This document shows, in pieces, positions 1 through 64,000 of a DNA stretch of 64,000 nt. Numbering within the stretch: position 1 is the first letter of the stretch; the number at the start of each line of letters is the position of its first letter. The notes under the pieces were generated by a model that made no database searches, was not told where the DNA came from, and saw nothing but the letters and a program-made list of their open reading frames with translations. A program made the translations under genes and the position numbers. This DNA is from Candidatus Gastranaerophilales bacterium (GTDB lineage: Bacteria; Cyanobacteriota; Vampirovibrionia; Gastranaerophilales; Gastranaerophilaceae). The stretch is taken from positions 124,001 through 188,000 of the forward strand of contig CALUYE010000001.1 of assembly GCA_944324945.1 (NCBI GenBank). The letters are read 5' to 3'.

Positions 1-715
1 TTATAGCTTTTGAAATAAGTGCGGTTCTTAAAGGATTATAAACAATATCATAAATAATTGCATTATTTGGAAGTGATTCAACCTGTTTATCATCAAGAGG
101 AGAGTTCTCTTCATCAAAATTTTTCATTCCAAGAGGAGTTGTATTAACAACTATATCAACATCTTCAAGGCTTTCCATCAGGCTTGTTTGAATTGAATTT
201 ATTTCAATTTTATCAAACTTATTTCTTAAAATGTCAACCGTTTCTTTTGAATTAATAACATTTCTTGTATAAAAATCAATCTTTTTAATCCCGAGCTTAT
301 ATAATCCAGCGCAAACCGCTCTTGAAGCTCCGCCTGTTCCGATAATTGCCGCGTGTTTATTTTTTAAATCGTATTGTTTTAATGGTTCCATAAAACCGTC
401 TACATCGGTATTATAGCCTGATAACGACATATCGTCTTCAATTTTTACGGTGTTTACGGCACCTACCATGTTAATATTTTCGTCAAATTTAGCCAAAAAC
501 AATGATACAGGAACTTTATGAGGAATGGTAACATTAAAACCATAGTATTTATTCGCTCTTAAATATTTAATTCTTGAAATTAAATCTTCGCTTTCGGTCG
601 GCAAAAGTTCATAGCTTCCTTCAAGCCCCAATTGTTTAAAAGCGGCATTATATAAAACAGGGCTTAAAGAATGCCCTAAAGGATAGCCTATGAGTGCTAA
701 TTTGTAGTTTGTCAT
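1..715 (-). CDS. aroE: Shikimate dehydrogenase (NADP+), 3' end outside the window
   Basis: Reduces 3-dehydroshikimate to shikimate with NADPH in aromatic amino acid synthesis. The visible 238 codons begin at an ATG (713-715) and have no stop before the left edge, so the C-terminus is missing. Diagnostic motifs are IGYPLGHSLSP near the N-terminus (substrate-binding SxS), NVTIPHK (catalytic Lys), GYNTDVDGF, and the nucleotide-binding loop GTGGASRAV. The start codon overlaps the topA stop as TAATG, so translation is probably coupled to topA upstream. Family assignment is secure; only the end is unknown. Confidence 0.95.
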   Translation of the reverse strand, partial: MTNYKLALIGYPLGHSLSPVLYNAAFKQLGLEGSYELLPTESEDLISRIKYLRANKYYGFNVTIPHKVPVSLFLAKFDENINMVGAVNTVKIEDDMSLSGYNTDVDGFMEPLKQYDLKNKHAAIIGTGGASRAVCAGLYKLGIKKIDFYTRNVINSKETVDILRNKFDKIEINSIQTSLMESLEDVDIVVNTTPLGMKNFDEENSPLDDKQVESLPNNAIIYDIVYNPLRTALISKAI

Positions 716-2991
716 TACTCTTCCATGTCTCTTGAATATTTACAATTTTTATTTGAGCAGGCAATTTTATTGCCTCTTTTTAAATATTTTTTAACAAGTA
801 AACTTCCGCACTGCGGGCATTTTTCCCCTCCGTTAGGTTCTGCCCAGAGTGCAAATGAGCAATCGGGATATTTTGAACAACCCCAGAAAAATGTTCCATA
901 TCTTGATTTTCTTTTAACAAGTTCGCCGTCTCGTCCCGCTTTTTCGCATTCCGGACATTTAACGCCTGATGATTCAACGATTGAAAATCTTTTTTTGCAT
1001 TTATCGTTTAAACACTGGTAATATTTGCCGTAAGGCCCTGTTTTTATTACCATATCGCCGCCACATTTTTCACATTTTTTATCCGTCGGCTCGTCTTTAG
1101 GAATTTCTATTTTATTTCCTTCTCCTTCCATAGGAAGTGCTGTTTTGCATTCAGGGTACCCTGAACAGGCTAAAAATTGTTTGCCGTAGCGTGATAATTT
1201 AACAACCATTTTCCTGCCACAGTTTGGGCAAACTTTATCTGTTTCAACATCAACTCTTTTCATATTTTTTTGAGCTTCATCAAGAGTTTTTGAAAACGGT
1301 TTCCAGAATTCATTTAAAAATTTAACGCTATCTTGCTTGTCCTCTGCAATATCATCAAGACTTGCTTCCATTTGAGCGGTAAATTTATAGTCCATGATTT
1401 TTTCGAAATGTTCGTTTAATTGTTTACAAACCGCTCTTCCTAAAGGAGTCGGTTTCAGGGATTTATTTTCAATTTTTTCAACATAATTTCTCTGTTGAAT
1501 TTTTGTAATAATCGGAGCATAAGTTGAAGGTCTGCCGATTCCGTATTCTTCAAGCTGTTTAACAAGACTTGCTTCCGAATATCTGGATGGAGGCTGGGTG
1601 AAGTGTTGTTCTGAATTTAATTTTTTCAAATCCAAAACATCGCCTTCTTTTAAATCAGGAAATTTTTTTGCTTCTTCAATTTCATCCGATTCGCAATAAA
1701 TTTTTGTAAAACCGTCAAAAACAATTTTAGATGACCCCATTTTGAAAATATAATTATTTGCTTCAATATCAACGGTTAAATTTTTAACTTTAGCATTTGT
1801 CATCTGAGAAGAAACAAATCTGTCCCAGATTAATTTATATAATCTGTATTGTTCACTTGTTAAATATTTTTTAATGCTTTCGGGTGTTTTATCGATATAT
1901 GAAGGACGAATTGCTTCATGCGCATCTTGTGTGTTTTGTTTTTTCTTGGCGTATACGTTAGGAGTTTTAGGGTAATATTCGTCTCCGTAATTTTCTAAAA
2001 TAAAATCACGCGCTGCGCTTTGAGCATCGTCTGAAATTCTTGTCGAATCGGTTCTCATATATGTTATTAAACCAACGGAACCTTCGCCTAAATCAATACC
2101 TTCATAAAGCTTTTGAGCTATCTGCATGGTTTTAGAGACGCCGTAGCCTAATTTTGAGCTTGCTTCTCTTTGAAGGGTTGATGTGATAAAAGGAGCTTGA
2201 GGCTTTCTTGTGCTGTCTCTATGGGTAATTTTTGAAACCGTGTATTTTGCGTCTTTAAGATTTTTTAATACTTCATCGACGTCTTTTTTTGTTTTAAGTT
2301 CTAATTTTTCATCTTTTCCGTTTTTTATTATTCTTGATAATTCCGCCGAAAAATCCATTTTGGATTTATTTAAAATCGCTTCAATTGACCAGTATTCTTT
2401 TGGAATAAAGGCTTCTATTTCATCTTCTCTCTCACATATCATCTTAAGCGCGACAGATTGAACGCGACCTGCCGAGAGTTTATAATTTTTCATTTTTTCC
2501 CATAAAATCGGGCTTATTTTAAAACCTACAAGTTTATCAAGTATCTGCCTTGTTTTTTGGGCTTCAACTTTTAGCATATCAATTTGATGATAATTTGCAA
2601 CCGCATCTTTAATCGCATGGGGCGTAATTTCGTTAAATACTATTCTAAATATCTTATCCTCGGGAAATTTTAGACACTCTTTAACATGCCATGCTATAGC
2701 TTCTCCTTCCCTGTCGGGATCTGATGCAAGATAAATTTTATCTACCGTTTTTGCAATTTTATTCAGTTCGGTTATGATTTTTTTCTTTTCCGGGATTACT
2801 TCAAACACGGGTTTAAAATTATTTTCAATATCAAACCCGAGACCCTTGGAAGCTAAATCTCTGACATGACCCATGGAAGCCTGGATTATAAAGTTATTCC
2901 CTAAAATTTTTCCAATGGTTTTGGATTTTGCCGGAGACTCTACTATAACAAGTGTTTTTTCTTCTTTATTTTTAGTTTTAGTATTTGCCAT
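715..2991 (-). CDS. topA: DNA topoisomerase I (type IA)
   Basis: Relaxes negative supercoils by transient single-strand cleavage. At 758 aa it has the usual order: Toprim domain from residue 12 (TLVIVESPAKSKTI) with the Mg-binding DPDREGE at 91-97, the SAGRVQSVAL region near 173-182, and the catalytic tyrosine in GLITYMRTDSTR (Tyr311). The C-terminus carries four Cys4 zinc-ribbon units after residue about 590 (CPNC...CSGYPEC, CEKCGG...C, CPEC...CSKYPDC, CPQCGS...C), consistent with DNA/RNA polymerase binding tails in bacterial TopA. It lies 9 bases after dprA and overlaps aroE by one base, suggesting a dprA-topA-aroE transcription unit. Confidence 0.97.
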   Translation of the reverse strand: MANTKTKNKEEKTLVIVESPAKSKTIGKILGNNFIIQASMGHVRDLASKGLGFDIENNFKPVFEVIPEKKKIITELNKIAKTVDKIYLASDPDREGEAIAWHVKECLKFPEDKIFRIVFNEITPHAIKDAVANYHQIDMLKVEAQKTRQILDKLVGFKISPILWEKMKNYKLSAGRVQSVALKMICEREDEIEAFIPKEYWSIEAILNKSKMDFSAELSRIIKNGKDEKLELKTKKDVDEVLKNLKDAKYTVSKITHRDSTRKPQAPFITSTLQREASSKLGYGVSKTMQIAQKLYEGIDLGEGSVGLITYMRTDSTRISDDAQSAARDFILENYGDEYYPKTPNVYAKKKQNTQDAHEAIRPSYIDKTPESIKKYLTSEQYRLYKLIWDRFVSSQMTNAKVKNLTVDIEANNYIFKMGSSKIVFDGFTKIYCESDEIEEAKKFPDLKEGDVLDLKKLNSEQHFTQPPSRYSEASLVKQLEEYGIGRPSTYAPIITKIQQRNYVEKIENKSLKPTPLGRAVCKQLNEHFEKIMDYKFTAQMEASLDDIAEDKQDSVKFLNEFWKPFSKTLDEAQKNMKRVDVETDKVCPNCGRKMVVKLSRYGKQFLACSGYPECKTALPMEGEGNKIEIPKDEPTDKKCEKCGGDMVIKTGPYGKYYQCLNDKCKKRFSIVESSGVKCPECEKAGRDGELVKRKSRYGTFFWGCSKYPDCSFALWAEPNGGEKCPQCGSLLVKKYLKRGNKIACSNKNCKYSRDMEE

Positions 2992-3000
2992 TTTTATAAC

Positions 3001-4158
3001 CTAGCCGAGTTTATAATATTTATTATTTGCCTGTTTAATTAAACCTTGTATTTCTAACTCTGTCAATATTACCATAACCGAAGCTACATCGATATTTGTT
3101 TTTTGCATAATTTCGTCAAAAGTTTTTGCTTCAAGTGATAATATATCATAAATTTCTTTTTGATTGTCATTTAAACTATCGCAAGAAGTCTTCTCATCCT
3201 GAGCTTTAATTTCCCAATTAAGAACATTTAGAATATCCTGCGCGCCCGTAGTGATTGAGGCACCGTTTTTAATTAAGTGATATATTCCTTCGGTATTGGG
3301 GTTTAAAATGTTCCCCGGAATACACATAAGCTCTCTATTGTAATCAAGTGTAAGTCTTGCACTGATCATCGCACCCGATTTTAATCTTGCCTCCGCAACC
3401 AGTGTTCCTTTTGACATTCCCACAACAATCCTGTTTCTTTGAGGGAAATTAGAAGGCATCGGTTTTGTCTTAAGCGGATATTCACTCAAAACAACACCTG
3501 ACTTTTGAATTATATCATAAAATAAATTTTTATTTTGTTTCGGATAAATTATATCTAAACCTGAACCTACAACAGCTACTGTTTTAATATCATTTTTAAT
3601 CGCACTTTTGTGCGCCTGGGCATCAATTCCGTATGCAAGCCCCGAAACTATCGTTAAGTTTGTTTTTCTAAAGCAGCTTATAATATTATCAAGAGTAATA
3701 CATGCTTCGCTTGATGCGTTTCTTGAACCTACTATTGCAAGATTGTATTGATTATCCAGTAAATCGATATTTCCTTTATAAAAAAGCGAAAGAGGAAAAT
3801 CGGGAATTTCTTTTAATAAAGGAGGATATTTTTCATCTTCATAAGTTAAAATTTTAACATCTTCATCCAAAAACGCTTTTTTAAAGCATTCGTCAACATC
3901 TGTTATATCGCGCCTTATAATATAATCTTTCGGATAATTTAAATTATATTTTGCACAAACTTCCATCAATTCTTCTTCGCTTATTAAAAAAGCGCGCTTG
4001 ATATCGTAATTAAAATATTCAAAAATTTTTGCTTTCAATAAAGGACGCGCAAAAATATAGCTGAAGGCAGCATAATATTTTAATTTTTCTTGGTTATTCA
4101 ATTCGATTTCAGGCTTGTTTTTTTTCATGTTTTGATTTTTCAATTTGTTTAATTTCAT
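3001..4158 (-). CDS. dprA: DNA processing protein DprA (Smf)
   Basis: Binds incoming single-stranded DNA and loads RecA during natural transformation. The Rossmann core shows IVGSRNAS, VSGLAYGIDAQAH, VAVVGSGLDIIYP, LSEYP and FPQRNRIVVGMSKG, all typical of DprA, followed by a winged-helix tail (TFDEIMQKTNIDVASVM). I place the start at the ATG at 4158 (385 aa) because GGAG sits about 9 bases upstream. An ATG at 4176 lies further up in the same frame but has no ribosome binding site. The gene overlaps the end of the upstream TPR gene by about 50 bases. With comF elsewhere in this window it hints at DNA uptake, though both are also common in non-competent bacteria. Confidence 0.93.
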   Translation of the reverse strand: MKLNKLKNQNMKKNKPEIELNNQEKLKYYAAFSYIFARPLLKAKIFEYFNYDIKRAFLISEEELMEVCAKYNLNYPKDYIIRRDITDVDECFKKAFLDEDVKILTYEDEKYPPLLKEIPDFPLSLFYKGNIDLLDNQYNLAIVGSRNASSEACITLDNIISCFRKTNLTIVSGLAYGIDAQAHKSAIKNDIKTVAVVGSGLDIIYPKQNKNLFYDIIQKSGVVLSEYPLKTKPMPSNFPQRNRIVVGMSKGTLVAEARLKSGAMISARLTLDYNRELMCIPGNILNPNTEGIYHLIKNGASITTGAQDILNVLNWEIKAQDEKTSCDSLNDNQKEIYDILSLEAKTFDEIMQKTNIDVASVMVILTELEIQGLIKQANNKYYKLG

Positions 4159-5056
4159 TTTTAACAGCTCCGACATTAAATGTCAAACTGTCTTTGTGTT
4201 CATAAGCCAATTCAAGAGAATCTTTATAAGAATCAAAATCTTCATTTAATTCAAAAATTTTTGCCATAAGATAATATAAATCCCCGTTTTGAATATCATC
4301 TAAAGCTTTGGTTAATATTTCCGTTGCTTCATCAAGATGCCCCTGTTTAATTAAAATTTGAGCAATTAATTTATAAGCCTCAGCGTCTTTTGGATTTTTT
4401 TCTATTGTCTTTTTAAGCATTAAAACTGCATCATCCATCCTGTTCAATTCCCAGTATATCTGAGCGATATTAAAATAAGCCCAGGAATAATCAGGAGATA
4501 ATTCTAAAACTTTTCTGTACTCTACAAGCGCAAAATCAATCTCGCCCGTTTTTTTATATTCCCCGGCAAGGTAAAAATGGGCAAAATAATCGCTGTAGTT
4601 ATATTCAATTGCTTTTTTAAAACATTTTATTGCGGTTTTATGGTCGTTTGTTTTAGAGTATAAAATACCTATTGAAAAAAAAGCATTTGAATCTTCGTTT
4701 TTATAATAAATTACTTTTTTAAAGCTCTCCATAGCCTTATCTATCTGCCCTTTTATTTCATAAACAAGAGCAAGGTTATACAAAAAGTCAGGATCATCAG
4801 GCTTTATTTCAACAGCTTTTTGATAGGCATAAAGAGCATTATCGTAGTTTTTCAATTTTTCCCAGCAAATCCCTGTATTAAAATATAAATTAGCGTCATT
4901 GGGAAAAATTTTAAGTAAATATTTTATGTGCGAAAGCGCAACTTTCTCAAACCCCAAATCAAGACAGAGCATAATTAACTCTCTTCGCGCCTGAAAATTT
5001 TCAGGGTTTAGTTTTATTGTCGTTTGAAGATTATCAAATCTTTCAATATCATTCAT
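4109..5056 (-). CDS. Tetratricopeptide repeat protein
   Basis: A 315-aa protein made almost wholly of TPR units between residues about 50 and 260. Repeating signatures include NLALVYEIKGQIDKAMESFK, SIGILYSKTNDHKTAIKCF and NIAQIYWELNRMDDAVLML, each ending in a P-x-D/N turn. I count six to seven units. There is no signal peptide or membrane segment, so it should be a cytoplasmic scaffold. It overlaps the preceding unknown gene by 8 bases and dprA at its end, so it belongs to the same co-directional run. The partner is unknown. Confidence 0.85.
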   Translation of the reverse strand: MNDIERFDNLQTTIKLNPENFQARRELIMLCLDLGFEKVALSHIKYLLKIFPNDANLYFNTGICWEKLKNYDNALYAYQKAVEIKPDDPDFLYNLALVYEIKGQIDKAMESFKKVIYYKNEDSNAFFSIGILYSKTNDHKTAIKCFKKAIEYNYSDYFAHFYLAGEYKKTGEIDFALVEYRKVLELSPDYSWAYFNIAQIYWELNRMDDAVLMLKKTIEKNPKDAEAYKLIAQILIKQGHLDEATEILTKALDDIQNGDLYYLMAKIFELNEDFDSYKDSLELAYEHKDSLTFNVGAVKNEIKQIEKSKHEKKQA

Positions 5057-5501
5057 CTTCTTTGTTTAATATTTTATCCAAATCCAAATCAATTACTTTA
5101 CCGTCAAATTCAAGAGTAACTTCTTGTTTTTCTTCTTTCTCAAGTTCGTCTTTATCCTCATCTTGAATAATTTTTTCAATGACAAGCTGTGCCATATCCA
5201 AAGCTACTTTTTTCTTTGTCTCGGGGGTACATTTTTCAAGCATTTGAATAGCGGTTCTAACCGTTGTATCTATATCATACCAGCGTGAATATCCGCGTTG
5301 TATTCTTCCGTCTTCAACCGCTGCCATAATATCTTCAACATTTTCATACTGATTGTCCTGAATATTGTGTTCAATAATCACTTTAATCAAATTTAGGGCA
5401 ACCGCAATCTGTCTTTCATCCGATGAATTTGCCAGTGTGCGCATGGACATGGAAAGCACAGGGTCTTTATCATACCATCTTGAAAAATATTGATTTTCCA
5501 T
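5049..5501 (-). CDS. Unknown protein with an internal duplication (SRWYD repeats)
   Basis: A 150-aa acidic protein of unknown function. Its main feature is a tandem duplication: residues about 6-50 start FSRWYDKDPVLSMSMRTL and residues about 71-115 start YSRWYDIDTTVRTAIQML. Each is followed by a helix of the form A-L-x-x-x-x-x-V-I-E-x-x-I-Q-D. The C-terminal 40 residues are highly acidic. There is no signal peptide, TM segment or cysteine pattern. It overlaps the TPR gene by 8 bases and follows fixX by 16, so it may share their transcript. I do not recognise the family. Confidence 0.75.
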   Translation of the reverse strand: MENQYFSRWYDKDPVLSMSMRTLANSSDERQIAVALNLIKVIIEHNIQDNQYENVEDIMAAVEDGRIQRGYSRWYDIDTTVRTAIQMLEKCTPETKKKVALDMAQLVIEKIIQDEDKDELEKEEKQEVTLEFDGKVIDLDLDKILNKEDE

Positions 5502-5517
5502 TTATTAACTCCTTAGA

Positions 5518-5814
5518 TTAACTATTTTTAAATATTACACCATATCCTGCCTGCGGATATTCCCAGCTTATTGCTTTTTTAGGGCATGCTATTTTACATG
5601 CGCCGCATTCAAGGCAATTTTCATACCTGACTATTATACAACCCGTTTCAGGTTCCAATTCGTATACGTCTGCGGGACATATAAAAGTACAGGTTTTTTC
5701 GCTGCATTTTAAACATTTTTTTTCATCAACTTTCAAATGTGTTTCACTAGCACAATTATACTTGATTGTACTCAATTTGTCTTGTATTGATTTTTTATTA
5801 TCTTTTTTTTCCAT
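5518..5814 (-). CDS. fixX: FixX-like ferredoxin (ETF-quinone oxidoreductase small subunit)
   Basis: A 98-aa ferredoxin-like protein. It has one clear 4Fe-4S motif, CLECGACKIACP, with an N-terminal set CLKCSEKTCTFICP whose spacing fits the FixX family rather than a classic 2[4Fe-4S] ferredoxin, and the FixX-like ending ISWEYPQAGYGVIF. In known systems FixX passes electrons between FixC and ferredoxin or quinone. It starts 3 bases after fixC ends, so the two are an operon. FixA/FixB (the ETF subunits) are not in this window. Confidence 0.87.
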   Translation of the reverse strand: MEKKDNKKSIQDKLSTIKYNCASETHLKVDEKKCLKCSEKTCTFICPADVYELEPETGCIIVRYENCLECGACKIACPKKAISWEYPQAGYGVIFKNS

Positions 5815-5816
5815 AA

Positions 5817-7133
5817 TTATTTACCCGACAACATATCAAAAGCGCATCTTGAAAACGCCTTGATGTCTTTTATAAGTTCACTTAGGCTCCTGTCTTTTAT
5901 AAAATTAAACAGGAATTTTTTAAACTGCGAACTTTTAGAATAACAGTTTGCACTTGTAACAATTTCAAAAAATTCTTTAATTTTATACGGATAATAATAA
6001 GATAAAGAATTTGAACGCGAATATAATTTATGAATTATATTTCTGTATGTATACAAGTCTTTTAAAATAAAAGATTTTGAAAGTTTCTTTTTATAAACAG
6101 ATAAAGTATTAACACTGAAATCGTTATTGTTTAAAGCGCATAAAGCAGCCTCTCCCGCTAATTTGCCGCTTATCAGGGCATAATTTGTTCCTTCAAAATG
6201 AACACTGTTTATAAACCCTGCGGCATCTCCCGCCAATATTGCCCCCGGTACAACAAGCTCGGGCATTTTATTAAAACCTGTCTCGGGAATTAAATGCGCA
6301 CTGTATTCAATTGTTTTACCGCCTTCAATTAAAGGAATAATATCAGGGTGCGATTTAATTTCATCAATTATTTTATTAATATTTAATTTATTTTTGGATA
6401 AATCCGCTAAATTAGCTCCGACACCAAGCATTATTGTATCTTTAAAGGTATATAAAAAACTCATCATAAAAATGTTTTTATATTCTTTAAGCCCCCCGAA
6501 ATACATTTTGCAAACCCCGTTAGAATTATCCTCAGACAAATTGAACCTTGATTCAATTACTTTTTTTTCAAGTTTTATTGTTTCTTTAGCGGATAAAATC
6601 ATATCATAAGGCTTAAAATCATCTCTTAGATTTAATTTTCTTGCCAAAAGCGAATTCACTCCATCGGCAATTATGCTGACAGGAGCATAATATTCTTCAA
6701 GAGAAGTCTTGATTCCCGTAACATACCCGTCTTTTATTATTAAATCTTCGACAAGAGTATTGGGGATATAATATACTCCGTTTTTTTTGGCAATTTCTAC
6801 CATCCATTTTTCAAGATTAAATCTTTTAATTGCATAGGCATGACGCGAAGAAGAATTTTTATAAGTCATATCAAACGAACCGGTATCGTTTAAAAATGAC
6901 CAGGTGTAAGAATTGATTATTCTTTCATAGGGAAGATAATCAACTTCATTACCGAAAACTTCCCTTAACGCGCTATCGTAAACAGCACCGCCATACATAT
7001 TTTTAGAACCCGGATGCTCACCTTTTTCAATAAGCACAACCTTTTTACCCCCTCTTGCAACTTCAAGAGCGGCAGCAATACCGCAAGGTCCCGCGCCTAT
7101 TACTATAACGTCCGAATTGTAATTTATATCCAT
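5817..7133 (-). CDS. fixC: FixC-like FAD-dependent oxidoreductase (ETF-QO family)
   Basis: A flavoprotein of the FixC/electron transfer flavoprotein-quinone oxidoreductase family. N-terminal FAD-binding fold: DVIVIGAGPCGIAAALEVA followed by VVLIEKGEHPGSKNMYGG; mid-protein SIIADGVNSLLAR; C-terminal AILAGDAAGFINSVHFEGTN. I start it at the ATG at 7133 (438 aa); an in-frame TTG at 7169 would add 12 residues but has no ribosome binding site. With fixX directly downstream it probably moves electrons between an ETF and ferredoxin or quinone. No FixA/B neighbours are present, so the donor is unassigned here. Confidence 0.87.
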   Translation of the reverse strand: MDINYNSDVIVIGAGPCGIAAALEVARGGKKVVLIEKGEHPGSKNMYGGAVYDSALREVFGNEVDYLPYERIINSYTWSFLNDTGSFDMTYKNSSSRHAYAIKRFNLEKWMVEIAKKNGVYYIPNTLVEDLIIKDGYVTGIKTSLEEYYAPVSIIADGVNSLLARKLNLRDDFKPYDMILSAKETIKLEKKVIESRFNLSEDNSNGVCKMYFGGLKEYKNIFMMSFLYTFKDTIMLGVGANLADLSKNKLNINKIIDEIKSHPDIIPLIEGGKTIEYSAHLIPETGFNKMPELVVPGAILAGDAAGFINSVHFEGTNYALISGKLAGEAALCALNNNDFSVNTLSVYKKKLSKSFILKDLYTYRNIIHKLYSRSNSLSYYYPYKIKEFFEIVTSANCYSKSSQFKKFLFNFIKDRSLSELIKDIKAFSRCAFDMLSGK

Positions 7134-7260
7134 AATATTAATAATACAAGCTATTTTTTGAAAAAACAATAGAATAAACAGTTATATACAAAATATTCAC
7201 AATAAAAACTCAAATAATTAATTTTTTGTTAATAAAATTAATTATTTTAAAAATAACCTA

Positions 7261-7302
7261 TATGATAGTATGGTAAACATAAAAATTAATCAGTATAGGA
7301 GG
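7261..7302 (+). promoter_or_regulatory. groESL upstream region: possible -10 and strong Shine-Dalgarno
   Basis: A -10-like TATGAT lies at 7261-7266 and a perfect AGGAGG at 7297-7302, 5 bases before the groES ATG. The -35 position holds only a weak TTAATT. I looked for the CIRCE operator (TTAGCACTC-N9-GAGTGCTAA) between 7170 and 7307 and did not find it, so HrcA control is not supported by sequence. Confidence 0.5.
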
Positions 7303-7307
7303 ATATT

Positions 7308-7592
7308 ATGATTAAACCTTTAGCAGACAGAGTGGTTATCAAGGTTATTGACGATGTTCAACAAACATCAGGCGGAATTTTTATTCCCGACAGCGCAAAA
7401 GAAAAACCCCAAAAAGGCGAAGTTGTAGCTGTAGGCTCAGGTAAAACCTTAGACAACGGCGAAAAAGAACCCATGGAAGTAAAAGTGGGTGATATTGTTC
7501 TATTTGCAAAATACGCAGGAACAGACGTTAAAATAGACGATGTTGAATATAAAATTATCTCCATAAAAGATGCTTTGGCAATTTTAGGTTAA
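7308..7592 (+). CDS. groES: Co-chaperonin GroES (Cpn10)
   Basis: The heptameric lid of the GroEL folding chamber. The 94-aa sequence opens [12 protein letters not shown], carries the mobile-loop region [19 protein letters not shown] and the core GEVVAVGSG, and ends in the [13 protein letters not shown] strand. Normal length. It sits 38 bases upstream of groEL in the standard operon and has a very strong AGGAGG ribosome binding site. Confidence 0.98.
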
Positions 7593-7609
7593 TAAAAGTA
7601 TTGTAATAG

Positions 7610-9283
<1,674 letters not shown>

Positions 9284-9317
9284 TTTCCAAAACACATTAA
9301 CCCATAAAACCATACAA

Positions 9318-9346
9318 AAAAGGCGCCACCGGGCGCCTTTTGTTTT
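9318..9346. terminator. Rho-independent terminator after groEL
   Basis: GGCGCC (9322-9327), loop ACCG, GGCGCC (9332-9337), flanked by A-run and T-run so it can work on both strands. It separates groEL from the convergent TIM-barrel gene that ends at 9345. Confidence 0.85.
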
Positions 9347-10160
9347 ACAAACTTAAATAATAATCTTTTAGAATTTTTGTGTCGGTTTCGATGTTGGGGC
9401 TTTCGCAGGTTAGGGTGCCTTTTATGTTGAATTTTTTCATTGCGCGGAGTAAGTCTTTATAGTTAAAGTCGCTTTCTTCAAAGATTAAATGATTTTTCTC
9501 GCCCTTATCCGTGTATTTAATTCCTGCAACATGACCGTGGAAATTATTCAGTGCTATGTCGCCTAATTCTTCTCCAAGGTGTTCTAAAATGTGGCAAAAT
9601 TCATCATAGGTATTAAATTTACCGTTTTCTCTTGCATGGATGTGGGCAAAGTCGATACAGGGAAGAATTTGAGAAAAATGTTTTGATAATTCTATTATTT
9701 CGTCCAATTCGCCCCATTGGCTTTTTTTGCCTGTTGTTTCAGGGCGTATCCAGATATTATTGTCTTCTTCTTTTAGAGTATCAATAATTATTTGATGTCT
9801 TTCAATCATTCTTTTCATTAAAGTTTTTTTATCATCCCCGAGATAAAACGCTGCATGGTATGTTATTGAATAGGCTCCTAAATCTTTTCCTGCGCGTGCA
9901 GTATCGAGTACCCTTTTTATGCTTGCGGAAATTTTATCATCTTCTTTTGCATTTAGATTAATATAATAAGGGCCATGGTGAGTTATTATTTTGTCTTTAC
10001 GATTTAGGATGTATTCTTTTGTTTTTTCGCTATAGCGCACGCCATGTACAAATTCAACTTCAAGACCGTCTAGATTTAATTCGTCCAGTTTTTCAAAAGC
10101 GTTTGAGTAATCTTTTGCGCAAGATGGGATTCCTGCTGTTAAAAAATATAATTTGTCCAT
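9345..10160 (-). CDS. Endonuclease IV-like TIM-barrel protein (AP endonuclease family 2)
   Basis: A 271-aa xylose isomerase-like TIM barrel that keeps the metal-ligand pattern of Nfo: HHGPYYINL, TYHAAFY, the Glu of ETTGKKSQWG, CIDFAHIHA (Asp and His), NNFHGHVAG, the His of GEKNH, and a late Glu in CESPN. The DRH triplet of E. coli Nfo is replaced by a GEKNH-type segment, which to my knowledge also occurs in archaeal-type relatives. Likely role: cleavage at abasic sites in base excision repair. A sugar isomerase role is possible but less likely because the full three-metal set appears present. Confidence 0.78.
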   Translation of the reverse strand: MDKLYFLTAGIPSCAKDYSNAFEKLDELNLDGLEVEFVHGVRYSEKTKEYILNRKDKIITHHGPYYINLNAKEDDKISASIKRVLDTARAGKDLGAYSITYHAAFYLGDDKKTLMKRMIERHQIIIDTLKEEDNNIWIRPETTGKKSQWGELDEIIELSKHFSQILPCIDFAHIHARENGKFNTYDEFCHILEHLGEELGDIALNNFHGHVAGIKYTDKGEKNHLIFEESDFNYKDLLRAMKKFNIKGTLTCESPNIETDTKILKDYYLSL

Positions 10161-10171
10161 TTTGTCCTTAC

Positions 10172-11107
10172 CTATTTTAAAAATTCACTGTCTTTCGGGG
10201 AAAAGGTGTTGTAAAAATCATCACACGTAAGTATTCCCCATGTCCCCAATTGAAATACGTCAAGCGCAAGTTTTCCGCCGTTTGCGCAGATTATAAAATT
10301 TTTATTATCCGCTTTATCAATGCGGCCGAAATCTTTTTTATCTATGTTTGACTTTTCTTTTATATGGGCTTTTAAAATTTTTAAATTTGTGTTTCTGAAT
10401 GTTGTCCAAACCCCAAAAAAGGGATTAGAAGCGCGGATTAATCTTTCTATTTTTTCAATTTCGCATCCCCAGCTTATTTGAAAATTGCCGCCTACTCTCG
10501 GAGCTTTAGTTGCTTTAATATCTTTCTTTTGTGGAATTCTATCAGGCATTTTGCCGTTCTCGATTTCTTTTAAAGTTTTAATTAAGGCATCCGAGAGCAT
10601 GTATGTTGTTCTGTTGAATAATATACCCATGGTTTCCCAAGGCAGTATTTCAAATTTTTCCTGATAGATAATATCGCCTGTGTCAAAATTTTCATCCATA
10701 AAATGAAGGGTTATGCCTGAAATTTTTTCGGCATTATTTATAATATGAAAATATGGCATAGCGCCTCTATATTGAGGCAATAATGAAGGATGGCAGTTAA
10801 TATAGCCAAGGCGCGTTGTTGATAAAAATTCTTTGTTTAATTTTATATTATAAGAACAGCAAACGCCAATATCAGCGCCATAGCTTTTTATTTTTTCAAT
10901 ATAGCTTTTTTCGTTTGGAGATTCAATAAAATCGACAAGATTTAAATTTTTGCTTTTTACAAAATTTTTAAAAAGAAAATAAGCATCGTTACTTTTTTCG
11001 GGAGGTACAACCGCTGCTATGTCAAAATTTTGTTCCAATAAATTTGATAAACAAACGATTGCCATATCAGGAATACCTACAAATACGATTTTTAATTTAC
11101 TTTTCAT
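10172..11107 (-). CDS. Formyltransferase family protein (Fmt/ArnA type)
   Basis: A 311-aa N10-formyltetrahydrofolate-dependent transferase. The catalytic block is visible: NCHPSLLPQYRG supplies the Asn and His, and the Asp follows in MDENFDTGDIIYQE. A C-terminal region with IERLIRASNPFFGVWTTF resembles the Fmt C-domain. Length suits methionyl-tRNA formyltransferase, but the MPYFHIINN stretch is closer to sugar-amine formyltransferases, so I leave the substrate open. It lies one base from trkH and 11 bases before the endonuclease IV-like gene, in one minus-strand run. Confidence 0.8.
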   Translation of the reverse strand: MKSKLKIVFVGIPDMAIVCLSNLLEQNFDIAAVVPPEKSNDAYFLFKNFVKSKNLNLVDFIESPNEKSYIEKIKSYGADIGVCCSYNIKLNKEFLSTTRLGYINCHPSLLPQYRGAMPYFHIINNAEKISGITLHFMDENFDTGDIIYQEKFEILPWETMGILFNRTTYMLSDALIKTLKEIENGKMPDRIPQKKDIKATKAPRVGGNFQISWGCEIEKIERLIRASNPFFGVWTTFRNTNLKILKAHIKEKSNIDKKDFGRIDKADNKNFIICANGGKLALDVFQLGTWGILTCDDFYNTFSPKDSEFLK

Positions 11108-11108
11108 T

Positions 11109-12560
11109 TTAATTCTTCCATAAATCTTTATTTAATATTGCAAGAAACGGTATAATTTCAAGACGTCCTATAAGCATTAAAAAAATTAAAATCCATTTTG
11201 TAAAAATATTCAAAGAAGCAAAGCTTCCCATAGGCCCTACTATTCCAAAACCCGGGCCGATATTACCTATTGCGGTTGCAGCGGAGCTTATTGCAACAGT
11301 AATATTTTTCTCAATTAAAATTATTAAAAATGAACAAGATGCAAAAATAGCAAAGTAAAATGCAAAAAAAGCAACAAGCTGAGAAATTACATCGTTTGCA
11401 ACCGTCATTCCTTCAAGTTTAATAGGATAAACTGCCTGCGGGTGAATAATTTTATTTATTTCTCTTTTTAAATATTTAAAAATAAAAACCCAGCGGATTA
11501 TTTTAATTCCGCCCGAAGTAGAAGCAGCGCAGCCGCCTGTAAAAAACGCCATAAATAAAATTGCTTTACTTGCTAAATCCCAATTAACATAATTATCGAT
11601 TCCAAAACCCGTTGAAGTCATGGTTGTAACTATTTCAAACGATGCATTTAAAAACGATTTCAGTGCGCTTTGATGAGAATTAAAATAAAGGCTCGCTGAA
11701 AGAAATAAGGTCAATATCGCAGCTATTAAAAAATAAGCTCTAAATTCTTCGCTTTTTAAAACCGGGGTTATTCTTTTATTTTTAAAACTTCTATATATTA
11801 AAATATAATTCATGCCCGCAATAAAAGTAAATATCGTAATGCACACGCCAACCCAATTATTGTGAAAATCGGCTACACTGTTTGGCAAGTGCAAAAAACC
11901 GCCCGTTGAAATTGTGGATAAGGAAGTTAAAGTTGCATCAAAAAGATTCAATCCCAACAGTTTTAAAACTATAATCTCCGCAATTGTAAATGCAAAATAT
12001 ATTCCCCATAGCCAGCTTGCCGTAAATCTTATTCTCGGAGTCGCTTTATCTTCAACAGGAACGGGAGCCTCCGCATAAAACATCTGACGCCCTGCAACCG
12101 CAATTTTAGGTAAAACCGCAATAAATAATACCACAATTCCCATACCGCCGAACCAATGGGTTAGAGAGCGGTAGAAAAACAAGGTTTTCGGGTATAAATC
12201 GTAATTCTGAATAATAGTGGAACCTGTTGTTGTAACTCCCGCGACAGCTTCAAAACAAGCGTCGCTAAAGGTAAAATTATAAAAAAGATAAGGAATTGAA
12301 CACAAAAAAGCAAAAAAAACCCACACGAAAAGAACCGCAACAAGGGATTCTGATTTTTTTATGTTATCTATGTCTTTTTGGGGAACTTTTTTTAAATTAA
12401 GCAAAATACCTGCAAAATATGATAAAACAGCCGTAATTAAAAAAGGCGGAATTTGATTGAATTCTTTTAGTATAATTGCCGCAATAACGGGGATTATAAA
12501 TATTAAAGCAATATATTTAGAGCTAAGCCCCATAAGGTTAAAAATCAAATTATAGCGCAT
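11109..12560 (-). CDS. trkH: Potassium uptake channel subunit TrkH
   Basis: Membrane subunit of the Trk/Ktr K+ uptake system, 483 aa with many hydrophobic helices. The four M-P-M selectivity-filter elements can be read in order: AGVTTTGST, LSTISTGGF, TTMTSTGFG and IGNIGPGFG, each centred on the conserved glycine. It overlaps the end of trkA by 11 bases, the usual trkA-trkH pairing. Confidence 0.93.
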   Translation of the reverse strand: MRYNLIFNLMGLSSKYIALIFIIPVIAAIILKEFNQIPPFLITAVLSYFAGILLNLKKVPQKDIDNIKKSESLVAVLFVWVFFAFLCSIPYLFYNFTFSDACFEAVAGVTTTGSTIIQNYDLYPKTLFFYRSLTHWFGGMGIVVLFIAVLPKIAVAGRQMFYAEAPVPVEDKATPRIRFTASWLWGIYFAFTIAEIIVLKLLGLNLFDATLTSLSTISTGGFLHLPNSVADFHNNWVGVCITIFTFIAGMNYILIYRSFKNKRITPVLKSEEFRAYFLIAAILTLFLSASLYFNSHQSALKSFLNASFEIVTTMTSTGFGIDNYVNWDLASKAILFMAFFTGGCAASTSGGIKIIRWVFIFKYLKREINKIIHPQAVYPIKLEGMTVANDVISQLVAFFAFYFAIFASCSFLIILIEKNITVAISSAATAIGNIGPGFGIVGPMGSFASLNIFTKWILIFLMLIGRLEIIPFLAILNKDLWKN

Positions 12561-13896
12561 TGTTAAAATATTCCTTAACCTGTGTTACATGTTCAGATTT
12601 TGTAAATATTAATAATATATCGCCCGGATGAATCTCTGTGTTTCCTTTCGGGATAATAACTCTTGAACCTCTTTTAACTATTGCAACAACACAAGGGTTA
12701 TCTACTTTGATATCACACAGGGGTTTTGTTTTAAAATTATTTTTCAATTGAATTTCTAAAATTTCACCCTGGCCGCGCTCAACCGTAGCAATTATTCCTG
12801 CTCTTGAATCGATGATTCTGTTTTTTATCTCATTCACACAGGCTTCTCTTTGAGAAATCGCAACATCTACTCCCACACGCTCAAAAAGGGCTACTGTTGT
12901 ATCCTGCGAAACTCTTGTTATTACTTTTTTTGCACCCAATTGTTTAGCCAAAAGAGAACATAGAAGATTTTTTTCATCGTTATTTGTAATTGCAACAATT
13001 ACATCGCATTTTCCTATTTCTTCTTCTTCCAATATCTCTAAACTTGTTCCCGATGCGTTTAAAACAAGTGTTTTCTTTAATTCCTGAGATAAAAATTCGC
13101 ATCTTTCATAATTATTATCTATTAGTTTAATTTTTGTATGGGTTTTTTCAAGTGTTGCGGCTAAATCAAACCCGACCGTGCCGCCTCCTATAATACCGAT
13201 ATTTTTGACTTTTTCATTTTTTTCAAACAACTCCCCTGCCATAATATCAAGCCCCACGGGAGTTCCCATCAAAATCGCTTTATCATTCAGTAAAAATTCA
13301 CTGTTTCCGTTCGGGATAAAAAGCTCTTCATTTCTTACAATACCCACAACCAAAACTTCAGAGTTAAAACAGCAATCTTTCAATTTTTTATTTAAAAGTT
13401 CAGAATCTTCATCAATTCTGTATTCTAAAAGGCGCGCTCTGCCGTGTGCAAAATTTTCAACATCAACCGCTTTTGGGACTGTAATTATTTTAAATATTTC
13501 CTGAACAAGAAGCCTTTGCGGCCATATAACGCTTTCGATACACTGCGCATAACTTGATTTATATTCGTCTTTAAGATAGTTTATGCTGTCAAGAGAGTCT
13601 TTTTTATTAACAAAACAAATAGTCTGAGCGTCTGAAATTTGTTTTGATGTAAGGCAGGCAAGAATATTTGATTCATCGTCATTTGAACATGCAATAAAAA
13701 CATCAGCATCTTCTATCTCTGCTCTTTTAAGTTCCTGAATATTCAGCGCATCCGCGCAAATTACCCCGACATCAAGCCTTGAGAAAAGTTCAAGATTTTT
13801 TTGAATTGAGTCAATCACAATTACATCATGATCTTCAAAAAATTCCGCTGCTATTGCTGATGCTGTTTCGTTTGCTCCAAATATTATTATTCTCAT
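12550..13896 (-). CDS. trkA: Trk potassium uptake regulatory subunit TrkA
   Basis: A 448-aa cytoplasmic gating subunit with two RCK_N + RCK_C halves. The second Rossmann loop is canonical (IGIIGGGTVGFDLAATLE) with TNNDEKNLL downstream. The first loop (IIIFGANETASAIA) lacks the usual GxGxxG pattern, so nucleotide binding there may differ. Each half ends in a RCK_C strand set (NGNSEFLLNDKAILMG; KGNTEIHPGDILLIF). It begins 10 bases downstream of ffh. Confidence 0.93.
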   Translation of the reverse strand: MRIIIFGANETASAIAAEFFEDHDVIVIDSIQKNLELFSRLDVGVICADALNIQELKRAEIEDADVFIACSNDDESNILACLTSKQISDAQTICFVNKKDSLDSINYLKDEYKSSYAQCIESVIWPQRLLVQEIFKIITVPKAVDVENFAHGRARLLEYRIDEDSELLNKKLKDCCFNSEVLVVGIVRNEELFIPNGNSEFLLNDKAILMGTPVGLDIMAGELFEKNEKVKNIGIIGGGTVGFDLAATLEKTHTKIKLIDNNYERCEFLSQELKKTLVLNASGTSLEILEEEEIGKCDVIVAITNNDEKNLLCSLLAKQLGAKKVITRVSQDTTVALFERVGVDVAISQREACVNEIKNRIIDSRAGIIATVERGQGEILEIQLKNNFKTKPLCDIKVDNPCVVAIVKRGSRVIIPKGNTEIHPGDILLIFTKSEHVTQVKEYFNNAL

Positions 13897-13906
13897 CTAA
13901 AACCCC

Positions 13907-15262
13907 TTAAAAAGGAAACTTTGGCATCGAAAAAGGCATTTTCATTTTTCCTTTTTTCATTGAATTTTTAAAACCGCCCAAGCCCTTCATCATCTTTTTC
14001 ATTGTTTCAAATTGATTTATAAATGCGTTTAGTTCATTTATATCCATGCCGGCGCCAAGGGCAATTCTTTTTTTTCTTGAAGCATTTAAAATGTTTGGAT
14101 TTTTTCTTTCTTCAGGCGTCATTGATTGAATAAACACTTCAATTTTTTTGAACTGCTTTTCTCCTTCATGAGAAATTTTTTCGGAATCATCTTTCGATAT
14201 TCCCAAAGGAAGCATGGATAAAATACCCCCAAAAGACCCAAGAGCCTTAATTTGTTTTTGAATTTTCAAAAAATCCTCAAAATTAAACTCGCTTTTAAGC
14301 ATCTTATCTTCAAGGGCTTTTGCTTCTTTTATGTCAATATTTTTCTGAGCTCTTTCAACTAAAGTTACAATATCGCCCATGCCTAAAATACGGTTTGCCA
14401 TCCTGTCGGGATGAAAATCTTCAAGAGGCTCTATATTTTCACCTGTTGCTATTAATTTAATCGGTTTATTTGTGCAATGAACAATACTAAGTGCACAACC
14501 GCCTTTTGCATCACCATCCAATTTTGTTAAAATAACGCCGTCAATTCCCAATTGTTCGTTAAAATTAAGAGCAACATCAACCGCAGCCTGGCCAATCATT
14601 GAATCAACAACAAGAAGCTTTTCGTTGATATTAAAACTGTGATTCAACAGCACAAGTTCTGCCATCATCTCGCTATCGAGTTCAAGCCTTCCTGCCGTAT
14701 CAAAAATTAAGACCGTGTTATTGTTTTCTTTTGCATAATTCAACGATTCACGCGCAATTTTGACAACATCTTTTTCTCCTTCAAGGGAATAAAAATCTAT
14801 TTTGTTATCATCAGCTAAAGTCTTTAATTGCAAAATTGCCGCCGGACGATACACGTCAAGCGCTACAAGAAGAGGTTTTTTGCCTTCTTTTTTAAGCTTA
14901 AGCGCAAGCTTGGCACTGCTTGTTGTTTTACCTGAACCTTGAAGCCCCAGCATCATAATAATTGAAGGATTTGTATCAAGTTTTAGGGGAGACTGTTTTT
15001 CCCCTAATAAATTGGTTAATTCATCATTTACGATTTTAATTAAAGTCTGGGAAGGGTTTGTAGATTCTATAACCTTCTCGCCCTGTGCTTTGTCTTTAAT
15101 TGTCGATATAAAAGATTTAACAACACTAAGTGCAACATCCGCTCCTAAAAGCGCTCTTCTTATTTCACGAAGCGCATCTTGCATGTTTTCTTCGCTTAGA
15201 GTTTTATTTTGAGCGGTAGAGCTTATAATTTCTCTTAATTTTTGAGATAAACTATCAAACAT
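13907..15262 (-). CDS. ffh: Signal recognition particle GTPase Ffh (SRP54)
   Basis: Targets nascent membrane proteins to FtsY and the translocon together with SRP RNA. The 451-aa protein has an N domain, then G-domain motifs GLQGSGKTTSSAKLA (P-loop), DVYRPAA, DTAGRL and TKLDGDAKGG, then a methionine-rich M domain ending in GLGGFKNSMKKGKMKM. First gene of a run with trkA and trkH. The SRP RNA gene itself is not in this window. Confidence 0.96.
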   Translation of the reverse strand: MFDSLSQKLREIISSTAQNKTLSEENMQDALREIRRALLGADVALSVVKSFISTIKDKAQGEKVIESTNPSQTLIKIVNDELTNLLGEKQSPLKLDTNPSIIMMLGLQGSGKTTSSAKLALKLKKEGKKPLLVALDVYRPAAILQLKTLADDNKIDFYSLEGEKDVVKIARESLNYAKENNNTVLIFDTAGRLELDSEMMAELVLLNHSFNINEKLLVVDSMIGQAAVDVALNFNEQLGIDGVILTKLDGDAKGGCALSIVHCTNKPIKLIATGENIEPLEDFHPDRMANRILGMGDIVTLVERAQKNIDIKEAKALEDKMLKSEFNFEDFLKIQKQIKALGSFGGILSMLPLGISKDDSEKISHEGEKQFKKIEVFIQSMTPEERKNPNILNASRKKRIALGAGMDINELNAFINQFETMKKMMKGLGGFKNSMKKGKMKMPFSMPKFPF

Positions 15263-15296
15263 AATTGTATTTTACTATAAAATTATTTTTAAGCAA

Positions 15297-15318
15297 AAAC
15301 GGACATTTAAGTCCGTTT
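15297..15318 (-). terminator. Terminator of the zinc-ribbon gene
   Basis: AAACGGAC, loop of six, GTCCGTTT. On the minus strand it is followed by a T-rich stretch, just past the stop of the gene ending at 15322, so ffh probably has its own promoter in 15263-15296. Confidence 0.75.
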
Positions 15319-15321
15319 AGT

Positions 15322-16113
15322 TTATTCTTCCTCTTTTGTTTCTTCTTGTTTTATTTCTTCTTTTGTCTCAGTTTCTTTCTTTTGAGGTTTTCGCATTTCT
15401 ATAGGAACATCTTCCCTGTCTTCGTTCCATCTGCCAAGCCCCATTTGTTTTCTTACAAGACCAATTCCCACATGGACTCTCCACTCATCCATTTTTAACT
15501 GCGCCGCAAGAATTTTATGACACCCTATAGGAGGCAGCGGCAATAAAGGTTCGTAAAGATTTTTAATCGCCATCATTTGATCAGGCGTAATTGCTAATTT
15601 TCTTTTCGGATATTGAACCTTAGGAAGCATCATTTTTTGTCTTACAAGGTTAATACCGAAAAATACTTTCTTAGGTTCCAATCCTATTGCCTGTGCAATG
15701 ACTTCATGGGCATCAGGGTTTGGAAGCGGAAGCATTTTTTTATACATTTCTTCAATTTTTGCCAGCTGCTCTTTATTTATTAATAATGGTTTAGGTTGTT
15801 TTGGTTTCTGGCGTTTTTGGAAATTATTTTTTTGATTAAATTGTCTTTGCGGACGTTTAAAATTGCCGTCTCTTTTTTGGAAATTACTTTTAGGACGCTG
15901 AGGACGTGCGTTGTTGTATCTTCTTTGATAACCGTCAGGGTTGCCCGTTCCTGCACTGTATCCTCTTGAATAATCCTGTGCCACACCGTTTTCATCAACA
16001 GGAGCTTCGGTTATTGTTGTCCTTTCAGGATATAAACACTCCGGACAAATTACTCTTTTGGGGTTTTTGGTTTCAAATTCTTTACCGCATTTAATACACT
16101 TATTTGTATACAT
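15322..16113 (-). CDS. Zinc-ribbon protein with two LPLP/GIxLVRxxM repeats
   Basis: Unknown function, 263 aa from the ATG at 16113 (a TTG directly upstream is the alternative). Residues 6-27 form a C4 zinc ribbon (CIKCGKEF...CPECL). Residues about 40-105 are a basic, Arg/Gln/Asn-rich disordered linker. Two similar units of about 60 residues follow: MLPLPNPDAHEVIAQAIGL...GINLVRQKM and LLPLPPIGCHKILAAQLKM...GIGLVRKQM, each reading like a small helical DNA-binding unit. The last 35 residues are Glu/Lys-rich. The combination suggests a nucleic-acid-binding protein (inference). Confidence 0.7.
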   Translation of the reverse strand: MYTNKCIKCGKEFETKNPKRVICPECLYPERTTITEAPVDENGVAQDYSRGYSAGTGNPDGYQRRYNNARPQRPKSNFQKRDGNFKRPQRQFNQKNNFQKRQKPKQPKPLLINKEQLAKIEEMYKKMLPLPNPDAHEVIAQAIGLEPKKVFFGINLVRQKMMLPKVQYPKRKLAITPDQMMAIKNLYEPLLPLPPIGCHKILAAQLKMDEWRVHVGIGLVRKQMGLGRWNEDREDVPIEMRKPQKKETETKEEIKQEETKEEE

Positions 16114-16307
16114 CAAGACAATCTTTCTATTGTTTTATTCCCATCACAAATACTAAATTTAAGTTAACAGGCAATATTTACTACACTCTTGCTATCAAAA
16201 TACATCAATATAGTATATTCTATATAAAAATTTATAATTATACAAGTTTTTTATAAATTTTAATAAAAATATCTTTGATTTTTTAAAAAAAATGTTAAAA
16301 TTTAATT

Positions 16308-16787
16308 ATGTCAAACGGATTAATAAATTGTAAAAAGTGCGGAACACTGTTCTTTAAAACGTCAGGCAGGGATGTTTGTGAAGAATGTTATAAAAAAGAA
16401 GTGGAAATTATAAATTCCATTAAAGAATTTATTTTCAAAACGGGAAAAGACAAGTATCCTCTTGATGAAATATGTTCAAATGTTGATATTTCGCAAAATG
16501 ACCTTGAAGATTTGATTTCAAGAGGGAGATTATTTGCAATTTTACCGAAACTGAAAATCAAATGCCGTTTTTGCGGGGTTGAATTGGAAGATGATGAAAA
16601 AACGGGTTTTACCTGCAAAAAATGTCTTTTAAGATTTTCACCCAAAGTTAACGAGCTTGAAAGAAAAGGTTTAAATATTACAAAATATGAAGAAGAAGCA
16701 AGAAAACTAAACCGCAGACTGAGAGGCGGACTAAATACGGTGGGTTCAGATACACGATACGGTTTTATTCAAAATTACGATTTATAA
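16308..16787 (+). CDS. YvyF-like zinc-ribbon protein (flagellar-operon type, orphan)
   Basis: A 159-aa protein whose first 110 residues follow the YvyF/TIGR03826 pattern as I know it: NCKKCGTLFFKTSGRDVCEEC, a helical segment with LEDLISRGRLFAILPKL, then a second ribbon CRFCGVELE...CKKC. In Firmicutes such genes sit among flagellar and FlgM genes, but here there is no flagellar gene within the window. The C-terminal 45 residues (basic helix, then GGLNTVGSDTRYGF) are extra. Probably a regulator or RNA/DNA-binding protein. Confidence 0.65.
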   Translation: MSNGLINCKKCGTLFFKTSGRDVCEECYKKEVEIINSIKEFIFKTGKDKYPLDEICSNVDISQNDLEDLISRGRLFAILPKLKIKCRFCGVELEDDEKTGFTCKKCLLRFSPKVNELERKGLNITKYEEEARKLNRRLRGGLNTVGSDTRYGFIQNYDL

Positions 16788-16790
16788 AAA

Positions 16791-19619
16791 TTATTCTAAA
16801 TATTTTTTTAAATATTTTCCCGTATAACTTTTTTCGCATTTTATAATTTGTTCGGGAGTTCCCTTAAAAATAACTTCGCCTCCGAAATCACCGCCATCAG
16901 GCCCTAAATCAATTATCCAATCGGCACATTTTATTATATCCATATTATGTTCAATAATTAATACGGTGTTTCCGTTGTCTGCCAATTGCTGCAACATTTT
17001 CATCAATTTGTCTATATCGTAAAAATGAAGCCCCGTTGAAGGTTCATCCAGAATATAAAGAGTTTTGCCCGTGGCGCGTTTGTTTAATTCAAGAGCAAGT
17101 TTAACTCTTTGAGCTTCGCCGCCCGATAGAGTTGTTGCGCTCTGGCCTAATTTTATATAATCCAAACCAACATCATAAAGCGTTTGAAGACGAGTTGCGA
17201 TTTTTGGAATATTTTTAAAAAATTCTAAAGCCTCGGCAACGCTCATATCCAAAACATCGGAAATGCTTTTTCCTTTATATTTAACTTCAAGGGTTTCCTG
17301 ATTATATCTTTTACCTTTGCAGACATCACATGTAACATAGACATCCGATAAAAAATTCATCTCAATTTTTAATAAACCGTCTCCCGAACATTTTTCGCAC
17401 CTTCCGCCTTTAACATTAAAAGAAAATCTGCCGGGTTTATAACCTCTCATTTTTGCTTCGGGAGTTTGAGAAAACAATTCTCTTATATAAGTAAAAACAT
17501 CTGTGTATGTAGCAGGATTAGATCTTGGGGTTTTTCCTATGGGAGATTGATCAACTACAACGAGTTTATCAATATTTTCAAATCCTTTAATTTCATCAAC
17601 TTCTTTAGGTTTAGGTTTATTCCTCAATAACTCCGCTTTTGCATATTGCGAAATTATATCCCCCACAAGAGTTGATTTCCCTGAACCTGATACCCCTGTT
17701 ATTGCAACAATTTTACCTAAAGGAATATTCACGTTTATATTTTTTAAATTATTTTTTCTTGCATTAATTACCTGCAAAAATTCTTTGTTTCCTTCTCTTC
17801 TTTTTTTAGGAACTTCAATTTTTCGCTTTCCTGATAAATACTGTCCTGTTAGAGATTCGGGAGTATTTTTAATATCATCTAAAGAACCTGCTGCAACAAT
17901 ATTACCGCCTTTAGCACCCGCGTATGGGCCAATATCAACAATATAATCAGCCACTTTCATGGTATCCTCGTCATGTTCTACCACGATTAGAGTGTTTCCT
18001 AAATTTCTTAATTTAAGAAGGGTTGAAATTAACATATCGTTATCTTTTTGATGAAGTCCTATTGAAGGCTCATCCAAAACATATAAAACTCCCGATAATC
18101 CGCTTCCTATTTGAGTTGCAAGGCGAATTCTCTGTGCTTCGCCGCCTGATAGAGTACCCGAACTTCTTGCAAGAGTTAAATACCCTAAACCCACATCAAT
18201 TAAAAATTTTAACCTTGCCCTTATCTCATCTAAAACCTGACGGGCAATTTTCAATTTAAATTCATCAAGGCTAAGGTATAATTCCTGAATAAATTCATAT
18301 TCCTTAGATATCGACATTGAGCAAAATTCAAAAATATTTTTATTATTAACCTTAACGCTAAGTGCAAAAGGATTTAATCTGCCGCCTTGGCATGCTCTGC
18401 AGGGAATTGAAACCATGTATTTTTCAATTTCTGCCCTTATTAAATCGGAATCGGATTCATATTTTTTGGTTAAATAAGGAATAACACCCATATAGCTCAT
18501 AAGATGAGTTCTATAGTGTTTTGTTCCAAAATCCGCATAGGTTAATTTTATTTTTTCATCATCATTTCCGTATAAAATTATTCCCTTTTGAGCGGGCGTT
18601 AAGCTTTTAAAAGGAGCTTCAAAATCGATTTTATAGTGTTCACATACACTTTTTAATATATCGCTGTAATATGGATTTGATGTTTTTGCCCAAGGGTATA
18701 TGGCGCCGTCTTTTAGAGACTTTTCAACATCAGGAACAACCAGAGAAGGAGAAATTTCAAAATGTGCTCCGATACCGTTACACACGGGACATGCTCCGTA
18801 TGGATTATTAAAACTCATTAAACGCGGTGTCAATTCTTCAAAACTTATGTTACAGTTGGGGCATGCCAGTTTCTCACTATAAATTGTATCTTTATTATCT
18901 TCCAATGTATTCACAATCAAAAGCCCGTCCGAGCGCATAAGAGCTATCTGTGCCGAGTCAAAAATTCTTGATTTTGCACTTTCTTTAACAATAATTCTAT
19001 CTACCACAATTTCAATCGTGTGCTTTTGAGTTTTATTTAATTCTATTTCATCTTCATCAAGATTATAAATAACACCATCGACCCGCGCTCTCATAAAACC
19101 TTCGGATACAAGCGCTCTTAGCATTTGTTTGTATTCGCCTTTTTTTGAGCGCACAACAGGAGACAAAATAAGAATTTTTGTCCCTTCTTTTAACTTCATG
19201 ATATTTTCAACAATCTCATCTATTGTCTGAGGGGTGATTTCTCTTCCGCATTTTGGACAGTGCGGAGTTCCCGCTCTTGAATAAAGGAGTCTTAAATAAT
19301 CATAAATTTCAGTTATAGTACCGACTGTTGAGCGCGGATTATTTGAAGTCGATTTTTGATCAATTGAAACAGCAGGAGACAACCCGTCAATAGATTCAAC
19401 ATCGGGTTTATCCATTTGTCCTAAAAACTGTCTTGCATAAACCGACAAACTTTCGACATATCTTCGCTGCCCCTCGGCAAAAATCGTATCAAACGCCAAA
19501 GAACTCTTGCCTGAACCTGAAACACCGCTAAATACGGTAAGTTCATTTTTGGGAATCTTTAAACTGACATGGTTTAAATTGTGCTCATTTGCATTATAAA
19601 TTTCAATAAAATCATTCAT
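16791..19619 (-). CDS. uvrA: UvrABC excinuclease subunit A
   Basis: Damage-recognition ATPase of nucleotide excision repair, 942 aa, the standard length. Two ABC modules: GVSGSGKSSLAFDTIFAEGQ and GVSGSGKSTLVGDII as P-loops, LSGGEAQR signatures in both halves, and Walker B segments LYVLDEPSIGLH and LYILDEPSTGLH. Zinc modules are visible as CPKCGREI, CPNC...CPVCNG, CRACQGG and CEKCSGDG...CDVCKG. It ends 3 bases from the convergent YvyF-like gene. Confidence 0.98.
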   Translation of the reverse strand: MNDFIEIYNANEHNLNHVSLKIPKNELTVFSGVSGSGKSSLAFDTIFAEGQRRYVESLSVYARQFLGQMDKPDVESIDGLSPAVSIDQKSTSNNPRSTVGTITEIYDYLRLLYSRAGTPHCPKCGREITPQTIDEIVENIMKLKEGTKILILSPVVRSKKGEYKQMLRALVSEGFMRARVDGVIYNLDEDEIELNKTQKHTIEIVVDRIIVKESAKSRIFDSAQIALMRSDGLLIVNTLEDNKDTIYSEKLACPNCNISFEELTPRLMSFNNPYGACPVCNGIGAHFEISPSLVVPDVEKSLKDGAIYPWAKTSNPYYSDILKSVCEHYKIDFEAPFKSLTPAQKGIILYGNDDEKIKLTYADFGTKHYRTHLMSYMGVIPYLTKKYESDSDLIRAEIEKYMVSIPCRACQGGRLNPFALSVKVNNKNIFEFCSMSISKEYEFIQELYLSLDEFKLKIARQVLDEIRARLKFLIDVGLGYLTLARSSGTLSGGEAQRIRLATQIGSGLSGVLYVLDEPSIGLHQKDNDMLISTLLKLRNLGNTLIVVEHDEDTMKVADYIVDIGPYAGAKGGNIVAAGSLDDIKNTPESLTGQYLSGKRKIEVPKKRREGNKEFLQVINARKNNLKNINVNIPLGKIVAITGVSGSGKSTLVGDIISQYAKAELLRNKPKPKEVDEIKGFENIDKLVVVDQSPIGKTPRSNPATYTDVFTYIRELFSQTPEAKMRGYKPGRFSFNVKGGRCEKCSGDGLLKIEMNFLSDVYVTCDVCKGKRYNQETLEVKYKGKSISDVLDMSVAEALEFFKNIPKIATRLQTLYDVGLDYIKLGQSATTLSGGEAQRVKLALELNKRATGKTLYILDEPSTGLHFYDIDKLMKMLQQLADNGNTVLIIEHNMDIIKCADWIIDLGPDGGDFGGEVIFKGTPEQIIKCEKSYTGKYLKKYLE

Positions 19620-19657
19620 AATTAAATTTTAGCATGTAAAAGTTTATAAAACGTCAA

Positions 19658-21070
19658 TTAAAATTTTCTTGTAACGAGCGCAAAAATATCATTATAGCAA
19701 ATGCTTACCATTAAAATAATTAACAAGAAAAAGAAAAAGTTTGTTATTTTTTCGCTCAATTCTCTATCCGGTTTTTTGCCTGTTACTTTTTCAATTATTA
19801 AAAACATAACATGCCCGCCATCAAGCGCAGGAATCGGCAAGATATTCATAATTGCAAGATTCATGCTAATCATAGCGGTTAATAAAATTCCGTTTAAGAA
19901 ACCTTTTGAAGCAATTATATCCCCTCCGACTTTTACAACGGCAATAACGCCATGCATATCGGCCGCACTTACTTTACCGCTCAATAATTGCCACAAACCA
20001 AATAACATCATAGCAGTTGTCGAATATGTGTAATCAAGAGATTTTAAAACTATTTGTTTCGGTGTTTTTGTTTGCGTATATACTTCTTCAACATTTAAAA
20101 GCATCCCGAAAAGCCCCGATTTATCAACAAAAATATTTTTGATTTCTATTTCTTTATTATTCCTCAAAACCTTAATTGATACTGGTTTATAAGTATCACT
20201 CAAAGAAAGCGCTATATCTTTTAAGGTAACATTGCCTTTTGAAACATAGTCTTTTTGCTTATAAATTTCATTCCTTAACTCAATTTGAGTTTTATTTAAT
20301 TCAATTCCGTCCTTTTTATATTTTTCCAATCCTTTTAAAACATTTTCATTAACATTTAAAGGATTTTCGGTTTTTGTTTTAGGGAGATTTATTTTTATAT
20401 TTTGAGGAATTATTTCATTTTCATTTTTAATTTTGGAATTTAATTTTTTTAATTCTTTTAAATTTTCACTGTATAACGATTCTTGTGCATAATTATCAAA
20501 AAGTTTTGAATTTTGCGCAAAGAAAGATAATTGATAAAGAGTATTAATTTTTTGATTGTTAACGCTAAGTATTTTATCTTTAGGTAAAATTCCTCTTGCT
20601 TGAGCGTTTGAAGTTACTTTATCACTGAATGATGCAACATAAATATTTTGAGAATTTGAAGGCAGTTTATGAAATATCAAAGCGCACATCATAACAAGAA
20701 ATATTGCAAAAACAACATTCATAATAACGCCTGCCGTTACAATAATTAATTTTTGTCCTATTGTTTTATTTTCATATAGTTCAGGAGAATCCTTATCTAA
20801 ATATTCTTCATCGTCAAGCTCCTGTTTTTTATCGTCATTTTCATTTATTTCAGGTTTCGGCTCCGCAAAACTTACATAACCTCCAAATAAAAAAGCATGG
20901 ATATAAAAAACCGTATTTTTCCATTTAAAAAGTCTCCAACTCGGTCCTATCGGCATCCCGATACCAAAACGCGTAACACGAACATTAAAAATCCTTGCCG
21001 CGACAAAATGCCCTGCTTCATGGACTAATACCAGTATGCTTATTAATAAAATCATTATCAGTTGGTTCAT
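19658..21070 (-). CDS. rseP: Site-2 membrane metalloprotease RseP
   Basis: Intramembrane zinc protease of the RseP/RasP/SREBP-S2P family, which trims membrane-anchored regulators and signal peptides. The HExxH motif HEAGH is at residues 17-21 in the first TM helix, and the second zinc-ligand motif is PALDGGH near residue 410. A PDZ-like region follows TM2 (VASFSDKV...GILPKDKILSVN). Between about residues 180 and 290 there is a Lys/Asn-rich insertion that makes the protein longer (470 aa) than most homologues. Confidence 0.92.
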   Translation of the reverse strand: MNQLIMILLISILVLVHEAGHFVAARIFNVRVTRFGIGMPIGPSWRLFKWKNTVFYIHAFLFGGYVSFAEPKPEINENDDKKQELDDEEYLDKDSPELYENKTIGQKLIIVTAGVIMNVVFAIFLVMMCALIFHKLPSNSQNIYVASFSDKVTSNAQARGILPKDKILSVNNQKINTLYQLSFFAQNSKLFDNYAQESLYSENLKELKKLNSKIKNENEIIPQNIKINLPKTKTENPLNVNENVLKGLEKYKKDGIELNKTQIELRNEIYKQKDYVSKGNVTLKDIALSLSDTYKPVSIKVLRNNKEIEIKNIFVDKSGLFGMLLNVEEVYTQTKTPKQIVLKSLDYTYSTTAMMLFGLWQLLSGKVSAADMHGVIAVVKVGGDIIASKGFLNGILLTAMISMNLAIMNILPIPALDGGHVMFLIIEKVTGKKPDRELSEKITNFFFFLLIILMVSICYNDIFALVTRKF

Positions 21071-21087
21071 AAAGACCTTTCAGAAAT

Positions 21088-22149
21088 TTAATTTTTGGGA
21101 TTAATTTTTTTATAAAAACCGAAAATTGAAGGTTTATAAGAATTTAAGTTTTTATTTGACTCTGCAAGTAAAAGGCGGAGTTTTTTATTCTGCTCTTCAA
21201 GTCCCATAACCTTTTTTTCGAGTTTTTTATTATTTTCTGTTGCTATGGCTAATTTTTCGGCAATTTTAGCATCTTTTGCAAATATCATGTTTATATGTTT
21301 TGCAATTTTTTTAGCTAATGTACGTGCTACCATACTTATTGTTTTTTCAGATATATCAAGTTTGAATTCGTTATTAAAAGACGGCGTATTTATCATCATA
21401 TTTTTCTTTGCCATCTCGGAAAGAATATATTCTTTAAATTTTTCCTGAGCTTCAAAAGATTCCGATAATAAATTCATATCATCAAAATCTTCATCGGAAT
21501 TATCTTCTTCGCCGCTACTGTCTTGCTCTTGTGTATTATTCTCTTCGACAGGCTCGGATACCTCATTTGATGAATTATCACCCAAAGGCTGTATTTCTTC
21601 GCTTTCTTCCTGTTTTTGCTCTTTATAATCCTCTTTATCTTCTTCATCATCCAAAACAGGCATACCGCTTAAAGTATCGGGAGAAATTTCATTCTGCGGC
21701 TGTTCTTCAATAGGCTCATGAATGGTTTTTGGATTATCAAAGCCAAGATCCACTTTTGGAATTTCTTGGTTTATCTCTGTTTCATCAATTAAATTATCAT
21801 CGCTTTTTATTTCTTCTTGTTCTTGAGTTTCTATACGCTCGGGAGTTTGGGTATTTGATTCTTTTTTTATTTCTTGGGTATCTTCTTGCGAATCATAATC
21901 CACAACTCTTAATATTCTTGATTTTGATTGTACGGCTTTATGATTTTCTTTTTGCGGATTATCGAAAACTTTTTTAAATACAAGCTGCGCAACATTTTTA
22001 TCATAAAATTCTTCACCTTGTTCGTTTTCAAAAATGGCTTCTATCTTCCATTTTTGGAAAAAAGCTTCCAGGGTTTGTAAATCTATAAAATATCCTCTTT
22101 TTGAAAGAACTTCCAATATTTGTTTTTTTGTATACACATTCGAATCCAT
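21088..22149 (-). CDS. Unknown acidic protein with N-terminal HTH-like segment and C-terminal coiled coil
   Basis: Unrecognised, 353 aa. The N-terminal 60 residues (YTKKQILEVLSKRGYFIDLQ...) look like a small MerR-like helical domain. Residues about 85-225 are a long, very acidic Glu/Gln/Asp-rich stretch, probably disordered. The C-terminal third has a basic segment (ISMVARTLAKKIAKHINMIF) followed by a coiled coil (KLEKKVMGLEEQNKKLRLLL). No TM helix or signal peptide. It lies 17 bases upstream of rseP and probably shares its mRNA. Confidence 0.65.
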   Translation of the reverse strand: MDSNVYTKKQILEVLSKRGYFIDLQTLEAFFQKWKIEAIFENEQGEEFYDKNVAQLVFKKVFDNPQKENHKAVQSKSRILRVVDYDSQEDTQEIKKESNTQTPERIETQEQEEIKSDDNLIDETEINQEIPKVDLGFDNPKTIHEPIEEQPQNEISPDTLSGMPVLDDEEDKEDYKEQKQEESEEIQPLGDNSSNEVSEPVEENNTQEQDSSGEEDNSDEDFDDMNLLSESFEAQEKFKEYILSEMAKKNMMINTPSFNNEFKLDISEKTISMVARTLAKKIAKHINMIFAKDAKIAEKLAIATENNKKLEKKVMGLEEQNKKLRLLLAESNKNLNSYKPSIFGFYKKINPKN

Positions 22150-22255
22150 ATCTTTTATTATACTAAAAATAATAAACTATGCCAATAGAAGTTTACGGGC
22201 AAAAAATAAAAAGAAGCCTCAAAAATGAGGCATTATTGGTTGAGTATTATATTAA

Positions 22256-23485
22256 TTATATTGATTGCTTTACTTTAGAAATTGAATTCTTCAAACCGTT
22301 GGCTAAATCTCCCCTGCCTGATTGTTCGTATATTTTTGTGACGGATTCCAAAAATCTCATCGAAGTATCTTTCTGTTTTGAATAATTTTTTGGACTGTAA
22401 TCGATTTTGCTTGTTTTCCTTTGAATATAAGGACTTGTAAAATCTCTTTCAAATTCTCTTTTTGGTCTCGGAGGAATTTGAAAACCGTCTTTATCCTGCG
22501 ATACTTTTGAAAAATTTTGATTTATTCTTACAACTTCTTGATTTACATAAGGATTTTTATTGCTTTTTTGATACTGACTTAGGGCAATTCCTTTCTTAAC
22601 AGCATCAATATTAACCTGTTGTTTTAATTTTTCGCTGTATTGGTTTTTATATTTATCCCGTAAATATTCCTGATATTTCTGATGCGCTTTTGCAAGCTCT
22701 TTTTGCGCTTTTTTAATTGTTTCGCTTCTGTCTGATATGCCTTTTAAATTTGATTCAATTTTGGAAACATCCTGAGAATAAGCAGAAGGCATATCTTTTA
22801 TGGTATTAACATTATTAAGCCCTATTAAAGGATCACTATCCTGCGCATAATTTTTTGCAATATTTTTTACTATCAACAAAACTATTGCAAAAATTAAAGC
22901 AAAAATTAAAACTACCCCCATTACCCCATCTTTCAAAGAAGTCAAAATAGACGCTCCAAGATGTGCAAAATTAAAAGAATTATCATCCCAAGCCTGATTA
23001 TCGCCTTCAAAATCAGTATCCGAATTTAAATTTGTCGGCTGATAATGACTTATCGGATGATTTATGATTACACTTTTTTCACTTTCTGATGATTGTTCAA
23101 AAATAGAATTAACAAAAACAAGCTCGGTATCCTGTGCATTTTTGCCTTCTATAAAAATTCTTACCTTGTTTCTTGCATACTGCTCAACAGTTACACTATC
23201 AATCCCTTCAACATTTTCATAATATGTTGAAGGATTTTTTGACAAAACAGAATTTTTTAATTCAAAAATTATACTGTTATCACTGACAATCTTTGTTTTA
23301 TATGTAGAAGATCCCGTTGAATCAATATCAAGCTCATAACCTGTTGAACCATCTTTTGCATCGGTTATTAAAACGGAAGAAATCACATTTTGTTTTGATG
23401 CAAAAACAGGCATCGAAAAAATTAAAAATAACAGTCCTAAAAAGAATCCCAAACATTTATTGAACTTTAAGGAACCTTTTTTCAT
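22256..23485 (-). CDS. Exported or membrane protein with AMIN-like domain
   Basis: A 409-aa protein from the ATG at 23485, chosen because GGGGGAG lies about 10 bases upstream; another ATG at 23503 has no ribosome site. N-terminal signal peptide (LGFFLGLLFLIFSMPVFA), then about 100 residues with the beta-strand rhythm of AMIN domains (ISSVLITDAKDGSTGYELDI ... NKVRIFIEGKN), a TM helix near residue 185 (GVVLIFALIFAIVLLIVKN), and a basic C-terminal cytoplasmic tail with coiled-coil and Pro/Arg-rich parts. AMIN domains localise proteins to peptidoglycan or secretins, so a cell-envelope role is plausible. The AMIN call is inference. Confidence 0.6.
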   Translation of the reverse strand: MKKGSLKFNKCLGFFLGLLFLIFSMPVFASKQNVISSVLITDAKDGSTGYELDIDSTGSSTYKTKIVSDNSIIFELKNSVLSKNPSTYYENVEGIDSVTVEQYARNKVRIFIEGKNAQDTELVFVNSIFEQSSESEKSVIINHPISHYQPTNLNSDTDFEGDNQAWDDNSFNFAHLGASILTSLKDGVMGVVLIFALIFAIVLLIVKNIAKNYAQDSDPLIGLNNVNTIKDMPSAYSQDVSKIESNLKGISDRSETIKKAQKELAKAHQKYQEYLRDKYKNQYSEKLKQQVNIDAVKKGIALSQYQKSNKNPYVNQEVVRINQNFSKVSQDKDGFQIPPRPKREFERDFTSPYIQRKTSKIDYSPKNYSKQKDTSMRFLESVTKIYEQSGRGDLANGLKNSISKVKQSI

Positions 23486-23597
23486 TCCTAAATACTCCCC
23501 CATAAAACTAATATTGAAAGCTTACAATTAAATAATATTAGTTTTATATTTTTAAAACATTAATCCAAAGGAGAGATTAAGGACTAAAAAACTAAAT

Positions 23598-24071
23598 CTA
23601 AAGATTGATTTTTTTAATTACATTAACCGTCTCAACAGCACTTTGCGCACATTGAGCGCCTTTATTACCGGCTTTTGTTCCCGCGCGTTCTATTGCCTGC
23701 TCAAGATTATCCGTTGTTAAAACCCCGAATAAAACAGGAATATCACAATTTAGCGCAACATTTGCAATTCCTTTTGATAGTTCCGCACAAACATAATCAT
23801 AATGATCCGTAGAACCTTTAATTATGGCACCAAGCGCTAAAATAGCAGAATATTTATTCGTTTTTGCAGCTTTTTTTGCCACAAGAGGAATCTCAAAAGC
23901 CCCCGGAACCCAAATAATATCAATATTATCTTCAGATACATTTAACCTTTTAAACGTATCAAGCGCCCCATCTAAAAGCTTAGCCCCTATAAAATCATTA
24001 AACCTCGAAATAACAATACAATACCTGTCATTCTCATCAGAATACAACTTACCTTCAAAAACATTAACCAT
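23598..24071 (-). CDS. ribH: 6,7-dimethyl-8-ribityllumazine synthase
   Basis: Penultimate step of riboflavin synthesis: condenses 5-amino-6-ribitylaminouracil with 3,4-dihydroxy-2-butanone 4-phosphate. The 157-aa sequence has the active-site motifs [34 protein letters not shown] (catalytic His) and [16 protein letters not shown]. Other rib genes are not in this window. Confidence 0.96.
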
Positions 24072-24135
24072 ACTTTTCTCCTTCTCACAAAAAGATTACC
24101 ACAAAAAAAGTAAATTAAACAGCCATAAAAATATA

Positions 24136-24164
24136 TTAATTTTCAACGGTTTTTGTGTTAAAAT
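24136..24164 (+). promoter_or_regulatory. Likely rnpB promoter
   Basis: TAAAAT at 24159-24164 is placed about 7 bases before the predicted 5' end of RNase P RNA. The -35 position (24136-24141) reads TTAATT, a weak match with 17-base spacing. Confidence 0.45.
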
Positions 24165-24170
24165 TGTGAA

Positions 24171-24609
24171 AAAGTCGGCTGGTGATTGCGCGGTTGGGAT
24201 GGGGCGTGATAGCCTTGTTTAAATCGTGAGGAAAGTCCGGGCAGCCTGAACAGTAATTCGCTCGGGAAATCCGAGTGTCCGCGAGGACGAGGAAAGTGCC
24301 ACAGAAATGAAAATTACTGTGCGTAGTTTTTTAAATGCGATGAGCATTTGAAAAACGAAGACCTTAGATGAGCGACGTAAGAATTTTGCTTGCGCAAAAT
24401 TCCACAGGAGCCATTTAACACAGTACAAGTGCAACGGCGGAGTAAAAGCCCACCGCTGATATTGTGAAATATCAGGCAAGGTAAACCCCGAATGGCTGCA
24501 AGTTTGACTTTGCAAGAGGTACTGTTCCCGTTTTCTTTTGAAACTTGCATAAAAAAACGCACAAGACAGATAATCACCCTATTACAGAACCCGGCTTATA
24601 CCCGACTTT
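24171..24609 (+). ncRNA. rnpB: RNase P RNA (bacterial type A)
   Basis: The catalytic RNA that matures tRNA 5' ends, about 439 nt. Conserved blocks are present in order: GAGGAAAGTCCGGGC at 24228-24242, the central GGCGGAGTAAAAGCCCACCG region near 24435, GGCAAGGTAAACCCC near 24474, and ACAGAACCCGGCTTAT at 24584-24599. The terminal helix P1 is formed by AAAGTCGG (24171-24178) and CCGACTTT (24602-24609), which fixes both ends. Reading frames across this region on the minus strand are not genes. Confidence 0.96.
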
Positions 24610-24633
24610 CTGCCTTTTTTAAGGCAGTTTTTT
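24610..24633 (+). terminator. rnpB terminator
   Basis: CTGCCTT, loop TTTT, AAGGCAG, then six T. It starts immediately after the P1 helix and overlaps the stop codon of the convergent rsmG gene. Confidence 0.92.
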
Positions 24634-25267
24634 AATTTTGAAAAACAATTAAATTCCTGTCAAATTGTTCACTTAGGGGGAGGGTGTATTTTATTGTTTT
24701 TTGGTTTGTGTTTTTATATTTTGAGTTAAATTCATTGATTTCTTCGTTTAGAAGTTTTGATTTATAGATTACAAAATAGCCGTTTTTTTTGAGGTGTTTT
24801 TTGGATAGTTCCCAAACATCAATCATTTTACCTACGGCTCTTGAAACAATTAAATCGACATTTAAAGGAGGGACTTCTTCTATTCTTGAATAAAGAATTT
24901 CTAAATTCTCTAGGTTTAGTTTTTCTTTTATTTCTTTTATAAAATTTATTTTTTTGATTCTTGAGTCGTTTTCAATAATTTTAATATCAGGATTAAAAAT
25001 TGAAAGAATGACGCCCGGGAAGCCTCCCCCGCAGCCAACATCAAGAATTGTTTTATTTTGTTTAAATTTATCCCATTTTAAAATAGCAAGCGAATCAAAA
25101 ACATGTTTTTCAAAAAGAAGGGGGATATCATTTTTACTCATTAAATTTGTATGAGAGTTGTATTTAAGGAAAAACTCTTCCCAGATGTTTAATTTAAAGA
25201 TTATTTCTTTATTAATTTTTATATTAAATTCGTTTTCAAGAATTTCAATTTGTTTTTTATTTATCAT
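24632..25267 (-). CDS. rsmG: 16S rRNA (guanine527-N7)-methyltransferase RsmG
   Basis: SAM-dependent methyltransferase acting on the 530 loop of 16S rRNA. The 211-aa sequence shows the family start region (YNSHTNLMSKNDIPLLFEKH), HVFDSLAIL, the SAM motif ILDVGCGGGFPGVIL and the later DLIVSRAVGK. It overlaps the next upstream gene by 11 bases. In many bacteria rsmG is linked to mnmG; here mnmG lies about 19 kb away. Confidence 0.93.
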   Translation of the reverse strand: MINKKQIEILENEFNIKINKEIIFKLNIWEEFFLKYNSHTNLMSKNDIPLLFEKHVFDSLAILKWDKFKQNKTILDVGCGGGFPGVILSIFNPDIKIIENDSRIKKINFIKEIKEKLNLENLEILYSRIEEVPPLNVDLIVSRAVGKMIDVWELSKKHLKKNGYFVIYKSKLLNEEINEFNSKYKNTNQKTIKYTLPLSEQFDRNLIVFQN

Positions 25268-27587
25268 ATCTTTCCATAATTATTCTAAATGTTGCTTCGT
25301 TTAATCTTACTTTTATATCCTGAATTCTTGAATTGATTCTTATTATATTTTCATCCTGCGGGTTGTTTTTAAGAGCGTGTTTTGCTCTTAAAAAATTAAT
25401 AAGAGCTTTTTCGTCTTCCTGTTTGTCGTAATTAAATTCGCCTATTTCAAAATAAACAAGAGCTTCTTTAAAATTATCTTTTAAGTTTTGTGCGCTTAAA
25501 AGCGCTTGTTTATAGTAGTTCATTGATTGATTTTCATCGATATTTAAATACAATTTTGCAAGTTCTTTTTGAGAAAAGTACATATTTTCAAAATCGTTAT
25601 TTTCGCTGTCAAATTGAAGTGCCAGTTTTAAATATTCGCTTGCCTGTCTGTATTTTGAAAGTTCAATATATATCTGGGCAAGGTTTGTTAGAGAAATTGA
25701 ATAATATTTGTTTTCTTTTTTCTCTGAGCTTGTTAGATAATTTTTTTGATAATATTTAATGGCATTTTCCGTGTCGTTATTTTCGTCATACAAAACAGCA
25801 AGCCTGTAGTATCCCCTGCAGGCAAGTTCTTTATTTTTCCCTTCAGCAAGAGAGATTGCTCTGTTGTATTGTTTTATGGCATCATTAATTGAGGAGTTTT
25901 CAAGTATTTCTCCCAATTCAATAAAAGCTCTTGCGCGGTATAAAAGAGGGTTATCGGTATTATATGCGATTTGTTCGAATTGTTCTTTTGCAATTTCGAT
26001 TTTAAATAATTTAACGTTTGTTTGCGCTATATCGTATTCAATTTTACAAACTCTTGAATCATCCGTTTCTTTTGCTTCTTTAAGAGCTTCGATGTAGCAT
26101 TTTTGGGCAATTGAATAATCGTTTAAATATTCGTAATTTTTAGCAATTAAACCCAAAAGTTCGATTTTAAATTCGTTATCGTAATCTATGCTTTTTGCTC
26201 TTGAAAGTTCGGATATTGCATCGTTGTATTTATAATTTTTTGTTAATTCTCTTGAAGAATTTATTAAATTTATTATAAATTTTCTGTTTTTTTCTTTATT
26301 TTCATTTACTAAAGATTTTTGATTGTTGTCTTCAAGTCTTTTTGAAATAAGCCTTTGTTTATCATCGTTTGAAAGAGCGTTTTTTCTTTCTTTTATTTTT
26401 TCAAATTGAAGAGTGAGTTTGGATTTTGGTTTTAAGTTTTCTTCGCTCCAGTTGGTTCCTCCTAAGCCTAGATAAGGGAGATTTTTAGTTGAGTTTTGTG
26501 TATTAATCCCGGGTATTAAAGAATTAAAAACCTCGATTTCTTTTCTGATAGATTCTCTTGATAGCCTTAAAAGTCTGTCTTTAGGGCTTTTTGCAAGCTC
26601 CTGTTCGTAAATATCTATCATTTTTTTATATCTTGTAATTTTTTCCTGAATTGAAAATGTTTTTGTTATGTATTGTTTAAAATAATCTTTTACGTATATT
26701 TCATCCCTAAAAAAGCTTACAAGAAAATTCTTGGATAAATATTGAACCTGAGCGGTATCGCCTAAATTGTATGCTTCTATAAAATTTTTACTAACGGGAT
26801 GATTAAGAGTACATAAAGTTTTAAAAAGATTTTGATATATATTTGGTGTCAGGGAGACAAATTTTGATACGATAAATTCTTCAAAAAGCAATCTTGAAAC
26901 CAGATTTTTTCTTTCAAATTCGTCAATTAAATCGCTTAATTTAATTCCTGTTGTAGCGCAATATTTAGCGCTCATTTTTAAATAAAGTTCGAGTCCGTTT
27001 GTGATATTGTAAAATTTTTCTTTATTTTCTTCATTTAAAGGCTGTGTCAAAATTGAAATTTTTTCTTTAAATTCTTCTTTTGAAATCTGTTCAATATCAA
27101 GAGTTTGAACTCTTATTGGTTTAAAACGGAAAAGATTTTTTTGGGAATTTCTTGAAACAATAATTATTTTAACATTTTCATAAGTTGCAAGATGGGAAAG
27201 AAAATTAATAATTTCAACATTATCTTCAATACATTCAAAATTTTCCACAATAATAATGCAGTTTGAATCTATTGTTTTAAAATAATGGCTTACTTTATCC
27301 TGAAAATTATCTGTTGTAAATTTTTTTAAAGATATTTTTTGAGCAAGGGAAAAATTTCTTAAGGCATCGTAAAAATTCAAAAGAAAGTCGTTAATCACCG
27401 TGCTTTTAAAGCAAAAATGCTGAAATATAAGATTATTTTCTTCAAGTTCGGGTATAACTTTAGAAATCGTCTCGCTTTTAGCACTTCCTTTCGGCCCGCT
27501 TAAAAAGATTAAATCAAAAGAGGAAGTAGCAAAATTTAATATTTCGTTTATAATGGAATTATTAAATTGAAAAAAGCCTTGAGTCAT
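25257..27587 (-). CDS. P-loop NTPase with C-terminal TPR array (STAND-like)
   Basis: A 776-aa protein from the ATG at 27587 (a TTG at 27623 would add 12 residues; neither has a clear ribosome site, so leaderless translation is possible). Residues about 25-200 form an AAA/STAND-like ATPase: Walker A GPKGSAKSETI, Walker B NCIIIVENFECI, and a sensor-like IIIVSRNS. A helical middle region follows, then from residue about 445 a run of at least six TPR units (SIAQKCYIEALKEAKE, YRLAVLYDENNDTENAIKYY and others). The architecture recalls signal-transducing NTPases of the MalT/STAND kind, but no HTH output domain is visible. Confidence 0.7.
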   Translation of the reverse strand: MTQGFFQFNNSIINEILNFATSSFDLIFLSGPKGSAKSETISKVIPELEENNLIFQHFCFKSTVINDFLLNFYDALRNFSLAQKISLKKFTTDNFQDKVSHYFKTIDSNCIIIVENFECIEDNVEIINFLSHLATYENVKIIIVSRNSQKNLFRFKPIRVQTLDIEQISKEEFKEKISILTQPLNEENKEKFYNITNGLELYLKMSAKYCATTGIKLSDLIDEFERKNLVSRLLFEEFIVSKFVSLTPNIYQNLFKTLCTLNHPVSKNFIEAYNLGDTAQVQYLSKNFLVSFFRDEIYVKDYFKQYITKTFSIQEKITRYKKMIDIYEQELAKSPKDRLLRLSRESIRKEIEVFNSLIPGINTQNSTKNLPYLGLGGTNWSEENLKPKSKLTLQFEKIKERKNALSNDDKQRLISKRLEDNNQKSLVNENKEKNRKFIINLINSSRELTKNYKYNDAISELSRAKSIDYDNEFKIELLGLIAKNYEYLNDYSIAQKCYIEALKEAKETDDSRVCKIEYDIAQTNVKLFKIEIAKEQFEQIAYNTDNPLLYRARAFIELGEILENSSINDAIKQYNRAISLAEGKNKELACRGYYRLAVLYDENNDTENAIKYYQKNYLTSSEKKENKYYSISLTNLAQIYIELSKYRQASEYLKLALQFDSENNDFENMYFSQKELAKLYLNIDENQSMNYYKQALLSAQNLKDNFKEALVYFEIGEFNYDKQEDEKALINFLRAKHALKNNPQDENIIRINSRIQDIKVRLNEATFRIIMERYDK

Positions 27588-27801
27588 AATATTATTGTAT
27601 ATAATATACACTAATATTTGCAATAGGATAAATATTCAATTGTACTAGTATATTAAAATATTGTCATGACCTGAAATGTTGATTAGGTGTACATTTTACG
27701 GTTATTAATAATATTAAAAAATATTAAGAATATTTTTTCAAAAAGGCAAAAAAAGCAATTTAGTGGTGTTTATATAATTGTGTTAGTTGTTTGGGGTAAA
27801 A

Positions 27802-28878
27802 ATGCAACAAGTTACAAGTCCAAGTGTTGAAAATCTGCCAAAAACAGGTTACTATGTCTCAAAAGAAGATAAAAAAGAAAAATTTTATCAAAATGAATCG
27901 CATATACATAAACAAAACCTTCTATCAGGGGTAAAAGCGGGAGCACACAAGCTTACAAACGATATTTTCACATACTTCCCAAAAGGATTTCAAGGCTCCA
28001 AAAACAGCGATTTTTATGAATTTTTATCATTGGGAATGGTTCCTTATTTAATAGGAAGCGCTATGATGATTGCGCTATATAGAAGCGCTAACGGATTTTT
28101 TAATTCAATCGATAAAGCCGCTGCAAATTCGGTTGCAAATAAAATGGCGGCAGGAGTTGTATTGTATGGCGTCGGCAAATGGGCTTCCAAAAAATTAGCC
28201 CATACTTTAATCCACGCATCAACAGGTGTTAATCTTGATATGCTTTATTTAAATAAAGTAAATGAAGTAGCAGAACCGGGACAAGACAAAGGATTAGTCA
28301 GAACGCAATACCCCGGCGTTTTTGATTCCGTTAATTTCTATAGAAGCGATTTATTGGAAAAAGATTCAGAATTAAACCACGAAAGCAAATACTGGTATTA
28401 TGATAAAATTGCTAAAAAAGCAGGTCATAAAGAGCCTTTAAACGACCCCGGACAAACCATGGGAGATAAAATAAGAGAATTAAAAACAAGAACAACCGCA
28501 ATAGAAAACATTACAAAATATATAGCGGCAGCCTGCGGTGTTGCTCTTGGTGCGCAAAAAAGCTTCCAGGATCTCAAATTTAATCCGATATTAAAAAATA
28601 AATACTTTAAATATCCGAACATAAAAATAAAAGTTCTCAACCCCAAAGGACTTTTGAGTAATCTAAAAGGTATGGGTAAGGCCTTTTTGGATTCATTCGG
28701 ACAATTATGGAAGGGAAGCAACAGAAACATATTTACAAAGCATTACGGTAAAGCACTTTTATTGGGCAGTGCTTTAGCTACTCTTTTAACATGGATTATA
28801 CCTACCATAGGCTTTAAGACAAACCCCGATACAATGAAATCCAAAGTTGACACTAAAAAAGAATACGAGGTGTGCTAA
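27802..28878 (+). CDS. Unknown membrane protein, first gene of the GH13 cluster
   Basis: A 358-aa protein started at the ATG at 27802, which has GGGG 6 bases upstream; an in-frame TTG at 27787 is less likely. No signal peptide. Hydrophobic segments are visible near residues 83-100 (MVPYLIGSAMMIALY), 118-132 (MAAGVVLYGVGKW), 240-252 (ITKYIAAACGVALG) and 323-340 (LLLGSALATLLTWIIP). Between them is a soluble part with QYPGVFDSVNFYRSDLL. A -10-like TATAAT lies at 27773-27778. The stop overlaps the next ATG as TAATG. Function unknown; the layout resembles the next gene product. Confidence 0.7.
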   Translation: MQQVTSPSVENLPKTGYYVSKEDKKEKFYQNESHIHKQNLLSGVKAGAHKLTNDIFTYFPKGFQGSKNSDFYEFLSLGMVPYLIGSAMMIALYRSANGFFNSIDKAAANSVANKMAAGVVLYGVGKWASKKLAHTLIHASTGVNLDMLYLNKVNEVAEPGQDKGLVRTQYPGVFDSVNFYRSDLLEKDSELNHESKYWYYDKIAKKAGHKEPLNDPGQTMGDKIRELKTRTTAIENITKYIAAACGVALGAQKSFQDLKFNPILKNKYFKYPNIKIKVLNPKGLLSNLKGMGKAFLDSFGQLWKGSNRNIFTKHYGKALLLGSALATLLTWIIPTIGFKTNPDTMKSKVDTKKEYEVC

Positions 28879-31271
28879 TGCCAAATATAAGTCCTCTTAC
28901 AAGCCGTATGATGACGGATAATACAAAACAAAACGAACATCAGGAAAAAATATATAAGCATTTAGCACAACATGCAAACGATGTTAAGCCAAATGAAGCT
29001 AAAGCAAGATTGGTAAAAGAAAACCCGCTTCAAAGTGCAGCAAGTGCCGTTAGTGATACTTTTAAAGACGGCAAAAACTTTGTAATCGCGGCAAAAACAG
29101 GAAAATTAAACGATAACAGCCTTGGAAGAATTAACGATTTAGGTTTAAAAGCAGGGGCTTTATTAATTGCAGGATTTTTAGCATCAAATGCAAAAACAAA
29201 AACAAACGCAATTATGCAGTTCCTTGGCGGTGCAACATTTTTATCGGTTATGTCTTTATGGCCAAAGATATTTATAAATCTTCCTGCAAGGTTAGTACAC
29301 GGTTTTAGAATTGATCAAAAATACATAAGTGCACAGGGCGATAAAAAGGATGTATATCTTGATAACCAATTTATACCAACGGATATATTCTCAAAACAAG
29401 AATTAAAAGATAACGCAAGACGCTCGGGAATTGATTATGAAAGCGAAAACGGCGAAGAAAAAATACTTCGCAAAATGCAAAAAACAGCTCTTCAAAACAG
29501 AACCCTATGGATGGCAACTGCAGGTTTTGCAACTCCTTTATTAACTGCCGTTATCGGAGATAAGATAGAACCTCTTGTTAAAAACGCTGTAATAAACCAT
29601 GACTTTATGAAATCAAGACAGGCTCTTGATAATATAGATGAAGTTTTCAGCGCTTCTTCTCCTATTGTTAAAAACAAAAAACAACTTGAAGATGTACTTA
29701 TGCAATATTCTTCAAAAAATCTTGATTCCGAAGGATTCAAGAAAATTTCTGCGGCTTTAAATATTGATGTTACTGATATTTTTAAAGATTCGGATGATTT
29801 AAAACCGATTAAAGATTTAAAATTCAATGTTGATGAAAACGCTCTTTCAGTTGCAAGAAACCAGGTTTCAATAATTAAAGACGAAGGCCTTGAAGAAACA
29901 TTGAAAAATGCATTTAGCGATTTAATTAAATCAAAAGATGCAACACAAGGCACAAGCGAAAGAGCAAAAGGAATATTTGCAAACGTTAAAACCATCCAAG
30001 AATCCCACAACGGCAAAATTGAAGCCGAAAAATTAGATGAAGTTATTAATAATTTTAAAAACTTAAAAGAAGGCAAAACTTATATTAAATTAAGACAAAT
30101 GCTGCAGGAAGCCTTCAATGCTCAAGGCAATAAAAAATTAACATCCTTAATAGATACAAAGCTTTCCAATATGGATTTAAAATATGATGATACTCCTTTC
30201 TTTGAAGCAGTAAGACAATACAATGACGAAATCTTAGCTTCCATAAGAGGAAGATTAAAAACTTATCTTGATATCTTAAATCCCGTTGCAGGTTCTAAAG
30301 ATGAATCCGTATATACAAAAATCTACAGACAGGCAATGGAGAAAATATTTAACAAAGCTAATTTTACAAAAGAAGAATTAACGGCTATAAAATTACCTCC
30401 GACAAATTCTGCACAGCATAAAACGCTTGACGTATTAACAAATTTCTTCCAAAGATTTGCTTCGTTATCTGATGAAGAATATACAAATGCAATCAAGGAA
30501 TTTGTTGTTGAAGATAAAGACAATATGGTCAGAGATTTTATACAAAAAATGTATTCAAAAGACAACAAAGAAACAATCTCAAAAATATGGCAGCTTCAAG
30601 GTGCAGCAAATAAACCCGTGTTTAATATTTTAAACAAAGGTTTGGATAGAGAAATAGAATCAAACATTGAACATTTCATGGATGTTGCAAACGCAAACAT
30701 TACCTCTATAAGATCCAAAGCTTTAATTTGTGCAAACCTTGAAAGACGTATAAAATCAGGCGAATTTGAAGAAGCCTTAAAATCCGTTAATACGATTTTA
30801 GGAAATAAATATATAGATGGCGCCGCCATAGATTCAATAGAAAATTATGCTAAAAACTTTGATACAATACCTGTTGAAGAATGGATTAAAAAAGCAAGAC
30901 AACTTGTATATGAAGGAACGGTTGCTGCTGATGCATGTAAATTGGAACTTGATTTTGAGCATTTCCAAACCTTAAAAAATGTTATATATGATAAAAATGC
31001 ATTTAAAAAAGAAATTGAATTGGTACCCGATCTTGAAGGATTGCTTAAAAACTTAATATTATCCAAAACAGGCGATGTTGATAATTCAAATATCACAGGT
31101 ATCTGCGGTCTTTTAAGAAACAGCGCCAAAGAAATGCTAAACAACAGAACATGGAAGAAAATATTCCTTCCGATGACATTTGCTTTAGTTGCGGTAACTT
31201 TATTGGTTCAACCGCTTTTCGGAAATATTAAAGATGAGTTCCCGGAAACAAAAAAGAAAGGTGCTAAATAA
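28878..31271 (+). CDS. Unknown large membrane protein, second gene of the GH13 cluster
   Basis: A 797-aa protein from the ATG at 28878, with GAGG 7 bases upstream (an in-frame GTG at 28872 is the alternative). N-terminus MPNISPLTSRMM is not a signal peptide. Two hydrophobic segments near residues 92-128 (LKAGALLIAGFLAS, FLGGATFLSVMSL) precede a conserved-looking LVHGFRIDQKYI segment; another hydrophobic patch lies near 215 (MATAGFATPLLTAVIG) and a final TM near 775 (FLPMTFALVAVTLLV). The roughly 500 residues between are predicted soluble and alpha-helical. It overlaps both neighbours by one base (TAATG) so translation is probably coupled. No known domain recognised. Confidence 0.7.
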   Translation: MPNISPLTSRMMTDNTKQNEHQEKIYKHLAQHANDVKPNEAKARLVKENPLQSAASAVSDTFKDGKNFVIAAKTGKLNDNSLGRINDLGLKAGALLIAGFLASNAKTKTNAIMQFLGGATFLSVMSLWPKIFINLPARLVHGFRIDQKYISAQGDKKDVYLDNQFIPTDIFSKQELKDNARRSGIDYESENGEEKILRKMQKTALQNRTLWMATAGFATPLLTAVIGDKIEPLVKNAVINHDFMKSRQALDNIDEVFSASSPIVKNKKQLEDVLMQYSSKNLDSEGFKKISAALNIDVTDIFKDSDDLKPIKDLKFNVDENALSVARNQVSIIKDEGLEETLKNAFSDLIKSKDATQGTSERAKGIFANVKTIQESHNGKIEAEKLDEVINNFKNLKEGKTYIKLRQMLQEAFNAQGNKKLTSLIDTKLSNMDLKYDDTPFFEAVRQYNDEILASIRGRLKTYLDILNPVAGSKDESVYTKIYRQAMEKIFNKANFTKEELTAIKLPPTNSAQHKTLDVLTNFFQRFASLSDEEYTNAIKEFVVEDKDNMVRDFIQKMYSKDNKETISKIWQLQGAANKPVFNILNKGLDREIESNIEHFMDVANANITSIRSKALICANLERRIKSGEFEEALKSVNTILGNKYIDGAAIDSIENYAKNFDTIPVEEWIKKARQLVYEGTVAADACKLELDFEHFQTLKNVIYDKNAFKKEIELVPDLEGLLKNLILSKTGDVDNSNITGICGLLRNSAKEMLNNRTWKKIFLPMTFALVAVTLLVQPLFGNIKDEFPETKKKGAK

Positions 31272-33226
31272 TGGAATATAACAACAAAATAATAAGTCCG
31301 ATACTGGCACAAAAATTAAATATTTCACAAAAACCCGAAGAAAAACAACAACAAGCACCTGTTCAAAATGCCAAACAAAAGCAATATCCCTACAATCCTC
31401 AGGTGGGTCAAAATGTTATTGCTCAAAATAAACAAATCCTTAGTCCTATTCTTGTACAAACTTTAGCTAACTCGGGAATTACAAAAACACAAAACAGCGA
31501 AAACGTACAAAAAACAGGCTTAACTTTAGCGCAACAAAGAGTTCCGGGCTATAAAAACGACTTAAAAGAAGCCCTAACGCACAACAGGGCAAAAATTTTA
31601 GCCGTAATTCCAAGAATTATGAATTCTCAAGATACAGACGGAAACGAATTAATTCAAGGTGATGAAATACACGGCAACTTTATAAATGCAGTCGGCAGGC
31701 TGGACGATATAAAAGAACTTGGTTTTGATACTCTTCACATGCTTCCTATTCACCCGACAGGTAAAACACACGCCATGGGAACGGCGGGTTCTTTATACGC
31801 CCCGAAAGACTTTTTAACGCTTGATCCCGAGCTTGTTGATGAAAATCCTGCTCCCGAAGCAAGAAAAAGAATTGAAGAAATATATCTTCAATTAACAGGC
31901 AAAAAACTTGAAAAAATGGATAAAAATGATCCCGATGTTGCTTTTGCACAATGCGCTTATCTTTTAGATGAATGCCACAAACGCGGAATCAAAGTAATGC
32001 TTGATTTACCTTCCTGTGCAAGCGTAGATTTTGCAAAAGAACATCCTGAAATGATGGCAAAAGAAGCGGACGGTTCCGAAAAAGTTCCTAAAGGATGGCA
32101 GGATATCAGAATGTTTAAGCCTTTTGAGGACGAACAAAACCGCGAATTAAACAAAGACCTGCTTGATATGCACAAAAAATACGTGGATATGTGTGTTAAG
32201 CTTGGTTTTGACGGAATAAGAGCAGATGTAGGCAGAGCAAAACCCGTTGAATTCTGGAATGTAATTATTAATTACTCTCATAATTTAGATCCTAATTTCG
32301 GCTGGTTAGCGGAAACCTATACCCATGAAGACGCTTCTCCTCAGTTAAATATGCCCTATGACAGACCTAAAGAGCTTTTAGAAGTAGGTTTTGATTCATA
32401 CTACGGTCAATATCACATATTCAAAGACTGGACGAAAGCCCAACAGTTATATGATTATGTAAAAGAAAACATAGAATTAAACAACGAAATAGGTCAAAAA
32501 TGCGGCGCAAAATCTTTAATCGGTTCTTTTGCAACCCATGACGATTCATCCCCGATGTTATACGGAGGCGCCCCCTGGGTAATGTTTACAACCGTTCTTC
32601 AAAGCATGCTTCCTCAAGTTAACCCTTATATGACAGACGGTGTTCAAACGGGAGATTATTATATATTCCCTTATGACCATGCACTTGTAGCACAAACGCA
32701 AACCGATAACAACGAATGTACCGTTCACACGGGAAGAATGGATATTTTTAACTATTCAAGAAAACCCGGAGGTCAATTCCCTGAAATTGCAAATGTTGTT
32801 AAATCCGCTTTTGCGCTAAGAAGCAATGAATATAATAAAATTAACGGAAGTTCAAGTTTAAAACTTAAAATGAATGATGCTCAAGATGTTATTACAAAAG
32901 GTTCATTCATCATACTTCCTACAAACAACCCTGAAATCATTGCTTTTGCAAGACATAAGGACGGAAAAACACTTTTGTTTATCGGAAACCGAAATGTTAA
33001 TAAAACAGTAGGCGGAACAATTCAAATACCCGGATTAAAAGAAAATCAAAAATTTAACAACTTAATCCCTGCCTATGGTGAACCCTGCAAAATTCAAAAC
33101 AATCAAAACGGCTCAATTAATGTTGAATTAGGAACAAGCAGAGCCTGCGTTTTTGAAATAGATAACCCTGATATTGAAAAATTATCTAAAGAAGAAAATG
33201 TGCTTCAGCAAAAATATATAGATTAG
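31271..33226 (+). CDS. GH13 alpha-amylase-family protein
   Basis: A 651-aa alpha-amylase-family enzyme acting on alpha-glucans or related substrates. After a Gln-rich N-terminal tail (1-90) comes the (beta/alpha)8 barrel: LGFDTLHMLPIHP, GIKVMLDLP, then nucleophile Asp319 in GFDGIRADVGR, acid/base Glu348 in WLAETY, and His423-Asp424 in FATHDD. The full catalytic triad is therefore present. A C-terminal beta domain follows (about 540-640). There is no signal peptide. The N-terminal tail contains two copies of a short motif (IISPILAQKL, ILSPILVQTL). TAATG coupling to the upstream membrane protein. Exact specificity cannot be read from sequence. Confidence 0.85.
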   Translation: MEYNNKIISPILAQKLNISQKPEEKQQQAPVQNAKQKQYPYNPQVGQNVIAQNKQILSPILVQTLANSGITKTQNSENVQKTGLTLAQQRVPGYKNDLKEALTHNRAKILAVIPRIMNSQDTDGNELIQGDEIHGNFINAVGRLDDIKELGFDTLHMLPIHPTGKTHAMGTAGSLYAPKDFLTLDPELVDENPAPEARKRIEEIYLQLTGKKLEKMDKNDPDVAFAQCAYLLDECHKRGIKVMLDLPSCASVDFAKEHPEMMAKEADGSEKVPKGWQDIRMFKPFEDEQNRELNKDLLDMHKKYVDMCVKLGFDGIRADVGRAKPVEFWNVIINYSHNLDPNFGWLAETYTHEDASPQLNMPYDRPKELLEVGFDSYYGQYHIFKDWTKAQQLYDYVKENIELNNEIGQKCGAKSLIGSFATHDDSSPMLYGGAPWVMFTTVLQSMLPQVNPYMTDGVQTGDYYIFPYDHALVAQTQTDNNECTVHTGRMDIFNYSRKPGGQFPEIANVVKSAFALRSNEYNKINGSSSLKLKMNDAQDVITKGSFIILPTNNPEIIAFARHKDGKTLLFIGNRNVNKTVGGTIQIPGLKENQKFNNLIPAYGEPCKIQNNQNGSINVELGTSRACVFEIDNPDIEKLSKEENVLQQKYID

Positions 33227-33277
33227 AAGTTAAACAATAGTCCTCATTGGGAAAATATTTAATATAAAGGATGAGTT

Positions 33278-36200
33278 ATGGATCTATCAATTAAATCAGT
33301 TCAAAATAAGAGACAACTTAATTTCCAAGGCGTAAAAGGAGACTATGATTCCAAAAATAAACAAGTCTTCAGATTCAGCCTGCCTTCATACAGACCTCAA
33401 AAAGAAACACCCTATCTTGAAATATCACTTTTGGATTATAGGGCAAATGCGGCAGGTACGCTTGGTTCAAACAGCTTTGTCCCGACTGAGACAGTATTGA
33501 TTCCCTTTGAAGATAAAACAACAATCGAACTTCCGCAGGAAGAATTTAAAAAAGCGGGATATAGCGCTTTTGCTTACAGATATGTTTTTGAAGATAACAA
33601 CGGAAACAGAAGATACGCCCTTGACGGATTTAAAAAAGAAAGATTGTTCGGCGAAGAAAAAAATATAATCGAAATAGGCGATAACTTTGGCGTTACTCCG
33701 ATTTCAGGCGCAATGCGCCACTCGTTTATAGATTCTGACGGGATTGACGTTTCAAAATTAAGCAAAAAAGATAAAGAATTCATAAGAACACACCACAATA
33801 AACTGGGAGGTTCCATTAAAGGTTTAACTTATCTTTTAGATAACGGATATTTTGACGGATTTAAATATATAATCTCAACCCCCGATATCGGCGCAGACCC
33901 GACTTCTCCTCATAAATACTGGCCAAATAACCAATATCAGTGTACTAATATGAATGATTTTAAAGAATTTAACTTTGAATTATTCAAAAACGGAAAAGGA
34001 TACGTGGCAGACGGCGCTTTTACTTCTCAAAGCCTTCAATCTCCTTTGGTTGCACATGTTTTAAAGTGGGGTGATAAATCTCCTTTTTATAATATGTTAA
34101 AAATGGAAGACGGCATTAATCTGGGTATAATTCCTGAAAACGAAGAAGCCTTTAATCACACAGGGGTTAAAATTATCAACGCTCCAAACAGCGAACACTA
34201 TGATAAAAAGAAACCTGTTTTAATGCAGTTTTATGACGATAGAACAACATCCGAAAAGCAAATTGAAGATACCGTTCATACAATAGACAAATACGATATA
34301 CCAAACCCTGAGGACCATTATGATATCGTATCTTATCAGGATCTTGTTCATCCTTTTTATTTTGAAATTCCCGATGATGAGATTGATAAAAAACTTGCTC
34401 TTTTTGAAAAAAATGAAAATCATCTTTTGTTAAAAGATTTATCCGATGAAGAACTTGATACTCTTTTAAATGTCGGACACGGAAATATAGTAAACCGCTA
34501 CAATGCTTCAAGTGCAACATATTGGGATGGCAATGTCGATATTATAAAAATGAATTTATCAAACCCCAATAAATCAAACAAGGCAAATGTTGAAGGCTTT
34601 TTCAATGCAAGAAAATACCTATACGGCGTTGCAACATTCTGGAGCGAAACAATACAAAGCGATTTAATTTTTAACAGTGCAAAATTAAGCGAAAAAGAAA
34701 TTAATGAAATCGCTCTAAAAAACGGCATAATGCAGGATGAATACGAAGCAATAAAAGAAAATATAAACAATAAAGAAACGTATTTACCTGTTTTAGCTCA
34801 AAATAAAACCGTTGAAGATTATGTAAGCGAATTTCCGCTTCAATCAATCGAAACAAGCCCTGAATTAAGCGCAATATTTTCACAACCTCAATTCAATGAA
34901 CAATTTCTTAAAGGTAAAACTTTTGATAATATAGTTGAATTAACCAAAAAAGCAATAAAAGAAATTACACCCGATAAATACAAAGACAACGATGAATATC
35001 TTACATACGTTACAAAAACCTGTGCAAATGAAATAATAAGACATATTCTGATTTCTGCTATGGCGCCTGATGCAATTAATTCAGACGGCTCTGTCGATTT
35101 AGAAAAATTAAAAAACAAAGCAACACTTAAAAGAATGTTAAAATTACCTCCGATATCAGTAGAAGATGAAAGAGCTCAGGTAATTTCAAGAATAAGAAAA
35201 AATTTAAACTCTATAGATATAAAAAATATAAAAAACAAACTAAGAAAAGATTTAAAAAATATCTCTCTTGAAAACTTCAAACTTGCAGATTCGGTTGTAT
35301 TACAGGGTCATGGAGGTTTGAATTGGAGATTTGATGCCGCTAAAGATATTGCAGACCTTGAATCAATTAAAAATTCCACATCAACCTTTAAAGATTTATG
35401 GAGCGGAACCGTGGATATACCGGGTACACAGCAATTCTGGGGTGAATTTATTAAAAGAATTAAAACCTATAATCCTTCTTCTTATATCATTGCCGAAATT
35501 ACAAACTTCGGAGACGGATTATACAATTGGAACGATTTTGATTCCATGATGAATTATGATTCCAGGGTTGCAAATTCTTATTTAAATAAAATCAAAGACG
35601 ATATTGATGAAGTTGAAAATCCTACAAGCACACTATCACAGCTTGCAAATACATTCTGCGATGAAACGTTGAGTTTTGATAAAAGAAGAGAAGCTTTCAG
35701 ACGCGCAATGAATATCATGGATGAAAACAGATCTAAATATCCTACATACGATAATTACGAAAACAATCTTCCTTACGCAAAAGAACAAGAATTCCTTGAA
35801 CAAATAGGAGCTTCAACAAGCTCAAATTACGATAAATATTTTAATAATTTATCGGCTTTTGTGGGGGTAGATCCTGAACATGGTTACGATAAGAGCTATT
35901 GCGCGGGAGATGTCAGAAATCTTAAAAATAAAACAAACGAACTTATAAAATATTCTCAACCGAATTCGATTCTAATGTCTCATGTATTCACAGACAACCA
36001 CGATAAACCCCGCCTAATGCATACATTGCCTTTAGATATGGGTTTATATGTTAAAAGTATCAATCAAGATGCCATAATAAACGGAAACAGTATAAAAAAT
36101 CTGGATAGAGACGCAAAAGAAAAAATATACGAATTAACAGGCAGAGGCGATTTTGAAAATTTAAACTCTCAGGCTGTTGCTGTTGGTCTTATGATGAAAT

Positions 36201-37078
36201 CTAAAATTGAAGAAATATACGTAAAAGACAAAAAAACACAAAAACAGCTTCTTGATGCCCTAAAAGACCTTGTAAACGGTAAAAAAGGCGATAAATTCGT
36301 ATACAGACGCGCAAGCGCGTTCGGCACACTGCCTTATGAAATAACTGTCAGAGATTTATTTAAAAAAGCAGGAATAGATGATGAAGGTGAAATAAAAAAT
36401 TTCATTTACAGTATCGTTCAAGAACCCATGGATTTACAGGATAAGTTATGGCAGGTAATGAATGCACTAACAGGTGTTCCTACCATGTATTACGGTACGG
36501 ATTACGCTCAAACAGGCTATGAATCAGCAAGTAAAAACCTATGGTGGGGAAACAGAGACAGAGCCCGCCATGAAAGAAGAGATGACAAATTATATGCTCC
36601 TTTCTATAATAAAATGCATGCAATTTCGTCTTTATCTTTAATGCCTAATTTATCGGCTTTAAAAAACGGGTATCCCGAGCTTTTAAATATTACTTCAAAA
36701 GATAATCTTGATTTCTTCCCGATATATCGCAAAGACGAAAGAGGAAGCGAAGTTTTAAGCGTTATTACAAATTACGGAATTGAGAAAAATCAACCGTCAA
36801 GAAATCATAAAAAAACTTCAACCAGACAAAAAACGGATTCTATTAAAATCGCAAACGACAGATACTGTCCTTTTGAAGAAGGTCAAATTTTAAAAAGAAT
36901 GGTCTATGATGAATCTTTAGGAAAATACGTAAGCGAAGATGTTGACTATGAAGTAAAAGGCGCAGCTATTACAAGAAAAGACAAAAAAGACATAGTAATT
37001 GATGACAGTGTTCTAACATTCTATGTTGATAAACAAAGAAATCCTAAATTTGTTCCGTCATACTACGGTGCGCGTTAG
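33278..37078 (+). CDS. Very large GH13-like protein
   Basis: A 1266-aa GH13 relative, about twice the usual size. Residues 1-20 carry an NFQG motif (KRQLNFQGVKG), then a possible N-terminal beta domain. The catalytic residues are recognisable: Asp686 in LNWRFDAAKD, Glu740 in IIAEITN and His908-Asp909 in TDNHDKPR, with TMYYGTDYAQTG further on. The first barrel strands seem to be split by large insertions (residues about 330-660), and an insert of about 100 residues lies between Glu740 and Asp909. No signal peptide or TM segment. AAGGATG precedes the ATG. It ends the four-gene run. Probably active on a glucan, but the insertions are unexplained. Confidence 0.8.
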   Translation: MDLSIKSVQNKRQLNFQGVKGDYDSKNKQVFRFSLPSYRPQKETPYLEISLLDYRANAAGTLGSNSFVPTETVLIPFEDKTTIELPQEEFKKAGYSAFAYRYVFEDNNGNRRYALDGFKKERLFGEEKNIIEIGDNFGVTPISGAMRHSFIDSDGIDVSKLSKKDKEFIRTHHNKLGGSIKGLTYLLDNGYFDGFKYIISTPDIGADPTSPHKYWPNNQYQCTNMNDFKEFNFELFKNGKGYVADGAFTSQSLQSPLVAHVLKWGDKSPFYNMLKMEDGINLGIIPENEEAFNHTGVKIINAPNSEHYDKKKPVLMQFYDDRTTSEKQIEDTVHTIDKYDIPNPEDHYDIVSYQDLVHPFYFEIPDDEIDKKLALFEKNENHLLLKDLSDEELDTLLNVGHGNIVNRYNASSATYWDGNVDIIKMNLSNPNKSNKANVEGFFNARKYLYGVATFWSETIQSDLIFNSAKLSEKEINEIALKNGIMQDEYEAIKENINNKETYLPVLAQNKTVEDYVSEFPLQSIETSPELSAIFSQPQFNEQFLKGKTFDNIVELTKKAIKEITPDKYKDNDEYLTYVTKTCANEIIRHILISAMAPDAINSDGSVDLEKLKNKATLKRMLKLPPISVEDERAQVISRIRKNLNSIDIKNIKNKLRKDLKNISLENFKLADSVVLQGHGGLNWRFDAAKDIADLESIKNSTSTFKDLWSGTVDIPGTQQFWGEFIKRIKTYNPSSYIIAEITNFGDGLYNWNDFDSMMNYDSRVANSYLNKIKDDIDEVENPTSTLSQLANTFCDETLSFDKRREAFRRAMNIMDENRSKYPTYDNYENNLPYAKEQEFLEQIGASTSSNYDKYFNNLSAFVGVDPEHGYDKSYCAGDVRNLKNKTNELIKYSQPNSILMSHVFTDNHDKPRLMHTLPLDMGLYVKSINQDAIINGNSIKNLDRDAKEKIYELTGRGDFENLNSQAVAVGLMMKSKIEEIYVKDKKTQKQLLDALKDLVNGKKGDKFVYRRASAFGTLPYEITVRDLFKKAGIDDEGEIKNFIYSIVQEPMDLQDKLWQVMNALTGVPTMYYGTDYAQTGYESASKNLWWGNRDRARHERRDDKLYAPFYNKMHAISSLSLMPNLSALKNGYPELLNITSKDNLDFFPIYRKDERGSEVLSVITNYGIEKNQPSRNHKKTSTRQKTDSIKIANDRYCPFEEGQILKRMVYDESLGKYVSEDVDYEVKGAAITRKDKKDIVIDDSVLTFYVDKQRNPKFVPSYYGAR

Positions 37079-37086
37079 GTAATTAT

Positions 37087-37115
37087 AAAGGCGTAAATAA
37101 AATGTTTACGCCTTT
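37087..37115. terminator. Bidirectional terminator after the GH13 cluster
   Basis: GGCGTAAA (37090-37097), 7-base loop, TTTACGCC (37105-37112), flanked by AAA and TTT. It closes the plus-strand cluster and also suits the convergent HCP-like gene. Confidence 0.85.
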
Positions 37116-38596
37116 TATTCAATAACATTAATCTTAAATTCGTTTTTTAGCGCCTGAATAACATGCGGATTTATTAAAAGATTTGAACAGCTTGCAAGAT
37201 AAATTTCAATTTCTTTATTTAACAACAATAAAACCACTTCCAGATTTAACAAATTACATTCAGTAAAAAGAAGAGTTATTTTAATTTGTTTTTCTTTTAA
37301 AATGTCAATGAAATTAAATAATTCATCAAAAGGATATTGAAGATTTATTATTTTATCTCCATCCTTAAAAGTTTGTTTTTTATTTATTTCACCTATTATT
37401 ACAGCTATTTCATCATCATTATATTCAATAAAATCTTTTTTTAATTTTTCTGAATCATATTCAATTTTATGAGGCTCTTTTTTTTCAAAAGTACGATTTT
37501 CTTCTTTTAAAGCAGATAAAACTAAAGGCGAATAGTCATTATTATTGATATCTGAAACGCGTTCAAAAGAAATTATTTTATTTGAAAAAATTTCACCTCT
37601 GTATAAATTATCGATTTTTTGTACAAAATTTTGGCTTAAAAGAATCGAACCTTTGAAAATTGAAAAATCGTATTCCGGGTTATCTGTTCCGATATGACCT
37701 TTTAAATATTTATTTTCTTTAAAAAAGGGATACAAATGAGCATTTATTAAAGCCTGGTTTGTGTAAACGTTAATTTTTTCTTTTATTTCGCTGTCGAGTT
37801 CAATTTTCTCAATTGTATTTAAAACATTCTCAAGCTCGTCTAAATCACTTCCCGAAACAAGTATTCCAAAGCCTTTATAAATATTTTCACAAACGGTTGT
37901 CGCTTCTTTTTTTCCGTATTTTTCTTCAAGACACAATTGCAATTCTTTTTTTATTTCAAGTGCAACAGCTGAAAATTCAAGTATTCTTCTTTTGATTTTT
38001 TCATCTCTTATTGAGTACCCGTTTGTTAAAGAGAAAAACCTGATAATTTCATAGTTAAATTTTTCTATTTTTTCGCTTGTGCAGTTATTTAACTTTTTAA
38101 TTTTTAAAACATTTATAGCGCTTAATTTTGCAAAAAATGCAATTAAATCAAACATGTAAAGCTTATTTTTGTTATCGTTTTTTTGTTTATTTGAAATAAA
38201 AATCTGCGAATTTTCAATTAAATCCGAAATTGTTGTATTTTCTTTAATATCAACACTGCTTGTTATCATTTCACAGGGCAAATTATATATATTACAGTAT
38301 TCAATATATTTTTCTTTTATTTCTTTTTTTAAAGAATTAAGATTTTTAACAAGTTTTAAATATTTTATCTTATTAAAACTGGTATTAATAAGAAAAATCG
38401 ACAATCCTTCAATCAATTTTTCCATGGCTTTTTTATTTATCAAATTAAACTCTTTTAATTTAACAATATAAAAAGATGTTTCTCTTATTTCGTTTAATAA
38501 AATTTCATACAATGCGCTCACGCTCGGATGTATTGAACATACTCCGATTGAGCTGCAGGAATTTTGTTTTAAAAGGTTTTTAAAATATTCATACAT
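37115..38596 (-). CDS. Hybrid-cluster-protein homologue lacking most cluster ligands
   Basis: A 493-aa relative of hydroxylamine reductase/hybrid cluster protein (HCP). Alignment by eye is clear: SCSSIGVCSIHPSVSAL near the N-terminus corresponds to the GCTxxGVCGK region, then ILVSGSDLDELE, INVYTNQALINAHLYP, GSILLSQNFV and RGEIFSNKII follow HCP order. But the hybrid-cluster ligands are changed: His of GHD is Ser, Glu of the EMLPAHGYP segment is Ala, Cys of TTNC is Phe, and the later GCDG, LGCGKYR and GQCNDA cysteines are absent. Only the late Glu (LFTECN) may remain. Of the four N-terminal cysteines two are kept (14 and 20). Probably not a classic reductase. Confidence 0.68.
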   Translation of the reverse strand: MYEYFKNLLKQNSCSSIGVCSIHPSVSALYEILLNEIRETSFYIVKLKEFNLINKKAMEKLIEGLSIFLINTSFNKIKYLKLVKNLNSLKKEIKEKYIEYCNIYNLPCEMITSSVDIKENTTISDLIENSQIFISNKQKNDNKNKLYMFDLIAFFAKLSAINVLKIKKLNNCTSEKIEKFNYEIIRFFSLTNGYSIRDEKIKRRILEFSAVALEIKKELQLCLEEKYGKKEATTVCENIYKGFGILVSGSDLDELENVLNTIEKIELDSEIKEKINVYTNQALINAHLYPFFKENKYLKGHIGTDNPEYDFSIFKGSILLSQNFVQKIDNLYRGEIFSNKIISFERVSDINNNDYSPLVLSALKEENRTFEKKEPHKIEYDSEKLKKDFIEYNDDEIAVIIGEINKKQTFKDGDKIINLQYPFDELFNFIDILKEKQIKITLLFTECNLLNLEVVLLLLNKEIEIYLASCSNLLINPHVIQALKNEFKINVIE

Positions 38597-38769
38597 AATA
38601 TCTAAAGTCTAATTTCTTTTTTAAAAAAAATAATTCCCGTTTTCGGCTAAATTTCAAGTACTACTTTTGAATGATTAATTTGAAAAAAAACCATTATTGA
38701 TTCATAATGATATTAAGTTTATACATCACCAAAAATAAATAAAGATTTACTACAACTTGGGGGAATATT

Positions 38770-39048
38770 TTGTTCAAAGGTTATGGACACAAATTTAGCG
38801 ATGAAAAATTTGAATGCCAAACGCAAGGTGTAATTTCTGATTCAATTGTTCAAAACTGGACACTTCAGGCACTTGCTTGTTATAAAATTCATTCAAATTG
38901 CGATCTTTGTTCAATCAAAAAAGCTAAATATTCTTTCAAATGCCAAATGAGGCGCATTGTTGATATTCTATTAAAAACACAGGGATTGCCTGATGAAAAA
39001 GCTATAATCGAGCAATCAAAAAAATCAAAGATTGATGAAGTTGCATAA
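38770..39048 (+). CDS. Small Cys-rich protein with TTG start
   Basis: A 92-aa unknown. It begins at a TTG with a strong GGGGGAA about 6 bases before it, and no in-frame ATG occurs until late in the protein, so the TTG start is well supported. Cysteines cluster in CYKIHSNCDLCSIKKAKYSFKCQM, a spacing that could bind zinc or an Fe-S cluster. No signal peptide. It lies between the HCP-like gene and the amidohydrolase-like gene. Confidence 0.65.
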   Translation: MFKGYGHKFSDEKFECQTQGVISDSIVQNWTLQALACYKIHSNCDLCSIKKAKYSFKCQMRRIVDILLKTQGLPDEKAIIEQSKKSKIDEVA

Positions 39049-39154
39049 AATAGTTTTAAGGTAATCTTTGTGTTTTTTATTAAAACATTGAACTGTCTTA
39101 ATTTAACTGTTATAATATTCCCTATAAACCTTTAAATTTAAAGAAAGTGTAGCA

Positions 39155-40462
39155 ATGGCAAAAGCATATAAGGCAAAATGGATTATTCCTTCAAATGGCA
39201 ATATTTATGAAGATTGTGCCCTTGTGGTTGACGAAGGTAAAGTACAGGAAATAATAAAACAAGATTCTTTAATTGAAGAAAATTACACAAGCATTAAAGA
39301 TTTTAAAAATGCACTCATAACCCCGGGGTTTGTTAATTTACACAACCATCTTCAGTATACCGACTTAAAAAAAACAAAAAAAAGCAGCCTTAAAGCTAAG
39401 TTTAAAAGATTTTATACGATATTTAAAAAACACTATTTTTTAACAGGTATATCTAAAAAATCTTTTATATATAGATTAGCAAACCTGTTATCCGATTATT
39501 TCTGTCTTACAAGGGAAGAAAAAATTGCTTCATTTAAAAAAGGTATTGAATTAAGCCTTTTAAGCGGAACAACAACCGTTGCGCAGCTTTCTAAAGAAAG
39601 TAAATACTTTGATTTATTAAATGAAATGCCTCTTAAAACATTTTTATTTTTTGAATTGTTCTCGGATTCCGTTGACACAAGTAAAGACGAATTCAGAACA
39701 ATTCAAAAAAAGATTGATAAATTAAAAAAACAAAAATCCGATAACACATTCATAGGTGTTGCACCGCACAGTGTTTGCTGCGTTCATAAAAGATTATTTA
39801 AAATATTAATTAAATACTGCAAAAAAAATAATATATTAATGACAATACGTTTGGGAGAATCTCAAGAAGAAATTGATTGGCTGAAACACGGATTTTCAGA
39901 TATTGATTTATTAAACGAATTTACGGGTCATAAAAAATTTGAACCGCTTGTTGAAAATGTTACCCCTGCGCAATATTTAAAGACATTAGGGGTATTATCC
40001 AAACAACTGCTTGTTTCATACGGAAATTATCTGAATGATTCCGATTTGGAACTGCTTAGCGAAAATAAAGTTTCTCTTGCGTATTGCCCGAGAGTAAGCG
40101 ATAATTTACACAATAAAAAACTTGATTTTGAAAAAGTATTAAAATATTTCCCTAATCGCTTCGGTTTTGGTATAAACTCATTATCATTTAATAAAGATTT
40201 GTCATTGTTAAATGAAGTAAAATACGTAAATGACGGAAAATTGGATGCTGTTGAAGTAATAAAATATTTAACAATAATTCCTGCTAAAATTTTAAGATTA
40301 AATAATATAATAGGTTCTCTTGAAACGGATAAAGACGCGGATTTTAACGTATTTTTACTTGAAGATAACGAAGATTACAATGCAATTTTAAACAAAGAAA
40401 GACCTGATAGAGTCTATATTAAAGCAAGGTGTGTCGTAAAACACGGCGAGATGAAATATTAA
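39155..40462 (+). CDS. Amidohydrolase-superfamily protein with degraded active site
   Basis: A 435-aa protein of the SsnA/TrzA-like amidohydrolase type (guanine deaminase, 5'-deoxyadenosine deaminase and relatives). The first metal pair is kept (VNLHNHLQY, His63 and His65) and APHSVCC is recognisable. Three other expected ligands or catalytic residues are replaced: the His of the T-x-H-x-x-E motif is Arg232 (TIRLGES), the next His is Tyr289 (SYGNYL), and the Asp of GTDS is Asn341 (GINS). The frame is otherwise intact, so this looks like a retained pseudo-enzyme or an enzyme with changed chemistry. Confidence 0.72.
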   Translation: MAKAYKAKWIIPSNGNIYEDCALVVDEGKVQEIIKQDSLIEENYTSIKDFKNALITPGFVNLHNHLQYTDLKKTKKSSLKAKFKRFYTIFKKHYFLTGISKKSFIYRLANLLSDYFCLTREEKIASFKKGIELSLLSGTTTVAQLSKESKYFDLLNEMPLKTFLFFELFSDSVDTSKDEFRTIQKKIDKLKKQKSDNTFIGVAPHSVCCVHKRLFKILIKYCKKNNILMTIRLGESQEEIDWLKHGFSDIDLLNEFTGHKKFEPLVENVTPAQYLKTLGVLSKQLLVSYGNYLNDSDLELLSENKVSLAYCPRVSDNLHNKKLDFEKVLKYFPNRFGFGINSLSFNKDLSLLNEVKYVNDGKLDAVEVIKYLTIIPAKILRLNNIIGSLETDKDADFNVFLLEDNEDYNAILNKERPDRVYIKARCVVKHGEMKY

Positions 40463-40470
40463 AATTTATT

Positions 40471-41142
40471 ATGTTTTTAAAATTAAAATCTTGTTTTGCA
40501 AACATTTTTGAAATCTTTTTAAATTTAATTTACAACAAAAAATGTTTAATTTGCTCATGTTCAAAAACTGATGATTTATTGTGTAAAAACTGTTTAAAAG
40601 ATGTTCATTTTTTATCCTGTTTTCCACATAGGATATATAGAGATATTTCAATTTACAGCGCCTTATTATACGAAGGCAGCGTTAAAAAATTAATTCAAAT
40701 GTTAAAATTTTTTCACAGAAAATCTTCTTCAAAAGTATTAGCTTCATTGCTTTACAGCTATTTTAAAAAATTAAATTTAAATGAAGATTATATAATAATC
40801 TATCTTCCTTCATACTTTTTAAAAACAGCACAAAAAGGCTACGAACACATGTTTTTAATTGCAAGGGAATTTTCAAAATACACGGGTTTTAAAATCGAAA
40901 AAAATTTAATTAAAAAAATAAAATACACAATTCCTCAGTACAAAGCAAAAAACAGAATACAAAACATTAAAAACAGTTTTAAAATAAATCAAAAATATAT
41001 TGATAAATATAAAAATAAAAACATCATTCTGCTTGACGATATAACAACTTCAGGCGCTACGATTAACGAAATTCTTGATTGTTTAATTAATGAAGGTTTT
41101 AAAAAAATTATCTGTTTAACCATCTCAAAAGTGCAAAAATAA
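40471..41142 (+). CDS. comF: ComF family phosphoribosyltransferase-like protein
   Basis: A 223-aa protein from the ATG at 40471, 8 bases after the previous stop (a GTG at 40429 would overlap that gene). It has the N-terminal zinc ribbon (CLICSCSKTDDLLCKNC) and the C-terminal PRPP-binding loop ILLDDITTSGATI. ComF proteins take part in DNA uptake in competent bacteria. The middle region carries YLPSYFLKTAQKGYEH, which corresponds to the R-x-R-G-x-N segment of ComF but with Lys-Thr and Tyr changes. Confidence 0.85.
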   Translation: MFLKLKSCFANIFEIFLNLIYNKKCLICSCSKTDDLLCKNCLKDVHFLSCFPHRIYRDISIYSALLYEGSVKKLIQMLKFFHRKSSSKVLASLLYSYFKKLNLNEDYIIIYLPSYFLKTAQKGYEHMFLIAREFSKYTGFKIEKNLIKKIKYTIPQYKAKNRIQNIKNSFKINQKYIDKYKNKNIILLDDITTSGATINEILDCLINEGFKKIICLTISKVQK

Positions 41143-41164
41143 AATTGTTTATAAAATGTGCAAA

Positions 41165-41173
41165 TTATACACA
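41165..41173 (+). promoter_or_regulatory. DnaA-box-like site upstream of dnaN
   Basis: TTATACACA matches the DnaA-box consensus TTATNCACA. It lies in the 244-base gap before dnaN, next to three copies of TTAAACA (41178-41184, 41211-41217, 41221-41227; two of them within an 11-base direct repeat ACTTTTAAACA) and a nearly pure A/T stretch at 41237-41293. Only one full box is seen, so origin function is not established. Confidence 0.3.
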
Positions 41174-41386
41174 ACTTTTAAACATGTAAATTTCAACAAT
41201 AGCAAGCATCTTAAACACTTTTAAACAAATATTTTGTCTTTATTATATATTATTAAATTTATAATTAAATATTTATATTTATATATAATATAAAGTTTTG
41301 AAAAAAGGTCTGTTTAGAAAAAGTGTTGTTTTTTTGTTTTTATACTATAATTTTAGAATAATATCTTTAAAATGGAGATTTTGTCA

Positions 41387-42511
41387 GTGGAAATAATTTT
41401 AAACAAGGAAGATTTTTCAAACGGGATAAAAATTGTTGAAAAAGTTACATCACAAAAAGCAATTCAACCCATACTATCAAATATTTTAATTGAAACCGTA
41501 TCATCAGACAGAATAAGATTTTGTGCAACTGATTTAAATCTTGCAATAAACTATAAAACAAAAGCGCAGGTTGAAAAAGAAGGTTCAATAACTTTAAGCG
41601 CAAGGAAAATATCAGAAATTGTTTCAAAATTATCTTCAAGTGAAATAACACTTAAATCAATTGATGAAACAAATAACGTAAAAATTAAAAGCGGAAAAAC
41701 CGAATTTGATTTAATAAGTTTAAATCCCGATGAATTTCCGAAAACTACTAATGAAACATCTCAAGAAGAATATAAAACAGTAGTATTAAATAAAAATGAA
41801 TTTTCAAAAGCAATAAAACAAGTAATTTTTGCAGTATCTCAGCAAGAAACACAAGCAGTTTTAACGGGTGTTTGTTTTACAATTGAAGGAAATATTCTTG
41901 AATTAGCAGCAACGGATGGTAATCGTTTAACAAGAATTCAAAAAGAAATTAAAACACCGTCTGATGAATTAATTAACTTTATAGTTCCTTCAAAAACACT
42001 TCAAGAAGTTCAAAGAATTTCATCACTTGTTGAAGATGAAGATATAACTTTAAAAATTCAAAAAAATAAAATATTATTTGAATTTGAAGATTTAGCGTTT
42101 CAATCAAGATTAATTGATGGTGTTTACCCTAAATATCAACAATTAATCCCTGCTGCGAACGATAAAAAAATAGTAATAGATAGAGCGGAATTAATAAATT
42201 CAATTGAAAGAGTATCAATTATGGTTAACGACAGAACAAATGTTGTTAAGTTTAATTTTACTCAAGGACAATTGGAGATTATGGCAGATACTCCCGAAGC
42301 GGGTCGTTCTAAAGATTATATTGATATAGAATATAACTTTGACGATATGTTAACAGCGTTTAATTACAGATATGTTTTGGATGGTTTAAAAAACATGGAT
42401 TCAAAAAATGTCGAAATTGAGATTTCCGATGTTTTGGCAGCATCCATATTTAAACCTCAAGATGACAATTCAAATTATATCTGTTTAATTATGCCTGTAA
42501 AGGTACAGTAA
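41387..42511 (+). CDS. dnaN: DNA polymerase III beta clamp
   Basis: Ring-shaped processivity clamp, 374 aa from the GTG at 41387. That start is preferred because GGAG lies 9 bases upstream and the resulting N-terminus (MEIILNKEDF) matches other clamps; an ATG 15 bases earlier has no ribosome site. Three clamp folds can be traced; TNVVKFNF and the C-terminal YICLIMPVK (hydrophobic-pocket strand) are typical. The gene sits between comF and thrB; dnaA and recF are not in the window. Confidence 0.95.
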   Translation: MEIILNKEDFSNGIKIVEKVTSQKAIQPILSNILIETVSSDRIRFCATDLNLAINYKTKAQVEKEGSITLSARKISEIVSKLSSSEITLKSIDETNNVKIKSGKTEFDLISLNPDEFPKTTNETSQEEYKTVVLNKNEFSKAIKQVIFAVSQQETQAVLTGVCFTIEGNILELAATDGNRLTRIQKEIKTPSDELINFIVPSKTLQEVQRISSLVEDEDITLKIQKNKILFEFEDLAFQSRLIDGVYPKYQQLIPAANDKKIVIDRAELINSIERVSIMVNDRTNVVKFNFTQGQLEIMADTPEAGRSKDYIDIEYNFDDMLTAFNYRYVLDGLKNMDSKNVEIEISDVLAASIFKPQDDNSNYICLIMPVKVQ

Positions 42512-42523
42512 GTAGGAAAAATT

Positions 42524-43456
42524 ATGAAAGTTAGTGTAAAAACCCCTGCAACAATAGCAAACTTAGGTCCGGGATTTGATTCTTTCGGCTTGGCGTTGCC
42601 TTTATATAATATAGTTTCCGTTGAAGAAACCGTTTTACCCGGTTCAGGGATTGAAATTAATATAATAAATGAAAAAAACAATGAAGAAAGAAATATAATA
42701 GATATTCCAACAGATAAAAACAATATTGTCTATAAGGCAATTGAGTTGCTTTATAATTTTATCGGACAGGTACCAAACGAATTAAAAATAACAATAAAAA
42801 CTCAAATTCCAATCTCAAGAGGTCTTGGTTCGTCCGCTTCTGTAATAGTCGGAGGTTTGATTGCAGCTAATGAATTATTAGGCAGGGTAACCGATGAAAA
42901 AGTATTGTTATCAATTGCAACGGAAATCGAAGGACACCCCGATAATATTGCTCCTGCTTTTAAGGGTGGTGTTATGATGTCATCATGGGAAGAAGACGGC
43001 TCTGTTGTGTGTCGTAGTTTACCTTGGAATGATGATTGGAAATTAATGGTATGTATTCCCGATTATGAATTAAATACCGATGTTTCACGTTCGGTTTTAC
43101 CTAAAGAAGTACCCATGGCAAGCGCTATTTATAATTTAAAAAGAAGCGCTATGTTTGTTGATGCGCTTTATAATAAAGATGAAGAACTTTTAAAATTAGC
43201 TCTAAAAGATAAACTTCATCAGCCATACAGAGAAAAGCTTGTCCCCGGATTGAATGAAATAACAAATAATTTAAAACATGTAAACGGTGTAATAGGAACT
43301 GTTTTATGCGGTGCGGGGCCTGCGATTTTAATTATTTATAACGGGATTGGAGTTAGTGAAATAAAAGAAATTGTTTCAAACACCTGGGATTATTTTAATG
43401 TCGAAACAAGTTTCTTAAATTTACCTATTGAAAAAAACGGAGCAGTTATTTTATAG
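42524..43456 (+). CDS. thrB: Homoserine kinase
   Basis: GHMP kinase that phosphorylates homoserine for threonine synthesis. The 310-aa protein shows PATIANLGPGFDSFG at the N-terminus, the ATP loop PISRGLGSSAS, and the C-terminal motif GTVLCGAGPAILI. It follows dnaN by 12 bases and precedes mnmG by 26, so a dnaN-thrB-mnmG operon is likely. Confidence 0.95.
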   Translation: MKVSVKTPATIANLGPGFDSFGLALPLYNIVSVEETVLPGSGIEINIINEKNNEERNIIDIPTDKNNIVYKAIELLYNFIGQVPNELKITIKTQIPISRGLGSSASVIVGGLIAANELLGRVTDEKVLLSIATEIEGHPDNIAPAFKGGVMMSSWEEDGSVVCRSLPWNDDWKLMVCIPDYELNTDVSRSVLPKEVPMASAIYNLKRSAMFVDALYNKDEELLKLALKDKLHQPYREKLVPGLNEITNNLKHVNGVIGTVLCGAGPAILIIYNGIGVSEIKEIVSNTWDYFNVETSFLNLPIEKNGAVIL

Positions 43457-43482
43457 AGTCAATAAAATAAAGGCTTGGTAGT

Positions 43483-45399
43483 ATGTTGAATAATAAAGCA
43501 AATAATTTTGATTGTATTGTAGTCGGCGCGGGGCACGCAGGAATTGAAGCTTCAATTAGTGCTTCAAGACTCGGATTGAAAACTTTAATTGCAACACTTA
43601 ATATTGAAAATATAGGCCTAATGCCATGTAATCCTGCTATAGGAGGCCCTGCAAAGTCAAACCTTGTAAGGGAAATTGATGCCCTTGGCGGTGTTATGGC
43701 TGAACTTGCAGATTCCACATACATGCAATTAAAAACTCTTAACTTATCAAAAGGCCCTGCTGTCCATGCGCTTCGTGCACAATCAGATAAAAAAGAATAT
43801 AAATATCTTGCAAGGCATTATATTGAATCGGAACCTAATTTAACCTTAAAACAAATACAAATTGTTGATTTAATTGTTGAGGATAATAAAATTAAAGGAG
43901 TTGTTGATGAATTAGGTATTGAATATTTTGCCCCTTGTGTAATTTTAACAACGGGAACAAGCCTGGAAGGTAAGATTTATATAGGTTTGAAAACTTTTAG
44001 CGCGGGAAGATTGGGAGAAAGAAGCGCTGTTGGTTTATCTGACAGCTTAAGAAAATTGGGTTTTGATGTAAGGAAATTAAAAACAGGCACTCCTGCAAGA
44101 ATAGACGGCAGAACGATTAATTATTCAAAACTTGAACTTCATCCCGGGGATGAGGTAGTTGATAACATGCCAAGATTTTTTTCATTTAAACCAAACAGAC
44201 CCATAAGAAAACAATACCCTTGTTATTTAACAAAAACAAACGAAAAAACCCATGAAATAATAAGAAATAATTTATGCAACTCCCCTTTGTATAGAGGACT
44301 TATAACAGGCATAGGGCCTAGATATTGCCCGAGTATTGAAGATAAAGTAGTAAGATTTGCCCACAACCCTTCGCACCATATTTTTATTGAGCCTGAAGGA
44401 ATTGAAACTTATGAAATGTATATTCAGGGCTTTTCAACAAGTTTACCCATAGGAGCACAATTTGAAATGATACATTCGCTTCCGGGGCTTGAAAACGCAT
44501 CCGTAATAAAACCTGCTTATGCTGTTGAATACGATAGTGTTTGCGCACTTGAATTAGACTGTGGTTTAATGACAAAAAAAATAAAAGGTCTGTTTTTAGC
44601 AGGACAGATAAACGGAACATCCGGTTACGAGGAAGCAGCAGCACAGGGGCTTGTTAGCGGTATAAACGCTTTTAATTATCTGCAAGGCAGGGAATATATT
44701 AATCTGACACGTTCAAATTCATACATTGGAACTTTAATTGATGATTTAATTACAAAAGACATTGATGAACCTTATAGAATGCTTACTTCAAGAAGTGAAT
44801 ACCGTCTTATTTTAAGACAGGATAATGCTGATTTAAGGCTTGCTGAAATCGGTTATAAAACAGGACTTGTAAAAGAAGAAGATATACAAAGAAAAAGATT
44901 TAAAGAGGATGAAATAAATAAACAATTTGAAAAATTAAAAGATTTTAAAATTCCTCCAAATGAAAAAAATAAAGAAATTTTATCAAAATATAATGAACCG
45001 TTAGAAATCGGAACAAACGGTTTAAATTTAATTAAACGACCAAATGTAAATTATAAAGTTTTAAAAGAATTGGGCTATGACAGCAATATTTTAAGTGAAG
45101 ATAAATATTTAATCCGCGATATTGAAGAACAAAGCGAAGTAAGAATTAAATATGAAGGCTATATTAAGCGCCAGATTGAGCTTATAAACAATCAGGAAAA
45201 AATGGAAAATATTAAAATACCTGATTTTATTGATTATAAGGAAATAAAACAAATATCGACGGAATCAAAAGAAAAATTAATCAAAATCCGCCCCAAAACA
45301 TTAGGTCAGGCTCTTAGAATAGGCGGAGTAAAACCTGCAGATGTTTCAGTTTTAATGGTATTAATTGAGCAACACAGATTATGTAAACAGGCTAAATAA
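43483..45399 (+). CDS. mnmG: tRNA uridine-5-carboxymethylaminomethyl(34) synthesis enzyme MnmG
   Basis: FAD enzyme that with MnmE modifies U34 of several tRNAs. The 638-aa sequence has the dinucleotide motif VVGAGHAGIEASISASRLG, the signature CNPAIGGPAKSNLVREIDALGG, RLGERSAVGLSDSL, KLKTGTPARIDGRTI and GTSGYEEAAAQGL. Full length. A weak A/T-rich hairpin (45408-45424) follows the stop. Confidence 0.98.
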   Translation: MLNNKANNFDCIVVGAGHAGIEASISASRLGLKTLIATLNIENIGLMPCNPAIGGPAKSNLVREIDALGGVMAELADSTYMQLKTLNLSKGPAVHALRAQSDKKEYKYLARHYIESEPNLTLKQIQIVDLIVEDNKIKGVVDELGIEYFAPCVILTTGTSLEGKIYIGLKTFSAGRLGERSAVGLSDSLRKLGFDVRKLKTGTPARIDGRTINYSKLELHPGDEVVDNMPRFFSFKPNRPIRKQYPCYLTKTNEKTHEIIRNNLCNSPLYRGLITGIGPRYCPSIEDKVVRFAHNPSHHIFIEPEGIETYEMYIQGFSTSLPIGAQFEMIHSLPGLENASVIKPAYAVEYDSVCALELDCGLMTKKIKGLFLAGQINGTSGYEEAAAQGLVSGINAFNYLQGREYINLTRSNSYIGTLIDDLITKDIDEPYRMLTSRSEYRLILRQDNADLRLAEIGYKTGLVKEEDIQRKRFKEDEINKQFEKLKDFKIPPNEKNKEILSKYNEPLEIGTNGLNLIKRPNVNYKVLKELGYDSNILSEDKYLIRDIEEQSEVRIKYEGYIKRQIELINNQEKMENIKIPDFIDYKEIKQISTESKEKLIKIRPKTLGQALRIGGVKPADVSVLMVLIEQHRLCKQAK

Positions 45400-45481
45400 T
45401 TTTTAAAAAACTAAATTTTAGTTTAATTTTTTAAAATTTGATTATGATATAATTAATAAAAAATATGGTGGAGATTTAATT

Positions 45482-45943
45482 GTGAAAAAAATATTATTAA
45501 CTTTTTTAACATTATTTTTTGCGGGAAGCTGCGTTTTTGCAGACGATAAAAGCGATGTTTTAGCTGTTTTTGATAAATATATACAGGATGCAAACGCATA
45601 TTCGACAAATTTACCAAATTACTATACTAAAGACGCTAAAATAATCCGTGTTGTAAATGTTAAATCGGGAGGTAAAAGAGCGGTTATAATTCCTTTTGAC
45701 AGATATTTAAAAGAACTTGGCAATAATGCAAAATTTGCAAAAGCAGTAAGATATAAAAATAATTATGTAAATAAAAAAGTTACAAAAGAAAATAAAGATT
45801 ATAAAGTAAGCGCAACAAGAATCCCAAGAAACGATAAAACAGGGCTTCCGTGTTATTTTATCTTCACATCTACTCCTAATGGATGGAAGATTAAAGAAGA
45901 AAGTATGACAACCAATGTTCAAGCCTTTTTGAACGCAAAATAA
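45482..45943 (+). CDS. Exported NTF2/SnoaL-like small protein
   Basis: A 153-aa protein beginning at GTG, with GGTGGAG 8 bases upstream. N-terminal signal peptide (KKILLTFLTLFFAGSCVFA) with probable cleavage before DDKSD. The mature part (DVLAVFDKYIQDANAY...LPNYYTKDAKIIRV ... GWKIKEESMTTN) has the alpha-plus-curved-sheet pattern of NTF2-like proteins. Likely periplasmic or outer-surface, ligand unknown. The AGSC segment is not a good lipobox because position -3 is Ala. Confidence 0.65.
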   Translation: MKKILLTFLTLFFAGSCVFADDKSDVLAVFDKYIQDANAYSTNLPNYYTKDAKIIRVVNVKSGGKRAVIIPFDRYLKELGNNAKFAKAVRYKNNYVNKKVTKENKDYKVSATRIPRNDKTGLPCYFIFTSTPNGWKIKEESMTTNVQAFLNAK

Positions 45944-45960
45944 TTAAATTAAATTAATAT

Positions 45961-45992
45961 AAAAAAGTGCACAAATAAGTGCACTTTTTTTT
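45961..45992. terminator. Strong terminator hairpin
   Basis: AAAAAAGTGCAC, loop AAATAA, GTGCACTTTTTT plus two more T. It terminates the exported-protein gene and would also work on the other strand. Confidence 0.9.
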
Positions 45993-45993
45993 A

Positions 45994-46022
45994 TTGACAA
46001 GATAAAATATTAGAGTTACTAT
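45994..46022 (+). promoter_or_regulatory. Near-consensus sigma-70 promoter without a downstream gene
   Basis: TTGACA at 45994-45999, 17-base spacer, TACTAT at 46017-46022. This is the best promoter match I see in the window. No plus-strand gene starts until 46644, and a terminator lies about 70 bases downstream. Confidence 0.6.
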
Positions 46023-46028
46023 AACAAT

Positions 46029-46120
46029 ATAATTTATACATATCTTACATGATTTTTTGTTATATATTAATAAACCAAAACATGACTTTTGGGCACTGCA
46101 AAGTGCCTTTTTCTTTTTTT
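46029..46120 (+). ncRNA. Candidate small RNA of about 90 nt
   Basis: The interval runs from the predicted start of the promoter at 45994-46022 to a terminator with stem GGCACT/AGTGCC, a GCAA tetraloop (46092-46107) and a long T-rich tail. The 60 bases before the hairpin are A/T-rich without a ribosome binding site. Promoter plus terminator with nothing coding between them is the signature of an intergenic sRNA. No family recognised. Confidence 0.4.
46092..46120 (+). terminator. GNRA-loop terminator
   Basis: GGCACT, GCAA, AGTGCC, then TTTTTCTTTTTTT. Confidence 0.85.
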
Positions 46121-46131
46121 AAACACTCCGA

Positions 46132-46160
46132 AAACCGGACAAGCTTAACTCATCCGGTTT
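46132..46160 (-). terminator. Terminator of the gene at 46182-46481
   Basis: AAACCGGA ... TCCGGTTT with a 13-base loop; on the minus strand TTTT follows the stem, about 20 bases after the stop codon at 46182. Confidence 0.65.
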
Positions 46161-46181
46161 AAAAGTTGTTGGCTTCTTTCA

Positions 46182-46481
46182 TTAGTCTTCCATTCCAAAT
46201 AGAATATTAGGTTCTACTCCTAACACTTCGCCGATATAATTTAATTCTGCAACACTCAATGTTTTTAAATCCGAAACATCAAGCTGCTCAACAAATGCTA
46301 AAACCTGATCCTCATTCATAGTCATAATGGGAGAAATATTAGCTTTGTTTGTAGATATACATTCAAAGTTCGATAAATCTTTTTCTTTAGGCTGAATTTT
46401 AACCTGTGTATCCTGTAAAATTTCCTGCCTTAAGATATTCGCGATTCTTTCTTCATCCAGTGTAAAATTTTGATTTTTCAT
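46182..46481 (-). CDS. Small acidic unknown protein
   Basis: A 99-aa protein from the ATG at 46481, with AAAGG 8 bases upstream (a GTG at 46490 is the other candidate). No signal peptide, TM helix or metal motif. The C-terminal half (MNEDQVLAFVEQLDVSD, LKTLSVAELNYIGEVLGVEP) is predicted helical and slightly resembles the last helices of small HTH regulators, but no HTH can be claimed. Confidence 0.6.
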   Translation of the reverse strand: MKNQNFTLDEERIANILRQEILQDTQVKIQPKEKDLSNFECISTNKANISPIMTMNEDQVLAFVEQLDVSDLKTLSVAELNYIGEVLGVEPNILFGMED

Positions 46482-46643
46482 ATTACACACCTTTCTGTAC
46501 TATAGTTATCGGAATAATCGCAAAAAACTTAAGAAAACAATTTAAAATTGTTACATTAGTTAATATTTAAAAAATCATATAACCTATATAGCAATAATTT
46601 TAAAAATAAGATATAATTAATTTATTATATAGGAGTAGAATTA

Positions 46644-46994
46644 ATGACAAAACAACCATCTGATACAACACCCGTTGAGGTTTGTATTATAACAAAAGAC
46701 CACGAAATTAAAGGTACTGTTTATGTTTCCAAGTTCACAAAATCAAACCGCGAATTAACAGAACTTTTAAACGATAAAGAAAGAAGATTTTTAGCCGTAA
46801 CAAACGCAGAACTTGTAATGCAAGGCTCTAATTCCGCTCCTCGAAGATACGACTTTTTAGAAATCCATATAGATTCTATTATCATCATGCATCCCGCTTC
46901 ACAAGCTTTATTTAAAGAAAGCTCAAAAGCCCAAGAAGACATAATAAAATTCCGCGAACTAAGATCCCGCCTATCCCAAACAAAACCGTTTTAG
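46644..46994 (+). CDS. Small unknown protein with beta-rich core
   Basis: A 116-aa protein with TAGGAG upstream of its ATG. The core (VEVCIITKDHEIKGTVYVS ... RRFLAVTNAELVMQG ... DFLEIHIDSIIIMHP) looks like a small beta-barrel, comparable in pattern to CsrA/Sm-like or PilZ-size folds; the last 25 residues form a basic helix. Cytoplasmic. Not recognised. Confidence 0.65.
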   Translation: MTKQPSDTTPVEVCIITKDHEIKGTVYVSKFTKSNRELTELLNDKERRFLAVTNAELVMQGSNSAPRRYDFLEIHIDSIIIMHPASQALFKESSKAQEDIIKFRELRSRLSQTKPF

Positions 46995-47111
46995 ATTATA
47001 AAAAAACAAGGCGCCTTGGTGAAAGTTTGGTGGTTTTGGCCATCACTCCTTTCTTGGATTATATAAACAAAGTATATTATATCTTGTTTTTTTAAATAAC
47101 TCTTTATTTTT

Positions 47112-47145
47112 AAAAAAAGTCTGAAGAATTCTTCAGACTTTTTTG
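47112..47145. terminator. Bidirectional terminator between convergent genes
   Basis: A perfect inverted repeat with arms AAAAAAGTCTGAAG and CTTCAGACTTTTTT around AATT. It serves the ferritin gene (minus) and the unknown gene ending at 46994 (plus). Confidence 0.9.
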
Positions 47146-47178
47146 TTATTTTATTGCTTGTATGATAAACTTTTAGTT

Positions 47179-47688
47179 TTAGCCTATGGTTGGAGCTTGG
47201 AAAGTTCTTTGGGCTAATTCTTTATCGTACATTAAAAGTGCGTGTTTATCGTTTTCGATTAATTTTAATGTTGTTAAAACTCCGTTAACGTTATCTTCTT
47301 CTTCAACTTGTTCATCTATATACCAGTTTAGAAAATGTTGAGCGGCTCTGTCTTTTATGTTTTCGGCTTGTTCATATAATTCATTAATTTTTGAAGTTAC
47401 GGTTTGTTCGTGTCTTAAAACCTGTTCAAAAATTTCAATCGGTGTTTTGCCTTCAATAGACGGCAGGTCGATTTTGTCGTATTCTACAATTCCGCCTCTT
47501 GCATGGATATAATCTATTAAACCCATAGCGTGAGCTCTTTCTTCTTGAATTTGAACATCAAACCAGTTTGCAAACCCTAAAAGATTCATTTCTTTAAATA
47601 AACCTTTCATTATTAAATAAAGGTATTCACTATAAAGCTCATAGTTAATTTGTTTTGAAAAAGCTTTTTGTAATTGTTCGTTTATCAT
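47179..47688 (-). CDS. ftn: Ferritin (iron storage)
   Basis: A 169-aa non-haem ferritin of the FtnA type. Ferroxidase-centre residues are visible: Glu of NYELYSEYLYL, the ExxH of QEERAHAM, Glu of RHEQTV, and the late EEEDNV. It stores Fe(III) and protects against peroxide. AAAGGAG precedes the ATG. The divergent arrangement of a Crp/Fnr regulator 80 bases away on the same strand makes redox control plausible, but no operator was seen here. Confidence 0.93.
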   Translation of the reverse strand: MINEQLQKAFSKQINYELYSEYLYLIMKGLFKEMNLLGFANWFDVQIQEERAHAMGLIDYIHARGGIVEYDKIDLPSIEGKTPIEIFEQVLRHEQTVTSKINELYEQAENIKDRAAQHFLNWYIDEQVEEEDNVNGVLTTLKLIENDKHALLMYDKELAQRTFQAPTIG

Positions 47689-47768
47689 TTCTCTACTCCT
47701 TTTTTCTTATTTTACTATTTTATATAATTTTTTAAATTATGCGTCATATATTAATAAAGAATTAATTT

Positions 47769-48443
47769 TTAATAATTAATTTTTGAAGATAAAACAAATT
47801 TATTTTTTTCATAATCAATTAATCCCGCTTTTTTTAATTTGGATAATTCAAAACACATGGCACTTCTGTCTATATTTAAATAATCCGCAAGTTCTTGTCT
47901 GTTAAATATAATTGAAAATCTGTTTGATTTATTTTTTCTTGCTTCGTTTGACAAATAAGTTAAAAGTTTATCTTTGATTGATTTTTGGGAAATATTTTCG
48001 ATTTTTTCTATTAAACCGATATTCTCTTTTGCAATAATTTTAAAAAGATTATTTATTAAAATTTTATGTTTTGTACAGGCATTTTGACACATTGAAGTAC
48101 ATTTTTCATAATTTAAAACAAGTACTTTAACATCATCCGTTGCATAAGCGTCTATATCTGCTTCTTTTGTTTTTGAGGCAATGTATGATAGAGCAATATT
48201 GTCGTTTATAGTAAGCTTAGAAATTATAATTCTGTTTGCTAAATATGTATCTTTTTCTATGTTTACGTTTCCCTCAAGAATTAAATAGAGTTTTGTAATA
48301 TTTTCGCCCTGGCGAATGATTAAATCTCCTTTTGAAAACGATTTAATTTTAGCCTTGAAGCATTTTAAAAGGTTAATTAATTCTTCGTTGTTAATCCCGT
48401 AAAATATCGGGGAATTTTTTATTTGGTTAAAATATTTTTCCAT
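47769..48443 (-). CDS. Crp/Fnr-family regulator with CX3CX3C motif
   Basis: A 224-aa regulator: N-terminal cyclic-nucleotide-type beta barrel (KGDLIIRQGENITKLYLILEG), dimer helix, then a C-terminal winged HTH (NRQELADYLNIDRSAMCFEL). Cysteines 28, 115, 119 and 123 (CTSMCQNAC) could bind an Fe-S cluster or sense redox/NO; this spacing differs from E. coli FNR. It is divergent from the glycyl-radical gene and shares a 95-base intergenic region with a palindromic site. AAAGG lies 6 bases before its ATG. Likely an anaerobic or nitrosative-stress regulator. Confidence 0.85.
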   Translation of the reverse strand: MEKYFNQIKNSPIFYGINNEELINLLKCFKAKIKSFSKGDLIIRQGENITKLYLILEGNVNIEKDTYLANRIIISKLTINDNIALSYIASKTKEADIDAYATDDVKVLVLNYEKCTSMCQNACTKHKILINNLFKIIAKENIGLIEKIENISQKSIKDKLLTYLSNEARKNKSNRFSIIFNRQELADYLNIDRSAMCFELSKLKKAGLIDYEKNKFVLSSKINY

Positions 48444-48455
48444 GGTTTTCCTTTT

Positions 48456-48469
48456 GTTGTATAAACAAC
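48456..48469. promoter_or_regulatory. Crp/Fnr-type operator GTTGT-N4-ACAAC
   Basis: A perfect palindrome with five-base arms and a four-base spacer, the geometry of FNR sites. Its centre (48462.5) is exactly 41.5 bases upstream of the start predicted from the -10 at 48492-48497, the class II activation position. A further half site GTTGT is at 48476-48480. It also sits directly upstream of the regulator's own ribosome site, so autoregulation is possible. Confidence 0.6.
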
Positions 48470-48491
48470 GGAAATGTTGTTAAAAATAGTA

Positions 48492-48497
48492 TATAAT
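48492..48497 (+). promoter_or_regulatory. -10 element of the glycyl-radical gene
   Basis: A perfect TATAAT. The -35 position (48469-48474) reads CGGAAA, so the promoter lacks a -35 and should depend on an activator bound at 48456-48469. Confidence 0.6.
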
Positions 48498-48538
48498 AAA
48501 ATCATAAAAAAGAAAAGACTTAATAGGAGATTTCAAAT

Positions 48539-48781
48539 ATGGCAACTCAACAAGAACAAAACTTAATCGACTTATTGGACGGATACGTTGAAAAAGGCGG
48601 ACATCACCTTAACGTTAACGTATTCAACAGAGAAACACTTCTTGATGCTCAAGCACATCCTGAAAAATATCCTCAACTAACAGTCAGAGTATCAGGATAC
48701 GCAGTTAACTTCATCAAATTAACAAAAGAACAACAAGATGATGTTATCTCAAGAACATTCCATTCAAGTTTAGGTGCCTAA
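48539..48781 (+). CDS. grcA: Stand-alone glycyl-radical protein (GrcA/YfiD-like)
   Basis: An 80-aa protein equal to the C-terminal glycyl-radical domain of pyruvate formate-lyase and to E. coli GrcA without its N-terminal 45 residues. Signature: [21 protein letters not shown], then [14 protein letters not shown] with the radical glycine at Gly53, then [14 protein letters not shown]. In E. coli such a protein restores activity to oxygen-cleaved PFL. AGGAG precedes the ATG. pflB and its activase are not in this window. Codon use is that of a highly expressed gene. Confidence 0.88.
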
Positions 48782-48810
48782 AAAGAGTTTGGGGATTATA
48801 TTGTTGTACA

Positions 48811-48840
48811 AAAGGCAGGGGTTAATACCTGCCTTTTTTT
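48811..48840. terminator. Terminator after grcA
   Basis: AAAGGCAGG, 8-base loop, CCTGCCTTT followed by T-run; it overlaps the stop codon of the convergent pdxA-like gene. Confidence 0.88.
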
Positions 48841-49726
48841 AAGATAATTTATAAGCTAGTTTAATTGCTTCAATCATGCTATCGGGGTTTGCAATATTTT
48901 TTCCCGCAATATCATAAGCGGTTCCTGAACTCGGGGAGGTTCTTATGACATCAAGCCCGATTGTTGTATTGATTGCTTTATCAAAAGCAAGAGCTTTAAC
49001 AGGGCATAAACCCTGATCGTGATAACAGGCAACAATAGCATCGTAAGACAATTTTTCTTTATTCAAATACTCTTTTCCGATTTTGGCAAATAAAGCATCT
49101 GCGCTTTTTGGAGGAGTGATATTAATATTTTCGTTGTTTAAAATTTTAACCGTTGGTTCTAAGATTTCAATTTCATCATTTCCTAAAATTCCCCCTTCTC
49201 CGCAATGGGGATTTAGCGCACAAAGAGCAATTTTAGGAGATTTTATATTGTATTTTTTAATTAAAAAATTATTTAAAATCCTAACCTGTTCAATAATTTC
49301 TTCTTTGTTTAATTTTATTTTATTAAGAGCCAAATGCCTTGTTAAAAGCATAACTTTTAAATCATCGGCAATGAAAATCATCTGTGCTTTTTGATTGTTG
49401 TATGATAATAATTTTTCTAAAATTTCCGTTTGTCCGTTAAAATTATATCCTGATTTATGAAGCTCAAATTTTGAAATAGGAGATGTTACAAGCCCTTTTA
49501 TTTTCTTTTCTTTTATTAATTCGCATGCCCTAAAAAGAGATTCATAACAAAAAACTCCGTTATCAATTTCATCTATTTCATAAATATCATAAGGAACATC
49601 AATTTTTTCCCCGATAATTAAAACGTCATCTTCAGGCAATTTTAAAAAATCCAGAGCTTTTTTGGTAATTTCTTTTCCTATTCCTTTTTTGTCTCCGGTT
49701 GTTATTGCTATTTTATATGTTTTCAA
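48839..49726 (-). CDS. PdxA2-like 4-phospho-sugar-acid dehydrogenase
   Basis: A 295-aa member of the PdxA family, shorter than E. coli PdxA (329 aa). Motifs: ITTGDKKGIGKEI, TSPISK, NPHCGEGG (first metal His), CYHDQGLCPVK (second His) and GLDVIRTSPSSGTAYDIAG. In PdxA the last motif is S-P-x-H-G-T-A and supplies the third metal-binding His; here it is Ser. It is 3 bases downstream of a DUF1537 kinase, the pairing known for D-threonate/D-erythronate catabolism (PdxA2), so a sugar-acid role is favoured over vitamin B6 synthesis. Confidence 0.8.
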   Translation of the reverse strand: MKTYKIAITTGDKKGIGKEITKKALDFLKLPEDDVLIIGEKIDVPYDIYEIDEIDNGVFCYESLFRACELIKEKKIKGLVTSPISKFELHKSGYNFNGQTEILEKLLSYNNQKAQMIFIADDLKVMLLTRHLALNKIKLNKEEIIEQVRILNNFLIKKYNIKSPKIALCALNPHCGEGGILGNDEIEILEPTVKILNNENINITPPKSADALFAKIGKEYLNKEKLSYDAIVACYHDQGLCPVKALAFDKAINTTIGLDVIRTSPSSGTAYDIAGKNIANPDSMIEAIKLAYKLS

Positions 49727-49729
49727 TAT

Positions 49730-51040
49730 TTACCCCGCTTTTTTTAATTGTTCAAAATATTTTAAAACGTTTATTAAAGTATCGCAGTTGCCGAAATTAC
49801 CTGATTTTGTAACGATTATTTTGCCGTTTGCATCAATACACAAAGGTATTGCAGGCATTATATTATCTATTATTTCAAGGTACGCGCTGTTTATTTTAAA
49901 AGCACATTTATAAGAGGTTTCACCCCCTATTGTCATTAAGATAAATTTTGATTTTAAATTTATTTCATACAATAAATCTGCAAGATAATCCGTTATTTTG
50001 CTTGAAATTTCATTTTTTGCAATACCTGCATCAATTAATAATTCTTTCCCTTTTTCGCTTATTATTTCATTGCTTAAATATGAAGAATGAACCACAACAT
50101 CGATTTTTGAATTTAATTTTTCGCAAATTTCATTGATTAAATTATCATTTATTCCATCCAATATATCTTCCAGAGTTAAATCAATAAAATGAATATCGGG
50201 TGATGTTTCTTTTAATTTCCCTATTTGAGTTAACGTAAGCTGGGTTGCAGAACCTGAAATAATCAAATTTGCAAAATCGGGAAGGTGTTCTATGTGTTCA
50301 TTTTTTTTATCTGTATCATAGATTTTATTTATTGCGCTTGCAAGACCTGCGCTGCCACAGGGAAGAATATCATAACTGCTTTTATTTATTGCAAGAGCAA
50401 TTTGTTCTAAGTCCACATTTGACATTGCATCAAGCACAATTATTTTTTTACCGCTTTGAACAAGCTCGTTTAATTTTAAAATAATAGGCCCTGCACCTTT
50501 TGAAATTATTTTAAAATCAATAATACCTATTAAATTCTCAAAAGCATGATTTAAATCTTTTTTTAAAATATCGGGAATGTAAGATTCATAAATAGGAGCC
50601 TTAGGATCAAGCGCGCATTGCGTCCTTTCAATCGGTATTCCGCCTAAAAGCTGATAAGCTCCAAGGGTTGTTCTGTTTTCTTCAATATATGCCGGAGCAA
50701 CAAGGGCAACTTCTTTTCCCGAGGTTTCTAAAAGTGCTGCAATTTCAACGCCTGTATTACCTCTTAGGGTTGAATCTATTTTTTTATAATAATTTTCTAT
50801 ATTTAATTTTTCTTTTAATTTTTCACTTACTTTTGTTACCCTATGAAGCGCCGTATCTTTATCAGTATTTCTTGATTCAGTTGTAACAGACCACACATCA
50901 ACATTTTCGCACAGCGAAAAATCCTGATTAAAATCAATTATTATTCTTGCAGAATACCCTTGCTTGAAAAACTGCAGCGCAGTATCATTAGCCCCTGTTA
51001 AATCATCTGCAATTATTATTGTCGGTTCGGTTATCGTCAT
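49730..51040 (-). CDS. Four-carbon acid sugar kinase (DUF1537 family)
   Basis: A 436-aa kinase of the family that includes D-threonate (DtnK) and D-erythronate kinases. N-terminal IIADDLTGANDTALQF is the family signature; TTESRNTDKDTAL and KIDSTLRGNTG belong to the substrate domain; the C-terminal ATP-binding domain has TIGGETSYKC and VTKSGNFGN. It would phosphorylate a four-carbon sugar acid for oxidation by the PdxA2-like enzyme next to it. Its ATG overlaps the ssb stop as TAATG. Confidence 0.87.
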   Translation of the reverse strand: MTITEPTIIIADDLTGANDTALQFFKQGYSARIIIDFNQDFSLCENVDVWSVTTESRNTDKDTALHRVTKVSEKLKEKLNIENYYKKIDSTLRGNTGVEIAALLETSGKEVALVAPAYIEENRTTLGAYQLLGGIPIERTQCALDPKAPIYESYIPDILKKDLNHAFENLIGIIDFKIISKGAGPIILKLNELVQSGKKIIVLDAMSNVDLEQIALAINKSSYDILPCGSAGLASAINKIYDTDKKNEHIEHLPDFANLIISGSATQLTLTQIGKLKETSPDIHFIDLTLEDILDGINDNLINEICEKLNSKIDVVVHSSYLSNEIISEKGKELLIDAGIAKNEISSKITDYLADLLYEINLKSKFILMTIGGETSYKCAFKINSAYLEIIDNIMPAIPLCIDANGKIIVTKSGNFGNCDTLINVLKYFEQLKKAG

Positions 51041-51378
51041 TACTGTACTGTACTTTGAGAATCTTTCTTGCTTCCTACAAAACTAAAATCCGTTGCATTG
51101 ATTAAATATCTTTCAACATTTTCCCCATCCGGTGTTTGCCATCTTGAAACCATAATTCTTCCTTCAATTGAAACCATGGCTCCTTTTTTAATCCATTCTG
51201 CAGCAGATTCCGCCTTTTTATCCCATAATTGAATATTAAACCAATCAGGTTCTCTTTGTTTTGTTTTAGCGTTCCATCTGTCAACAGCAATCGAAAAAGT
51301 AGTTTTACTCTTTCCGCTTTCAAAATATTTAATCTCCGGATCCTGCCCCACTCTGCCGACTAAAACAACACTATTCAT
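51040..51378 (-). CDS. ssb: Single-stranded DNA-binding protein, short form
   Basis: A 112-aa OB-fold protein: MNSVVLVGRVGQDPEIKYF, FSIAVDRW, WFNIQLWDKKAESAAEWIKKG and GRIMVSRWQTPDG. It lacks the long linker and the acidic DDDIPF-type tip of most bacterial SSBs; it simply ends KDSQSTVQ. Short SSBs occur in Cyanobacteria-related lineages. It is translationally coupled to the sugar-acid kinase, an unusual partner. Confidence 0.92.
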   Translation of the reverse strand: MNSVVLVGRVGQDPEIKYFESGKSKTTFSIAVDRWNAKTKQREPDWFNIQLWDKKAESAAEWIKKGAMVSIEGRIMVSRWQTPDGENVERYLINATDFSFVGSKKDSQSTVQ

Positions 51379-51517
51379 AATATAATACCTTCCCTTTGTT
51401 ATACAGTTAAATTATATTATGCAAAATATTCTTTTGCAAATTTAAGCAATTATATGTTGAATAATATTGTTTATAACTTATAATTAATAAATGGTTATTT
51501 AATTTTCGGATAATATC

Positions 51518-51982
51518 ATGGGTATAGAAAAAGTTAGAAAGTTTTTTGGGCAGTTTGGGTTGGAAGGTAGAGTTAGGGAATTTGATGTTTCGAGTGCTAC
51601 TGTTGAATTGGCAGCGCGTGCTCTTGGGTGCGAGGAAGAAAGAATTGCAAAAACGCTGTCTTTCAAGAAAGATGACGGGTGTGTTTTAATTGTTTGTGCC
51701 GGGGATAAAAGAGTTGATAATAAAAAATTTAAAACCTTCTTTGATACAAAAGCAAAAATGCTTACACCCGATGAGGTTTTTGAATTTACAGGCTATAATA
51801 TAGGCGGGGTTTGTCCTTTCGCTATTGAAAATAAAAATACAAAAATATATTGTGATATATCCTTAAAAAGATTTAGTACGATTTTTCCTGCTTGCGGAAG
51901 TTCAAATTCTGCAATTGAGTTAAGTTGTGATGAACTTTTTAAATATTCAAACGCTCTTGAGTGGATTGATGTTTGTAAGTAA
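51518..51982 (+). CDS. YbaK/EbsC-family aminoacyl-tRNA deacylase
   Basis: A 154-aa editing-domain protein that hydrolyses mischarged tRNA (Cys-tRNA-Pro in YbaK). Motifs: RIAKTLSFK with the catalytic-type Lys, GYNIGGVCPFAI, and FPACGSSNSAIEL. Cytoplasmic. It ends one base from the convergent helicase gene. Confidence 0.87.
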   Translation: MGIEKVRKFFGQFGLEGRVREFDVSSATVELAARALGCEEERIAKTLSFKKDDGCVLIVCAGDKRVDNKKFKTFFDTKAKMLTPDEVFEFTGYNIGGVCPFAIENKNTKIYCDISLKRFSTIFPACGSSNSAIELSCDELFKYSNALEWIDVCK

Positions 51983-51983
51983 T

Positions 51984-54872
51984 TTAAGCTAAAGAGAATA
52001 TTTCATAAATTTCATCGTCGCTTAGTTCCGTAATTGTCTTTTCACCTTCAAAAACGGCAGCGTTTGCCAGTTCTCTTTTGTCTTTTATTATTTTATCTAT
52101 TTTTTCTTCAAAAGTAGATAAGGTTATAAATCTGTGTATCATAACGTTTTTATCCTGTCCGATACGGTAAGTTCTATCGGTCGCTTGATCTTCAACAGCG
52201 GGATTCCACCATAAATCGTAGTGTATAACATTTGATGCGCTTGTTAAATTAAGCCCTAAGCCTCCGGCTTTTAAGGATAAAATCATTATTTTATCTTCCA
52301 AATCTTCCTGGAATTTTTTAATTATTTCTTCTCTTTGTTTAACATTTAAGCTTCCATGGAAAAATAGAGGATTTTGGTTGAATTCTTGAGCTATAATGTT
52401 TTCTAAAATAGTTCCCATTTCTTTATACTGGGTAAATACAAGCACTTTTTCGTTATTGTCTACAATATTTCTTAAAATGTCCATTAATTTTTGGGTTTTG
52501 CCTGAAGCGTTAGCCGACATATCACCGTATTTTAAATAATGATAAGGATGGTTGCAGACCTGTTTTAAGTTTGTTATAAGTTTAAAGATTGCACCGCGTC
52601 TGTTCATTTTCGAGTCGGATTTTGCAATATTTTCCATTGATTCTTTCAGAATTCTTTCATAAAGCGCAACCTGCGGTTTTGTTAAATAGCAGTAATCGTC
52701 AAGCACGATTTTTTCAGGTAAATCGGAAATGATTGTTTTATCTGTTTTAAGACGCCTTAGCATAAAGGGGCTTATTGCTTTTTTGAGTTTTTGAGCTCTT
52801 GTCAGTTCTTTAAACCTTTCGATAGGAATTGAATAATTTTTGCCAAAATCAACCAAAGAGCCAAGATAGCCTTTGTTGATAAAATCAAAAATTGACCATA
52901 GCTCGGATAATCTGTTTTCAACGGGAGTACCCGTCATTGCGACTTTCATATCCGCTTTAATTGCTTTAATTGCTTGTGTTTGGCTGGTTGAAGGATTCTT
53001 GATATTTTGGGCTTCGTCAATTATTAAAATATCCCAGTTTGTTTTTTGGAATTTTTCAAGATCAATTCTAAGTATGGCATAAGTTGTTAAAATAACATCG
53101 CAATCTGTTGAAAATTCGCGGTTGAAGCCATGGTATGTTAAAACTTTTAAAGACGGAGAAAAAGTATTTAATTCACGCTTCCAGTTACCCATTAATGTTG
53201 TAGGGCAAACAACAAGTGCCGGTTTTTTAAGTTTGTTTTCTTCTTTTAATTTTAAAATTAAACTTATAACCTGAATTGTTTTACCAAGACCCATATCGTC
53301 TGCAATACAGCATCCAAAACCTTTGCTTATATTTGTATAAAGCCATCTGTAGCCTATTTGCTGATATGCTCTTAAAGTTCCGTTTAAATCCTTTGGAAGG
53401 GTGATGTCTTCGACTTTTGTAAAATCGGAAATAACTCTTGCAAAAGCTTCGTCATAATCAAAATCGTATTCATCAATTTTACCAGATAGGGCATTGTGCA
53501 GCAATTGCATTTTATTGACTTTTAAATTAGGAGCTTTTTCAAGCTTTAAAAGAAGTTTTTCCGTTTCTTCTTTGTCAATTAAGATATACTTATCTTTATA
53601 TTTAATAAGTCCGTTTGAATCTTTTGCAAGTTCTCTAAATTCTTCGGCTGAAATTTTTTCGTTTTCACCAAGCGCAACCTCAACTTTAAAATTCATGATT
53701 TCATCAAGCGAAATCGTTGAGCCGTTCGGGTTTGCAAGAAGTTCTTTAACATCTTGAAGCCTTTTTTCTTTAATTGTAGCGTTAATTGAAGCGCGAGGAA
53801 TAATAACATCGTTCATTCCCTCAGGAAGGTTAACTTCCATACCTGCCTGAGAAAGGTAGTATGTAATTTGAGTTATTAATTTATAAACGCCTGATAAATC
53901 AAGCTCAAGAGTAACATCGGTTAAATCTTCTATGTATTTTGTTGCCCAGTTAATTTGTTTTTCGATTAAAACTTTTTGTTCATCCGTTAAATTTTCAAGA
54001 GGAATTATTTCATTTTTGGTTTTATCTTTGGCTAAAATTCTAAGTAAAAATTTTTCATCCGTTAATTTTTCAATATTAAATACGGGAATTATTTCATAAC
54101 TTCCAAGATTCATTTCATCAAACCAGGTTTGAATATCGGAAGCTATGTCGTTTCCTTTTGAAATTCTTTTTTGAAGATGATTTTTAACAAGGTATACTGC
54201 AGCTTTTAAATCTTTAAAGCGGTGATGCTTAACCGAAAGAAATGAAAAAATAAGATAATTTAAATATTTTTCTATTAATTTTTTTGTTGTAGTCTGATCT
54301 AATATTTCATTATCTATTATTTTTGAATAAGCTTTTAAAAAATCTTTATTTTGAAAATAAGGTTCATAATAAACACTGAAAGTTTCTTTCCTGAAATTTA
54401 CGGCAGGAACAAAATTTAACTTTTCAACCGTTTTTTTAACAAACTGGAATAAATGAAAATAAAATTGATAATCTTCACTGCAATCGGATAAATCAAGATT
54501 TTCATCAACCCCCGTGAAATATTCAAAAAACATATCAAGAGAAATTTTATAACCGTAATCGCTTCCCTGATATTGCGGTCTTAAACGGTAAAGAGAACCT
54601 TTTTGTTTAAGATAATAATCGAAATTATAAGGAGGGGTAATAAAAAAACTTACTTCATTATTTTCATTGTTAAAAATAATTTTTGTTTGCCTTAGAATCG
54701 GATTTTTCGTATCAAAAGTGTCTGCAAATTCTTCTTCGATTAGTTCATAAATTAAAGATAGAGTGTATCTGAAATCCTTGTTTTTTTGAGAATAAGGATT
54801 TTGATCCAAATTCAAAAGGAGTTTTTCTATATTATTCTTTTTAAAACTTAAATTACTATATTTATTATCCAT
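51984..54872 (-). CDS. SNF2-family helicase/ATPase
   Basis: A 962-aa RapA/SWI2-SNF2 type double-stranded DNA translocase. The N-terminal half (1-480) is divergent. The helicase core follows: DDMGLGKTIQVISLIL (Walker A), DEAQNIKNPST (DEAH-type box DEAQ), MTGTPVENRLSELWSIFDF, LVFTQYKEMG, and SLKAGGLGLNLTSASNVIHYDLWWNPAVEDQ split across motif V/VI ending DRTYRIGQ. It probably remodels protein-DNA or RNA polymerase complexes. Confidence 0.92.
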   Translation of the reverse strand: MDNKYSNLSFKKNNIEKLLLNLDQNPYSQKNKDFRYTLSLIYELIEEEFADTFDTKNPILRQTKIIFNNENNEVSFFITPPYNFDYYLKQKGSLYRLRPQYQGSDYGYKISLDMFFEYFTGVDENLDLSDCSEDYQFYFHLFQFVKKTVEKLNFVPAVNFRKETFSVYYEPYFQNKDFLKAYSKIIDNEILDQTTTKKLIEKYLNYLIFSFLSVKHHRFKDLKAAVYLVKNHLQKRISKGNDIASDIQTWFDEMNLGSYEIIPVFNIEKLTDEKFLLRILAKDKTKNEIIPLENLTDEQKVLIEKQINWATKYIEDLTDVTLELDLSGVYKLITQITYYLSQAGMEVNLPEGMNDVIIPRASINATIKEKRLQDVKELLANPNGSTISLDEIMNFKVEVALGENEKISAEEFRELAKDSNGLIKYKDKYILIDKEETEKLLLKLEKAPNLKVNKMQLLHNALSGKIDEYDFDYDEAFARVISDFTKVEDITLPKDLNGTLRAYQQIGYRWLYTNISKGFGCCIADDMGLGKTIQVISLILKLKEENKLKKPALVVCPTTLMGNWKRELNTFSPSLKVLTYHGFNREFSTDCDVILTTYAILRIDLEKFQKTNWDILIIDEAQNIKNPSTSQTQAIKAIKADMKVAMTGTPVENRLSELWSIFDFINKGYLGSLVDFGKNYSIPIERFKELTRAQKLKKAISPFMLRRLKTDKTIISDLPEKIVLDDYCYLTKPQVALYERILKESMENIAKSDSKMNRRGAIFKLITNLKQVCNHPYHYLKYGDMSANASGKTQKLMDILRNIVDNNEKVLVFTQYKEMGTILENIIAQEFNQNPLFFHGSLNVKQREEIIKKFQEDLEDKIMILSLKAGGLGLNLTSASNVIHYDLWWNPAVEDQATDRTYRIGQDKNVMIHRFITLSTFEEKIDKIIKDKRELANAAVFEGEKTITELSDDEIYEIFSLA

Positions 54873-55017
54873 TAGACAATTTTATTATAAAAGAAATAAA
54901 TTTTAAAGATGTTTTAGAGTAATTGTATAAAAATAAATAATATATATTAGAATAATTTACTATTAAAACATATAAATTATGTAGTATAATTGAATAAAAT
55001 TATTATGGGGCTGCCTT

Positions 55018-57192
55018 ATGAAAAAAAATATAAATAAAAAGATTATAGTCTTATCAATGTGTTTATTACTAAGCTCAAATTATGCTCTTTCGCGCGAAGT
55101 TTCGCAGCAAGATGTTCAAAGATACAGCACATATTATTCAAACGGGCTTGAATATATTAAAAACGAACAATACAGCAGTGCCATAATAGAATTTAAAAAA
55201 GTTTTAAGATTTTCTCCATACGATTCAATGACACAAAATGCTATAATACAAGCATATTGCGCAAGAGCGCAATATTTTAAACAAACAACAAAAGAATATA
55301 AAAAAGCGCTAAATGACTATAAAAGCGCTGTTTTTTACGCTAAATACTGGAATAATCAAGTACAAAATCAGACTCTTTTAACTGTTGCAAACAGCGCACA
55401 AAAAGAAATAAACGATCTTGAAAAAAGACTGAATCTTTCTCAAAGTGAAGAATCAAAACTGAAAGAAGCAAGAATCTTAAAAGCCCAGGGCGAACTTGCA
55501 GCTTCAGGGTATAATTTTCAAGAATTGAAAAATTCAAAATACAAAGAAGATGCTTATAAAAATTTAGGGAATATATACAAAAACTTAAACAACCAATCAA
55601 AGGCAATTGATTCATACAAAACAGCGCTTGATATTAACCCTAAAAATGCCGAAATTCATTTCCTATACGGCGTTTTGCTGGATGAAGTCGGAAATTATGA
55701 TGCAAGTTTGGAACAATACAACTACGCACTTCAATACGGCGATAAGAGCCCTGAATTATTGGAAATTTTAGAAAACAAATGGACGCAAAATATTGTAAAT
55801 AATCCAAATGACGCTCAAAGCTACGCTAATTTAGGCGCAATTTATCAAAAACAAGGAAATTTAGAAAACGCCCGCGTTCAATATTTAAAAGCATATAATC
55901 TAGACAGCGACGATGAAACAATACTTTATAATTTAGCTTCATTATACAACCAGCAAAAAAACTACAACAGCGCAATTTCAATTTATGACAAACTGTTAGC
56001 TAAAAATCCTAAAAATATTGAAGTACTAAATTATAAAGCACAGGCTTTGGAAAACTTGAACAGATACGAAGAAGCCATAAACCAATATGAAACAATTTTG
56101 GCAATAAATCCTAATGATAAAAACGCCAAAGATAATCTTGACAATATAATTATGAACCGCTTTAGCGGAGCTAAACTGCAAAATTATTTAATAACAAAAG
56201 CAAAAAATAACCCCACAAACTACGAAGCGCAATTTAACTGCGCTCTTGAACTGCATAAAAATAAAAACTACGATTCCGCAATTCAATACTATCAAAAAGC
56301 AATGAATATAAACCCTTCAAAAGAAGAAACTTATCTAAACCTTGCTCAAATTTATCTTGAAAAGAAAGACTATCAAAACGCAGATGCAATTTGTCAAAAA
56401 GGGCTTATTTATCTGCCCAACAGCACAAAAATAAACGATTATCTTGCAGATATAAAAGACTATCGCGCAAATTCGCAATATGAAACAGCAAGCGCACTTT
56501 ATAATCAAAAACAATATCAAAAAGCAATAGCGGAATATAACAAAATTCAGGATAAAACAAAAGAAGTAAAACTTGCAATTGCAAGTTGCTATTGGGAATT
56601 AAAAGACTATAAAAACGCCAATAAATACTACCTTGAACTGTTACAAGAAGAACCAAACAACGAGGAGCTTTTATCAAGCAGCGCATGGGCATATTATTCG
56701 CTTGATGATTATCAAAACGCTAAAATAATGGCTCAAAAAGCTCTTAATATCAATTCTAATGATTCAGATATGAAAAATTTAATTTCCGATATTGATAACT
56801 TATTAGCTTCAAACGAACTAAATGAAGCAATCCAAAAATACGAACAAGGAAACTACAATGAAGCACTTAATGCATTCAATAAAATCCTTTCCAAAAATCC
56901 CGATGACGAATATTCGATTTATTACAAAGGGCTTTGTTATGACGAACTTAAAAAGCCAAATGATGCAATTAAACAATATAAATCATTGATTTTTAAAAAT
57001 CCGAATTTTACAAACGCATATTATTCTTTAGCCGTTGATTTAGATAATAACGAAAAATATAAAGAAGCCGTTTCAAACTACCAAAAATTCCTGGAACTAA
57101 AAAAACAACAAAACGAATCCGACGAAATGACCACCTTCGCCCAATCAAGAATCAAAGAACTAAACAACTATCTTGCAAGTTTGGATAAATAA
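55018..57192 (+). CDS. Exported protein with many TPR units
   Basis: A 724-aa protein with a signal peptide (IIVLSMCLLLSSNYALS) and at least twelve TPR units from residue about 35 to the end (for example NLGAIYQKQGNLENARVQYL, NLASLYNQQKNYNSAISIYD, CALELHKNKNYDSAIQYYQK). GGGG lies 7 bases upstream of the ATG. It should be periplasmic or attached to the outer membrane, a scaffold for envelope or pilus-type assemblies. Partner unknown. Confidence 0.85.
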   Translation: MKKNINKKIIVLSMCLLLSSNYALSREVSQQDVQRYSTYYSNGLEYIKNEQYSSAIIEFKKVLRFSPYDSMTQNAIIQAYCARAQYFKQTTKEYKKALNDYKSAVFYAKYWNNQVQNQTLLTVANSAQKEINDLEKRLNLSQSEESKLKEARILKAQGELAASGYNFQELKNSKYKEDAYKNLGNIYKNLNNQSKAIDSYKTALDINPKNAEIHFLYGVLLDEVGNYDASLEQYNYALQYGDKSPELLEILENKWTQNIVNNPNDAQSYANLGAIYQKQGNLENARVQYLKAYNLDSDDETILYNLASLYNQQKNYNSAISIYDKLLAKNPKNIEVLNYKAQALENLNRYEEAINQYETILAINPNDKNAKDNLDNIIMNRFSGAKLQNYLITKAKNNPTNYEAQFNCALELHKNKNYDSAIQYYQKAMNINPSKEETYLNLAQIYLEKKDYQNADAICQKGLIYLPNSTKINDYLADIKDYRANSQYETASALYNQKQYQKAIAEYNKIQDKTKEVKLAIASCYWELKDYKNANKYYLELLQEEPNNEELLSSSAWAYYSLDDYQNAKIMAQKALNINSNDSDMKNLISDIDNLLASNELNEAIQKYEQGNYNEALNAFNKILSKNPDDEYSIYYKGLCYDELKKPNDAIKQYKSLIFKNPNFTNAYYSLAVDLDNNEKYKEAVSNYQKFLELKKQQNESDEMTTFAQSRIKELNNYLASLDK

Positions 57193-57213
57193 GCCAGGTT
57201 ACAATATATAATT

Positions 57214-57242
57214 TAAAGGGTATGCGTAGCGCATACCCTTTA
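57214..57242. terminator. Long perfect hairpin between convergent genes
   Basis: TAAAGGGTATGCG, loop TAG, CGCATACCCTTTA: a 13-base-pair stem. The T-run is short on both strands, but the position between two converging genes makes termination the likely role. Confidence 0.7.
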
Positions 57243-57253
57243 AAAATTACATC

Positions 57254-58630
57254 TTATCCTCTTGAAGCGATTACTCTGGCGGCGTGGACGCCGGAGGCGC
57301 TGGCTTGCATTAGGCCTCTTGTTACGCCTGCTCCGTCTCCTATGGCGAAAAGGTTTTTGACGCCAAGGGTTTCAAGTTCGTTTGAAATCAGTACTCTTGC
57401 GCTGTAGAATTTGACTTCTACGCCGTATAAAAGAGTGTATCTTGAGGCAACGCCCGGAGCAATTTTGTCAAGAGCGTAAAGCATTTCTATTATGCTTAAT
57501 AATTGTCTGTAAGGCAGAACAAGGCTTAAATCCCCGGGAGTTGCGCATTCCAGCGTAGGCTGGATTATTGATTCTTTAATTCTTTGCGGGGTTGAGCGTC
57601 TGCCGTCTATTAAATCGCCGAATCTTTGAACTAAAATCCCGCCTGACAGCATATTAGCCAAAGATGCTATATGTTGTCCGTATTTAATAGGTTCGTGGAA
57701 CGGTTCGGTGAATTTTTTGGAAACAAGAAGTGCGAAGTTTGTGTTTGGTGTTTTTTTATCTGCATAAGAATGTCCGTTAACGGTTGAAATTCCGTTGTAG
57801 TTTTCGTTTACTACTTCCCCGTTGGGATTCATGCAGAATGTTCTGACTTCGTCTCCGAATGTCGGCGAATGGTAAATTAATTTTGATTCGTATAATCTTG
57901 ATGTGATAGGTTCCATAACGGCAGCGGGAAGTTCTACTCTGACACCTACGTCAACTGCGTTATTAACCATTTCGATATTATGATTAATGAATTGTTTTGA
58001 TAACCAGTCGGCTCCTTCCCTGCCGGGCGCTACAACAACATAATTTGCCAGGTACTCTTTTCCTTGATGTGTTGTAAAGCCTTTTATGGTGTTATTTTCA
58101 ATTATTAAATCGGCAACAAGTTCGTTATTTATAATATCAATTCTTTCGGATAAATAATCTTGCATGGATTTTAAAACAGCAAGAGATTTTTCTGTCCCGA
58201 GATGGCGCACGGGAGAATGAACAAGTTTAAGTTCGGCTAAAGTTGCGGCATGTTCAATATCTGCAAAATCCGCTTTATTTGTGCCGAATACGGTAGTTGT
58301 TGCGCCGTGTTCAAGATAGATATTATCGCAGTATTCGATTAAATCTTCAACATCTTTATATGGCATATAATCGACAAGGTGTCCGCCGACTTCGGGTGTA
58401 AGGGTTAATTTTCCGTCTGAAAATGCTCCCGCACCGCCCCAGCCGCATAAAAGTCCGCAGGTTTTGCAGCTTAAGCATTGTTTTACTCCTTCTCTTAGAG
58501 GGCATTTTCTTTTTTCTATTTTAGAACCTTTTTCGATTAATAAAATTTTCCAATCGGGTTTTAATTTTGTAATTTCAAGCGCAGTAAAAATTCCCGCAGG
58601 CCCACCGCCAACTATAGCAACATTATACAT
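57254..58630 (-). CDS. FAD-dependent dehydrogenase (COG2509 type)
   Basis: A 458-aa flavoprotein from the ATG at 58630, supported by AAAGG about 7 bases upstream; an ATG at 58660 would add 10 residues. FAD loop AIVGGGPAGIFTALEI and the Cys-rich segment CPLREGVKQCLSCKTCGLLCGWGGAGAFSDGKLTL typify this family, with VVAPGREGADWL and the late FAIGDGAGVTRGLMQAS completing FAD binding. The substrate of the family is not known to me. Confidence 0.85.
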   Translation of the reverse strand: MYNVAIVGGGPAGIFTALEITKLKPDWKILLIEKGSKIEKRKCPLREGVKQCLSCKTCGLLCGWGGAGAFSDGKLTLTPEVGGHLVDYMPYKDVEDLIEYCDNIYLEHGATTTVFGTNKADFADIEHAATLAELKLVHSPVRHLGTEKSLAVLKSMQDYLSERIDIINNELVADLIIENNTIKGFTTHQGKEYLANYVVVAPGREGADWLSKQFINHNIEMVNNAVDVGVRVELPAAVMEPITSRLYESKLIYHSPTFGDEVRTFCMNPNGEVVNENYNGISTVNGHSYADKKTPNTNFALLVSKKFTEPFHEPIKYGQHIASLANMLSGGILVQRFGDLIDGRRSTPQRIKESIIQPTLECATPGDLSLVLPYRQLLSIIEMLYALDKIAPGVASRYTLLYGVEVKFYSARVLISNELETLGVKNLFAIGDGAGVTRGLMQASASGVHAARVIASRG

Positions 58631-58752
58631 TTCTTTTCCTTTAACTAATGAATGTGTCAAACAGGGAATACTTCCTATCTTATAGTACTATAAACATACT
58701 AAAAGCAAAATTTGTTACCCGTGTATTTTTAATTTTTTACAAAACTAAATAT

Positions 58753-59487
58753 TTAATCATTTTTTTGAATACTCTTATTCATCCATTCAAGCGCACGCTT
58801 CCCCATATATATTTTACCATCCACTCTTATAGCATACCCAAAAGGTTCTATACCTTCTTTAATCCCATCAATATCCATGCAAAAAACTTTAGCGCATCTT
58901 AAAAAACCATCTTCATCCAAGTCGTAAAACGCTCCTTCAGGATATTCTTTTCCTATTTCTTCATCGCTTACACTGCCCGTACTTTCATCATACAGATTTC
59001 CTTTATAATTATAAGTAGTCCCGGGGCTTGCCTGATAATAAACTATTCCATCATTTGTTATAATTTCTTCTATATTTTTACCGTTTTTATCCGCAACTTT
59101 TAAGCAAAATTCATCAATATGAAGAGGCATTTCTTCGCCCCAGTCAGTACAGGCATGGCCATAATATCCATCCGTATATTCAGAACAATTAACACTTTTT
59201 ACATTCAATAAATCAGCAAATGTATTGCAAAAATATTTTTTATCACCATCATGCGTTCCATCTATTTTTTGGCCGTTTTTTCTTACTCCTAAATCTCCGT
59301 CTTTATAATATTCATCAGATGAAACCAACTCCCTAACAACCGTCAAAAGAGTATTATTCCCCTTTTTAAATTTCATAACTTCTTCATCAGGTGAACTTTG
59401 AAATGCAATCGGCAAAAGTATCACGGTTAAAACACCTATTATAACTAATACTATTAAAATTTCCGCTAATGTAAAACCTTTTTTCAT
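58753..59487 (-). CDS. Type IV prepilin-like protein
   Basis: A 244-aa protein from the ATG at 59487, chosen because GGAG sits 8 bases upstream (ATG at 59499 has none). It starts MKKGFTLAEILIVLVIIGVL, the classic prepilin-peptidase site (cut after Gly, Phe methylated, Glu at +5) and hydrophobic stem. The globular part carries several cysteines (YFCNTF, VNCSEY, HACTDW, EFCLKV, RCAKVFC) that could form disulfides. Likely a minor pilin or type II secretion pseudopilin. Its pilus machinery is not in the window. Confidence 0.87.
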   Translation of the reverse strand: MKKGFTLAEILIVLVIIGVLTVILLPIAFQSSPDEEVMKFKKGNNTLLTVVRELVSSDEYYKDGDLGVRKNGQKIDGTHDGDKKYFCNTFADLLNVKSVNCSEYTDGYYGHACTDWGEEMPLHIDEFCLKVADKNGKNIEEIITNDGIVYYQASPGTTYNYKGNLYDESTGSVSDEEIGKEYPEGAFYDLDEDGFLRCAKVFCMDIDGIKEGIEPFGYAIRVDGKIYMGKRALEWMNKSIQKND

Positions 59488-59500
59488 ATTTTTCTCCATA

Positions 59501-59584
59501 TTGTATAACGCGTAATAATTTTATTTTTTTGAGGTTATACAAAATATTATACAAGTAAAACATAAAATAATACAAATTTTATGT
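59501..59584. promoter_or_regulatory. Operator-like repeats between the prepilin and XRE genes
   Basis: TTGTATAA at 59501-59508, inverted copies TTATACAA at 59535-59542 and 59547-59554 (12 bases apart), and a separate palindrome ACATAAAAT-N7-ATTTTATGT at 59560-59584. A 7-of-8 match ATGTATAA is at 59624-59631. The cluster lies between a prepilin gene and a divergent XRE regulator. Confidence 0.5.
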
Positions 59585-59646
59585 AGTTTTGCTTGATTAA
59601 ATAAATTCATATTTAGACTGATAATGTATAAAAACAAGGGAAAAAT

Positions 59647-59967
59647 ATGAATATTAAAAAGCTTTTAGGAAAAAAAATACAGCAAATAAGAAAAAAAAGA
59701 AAATTAACGCAGGAATATGTAGCGGAAATTGTCGGAATTGAAACTTCAAGCATAAGTAATATTGAAAACGGTAAATATTACCCCAGTGCCGAAAATTTGG
59801 AAAAAATCTTAAAGGTGTTAAATATCACCCCTTGCGAAATTTTTTCTTTTGAAAGCTATGACCTGAAAGAAAATTTAATTAATGAAATGCTTGAATCGAT
59901 GAAAAATGATGAAAAATTAACAAGATTAATGTATCGGTTTTATTTAAGTGTTAAGCATTCAATTTAA
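59647..59967 (+). CDS. XRE-family transcriptional regulator
   Basis: A 106-aa protein with a textbook XRE helix-turn-helix: KIQQIRKKRKLTQEYVAEIVGIETSSISNIENGKYYPS, followed by ENLEKILKVLNITPCEIFSF and a short C-terminal helical tail. No ligand domain. Probably represses itself and the divergent prepilin gene through the repeats in the shared 159-base region. Confidence 0.9.
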   Translation: MNIKKLLGKKIQQIRKKRKLTQEYVAEIVGIETSSISNIENGKYYPSAENLEKILKVLNITPCEIFSFESYDLKENLINEMLESMKNDEKLTRLMYRFYLSVKHSI

Positions 59968-60085
59968 AATGTTAAGAAATGTAAAAATAGATTTTTATAT
60001 AGCAATTTAATAACTTATATATACTTTATATATATAAGAGAGTAAAAAATAAACTAAGGATATCAAGAAAACTTACTTATCACTC

Positions 60086-60111
60086 CCCTTTCAGAAGCGA
60101 AAGGGTTTTTT
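60086..60111 (+). terminator. Terminator after the XRE gene
   Basis: CCCTTTC, loop AGAAGC, GAAAGGG, then TTTTTT. It ends a roughly 120-base A/T-rich 3' region in which I see nothing else. Confidence 0.85.
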
Positions 60112-60175
60112 ATTAACTATTGTTAAATAAATTTAAAATTTAGACCCTTAAATAAATATATAGTAAGCTTTAATT

Positions 60176-60379
60176 ATGAGAACTTTTTTTGAAGACAGTT
60201 ACATAAATAAAGTTTTTTTTAATTTTGTAAAAAGAGAAGTTGAGAAAGAGCAACTAAATCGAACCATTGACGAAATTGATTATTTAAACGAACTTCAGAA
60301 TAATCTTTTAAAAAGGTATGATTCTTCCAAAAAAGCTTCGCAGATGAATTTAATCAAAAAATTTAATAATGTCAGATAA
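60176..60379 (+). CDS. Small unknown protein upstream of the DUF2344 gene
   Basis: A 67-aa basic, helical protein (FEDSYINKVFFNFVKREVEK ... LNELQNNLLKRYDSSKKAS). No ribosome binding site is seen; the -10-like TATAGT about 15 bases upstream leaves room for leaderless translation. It overlaps the next gene by 11 bases, which supports it being real. Not recognised. Confidence 0.55.
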   Translation: MRTFFEDSYINKVFFNFVKREVEKEQLNRTIDEIDYLNELQNNLLKRYDSSKKASQMNLIKKFNNVR

Positions 60380-61043
60380 CATATACAAATACAGGCTTAA
60401 ACTTAAAAAAAATAAAGAATTAAAATTTATTTCACATCTTGATTGGCAAAATCTTATTTTAAAAGTTTTCAGAAGGTGCGAGCTTCATCTTGTTTTATCG
60501 CAAGGGTTTAATAAAATGCCAAAAGTTTCTTATTCTCCAGCGCTGCCGATTTTTATAGAGTCTGATTGCGAGCTTGTTAATTTTCAAACTTATGATGTTT
60601 TAGATGACGGTTTTATTGAAAAATTTAATAAATTTTCTCCAAACGGTGTTGAAATAGTTGAATTTATAAAATCAATCAATGAAGATGAACCGAAATCTCT
60701 TGAAAATTACTGCCAGTGGGCGCAATACGAGGCAAAAATAAAAAATGATATTTACAATTTTGATGAAATGAGATATATTATAGATAAATGTTTATCTTCC
60801 GATGAATTGTTAATCAGGAAGAAAACCAAAAAAGGTATAGAAAAAACAATAAATTATCGAAATTCCCTAAAATTATTAGAATTAAACGATAAAAACGAGC
60901 TTGATTTTATTTTAAAAGTCGGGCAGAGTGCGGATATACCCGCGCTTAGAGCGGATGAATTTTTAAAAACCCTGTTTTGTAACAGCAGTGTTTTTAGGAT
61001 AAAAAGGGTTAAATTTTTCGATTACCTTATGAGAGTTATATAA
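60369..61043 (+). CDS. DUF2344/TIGR03936-family protein
   Basis: A 224-aa protein matching the domain usually found fused to, or just after, a radical SAM protein and before RNase E/G: YRLKLKKNKELKFISHLDWQNLILKVFRR, LVLSQGFNKMPKVSYSPALPIFIESDCE, and VGQSADIPALRADEFLK. The radical SAM partner is absent from the window. It may act in tRNA or ribosome metabolism, but the function is not established. Confidence 0.83.
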   Translation: MSDNIYKYRLKLKKNKELKFISHLDWQNLILKVFRRCELHLVLSQGFNKMPKVSYSPALPIFIESDCELVNFQTYDVLDDGFIEKFNKFSPNGVEIVEFIKSINEDEPKSLENYCQWAQYEAKIKNDIYNFDEMRYIIDKCLSSDELLIRKKTKKGIEKTINYRNSLKLLELNDKNELDFILKVGQSADIPALRADEFLKTLFCNSSVFRIKRVKFFDYLMRVI

Positions 61044-61061
61044 AATTTAAAGGAAAAAGGT

Positions 61062-62894
61062 ATGTCAAAGAAAATTATTATTTCTGAAAAAGATAATGTA
61101 GCAGCGCTTTTAGAGGACAATAAAGTATCCGAGTTTTTTGTTTCAAAGGGAGACGTTTTATTGGGAGATGTCTATTTATCAAGAGTTGATAACATTCTTC
61201 CATCCATTGAAGCAGCGTTTGTTGATGTCGGAATGAGCGATAAGATGGGTTTCATCCACACTGATGATATTATGGGTGAAGGAAGCCTTAAAGATAAAGT
61301 TAAACCTAATCAAAAATTAATCGTTCAGGTAATTAAAGAACCAACAGGGCACAAAGGCCCGAGAGTTACAACAGCCCTGTCTTTACCCGGAAGATTTCTT
61401 GTTTTGTTGCCTGATGAAAAAGGTGTAAATGTTTCAAAAAAAATTACTTCTCAAAAAGAAAGAGCAAGACTAAAATCAATCGTAAGTCTTTTAAAACCTG
61501 TAGGCGTCGGTGTAATTGTAAGAACGGAAGCTGAAGGGCAGACGGATGCTGAAATTCAAGAAGATTTAGAAATTCTTCTTGAAAAATGGAATTCAATAGT
61601 AAATGCTGCAGACAGCGCAAACCCTCCGACTCTTTTATATCGCGATCAGGACTTATTATACAGAGTCATAAGAGAAGCATGCGATAGTGAAGTTGAAGAA
61701 ATAATAGTAGATACCGCCTTTGCGCTTCACAGGACAACCCAGCTTTTGCAGCACTGGAATATGCAAATTAAAGTTACGATGCATAAGGGAAATGAGCCTT
61801 TGCTTGTTGCAACGGGTATTAATAAAGAAATCTTAAATTCTTTAAATACAAGAGTTAACCTGCCTTTGGGCGGATATTTATTTATTCAGCAAACAGAAGC
61901 CTTGACTGTTATTGATGTTAACTCGGGTAAATTTACAAGTTCGTCCAATCAAGCGGAAACCATCCTAAAAACGAATATTCAAGCGGCCGATGAGATTGCG
62001 CGTCAGTTAAAATTGAGAAATATAGGAGGCATGGTCGTAATTGATTTTATCGATATGGCGACAAGAATGGATAAATTAGCTCTTTTAGAGCATTTTGAAC
62101 TGGCTCTTGAAAAAGATAAAGCAAAACCGCAAATAGGGCAATTGTCTGATTTAGGGCTTGTTGAATTAACGCGCCACAGACAAGGTCAAAGTTTAGCTGA
62201 AATATTTACCAAAAAATGCGACAAATGCGGCGGTCAGGGTTTTATTATTGATGAGATGAAATATTCAACCGCAACAAATGTCGGAGAATCAAGAGCAAAA
62301 ATGAATAAAATTAAAGGACCTTTTAACTCCAATTTCTCTAATTCAAGTCAGGAATCGGCTCCTAATAATCAAAAACACAATAAATTTGATAAAAATCAAA
62401 AAAGAGATAAAAACAGAAATCAAAATTACCAAAACAATCAAAACCGCCAAAATCAAGAAAAAGCTCAACAACAAAATGTTCAAGAGCTTACAAAATCGCA
62501 GGTTAGCGAATTGATTGACGATTTAATTAAGGATATCGAAATAAGCGATGAAAAAACGCCTGATATTGAAATTAAAAACGAAGCGGAAATTGAATCAGGT
62601 AACGAATTAAAAACAGATGTATCTGAAGATGAGGAAATTAAAGCCGCAATAAAAGAGGCAATTCAAGACAGCGTCTTGGATAATCAGGAAACAAAAGAAA
62701 CCAAAAAGCTTTCAAGAAAAGCAAAGAAAACAAAGAAAAAAGAACAAATTCAAGAAGAAGTAAAGCAGGATGAGGATGTTTCTTCAACCATAGAAAAAGA
62801 AAATGAAAAATCTGATGAAGAAAATGAGAAAAAGCCTGCTAAAAAGACGACAAAAAGAACAAGGAGAACGAAAAGTGCCAAAACTGCTTCATAA
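61062..62894 (+). CDS. rng: Ribonuclease E/G
   Basis: Endoribonuclease for mRNA decay and rRNA/tRNA processing, 610 aa. An S1 domain near residues 30-110 (GDVLLGDVYLSRVDNILPSIEAAFVDVG) precedes the DNase I-like catalytic domain with Mg ligands Asp285 (TVIDVNSGKF) and Asp328 (VVIDFIDM), 43 residues apart as in RNase E. The zinc link is Cys386-Cys389 (CDKCGG). The C-terminal 200 residues are disordered, first Asn/Gln-rich, then acidic, then Lys-rich: probably a partner-docking tail. AAGG precedes the ATG. Confidence 0.95.
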   Translation: MSKKIIISEKDNVAALLEDNKVSEFFVSKGDVLLGDVYLSRVDNILPSIEAAFVDVGMSDKMGFIHTDDIMGEGSLKDKVKPNQKLIVQVIKEPTGHKGPRVTTALSLPGRFLVLLPDEKGVNVSKKITSQKERARLKSIVSLLKPVGVGVIVRTEAEGQTDAEIQEDLEILLEKWNSIVNAADSANPPTLLYRDQDLLYRVIREACDSEVEEIIVDTAFALHRTTQLLQHWNMQIKVTMHKGNEPLLVATGINKEILNSLNTRVNLPLGGYLFIQQTEALTVIDVNSGKFTSSSNQAETILKTNIQAADEIARQLKLRNIGGMVVIDFIDMATRMDKLALLEHFELALEKDKAKPQIGQLSDLGLVELTRHRQGQSLAEIFTKKCDKCGGQGFIIDEMKYSTATNVGESRAKMNKIKGPFNSNFSNSSQESAPNNQKHNKFDKNQKRDKNRNQNYQNNQNRQNQEKAQQQNVQELTKSQVSELIDDLIKDIEISDEKTPDIEIKNEAEIESGNELKTDVSEDEEIKAAIKEAIQDSVLDNQETKETKKLSRKAKKTKKKEQIQEEVKQDEDVSSTIEKENEKSDEENEKKPAKKTTKRTRRTKSAKTAS

Positions 62895-63300
62895 ATTTTT
62901 GATTTGCTTTTCAATATTTTCTTTTTTAACTTTTTCTCCTGCCCTGTTTGCTCAAAATGATGCTCAAATTCAGGATATAAAAGAAAACGGGCAATTGAAC
63001 ATGGTTCAAAACGATATCAAAGTGAATGATTTTGATGTTGAACCGATAAATACAAACGAAGTCAAAAATGTTGTTCCCGATGCGCAAAAAGAAGGACGAA
63101 AAGTAATAAACCTTTTTTTAAAGGTCATGGGTGCCGTTCTTTTGAGTGCGTTTATATTATATATTGTTTTATTGCTTGTTAAAAAGTATTATGGAAGCGC
63201 TTTTGCGGTTGAAGAATATGACGAATTTGAAAATTTAAACTTAAGCGCTCCGACAAGCAAAGAAGAAGCGCTGAAATCTTTTTTAAACAGAACAAAATAG
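62875..63300 (+). CDS. Small single-TM exported protein
   Basis: A 141-aa protein starting at GTG inside the end of the RNase gene (20-base overlap), with AGGAG 9 bases upstream, which decides this start. Signal peptide (LLHKFLICFSIFSFLTFSPALFA), a short acidic outer part, a TM helix (VMGAVLLSAFILYIVLLLVK) and a 40-residue cytoplasmic tail ending EEALKSFLNRTK. FliO-like size and layout, but no flagellar gene is near and I would not call it FliO. Confidence 0.65.
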   Translation: MPKLLHKFLICFSIFSFLTFSPALFAQNDAQIQDIKENGQLNMVQNDIKVNDFDVEPINTNEVKNVVPDAQKEGRKVINLFLKVMGAVLLSAFILYIVLLLVKKYYGSAFAVEEYDEFENLNLSAPTSKEEALKSFLNRTK

Positions 63301-64000
63301 TTATTCCGTTTCAATATAATTTTTTAAATTAATTGAAAGATTTTTGTTCCTGCATAATTTTTTCAATTTTGCAATGGCTCTTGTTTCAATCTGGCGGATT
63401 CTTTCTCTTGAAACGCCATAGCGGGAGCCGATTTCGTCAAGCGTTTTCTTTTGTCCGTTGTTATCAAGCCCGTAGCGCATAATTAAAACATCTTTTTCTT
63501 TGGGATTTAATTGATTTAACATTTTTCTTACATCTTCAAGAAGATTTTCCTGTGTTACTTTTGTATCAGGAGTTGCGTGGGTATCATCCACAATGAAATC
63601 CGCAATTTTTGATGTGTCGTCTTTTTGGTTTGCAGGGGTTTCTATTGAAATTGTGCTTTGAGAACTTTTCATTAATTGAACAAGTTTATTTACGGGTAAA
63701 TCCACCCTGCGTGCGATTTCTTCTTTTGTCGGAACTCTGTTTAGTTCCGTAGACAGTTCGATTGTTGCTTTTTTAATTCTGCTAAGTGTTTCAATCATAT
63801 GAACAGGAAGTCTTATCATTCTTGATTTATCGGCTATACCTCTTGTTATTGCCTGTTGAATCCACCAGGTTGCATAGGTTGAAAATTTATAGCCTTTTGA
63901 ATAATCAAATTTTTCTGCCGCTTTCATAAGCCCCAGGTTGCCTTCCTGAATTAAATCAAGGAATGAAAGCCCTCTTCCTATATATTTTTTGGCAATAGAC
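63301..64000 (-). CDS. rpoD: RNA polymerase sigma factor, RpoD/SigA type (5' end outside the window)
   Basis: The frame is open to the right edge and the start lies beyond it; 233 C-terminal residues are visible. They show region 2 ([33 protein letters not shown]), region 3 ([16 protein letters not shown]) and region 4 ([19 protein letters not shown]). These are the group 1/2 sigma-70 features; only the missing N-terminus would separate the primary sigma factor from a group 2 paralogue. It converges with the small TM protein, with no gap. Confidence 0.88.

Follow-up and report, generated by a model that had tools for sequence, protein, structure and literature searches.

A conserved, undescribed module of two related membrane proteins and two GH13 enzymes in Vampirovibrionia gut bacteria

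The cassette and its surroundings

Four co-directional genes, here called A, B, C and D, occupy positions 27802-37078 on the + strand of the window, the whole stretch of 64,000 nucleotides analysed, which comes from a Candidatus Gastranaerophilales genome of 1.92 Mb (99.9% complete). The group lives in the gut and belongs to Vampirovibrionia, a cyanobacterial class that does not photosynthesise. Gene A (27802..28878) encodes a 358-aa polytopic membrane protein without a known family, and gene B (28878..31271) a 797-aa membrane protein homologous to A. They are followed by gene C (31271..33226), for a 651-aa GH13 enzyme without a signal peptide, and gene D (33278..37078), for a 1266-aa GH13 enzyme with a neopullulanase-type core. 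A and B, and likewise B and C, overlap by one base in a TAATG junction, and 51 bases separate C from D. The first-pass annotation had put the TAATG overlaps at three, beside a gap of 50 bases; such junctions do exist, although they number two and the one gap is of 51 bases. The numbers of promoters and terminators found by a scan fall inside the range seen with shuffled sequence.

Upstream of A, on the - strand and divergent from it, lies the gene of a 788-aa P-loop/TPR protein (25257..27623), assigned from domain hits and conserved position. It is found 68-205 bases upstream of A, in the same divergent orientation, in most loci of the clade in which D is attached to the trio, and it keeps this place beside the cassette in many genera. 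The protein has TPR hits, with a MalT-like TPR match below the cut-off, and no DNA-binding domain was seen in it; it is a possible regulator of the cassette. At the other end, a 493-aa protein without a Pfam match is encoded convergently with D (37115-38596) and is kept beside D within the genus. The sole Rfam match in the window is an RNase P RNA of class A (RF00010, 175.7 bits) at 24171-24613.

Two membrane protein families and two remote GH13 proteins

The window's A and B proteins gave no above-cut-off match in Pfam or NCBIfam, where isolated family members had weak hits only, and no convincing match among PDB sequences. The earlier view that they are related to each other is borne out by hhalign (profile-profile probability 90%, E 1.4e-6, about 200 columns), and the B profile also finds A genes of sister lineages with E values down to 5e-11. 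By these profile comparisons, A and B are two related membrane protein families without a known match. Averaged hydropathy places the hydrophobic segments of B near residues 88-105, 112-132, 209-230 and 765-782, the third and fourth being separated by about 530 mostly variable residues; A has two strong segments and weaker ones at places comparable to those of B, and the chief difference between the two proteins is this ~530-residue segment. Lys and Arg are equally rich on both flanks of the last transmembrane segment of B, which makes the positive-inside rule uninformative for its topology. The AlphaFold model of A (pLDDT 86.4, pTM 0.80, from 50 sequences) had no Foldseek match at E<=0.001 (probability at most 0.12) and Z scores below 5 in VIA; both searches returned only generic helix bundles, which were dismissed as noise. 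Within the genus, an 'ISPxL' motif is visible at the start of both B and C; it is not conserved in other genera and was left out of account.

Protein C of the window scores 16.4 bits against the Pfam GH13 model, under the cut-off of 22. Its profile nevertheless matches PDB entries of the fold, namely 4gkl, a maltogenic amylase (E 6.3e-23), 1gju, the maltosyltransferase of T. maritima (E 7e-19), 3dhu (E 1.9e-18) and GlgE (E 6e-16). The Asp-Glu-Asp triad of GH13 is present, together with the R-x-D of region II: R317, the nucleophile Asp319 (32225..32227) and the acid/base Glu348 (32312..32314) are each found in 99 of 99 aligned sequences, and the transition-state stabiliser Asp424 (32540..32542) in 98 of them. 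Region I reads DLPSCAS (residues 245-251; 32003..32023), with Cys249-Ala250 standing for the canonical Asn-His of GH13; D245 and P247 are conserved in 99/99 sequences, S248 in 98/99 and C249 in 95/99. Ahead of the catalytic part runs a variable Q/P-rich extension of about 90 residues.

Protein D of the window matches no GH13 model of Pfam, and its identity comes from a profile match to cyclomaltodextrinase/neopullulanase entries of the PDB (E 2.4e-15) and from a model of 1199 residues (pLDDT 91.6, pTM 0.92), which VIA superposes on 2z1k over 428 residues at 3.0 A (Z 28.9). This model contains the (beta/alpha)8 barrel, and the GH13 triad accompanies it, with the nucleophile Asp686 (35333..35335), the acid/base Glu740 (35495..35497) and the transition-state stabiliser Asp909 (36002..36004) each present in 62 of 62 sequences. 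Beyond the core, D has a beta-sandwich at its N-terminus and is interrupted by long helical insertions. The largest insertion, delimited by DSSP of the model and the alignment, comprises about 225 residues (~456-679; 34643..35314) between regions V and II. Region I has T249-S250 where Asn-His would be expected (Val-Asn in nine of the 62 sequences), and region V, IIKMN, bears a partial likeness to MPKLN. A profile comparison of C with D gave E 0.08, that is, no homology beyond the common fold, and a direct relationship between the two was rejected. The GH13 label of the first-pass annotation is thus real for both proteins, if remote, being secured by the profile-to-PDB matches and, for D, by the model; the catalytic residues that it named (Asp319/Glu348/Asp424 in C, Asp686/Glu740/Asp909 in D) proved to be invariant alignment columns, with the one exception at Asp424. 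In GH13 at large, region I closes with Asn-His in most subfamilies (PMC11239784). From their alignments, C and D look like new GH13 groups outside the nearest characterised subfamilies.

Both proteins had been described as lacking a signal peptide, and hydropathy agrees: neither has a hydrophobic N-terminal segment, the maximum KD-19 value over the first 60 residues being 0.65 in C and 0.23 in D. The genome does encode a secreted sister of C, since a paralogue with a similar DLPSC region I carries a typical signal peptide (G000:C2:385556-387100, also L139:5556-7100). C and D were rejected as ordinary secreted amylases, both being without a signal peptide and the secreted paralogue of C being a different gene; in profile searches, too, they score elsewhere, as the first-pass annotation had expected. 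A cytoplasmic location of C and D is plausible, given that they appear to have no signal peptide whereas the secreted paralogue of C has one. The same genome also encodes a 790-aa GlgB/TreZ-like GH13 protein without a signal peptide (G000:C3:149955-152327), which falls below the curated cut-offs for GlgB and TreZ and starts with a long polar leader that closes with 'PVSFS'.

Near its N-terminus, D has the sequence LNFQG (residues 14-18; 33317..33331), an instance of the motif [IVLN][SNT]F[KSTQE]G, in which the Phe (F16) and the Gly (G18) are invariant in 62 sequences from two lineages of the class. Similar F-x-G motifs occur in some A and C orthologues of other genera. In the window's own genome, of which five of fifteen contigs were read (1.59 of 1.92 Mb), 13 proteins have the motif after a polar leader, compared with 3 for matched internal stretches. 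A looser form of the motif goes with a start signature (24/66 versus 127/1144); taken alone, it shows only a modest excess (66, compared with 48 ± 6 in shuffled N-termini). The carriers are apparently non-secreted and include FtsH-like and RelA/SpoT-like proteins, a nucleotidyltransferase, a 5'-nucleotidase and unknowns (examples at G000:C4:65273-68332, C3:156376-157569, C2:66509-68326 and C1:302256-303908). The polar leader with F-x-G may be a lineage-specific targeting signal, which we regard as a lead.

Gene order, gene fusion and co-inheritance

A scan with one genome per species yielded 326 relatives of C, and the analysis went on with the best 80 loci. In 75 of these best 80 of 326, all from Gastranaerophilales, A, B and C are contiguous and co-directional, and in the remaining five the trio is cut by contig ends. 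D lies directly 3' of A-B-C in 52 of the same best 80 and is not directly downstream in the other 28, a few of which are contig-end cuts. G040, from a more distant family of the order, likewise has the four genes side by side. Beyond the order, the contiguous trio A-B-C recurs in two more families of the class; ten loci were read there, and four of them have D next to the trio in divergent orientation. Across the class, gene A occurs in 204 of 289 genomes. The arrangement of the cassette is far beyond chance: its order recurs in 75 of the best 80 of 326 loci, and the genes are found together again, rearranged, in sister lineages. In one locus of another genus (L042, G171:C17), a second D-like gene, truncated by the contig end and ~46% identical to D of the window, was seen beside that genome's own, more distant D; it is possibly a transferred copy.

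D is often unlinked to C, and the two are nevertheless inherited together: of 12 genomes with C, 11 also have D, whereas D is missing from all 20 genomes without C. For this count, weak matches to other GH13 proteins (72 bits or less) were treated as absence. The same clean split is seen inside one family (f3). No probability was put on this co-occurrence, because the genomes are not independent. The conserved linkage and the co-occurrence of D with C agree with the earlier expectation that gene order would be kept in relatives, which holds across Gastranaerophilales, and that the four genes would be co-inherited.

In three sister genera (G291, G299 and G307), B and C form a single open reading frame, which encodes 1030, 1082 and 986 residues, respectively. 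In these fusions the GH13 domain follows directly after the last hydrophobic segment of B, and one of the genomes (G307) has a further A-B-C set in which the genes are separate. When neighbouring genes fuse, this is classically taken to mean that their products are physical partners, and on this ground C would be held by B. The B-C fusion is evidence independent of the gene order; it speaks strongly for C working on a tether formed by membrane protein B, and more strongly than any other observation. A literature search found no paper on the A-B-C-D cassette. It is a real, conserved and undescribed module of Vampirovibrionia gut bacteria, and the first-pass proposal of an undescribed, co-inherited four-gene unit that places GH13 enzymes at the membrane is upheld by the gene order and by the fusions in three genera.

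Possible function and comparison with known systems

We give an even chance to the reading that A, B, C and D are one unit, a membrane-anchored complex for alpha-glucan hydrolysis or transglycosylation. The paralogous A and B would form a scaffold in the inner membrane, on which B would hold C as a retaining GH13 alpha-glucan hydrolase/transglycosylase, while D, neopullulanase-like with its large helical insertions, would act on the same substrate as C. The likely job of such a complex would be to trim or re-join chains of alpha-linked glucan or malto-oligosaccharide where it sits in the membrane, the cytoplasmic side being the probable one. Of the earlier wording 'membrane-associated cytoplasmic', the first half is supported by the gene order and the B-C fusions, whereas the second is plausible only. 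Most active GH13 enzymes keep the Asn-His of region I; since C and D lack it, an altered specificity or a low activity of both is possible. The 28 of the best 80 loci in which D is not directly downstream also weigh against the reading as one unit. More tentatively, the cassette might be a new class of membrane-bound glycan machine, in which the paralogous A and B, members of a new family, hold C, in some species as part of one polypeptide, and its partner D, working on a glucan undescribed for the class and targeted by the F-x-G leader; we regard this fuller version as doubtful.

Other functions of the cassette have to be weighed against the anchored hydrolase/transglycosylase. A role in the envelope, in which the A/B scaffold would handle a lipid-linked or exported alpha-glucan and C and D would edit the chain during assembly or export, is suggested by one clade (L075-L077, L250-L252, L254, L257, L258, L266, L267, L269-L273) in which A-B-C sits 58-96 bases downstream of uppP and co-directional with it, after a queD-like gene, kdsC and often also kdsD. 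The product of uppP is undecaprenyl pyrophosphate phosphatase, and this context hints at the cell envelope; that the cassette does not track GlgA also fits such a role. We consider it unlikely, however, as the neighbourhood occurs in that one clade only, there also with the unrelated queD-like gene, and as the conserved cassette has neither a glycosyltransferase nor a flippase. The same independence from GlgA tells against storage glycogen remodelled at the membrane inside the cell. The genome does contain GlgC, GlgA, a GlgX-like enzyme and a phosphorylase-family match, and starch/glycogen use and glycogen storage have been inferred for the group (PMC4040986, PMC5877343). No phyletic link with GlgA was found in either direction, however: strong GlgA is present in five cassette-free genomes of the order (G035, G041, G046, G051 and G052), whereas the cassette-bearing G291, G299, G040 and G045 have a weak GlgA or none. 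With no glg gene inside it and no correlation with GlgA, the cassette was rejected as a glycogen (glg) gene cluster. The storage-polysaccharide role offered in the first-pass annotation is not supported, and we take storage glycogen to be quite unlikely.

C and D might instead serve a membrane transporter as GH13 subunits that are non-enzymatic or chaperone-like, comparable to 4F2hc/rBAT. Membrane-bound GH13 domains without the region I Asn-His, and the fusion of B with C, would suit such subunits, but about 160 sequences keep the triad invariant, with one exception in C at D424, and A and B look unlike known transporters, which makes this very unlikely in our judgement.

The anchored unit deserves attention on several grounds. 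The cassette would be a widespread module of gut bacteria that have hardly any cultured representatives. If the proposal is true, the module would be among the few systems that anchor apparently cytoplasmic amylase-family enzymes through dedicated membrane partners, and through the B-C fusion a role that can be tested is proposed for two new membrane protein families. C and D, as two GH13 groups that have kept the triad without the region I Asn-His, also lend themselves to the question of what this residue pair contributes.

Among characterised proteins, the barrel and triad of C are shared with GH13_48, to which its best PDB profile match, 4gkl from Thermotoga neapolitana, and 3dhu from Lactobacillus plantarum belong. 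GH13_48 is described as having Asn-His at the end of region I and a Cys before the nucleophile, the latter in only 81% of members (PMC11239784). In C, C249-A250 replaces Asn-His and Ala318 precedes Asp319, so that membership of GH13_48 was rejected, and C would differ further by its predicted membrane tether through B. C also aligns over the barrel with GlgE and with 1gju, and the region I Asn-His is missing in GlgE too. In GlgE of S. coelicolor, however, the phosphate of maltose 1-phosphate is bound by N352, K355, Y357 and N395 (PMC4526890), to which K271, Q/G/K274, W276 and V320 of C correspond by sequence alignment only. Three of the four ligands have thus become Lys, Trp and Val, the fourth being variable, and C was rejected as a GlgE (GH13_3). 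D resembles the neopullulanase/cyclomaltodextrinase/TVAII enzymes of the GH13_20 type in its core and N-terminal beta-sandwich and has their fold. It differs from them in ~700 extra residues, largely helical insertions, in the missing region I Asn-His and in the membrane-protein genes alongside. MPKLN in region V marks the GH13_20 neopullulanase type; D has neither this sequence in full nor the Asn-His and was not accepted as a full member. Finally, 4F2hc and rBAT (GH13_34/35) have a GH13 domain at the membrane, as is predicted for C. They are accessory subunits of amino-acid transporters, and subunits of this type lose the catalytic triad; C and D, in which the triads are invariant instead, were rejected as members of that type.

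Follow-up and report, generated by a model that had tools for sequence, protein, structure and literature searches.

A nearly family-wide homologue of the hybrid cluster protein in the Gastranaerophilales without hybrid-cluster ligands and with a gained pair of conserved cysteines

Results

An HCP homologue and its neighbours

The DNA analysed here, a stretch of 64,000 nucleotides referred to throughout as the window, comes from a member of the Gastranaerophilales, gut bacteria that are non-photosynthetic relatives of the Cyanobacteria. On its reverse strand, positions 37115..38596 hold an uninterrupted reading frame encoding a protein of 493 aa, which was identified from its matches to NCBIfam, the PDB and an HCP profile, and from its ligand columns, as a homologue of the hybrid cluster protein (HCP) without hybrid-cluster ligands. 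It is flanked on both sides by genes of the opposite strand. Divergent from it (38770-39048, forward strand) is a gene for a 92-aa cysteine-rich protein with the pattern C, CxxC, C. When 39 genomes from across the order were searched, 38 had a homologue of this small protein, to which neither Pfam nor NCBIfam gave a match; it was considered as a partner of the HCP homologue and set aside, because their adjacency is confined to the window's genus. On the other side, two large forward-strand genes (31271-37078) converge on the HCP homologue. They encode proteins of 651 and 1266 aa, with glycoside-hydrolase matches that are marginal at best, and 14 of the 17 wide loci examined in the genus have retained them next to it. 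Five loci from several genera (L074, L075, L082, L093 and L103) have a glycogen synthase (GlgA) cluster gene adjoining, or close to, a decayed copy related to the window protein. The GlgA-cluster neighbours, taken with the amylase-like ones here, may mean that the gene has long been linked to glycogen genes or that these loci share an ancestral position.

The window protein matched the NCBIfam HCP model TIGR01703 over residues 10-374 with an E value of 2e-36, the score of 125.6 bits falling well short of the curated HCP cut-off for this model (360.8 bits). A sequence search of the PDB returned 8cnr (E 8e-14), and a Pfam search of the window protein with E values up to 10 gave no Prismane match. 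When a profile built from 17 window-type relatives was compared by hhalign with one built from 13 intact HCPs, the two aligned over 479 columns (probability 100%, E 5.2e-44), which indicates that the C-terminal part is also homologous; a further hhalign comparison gave E 5e-80. Judged by these profiles, the window protein is homologous to HCP over nearly its whole length and may have retained the HCP fold. The original prediction, that the reading frame is intact and the fold kept over nearly the full length, thus holds for the frame and, on a sequence basis, for the near-full-length match, but the window subtype has a deletion within the C-terminal domain that takes in the column of Cys433. 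An AlphaFold2 model, made from two sequences only (the window protein and L032), was poor (pLDDT 43), and a search of the viral_contigs set for further homologous sequences found none.

Loss of the hybrid-cluster ligands

The ligand register was taken from a MAFFT alignment of the window protein with E. coli Hcp, using what we take to be the E. coli ligand positions; the E. coli letters at those positions agree. Twelve residues were scored, eight for the hybrid cluster (seven ligands and a conserved Lys) and the four N-terminal Cys, and a copy was called intact when it had all 12. None of the eight hybrid-cluster residues is kept in the window protein. The column of E. coli His249 holds Ser250 (codon 37847..37849; this and all codons given below are on the reverse strand), that of Glu273 holds Ala282 (37751..37753) and that of Cys317, the first hybrid-cluster Cys ligand, holds Phe324 (37625..37627), in agreement with the original prediction, which had placed Ser, Ala and Phe at His244, Glu268 and Cys312 of the Desulfovibrio protein. 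The columns of Cys405 and Cys458 hold residues other than Cys, that of Cys433 is deleted, and Glu492 and Lys494 correspond to Asn448 and Leu450 respectively. The nine cysteines of the window protein are at residues 14, 20, 101, 108, 172, 222, 236, 447 and 470. The segments equivalent to Desulfovibrio Cys406, Cys434 and Cys459 had been said to lack cysteine, and indeed there is none between residues 237 and 446; rescue by ligands in shifted positions is therefore excluded, as this is the region in which counterparts of E. coli Cys317, Cys405, Cys433 and Cys458 would sit. The suggestion that the late Glu, Glu494 of the Desulfovibrio protein, may be kept had to be abandoned, since two aligners both place Asn448 in that column; in most relatives the nearby Glu446 gives way to Gln, Lys, Thr or some other residue.

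At the N-terminus, two of the four cluster cysteines remain, as had been proposed, so that the four-cysteine Fe-S site is incomplete. These are the third and fourth, Cys14 (38555..38557; E. coli Cys18 column) and Cys20 (38537..38539; E. coli Cys25 column), both of which are Cys in 27/27 rows of the genus and in 78/87 and 79/87 rows of the family, respectively.

Fixation of the losses in the genus

A homologue was present in all 27 of the other genus genomes searched, 48-64% identical to the window protein and without internal stops, one of them being split at contig ends. Among 27 full-length genus proteins, 25 keep none of the hybrid-cluster residues and two (L024 and L027) keep a single residue, a Glu at the first of the Glu ligand columns; the Cys, His and Lys residues of the hybrid cluster are absent from all 27. 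The predicted loss of the hybrid cluster is thus borne out for the window protein, and the alignment of homologues from its relatives shows the ligand losses to be fixed in these 25 of 27. For close pairs within the genus, dN/dS by the Nei-Gojobori method was 0.05-0.13, a rough estimate as the synonymous differences are large. Together with the family-wide occurrence of decayed copies described below, this sign of purifying selection and the fixed losses support the earlier proposal that the protein is under selection for something other than hydroxylamine or NO reduction.

Distribution and phylogeny of decayed copies

We surveyed 318 genomes of the order, each at least 90% complete, with TIGR01703. 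Among the matches listed, 307 of the 318 genomes had a match and 110 had one over the cut-off. For the family of the window, again among the matches listed, 296 of 306 genomes had an HCP-family match, 101 of them over the cut-off, and by hand count 195 of the 306 had sub-cut-off matches only; within these 195, the best matches in three genomes (G279, G290 and G297) were short fragments, possibly of intact genes. Ten genomes of the family, chosen because they lacked a TIGR01703 match, also gave nothing in a profile search. In a sample of 244 genomes from the phylum, the matches listed included no decayed copy from outside the order; those below the cut-off were either copies of the family itself or contig-end pieces (G427 and G342).

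When 66 hand-picked genomes were searched with a profile, full-length decayed copies were recovered in most genera, and in three genomes (G133, G134 and G183) decayed copies occurred in tandem. One locus (L090, 4620-9485) has three tandem copies and two others (L077 and L078) have two, some of which differ in their cysteine losses. Of 111 aligned proteins, 19 keep all 12 scored residues and 92 do not. Across the 87 decayed copies of the window's family, 61 have none of the eight hybrid-cluster residues and no copy has more than two. In a quick tree these 87 copies formed one group apart from the intact HCPs (SH-aLRT 100), with the window protein inside it, and a more careful tree of 47 rows recovered the subclade of the window, a group of 34 rows, at 100/100. 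Five copies from two sister families (L043, L049, L085, L124 and L125, of f6 and f7) have two or three of the eight residues left and were placed between the decayed and intact groups in the quick tree. Core residues of the middle domain (G249, Y278, G300, F311, F314 and G316) are among the best conserved.

Gained cysteines

Two cysteines that are foreign to intact HCPs are among the best-conserved columns of the decayed copies in the family. Cys447 (37256..37258), directly before the former late Glu ligand, is found in 84/87 family rows (97%), the intact copies having Tyr or Phe at this column. Cys470 (37187..37189) falls on the Thr of the GPTLPAF loop, a column with mostly Thr or Ser in the intact copies, and is found in 83/87 rows (95%). 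A third cysteine conserved in the decayed clade, Cys101 (38294..38296), occurs in 26/27 genus and 77/87 family rows, with a gap or Ala in most intact HCPs.

Cys447 and Cys470 were lost jointly in three lineages (L035, L116 and L123), and a single loss within the pair occurred once (C470, in L023). By row, this co-loss gave a Fisher p of 4e-5; by tree, 3/3 independent pairs agreed, a number too small for the sign test to reach significance. For Cys14 and Cys20 the co-loss was likewise strong by row (Fisher 5e-8) and weak by independent tree pairs. Loss of the N-terminal pair was not associated with loss of the C-terminal pair (p 0.28-1.0), and a clade of six rows that has lost both C14 and C20 keeps C447 and C470, a pattern that favours two dithiol units over one obligatory four-cysteine site. 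All four cysteines are present together in 74 of the 92 decayed copies. In five loci (L113, L114, L118, L119 and L122) Cys14 and Cys20 are absent, a second Cys stands beside Cys470 (CC) and a GrxC-like glutaredoxin gene lies upstream.

Glutaredoxin genes beside decayed copies

A glutaredoxin gene lies directly upstream on the same strand in 26 of the 87 decayed copies of the family, representing 16 of 36 genera. The encoded proteins are of 74-121 aa and the intergenic gap is -14 to 27 bp. By comparison, none of the 19 intact HCPs has an adjacent upstream glutaredoxin (Fisher 0.003, with the caveat that rows are related and the tree implies five changes). The adjacent glutaredoxins are of two types, the first GST_N-like and the second GrxC-like, found in separate subclades; the active site is CPYC, CPFC or CGYC in 20 of the 26 and lacks the second Cys in the other six. 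Both Cys447 and Cys470 were kept in 25/26 decayed copies with the adjacent glutaredoxin and in 58/66 without it (92 decayed copies), from which we claim no association; one copy, L123, is glutaredoxin-linked yet has lost both.

No adjacent glutaredoxin was found among the 34 rows of the window subclade, and the window gene itself has the divergent 92-aa gene as its neighbour rather than a glutaredoxin operon. A Pfam search found a single-copy GrxC-like gene elsewhere in 26 of 27 genomes of the window's genus, and a single-query search of the window genome for the first type of glutaredoxin, run with no positive control, found none. Any glutaredoxin link of the window's own copy would accordingly be drawn from its relatives.

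Discussion

The original prediction was of an HCP homologue selected for some binding, sensing or scaffold role. What is new beyond it is the pair of gained cysteines, Cys447 and Cys470, and, in other genera, an operon with glutaredoxin; these give the new role some content. The reading that we favour, at a little less than an even chance, is that the window protein is a neofunctionalised HCP scaffold acting through thiol chemistry with glutaredoxin. The HCP scaffold would have been reused as a thiol protein. Cys447 and Cys470 would make up one dithiol/disulphide unit at the former pocket, their proximity being read from homologous columns only, and Cys14 and Cys20 a second dithiol pair. These dithiols would be reduced by, or exchange with, a glutaredoxin, supplied by an operon partner in many genera and by a gene elsewhere in the genome in the window's genus, and the protein might then serve as a redox sensor, a thiol carrier or a redox-controlled binding partner. 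In a fuller version of this, a metal-free (or re-metallated) HCP fold would have become a thiol switch or carrier coupled to glutaredoxin and present almost throughout the family, with the active site replaced by a new dithiol in the same pocket and the intermediates still visible in sister families; we regard it as possible but doubtful.

The conserved cysteines could also be explained if C14, C20, C447 and C470, perhaps with C101, bound a substitute metal centre in the vacated pocket or close to it, either zinc or a [2Fe-2S] or [4Fe-4S] cluster, with the glutaredoxin delivering or repairing the cluster. The joint presence of the four in most decayed copies would fit such a centre, as would the origin of C14 and C20 as Fe-S ligands and the position of C447 immediately before the former hybrid-cluster Glu column, and an altered cluster in the CODH scaffold, that of CooS-V, is a precedent according to the part of PMC9311411 drawn on here. 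However, a single four-cysteine site should decay as a whole, and the pairs have been lost separately: the six-row clade keeps C447/C470 without the N-terminal pair, and the reverse is true of L035 and L116. We therefore consider a replacement metal centre unlikely on balance.

A scaffold or binding protein for a protein or small molecule, with no redox role, would be in keeping with the conservation of the middle-domain core and with a window subclade that has no adjacent glutaredoxin. The cysteines would then be structural and the glutaredoxin operons incidental, which sits poorly with two cysteines having been both gained and conserved almost throughout the family, and with two types of glutaredoxin lying directly upstream in separate subclades; we think this unlikely as well, to much the same degree as the metal centre.

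Far less probable than either is that the protein remains a reductase of the HCP type whose hybrid cluster is reduced or re-ligated. The homology to HCP, the two remaining N-terminal cluster cysteines and the up to three of eight residues kept in other branches of the order could be cited for it, but the complete loss of the eight residues, the deletion of the C433 column and the long cysteine-free segment bring this idea close to refuted on the alignment, and hydroxylamine or NO reduction is probably absent from the window protein. A decaying pseudogene or an assembly artefact has a negligible chance and is refuted by the stop-free homologues throughout the genus (one split at contig ends), the low dN/dS and the family-wide presence.

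It is by their metal clusters that HCPs and CODHs are defined, and a conserved HCP without ligands that is nearly family-wide shows the scaffold to be useful in its own right; the decayed family is a system in which the use of the bare HCP scaffold could be found, and the partly decayed copies of the sister families make the order of ligand losses testable. The Pfam Prismane model matched all eight decayed relatives that were tested, above its cut-off, so that such genes are at risk of being annotated as NO or hydroxylamine reductases.

Comparison with known systems

A literature search for a cluster-less HCP found no report. In the portion of PMC13056359 available to us, which analyses 1545 HCP sequences beside CODHs, a ligand-less HCP is not mentioned, and the excerpt of PMC10502027 used here gives the seven hybrid-cluster ligands as conserved in all HCP classes. 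With the hybrid cluster protein (prismane, hydroxylamine reductase; TIGR01703/PF03063) the window protein shares near-full-length homology, two of the four N-terminal cluster cysteines and the core motifs of the middle domain; it differs in having lost all the hybrid-cluster residues, in its shorter C-terminal domain and in the gain of Cys447 and Cys470. The neighbourhoods differ as well, decayed copies in many genera having a glutaredoxin upstream whereas intact HCPs have, in several loci, an Rrf2 regulator, a 4Fe-4S protein or a cupin nearby. The same genome also carries an intact HCP on another contig (521 aa, 12/12 residues, above the TIGR01703 cut-off), a superfamily paralogue 27% identical to the window protein over the matched part.

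CooS-V of Carboxydothermus hydrogenoformans (CODH-V, a clade D CODH) resembles the window protein in being a member of the superfamily without its expected chemistry, as far as the excerpts of PMC9311411 and PMC10502027 describe it. It has an altered ligand set and still holds an Fe/S/O cluster (PMC9311411, in part). The difference is one of extent: CooS-V, on the same partial account, lacks one Cys, keeps its Fe/S/O hybrid cluster and turns over hydroxylamine slowly, whereas the window protein is without all of the ligands.
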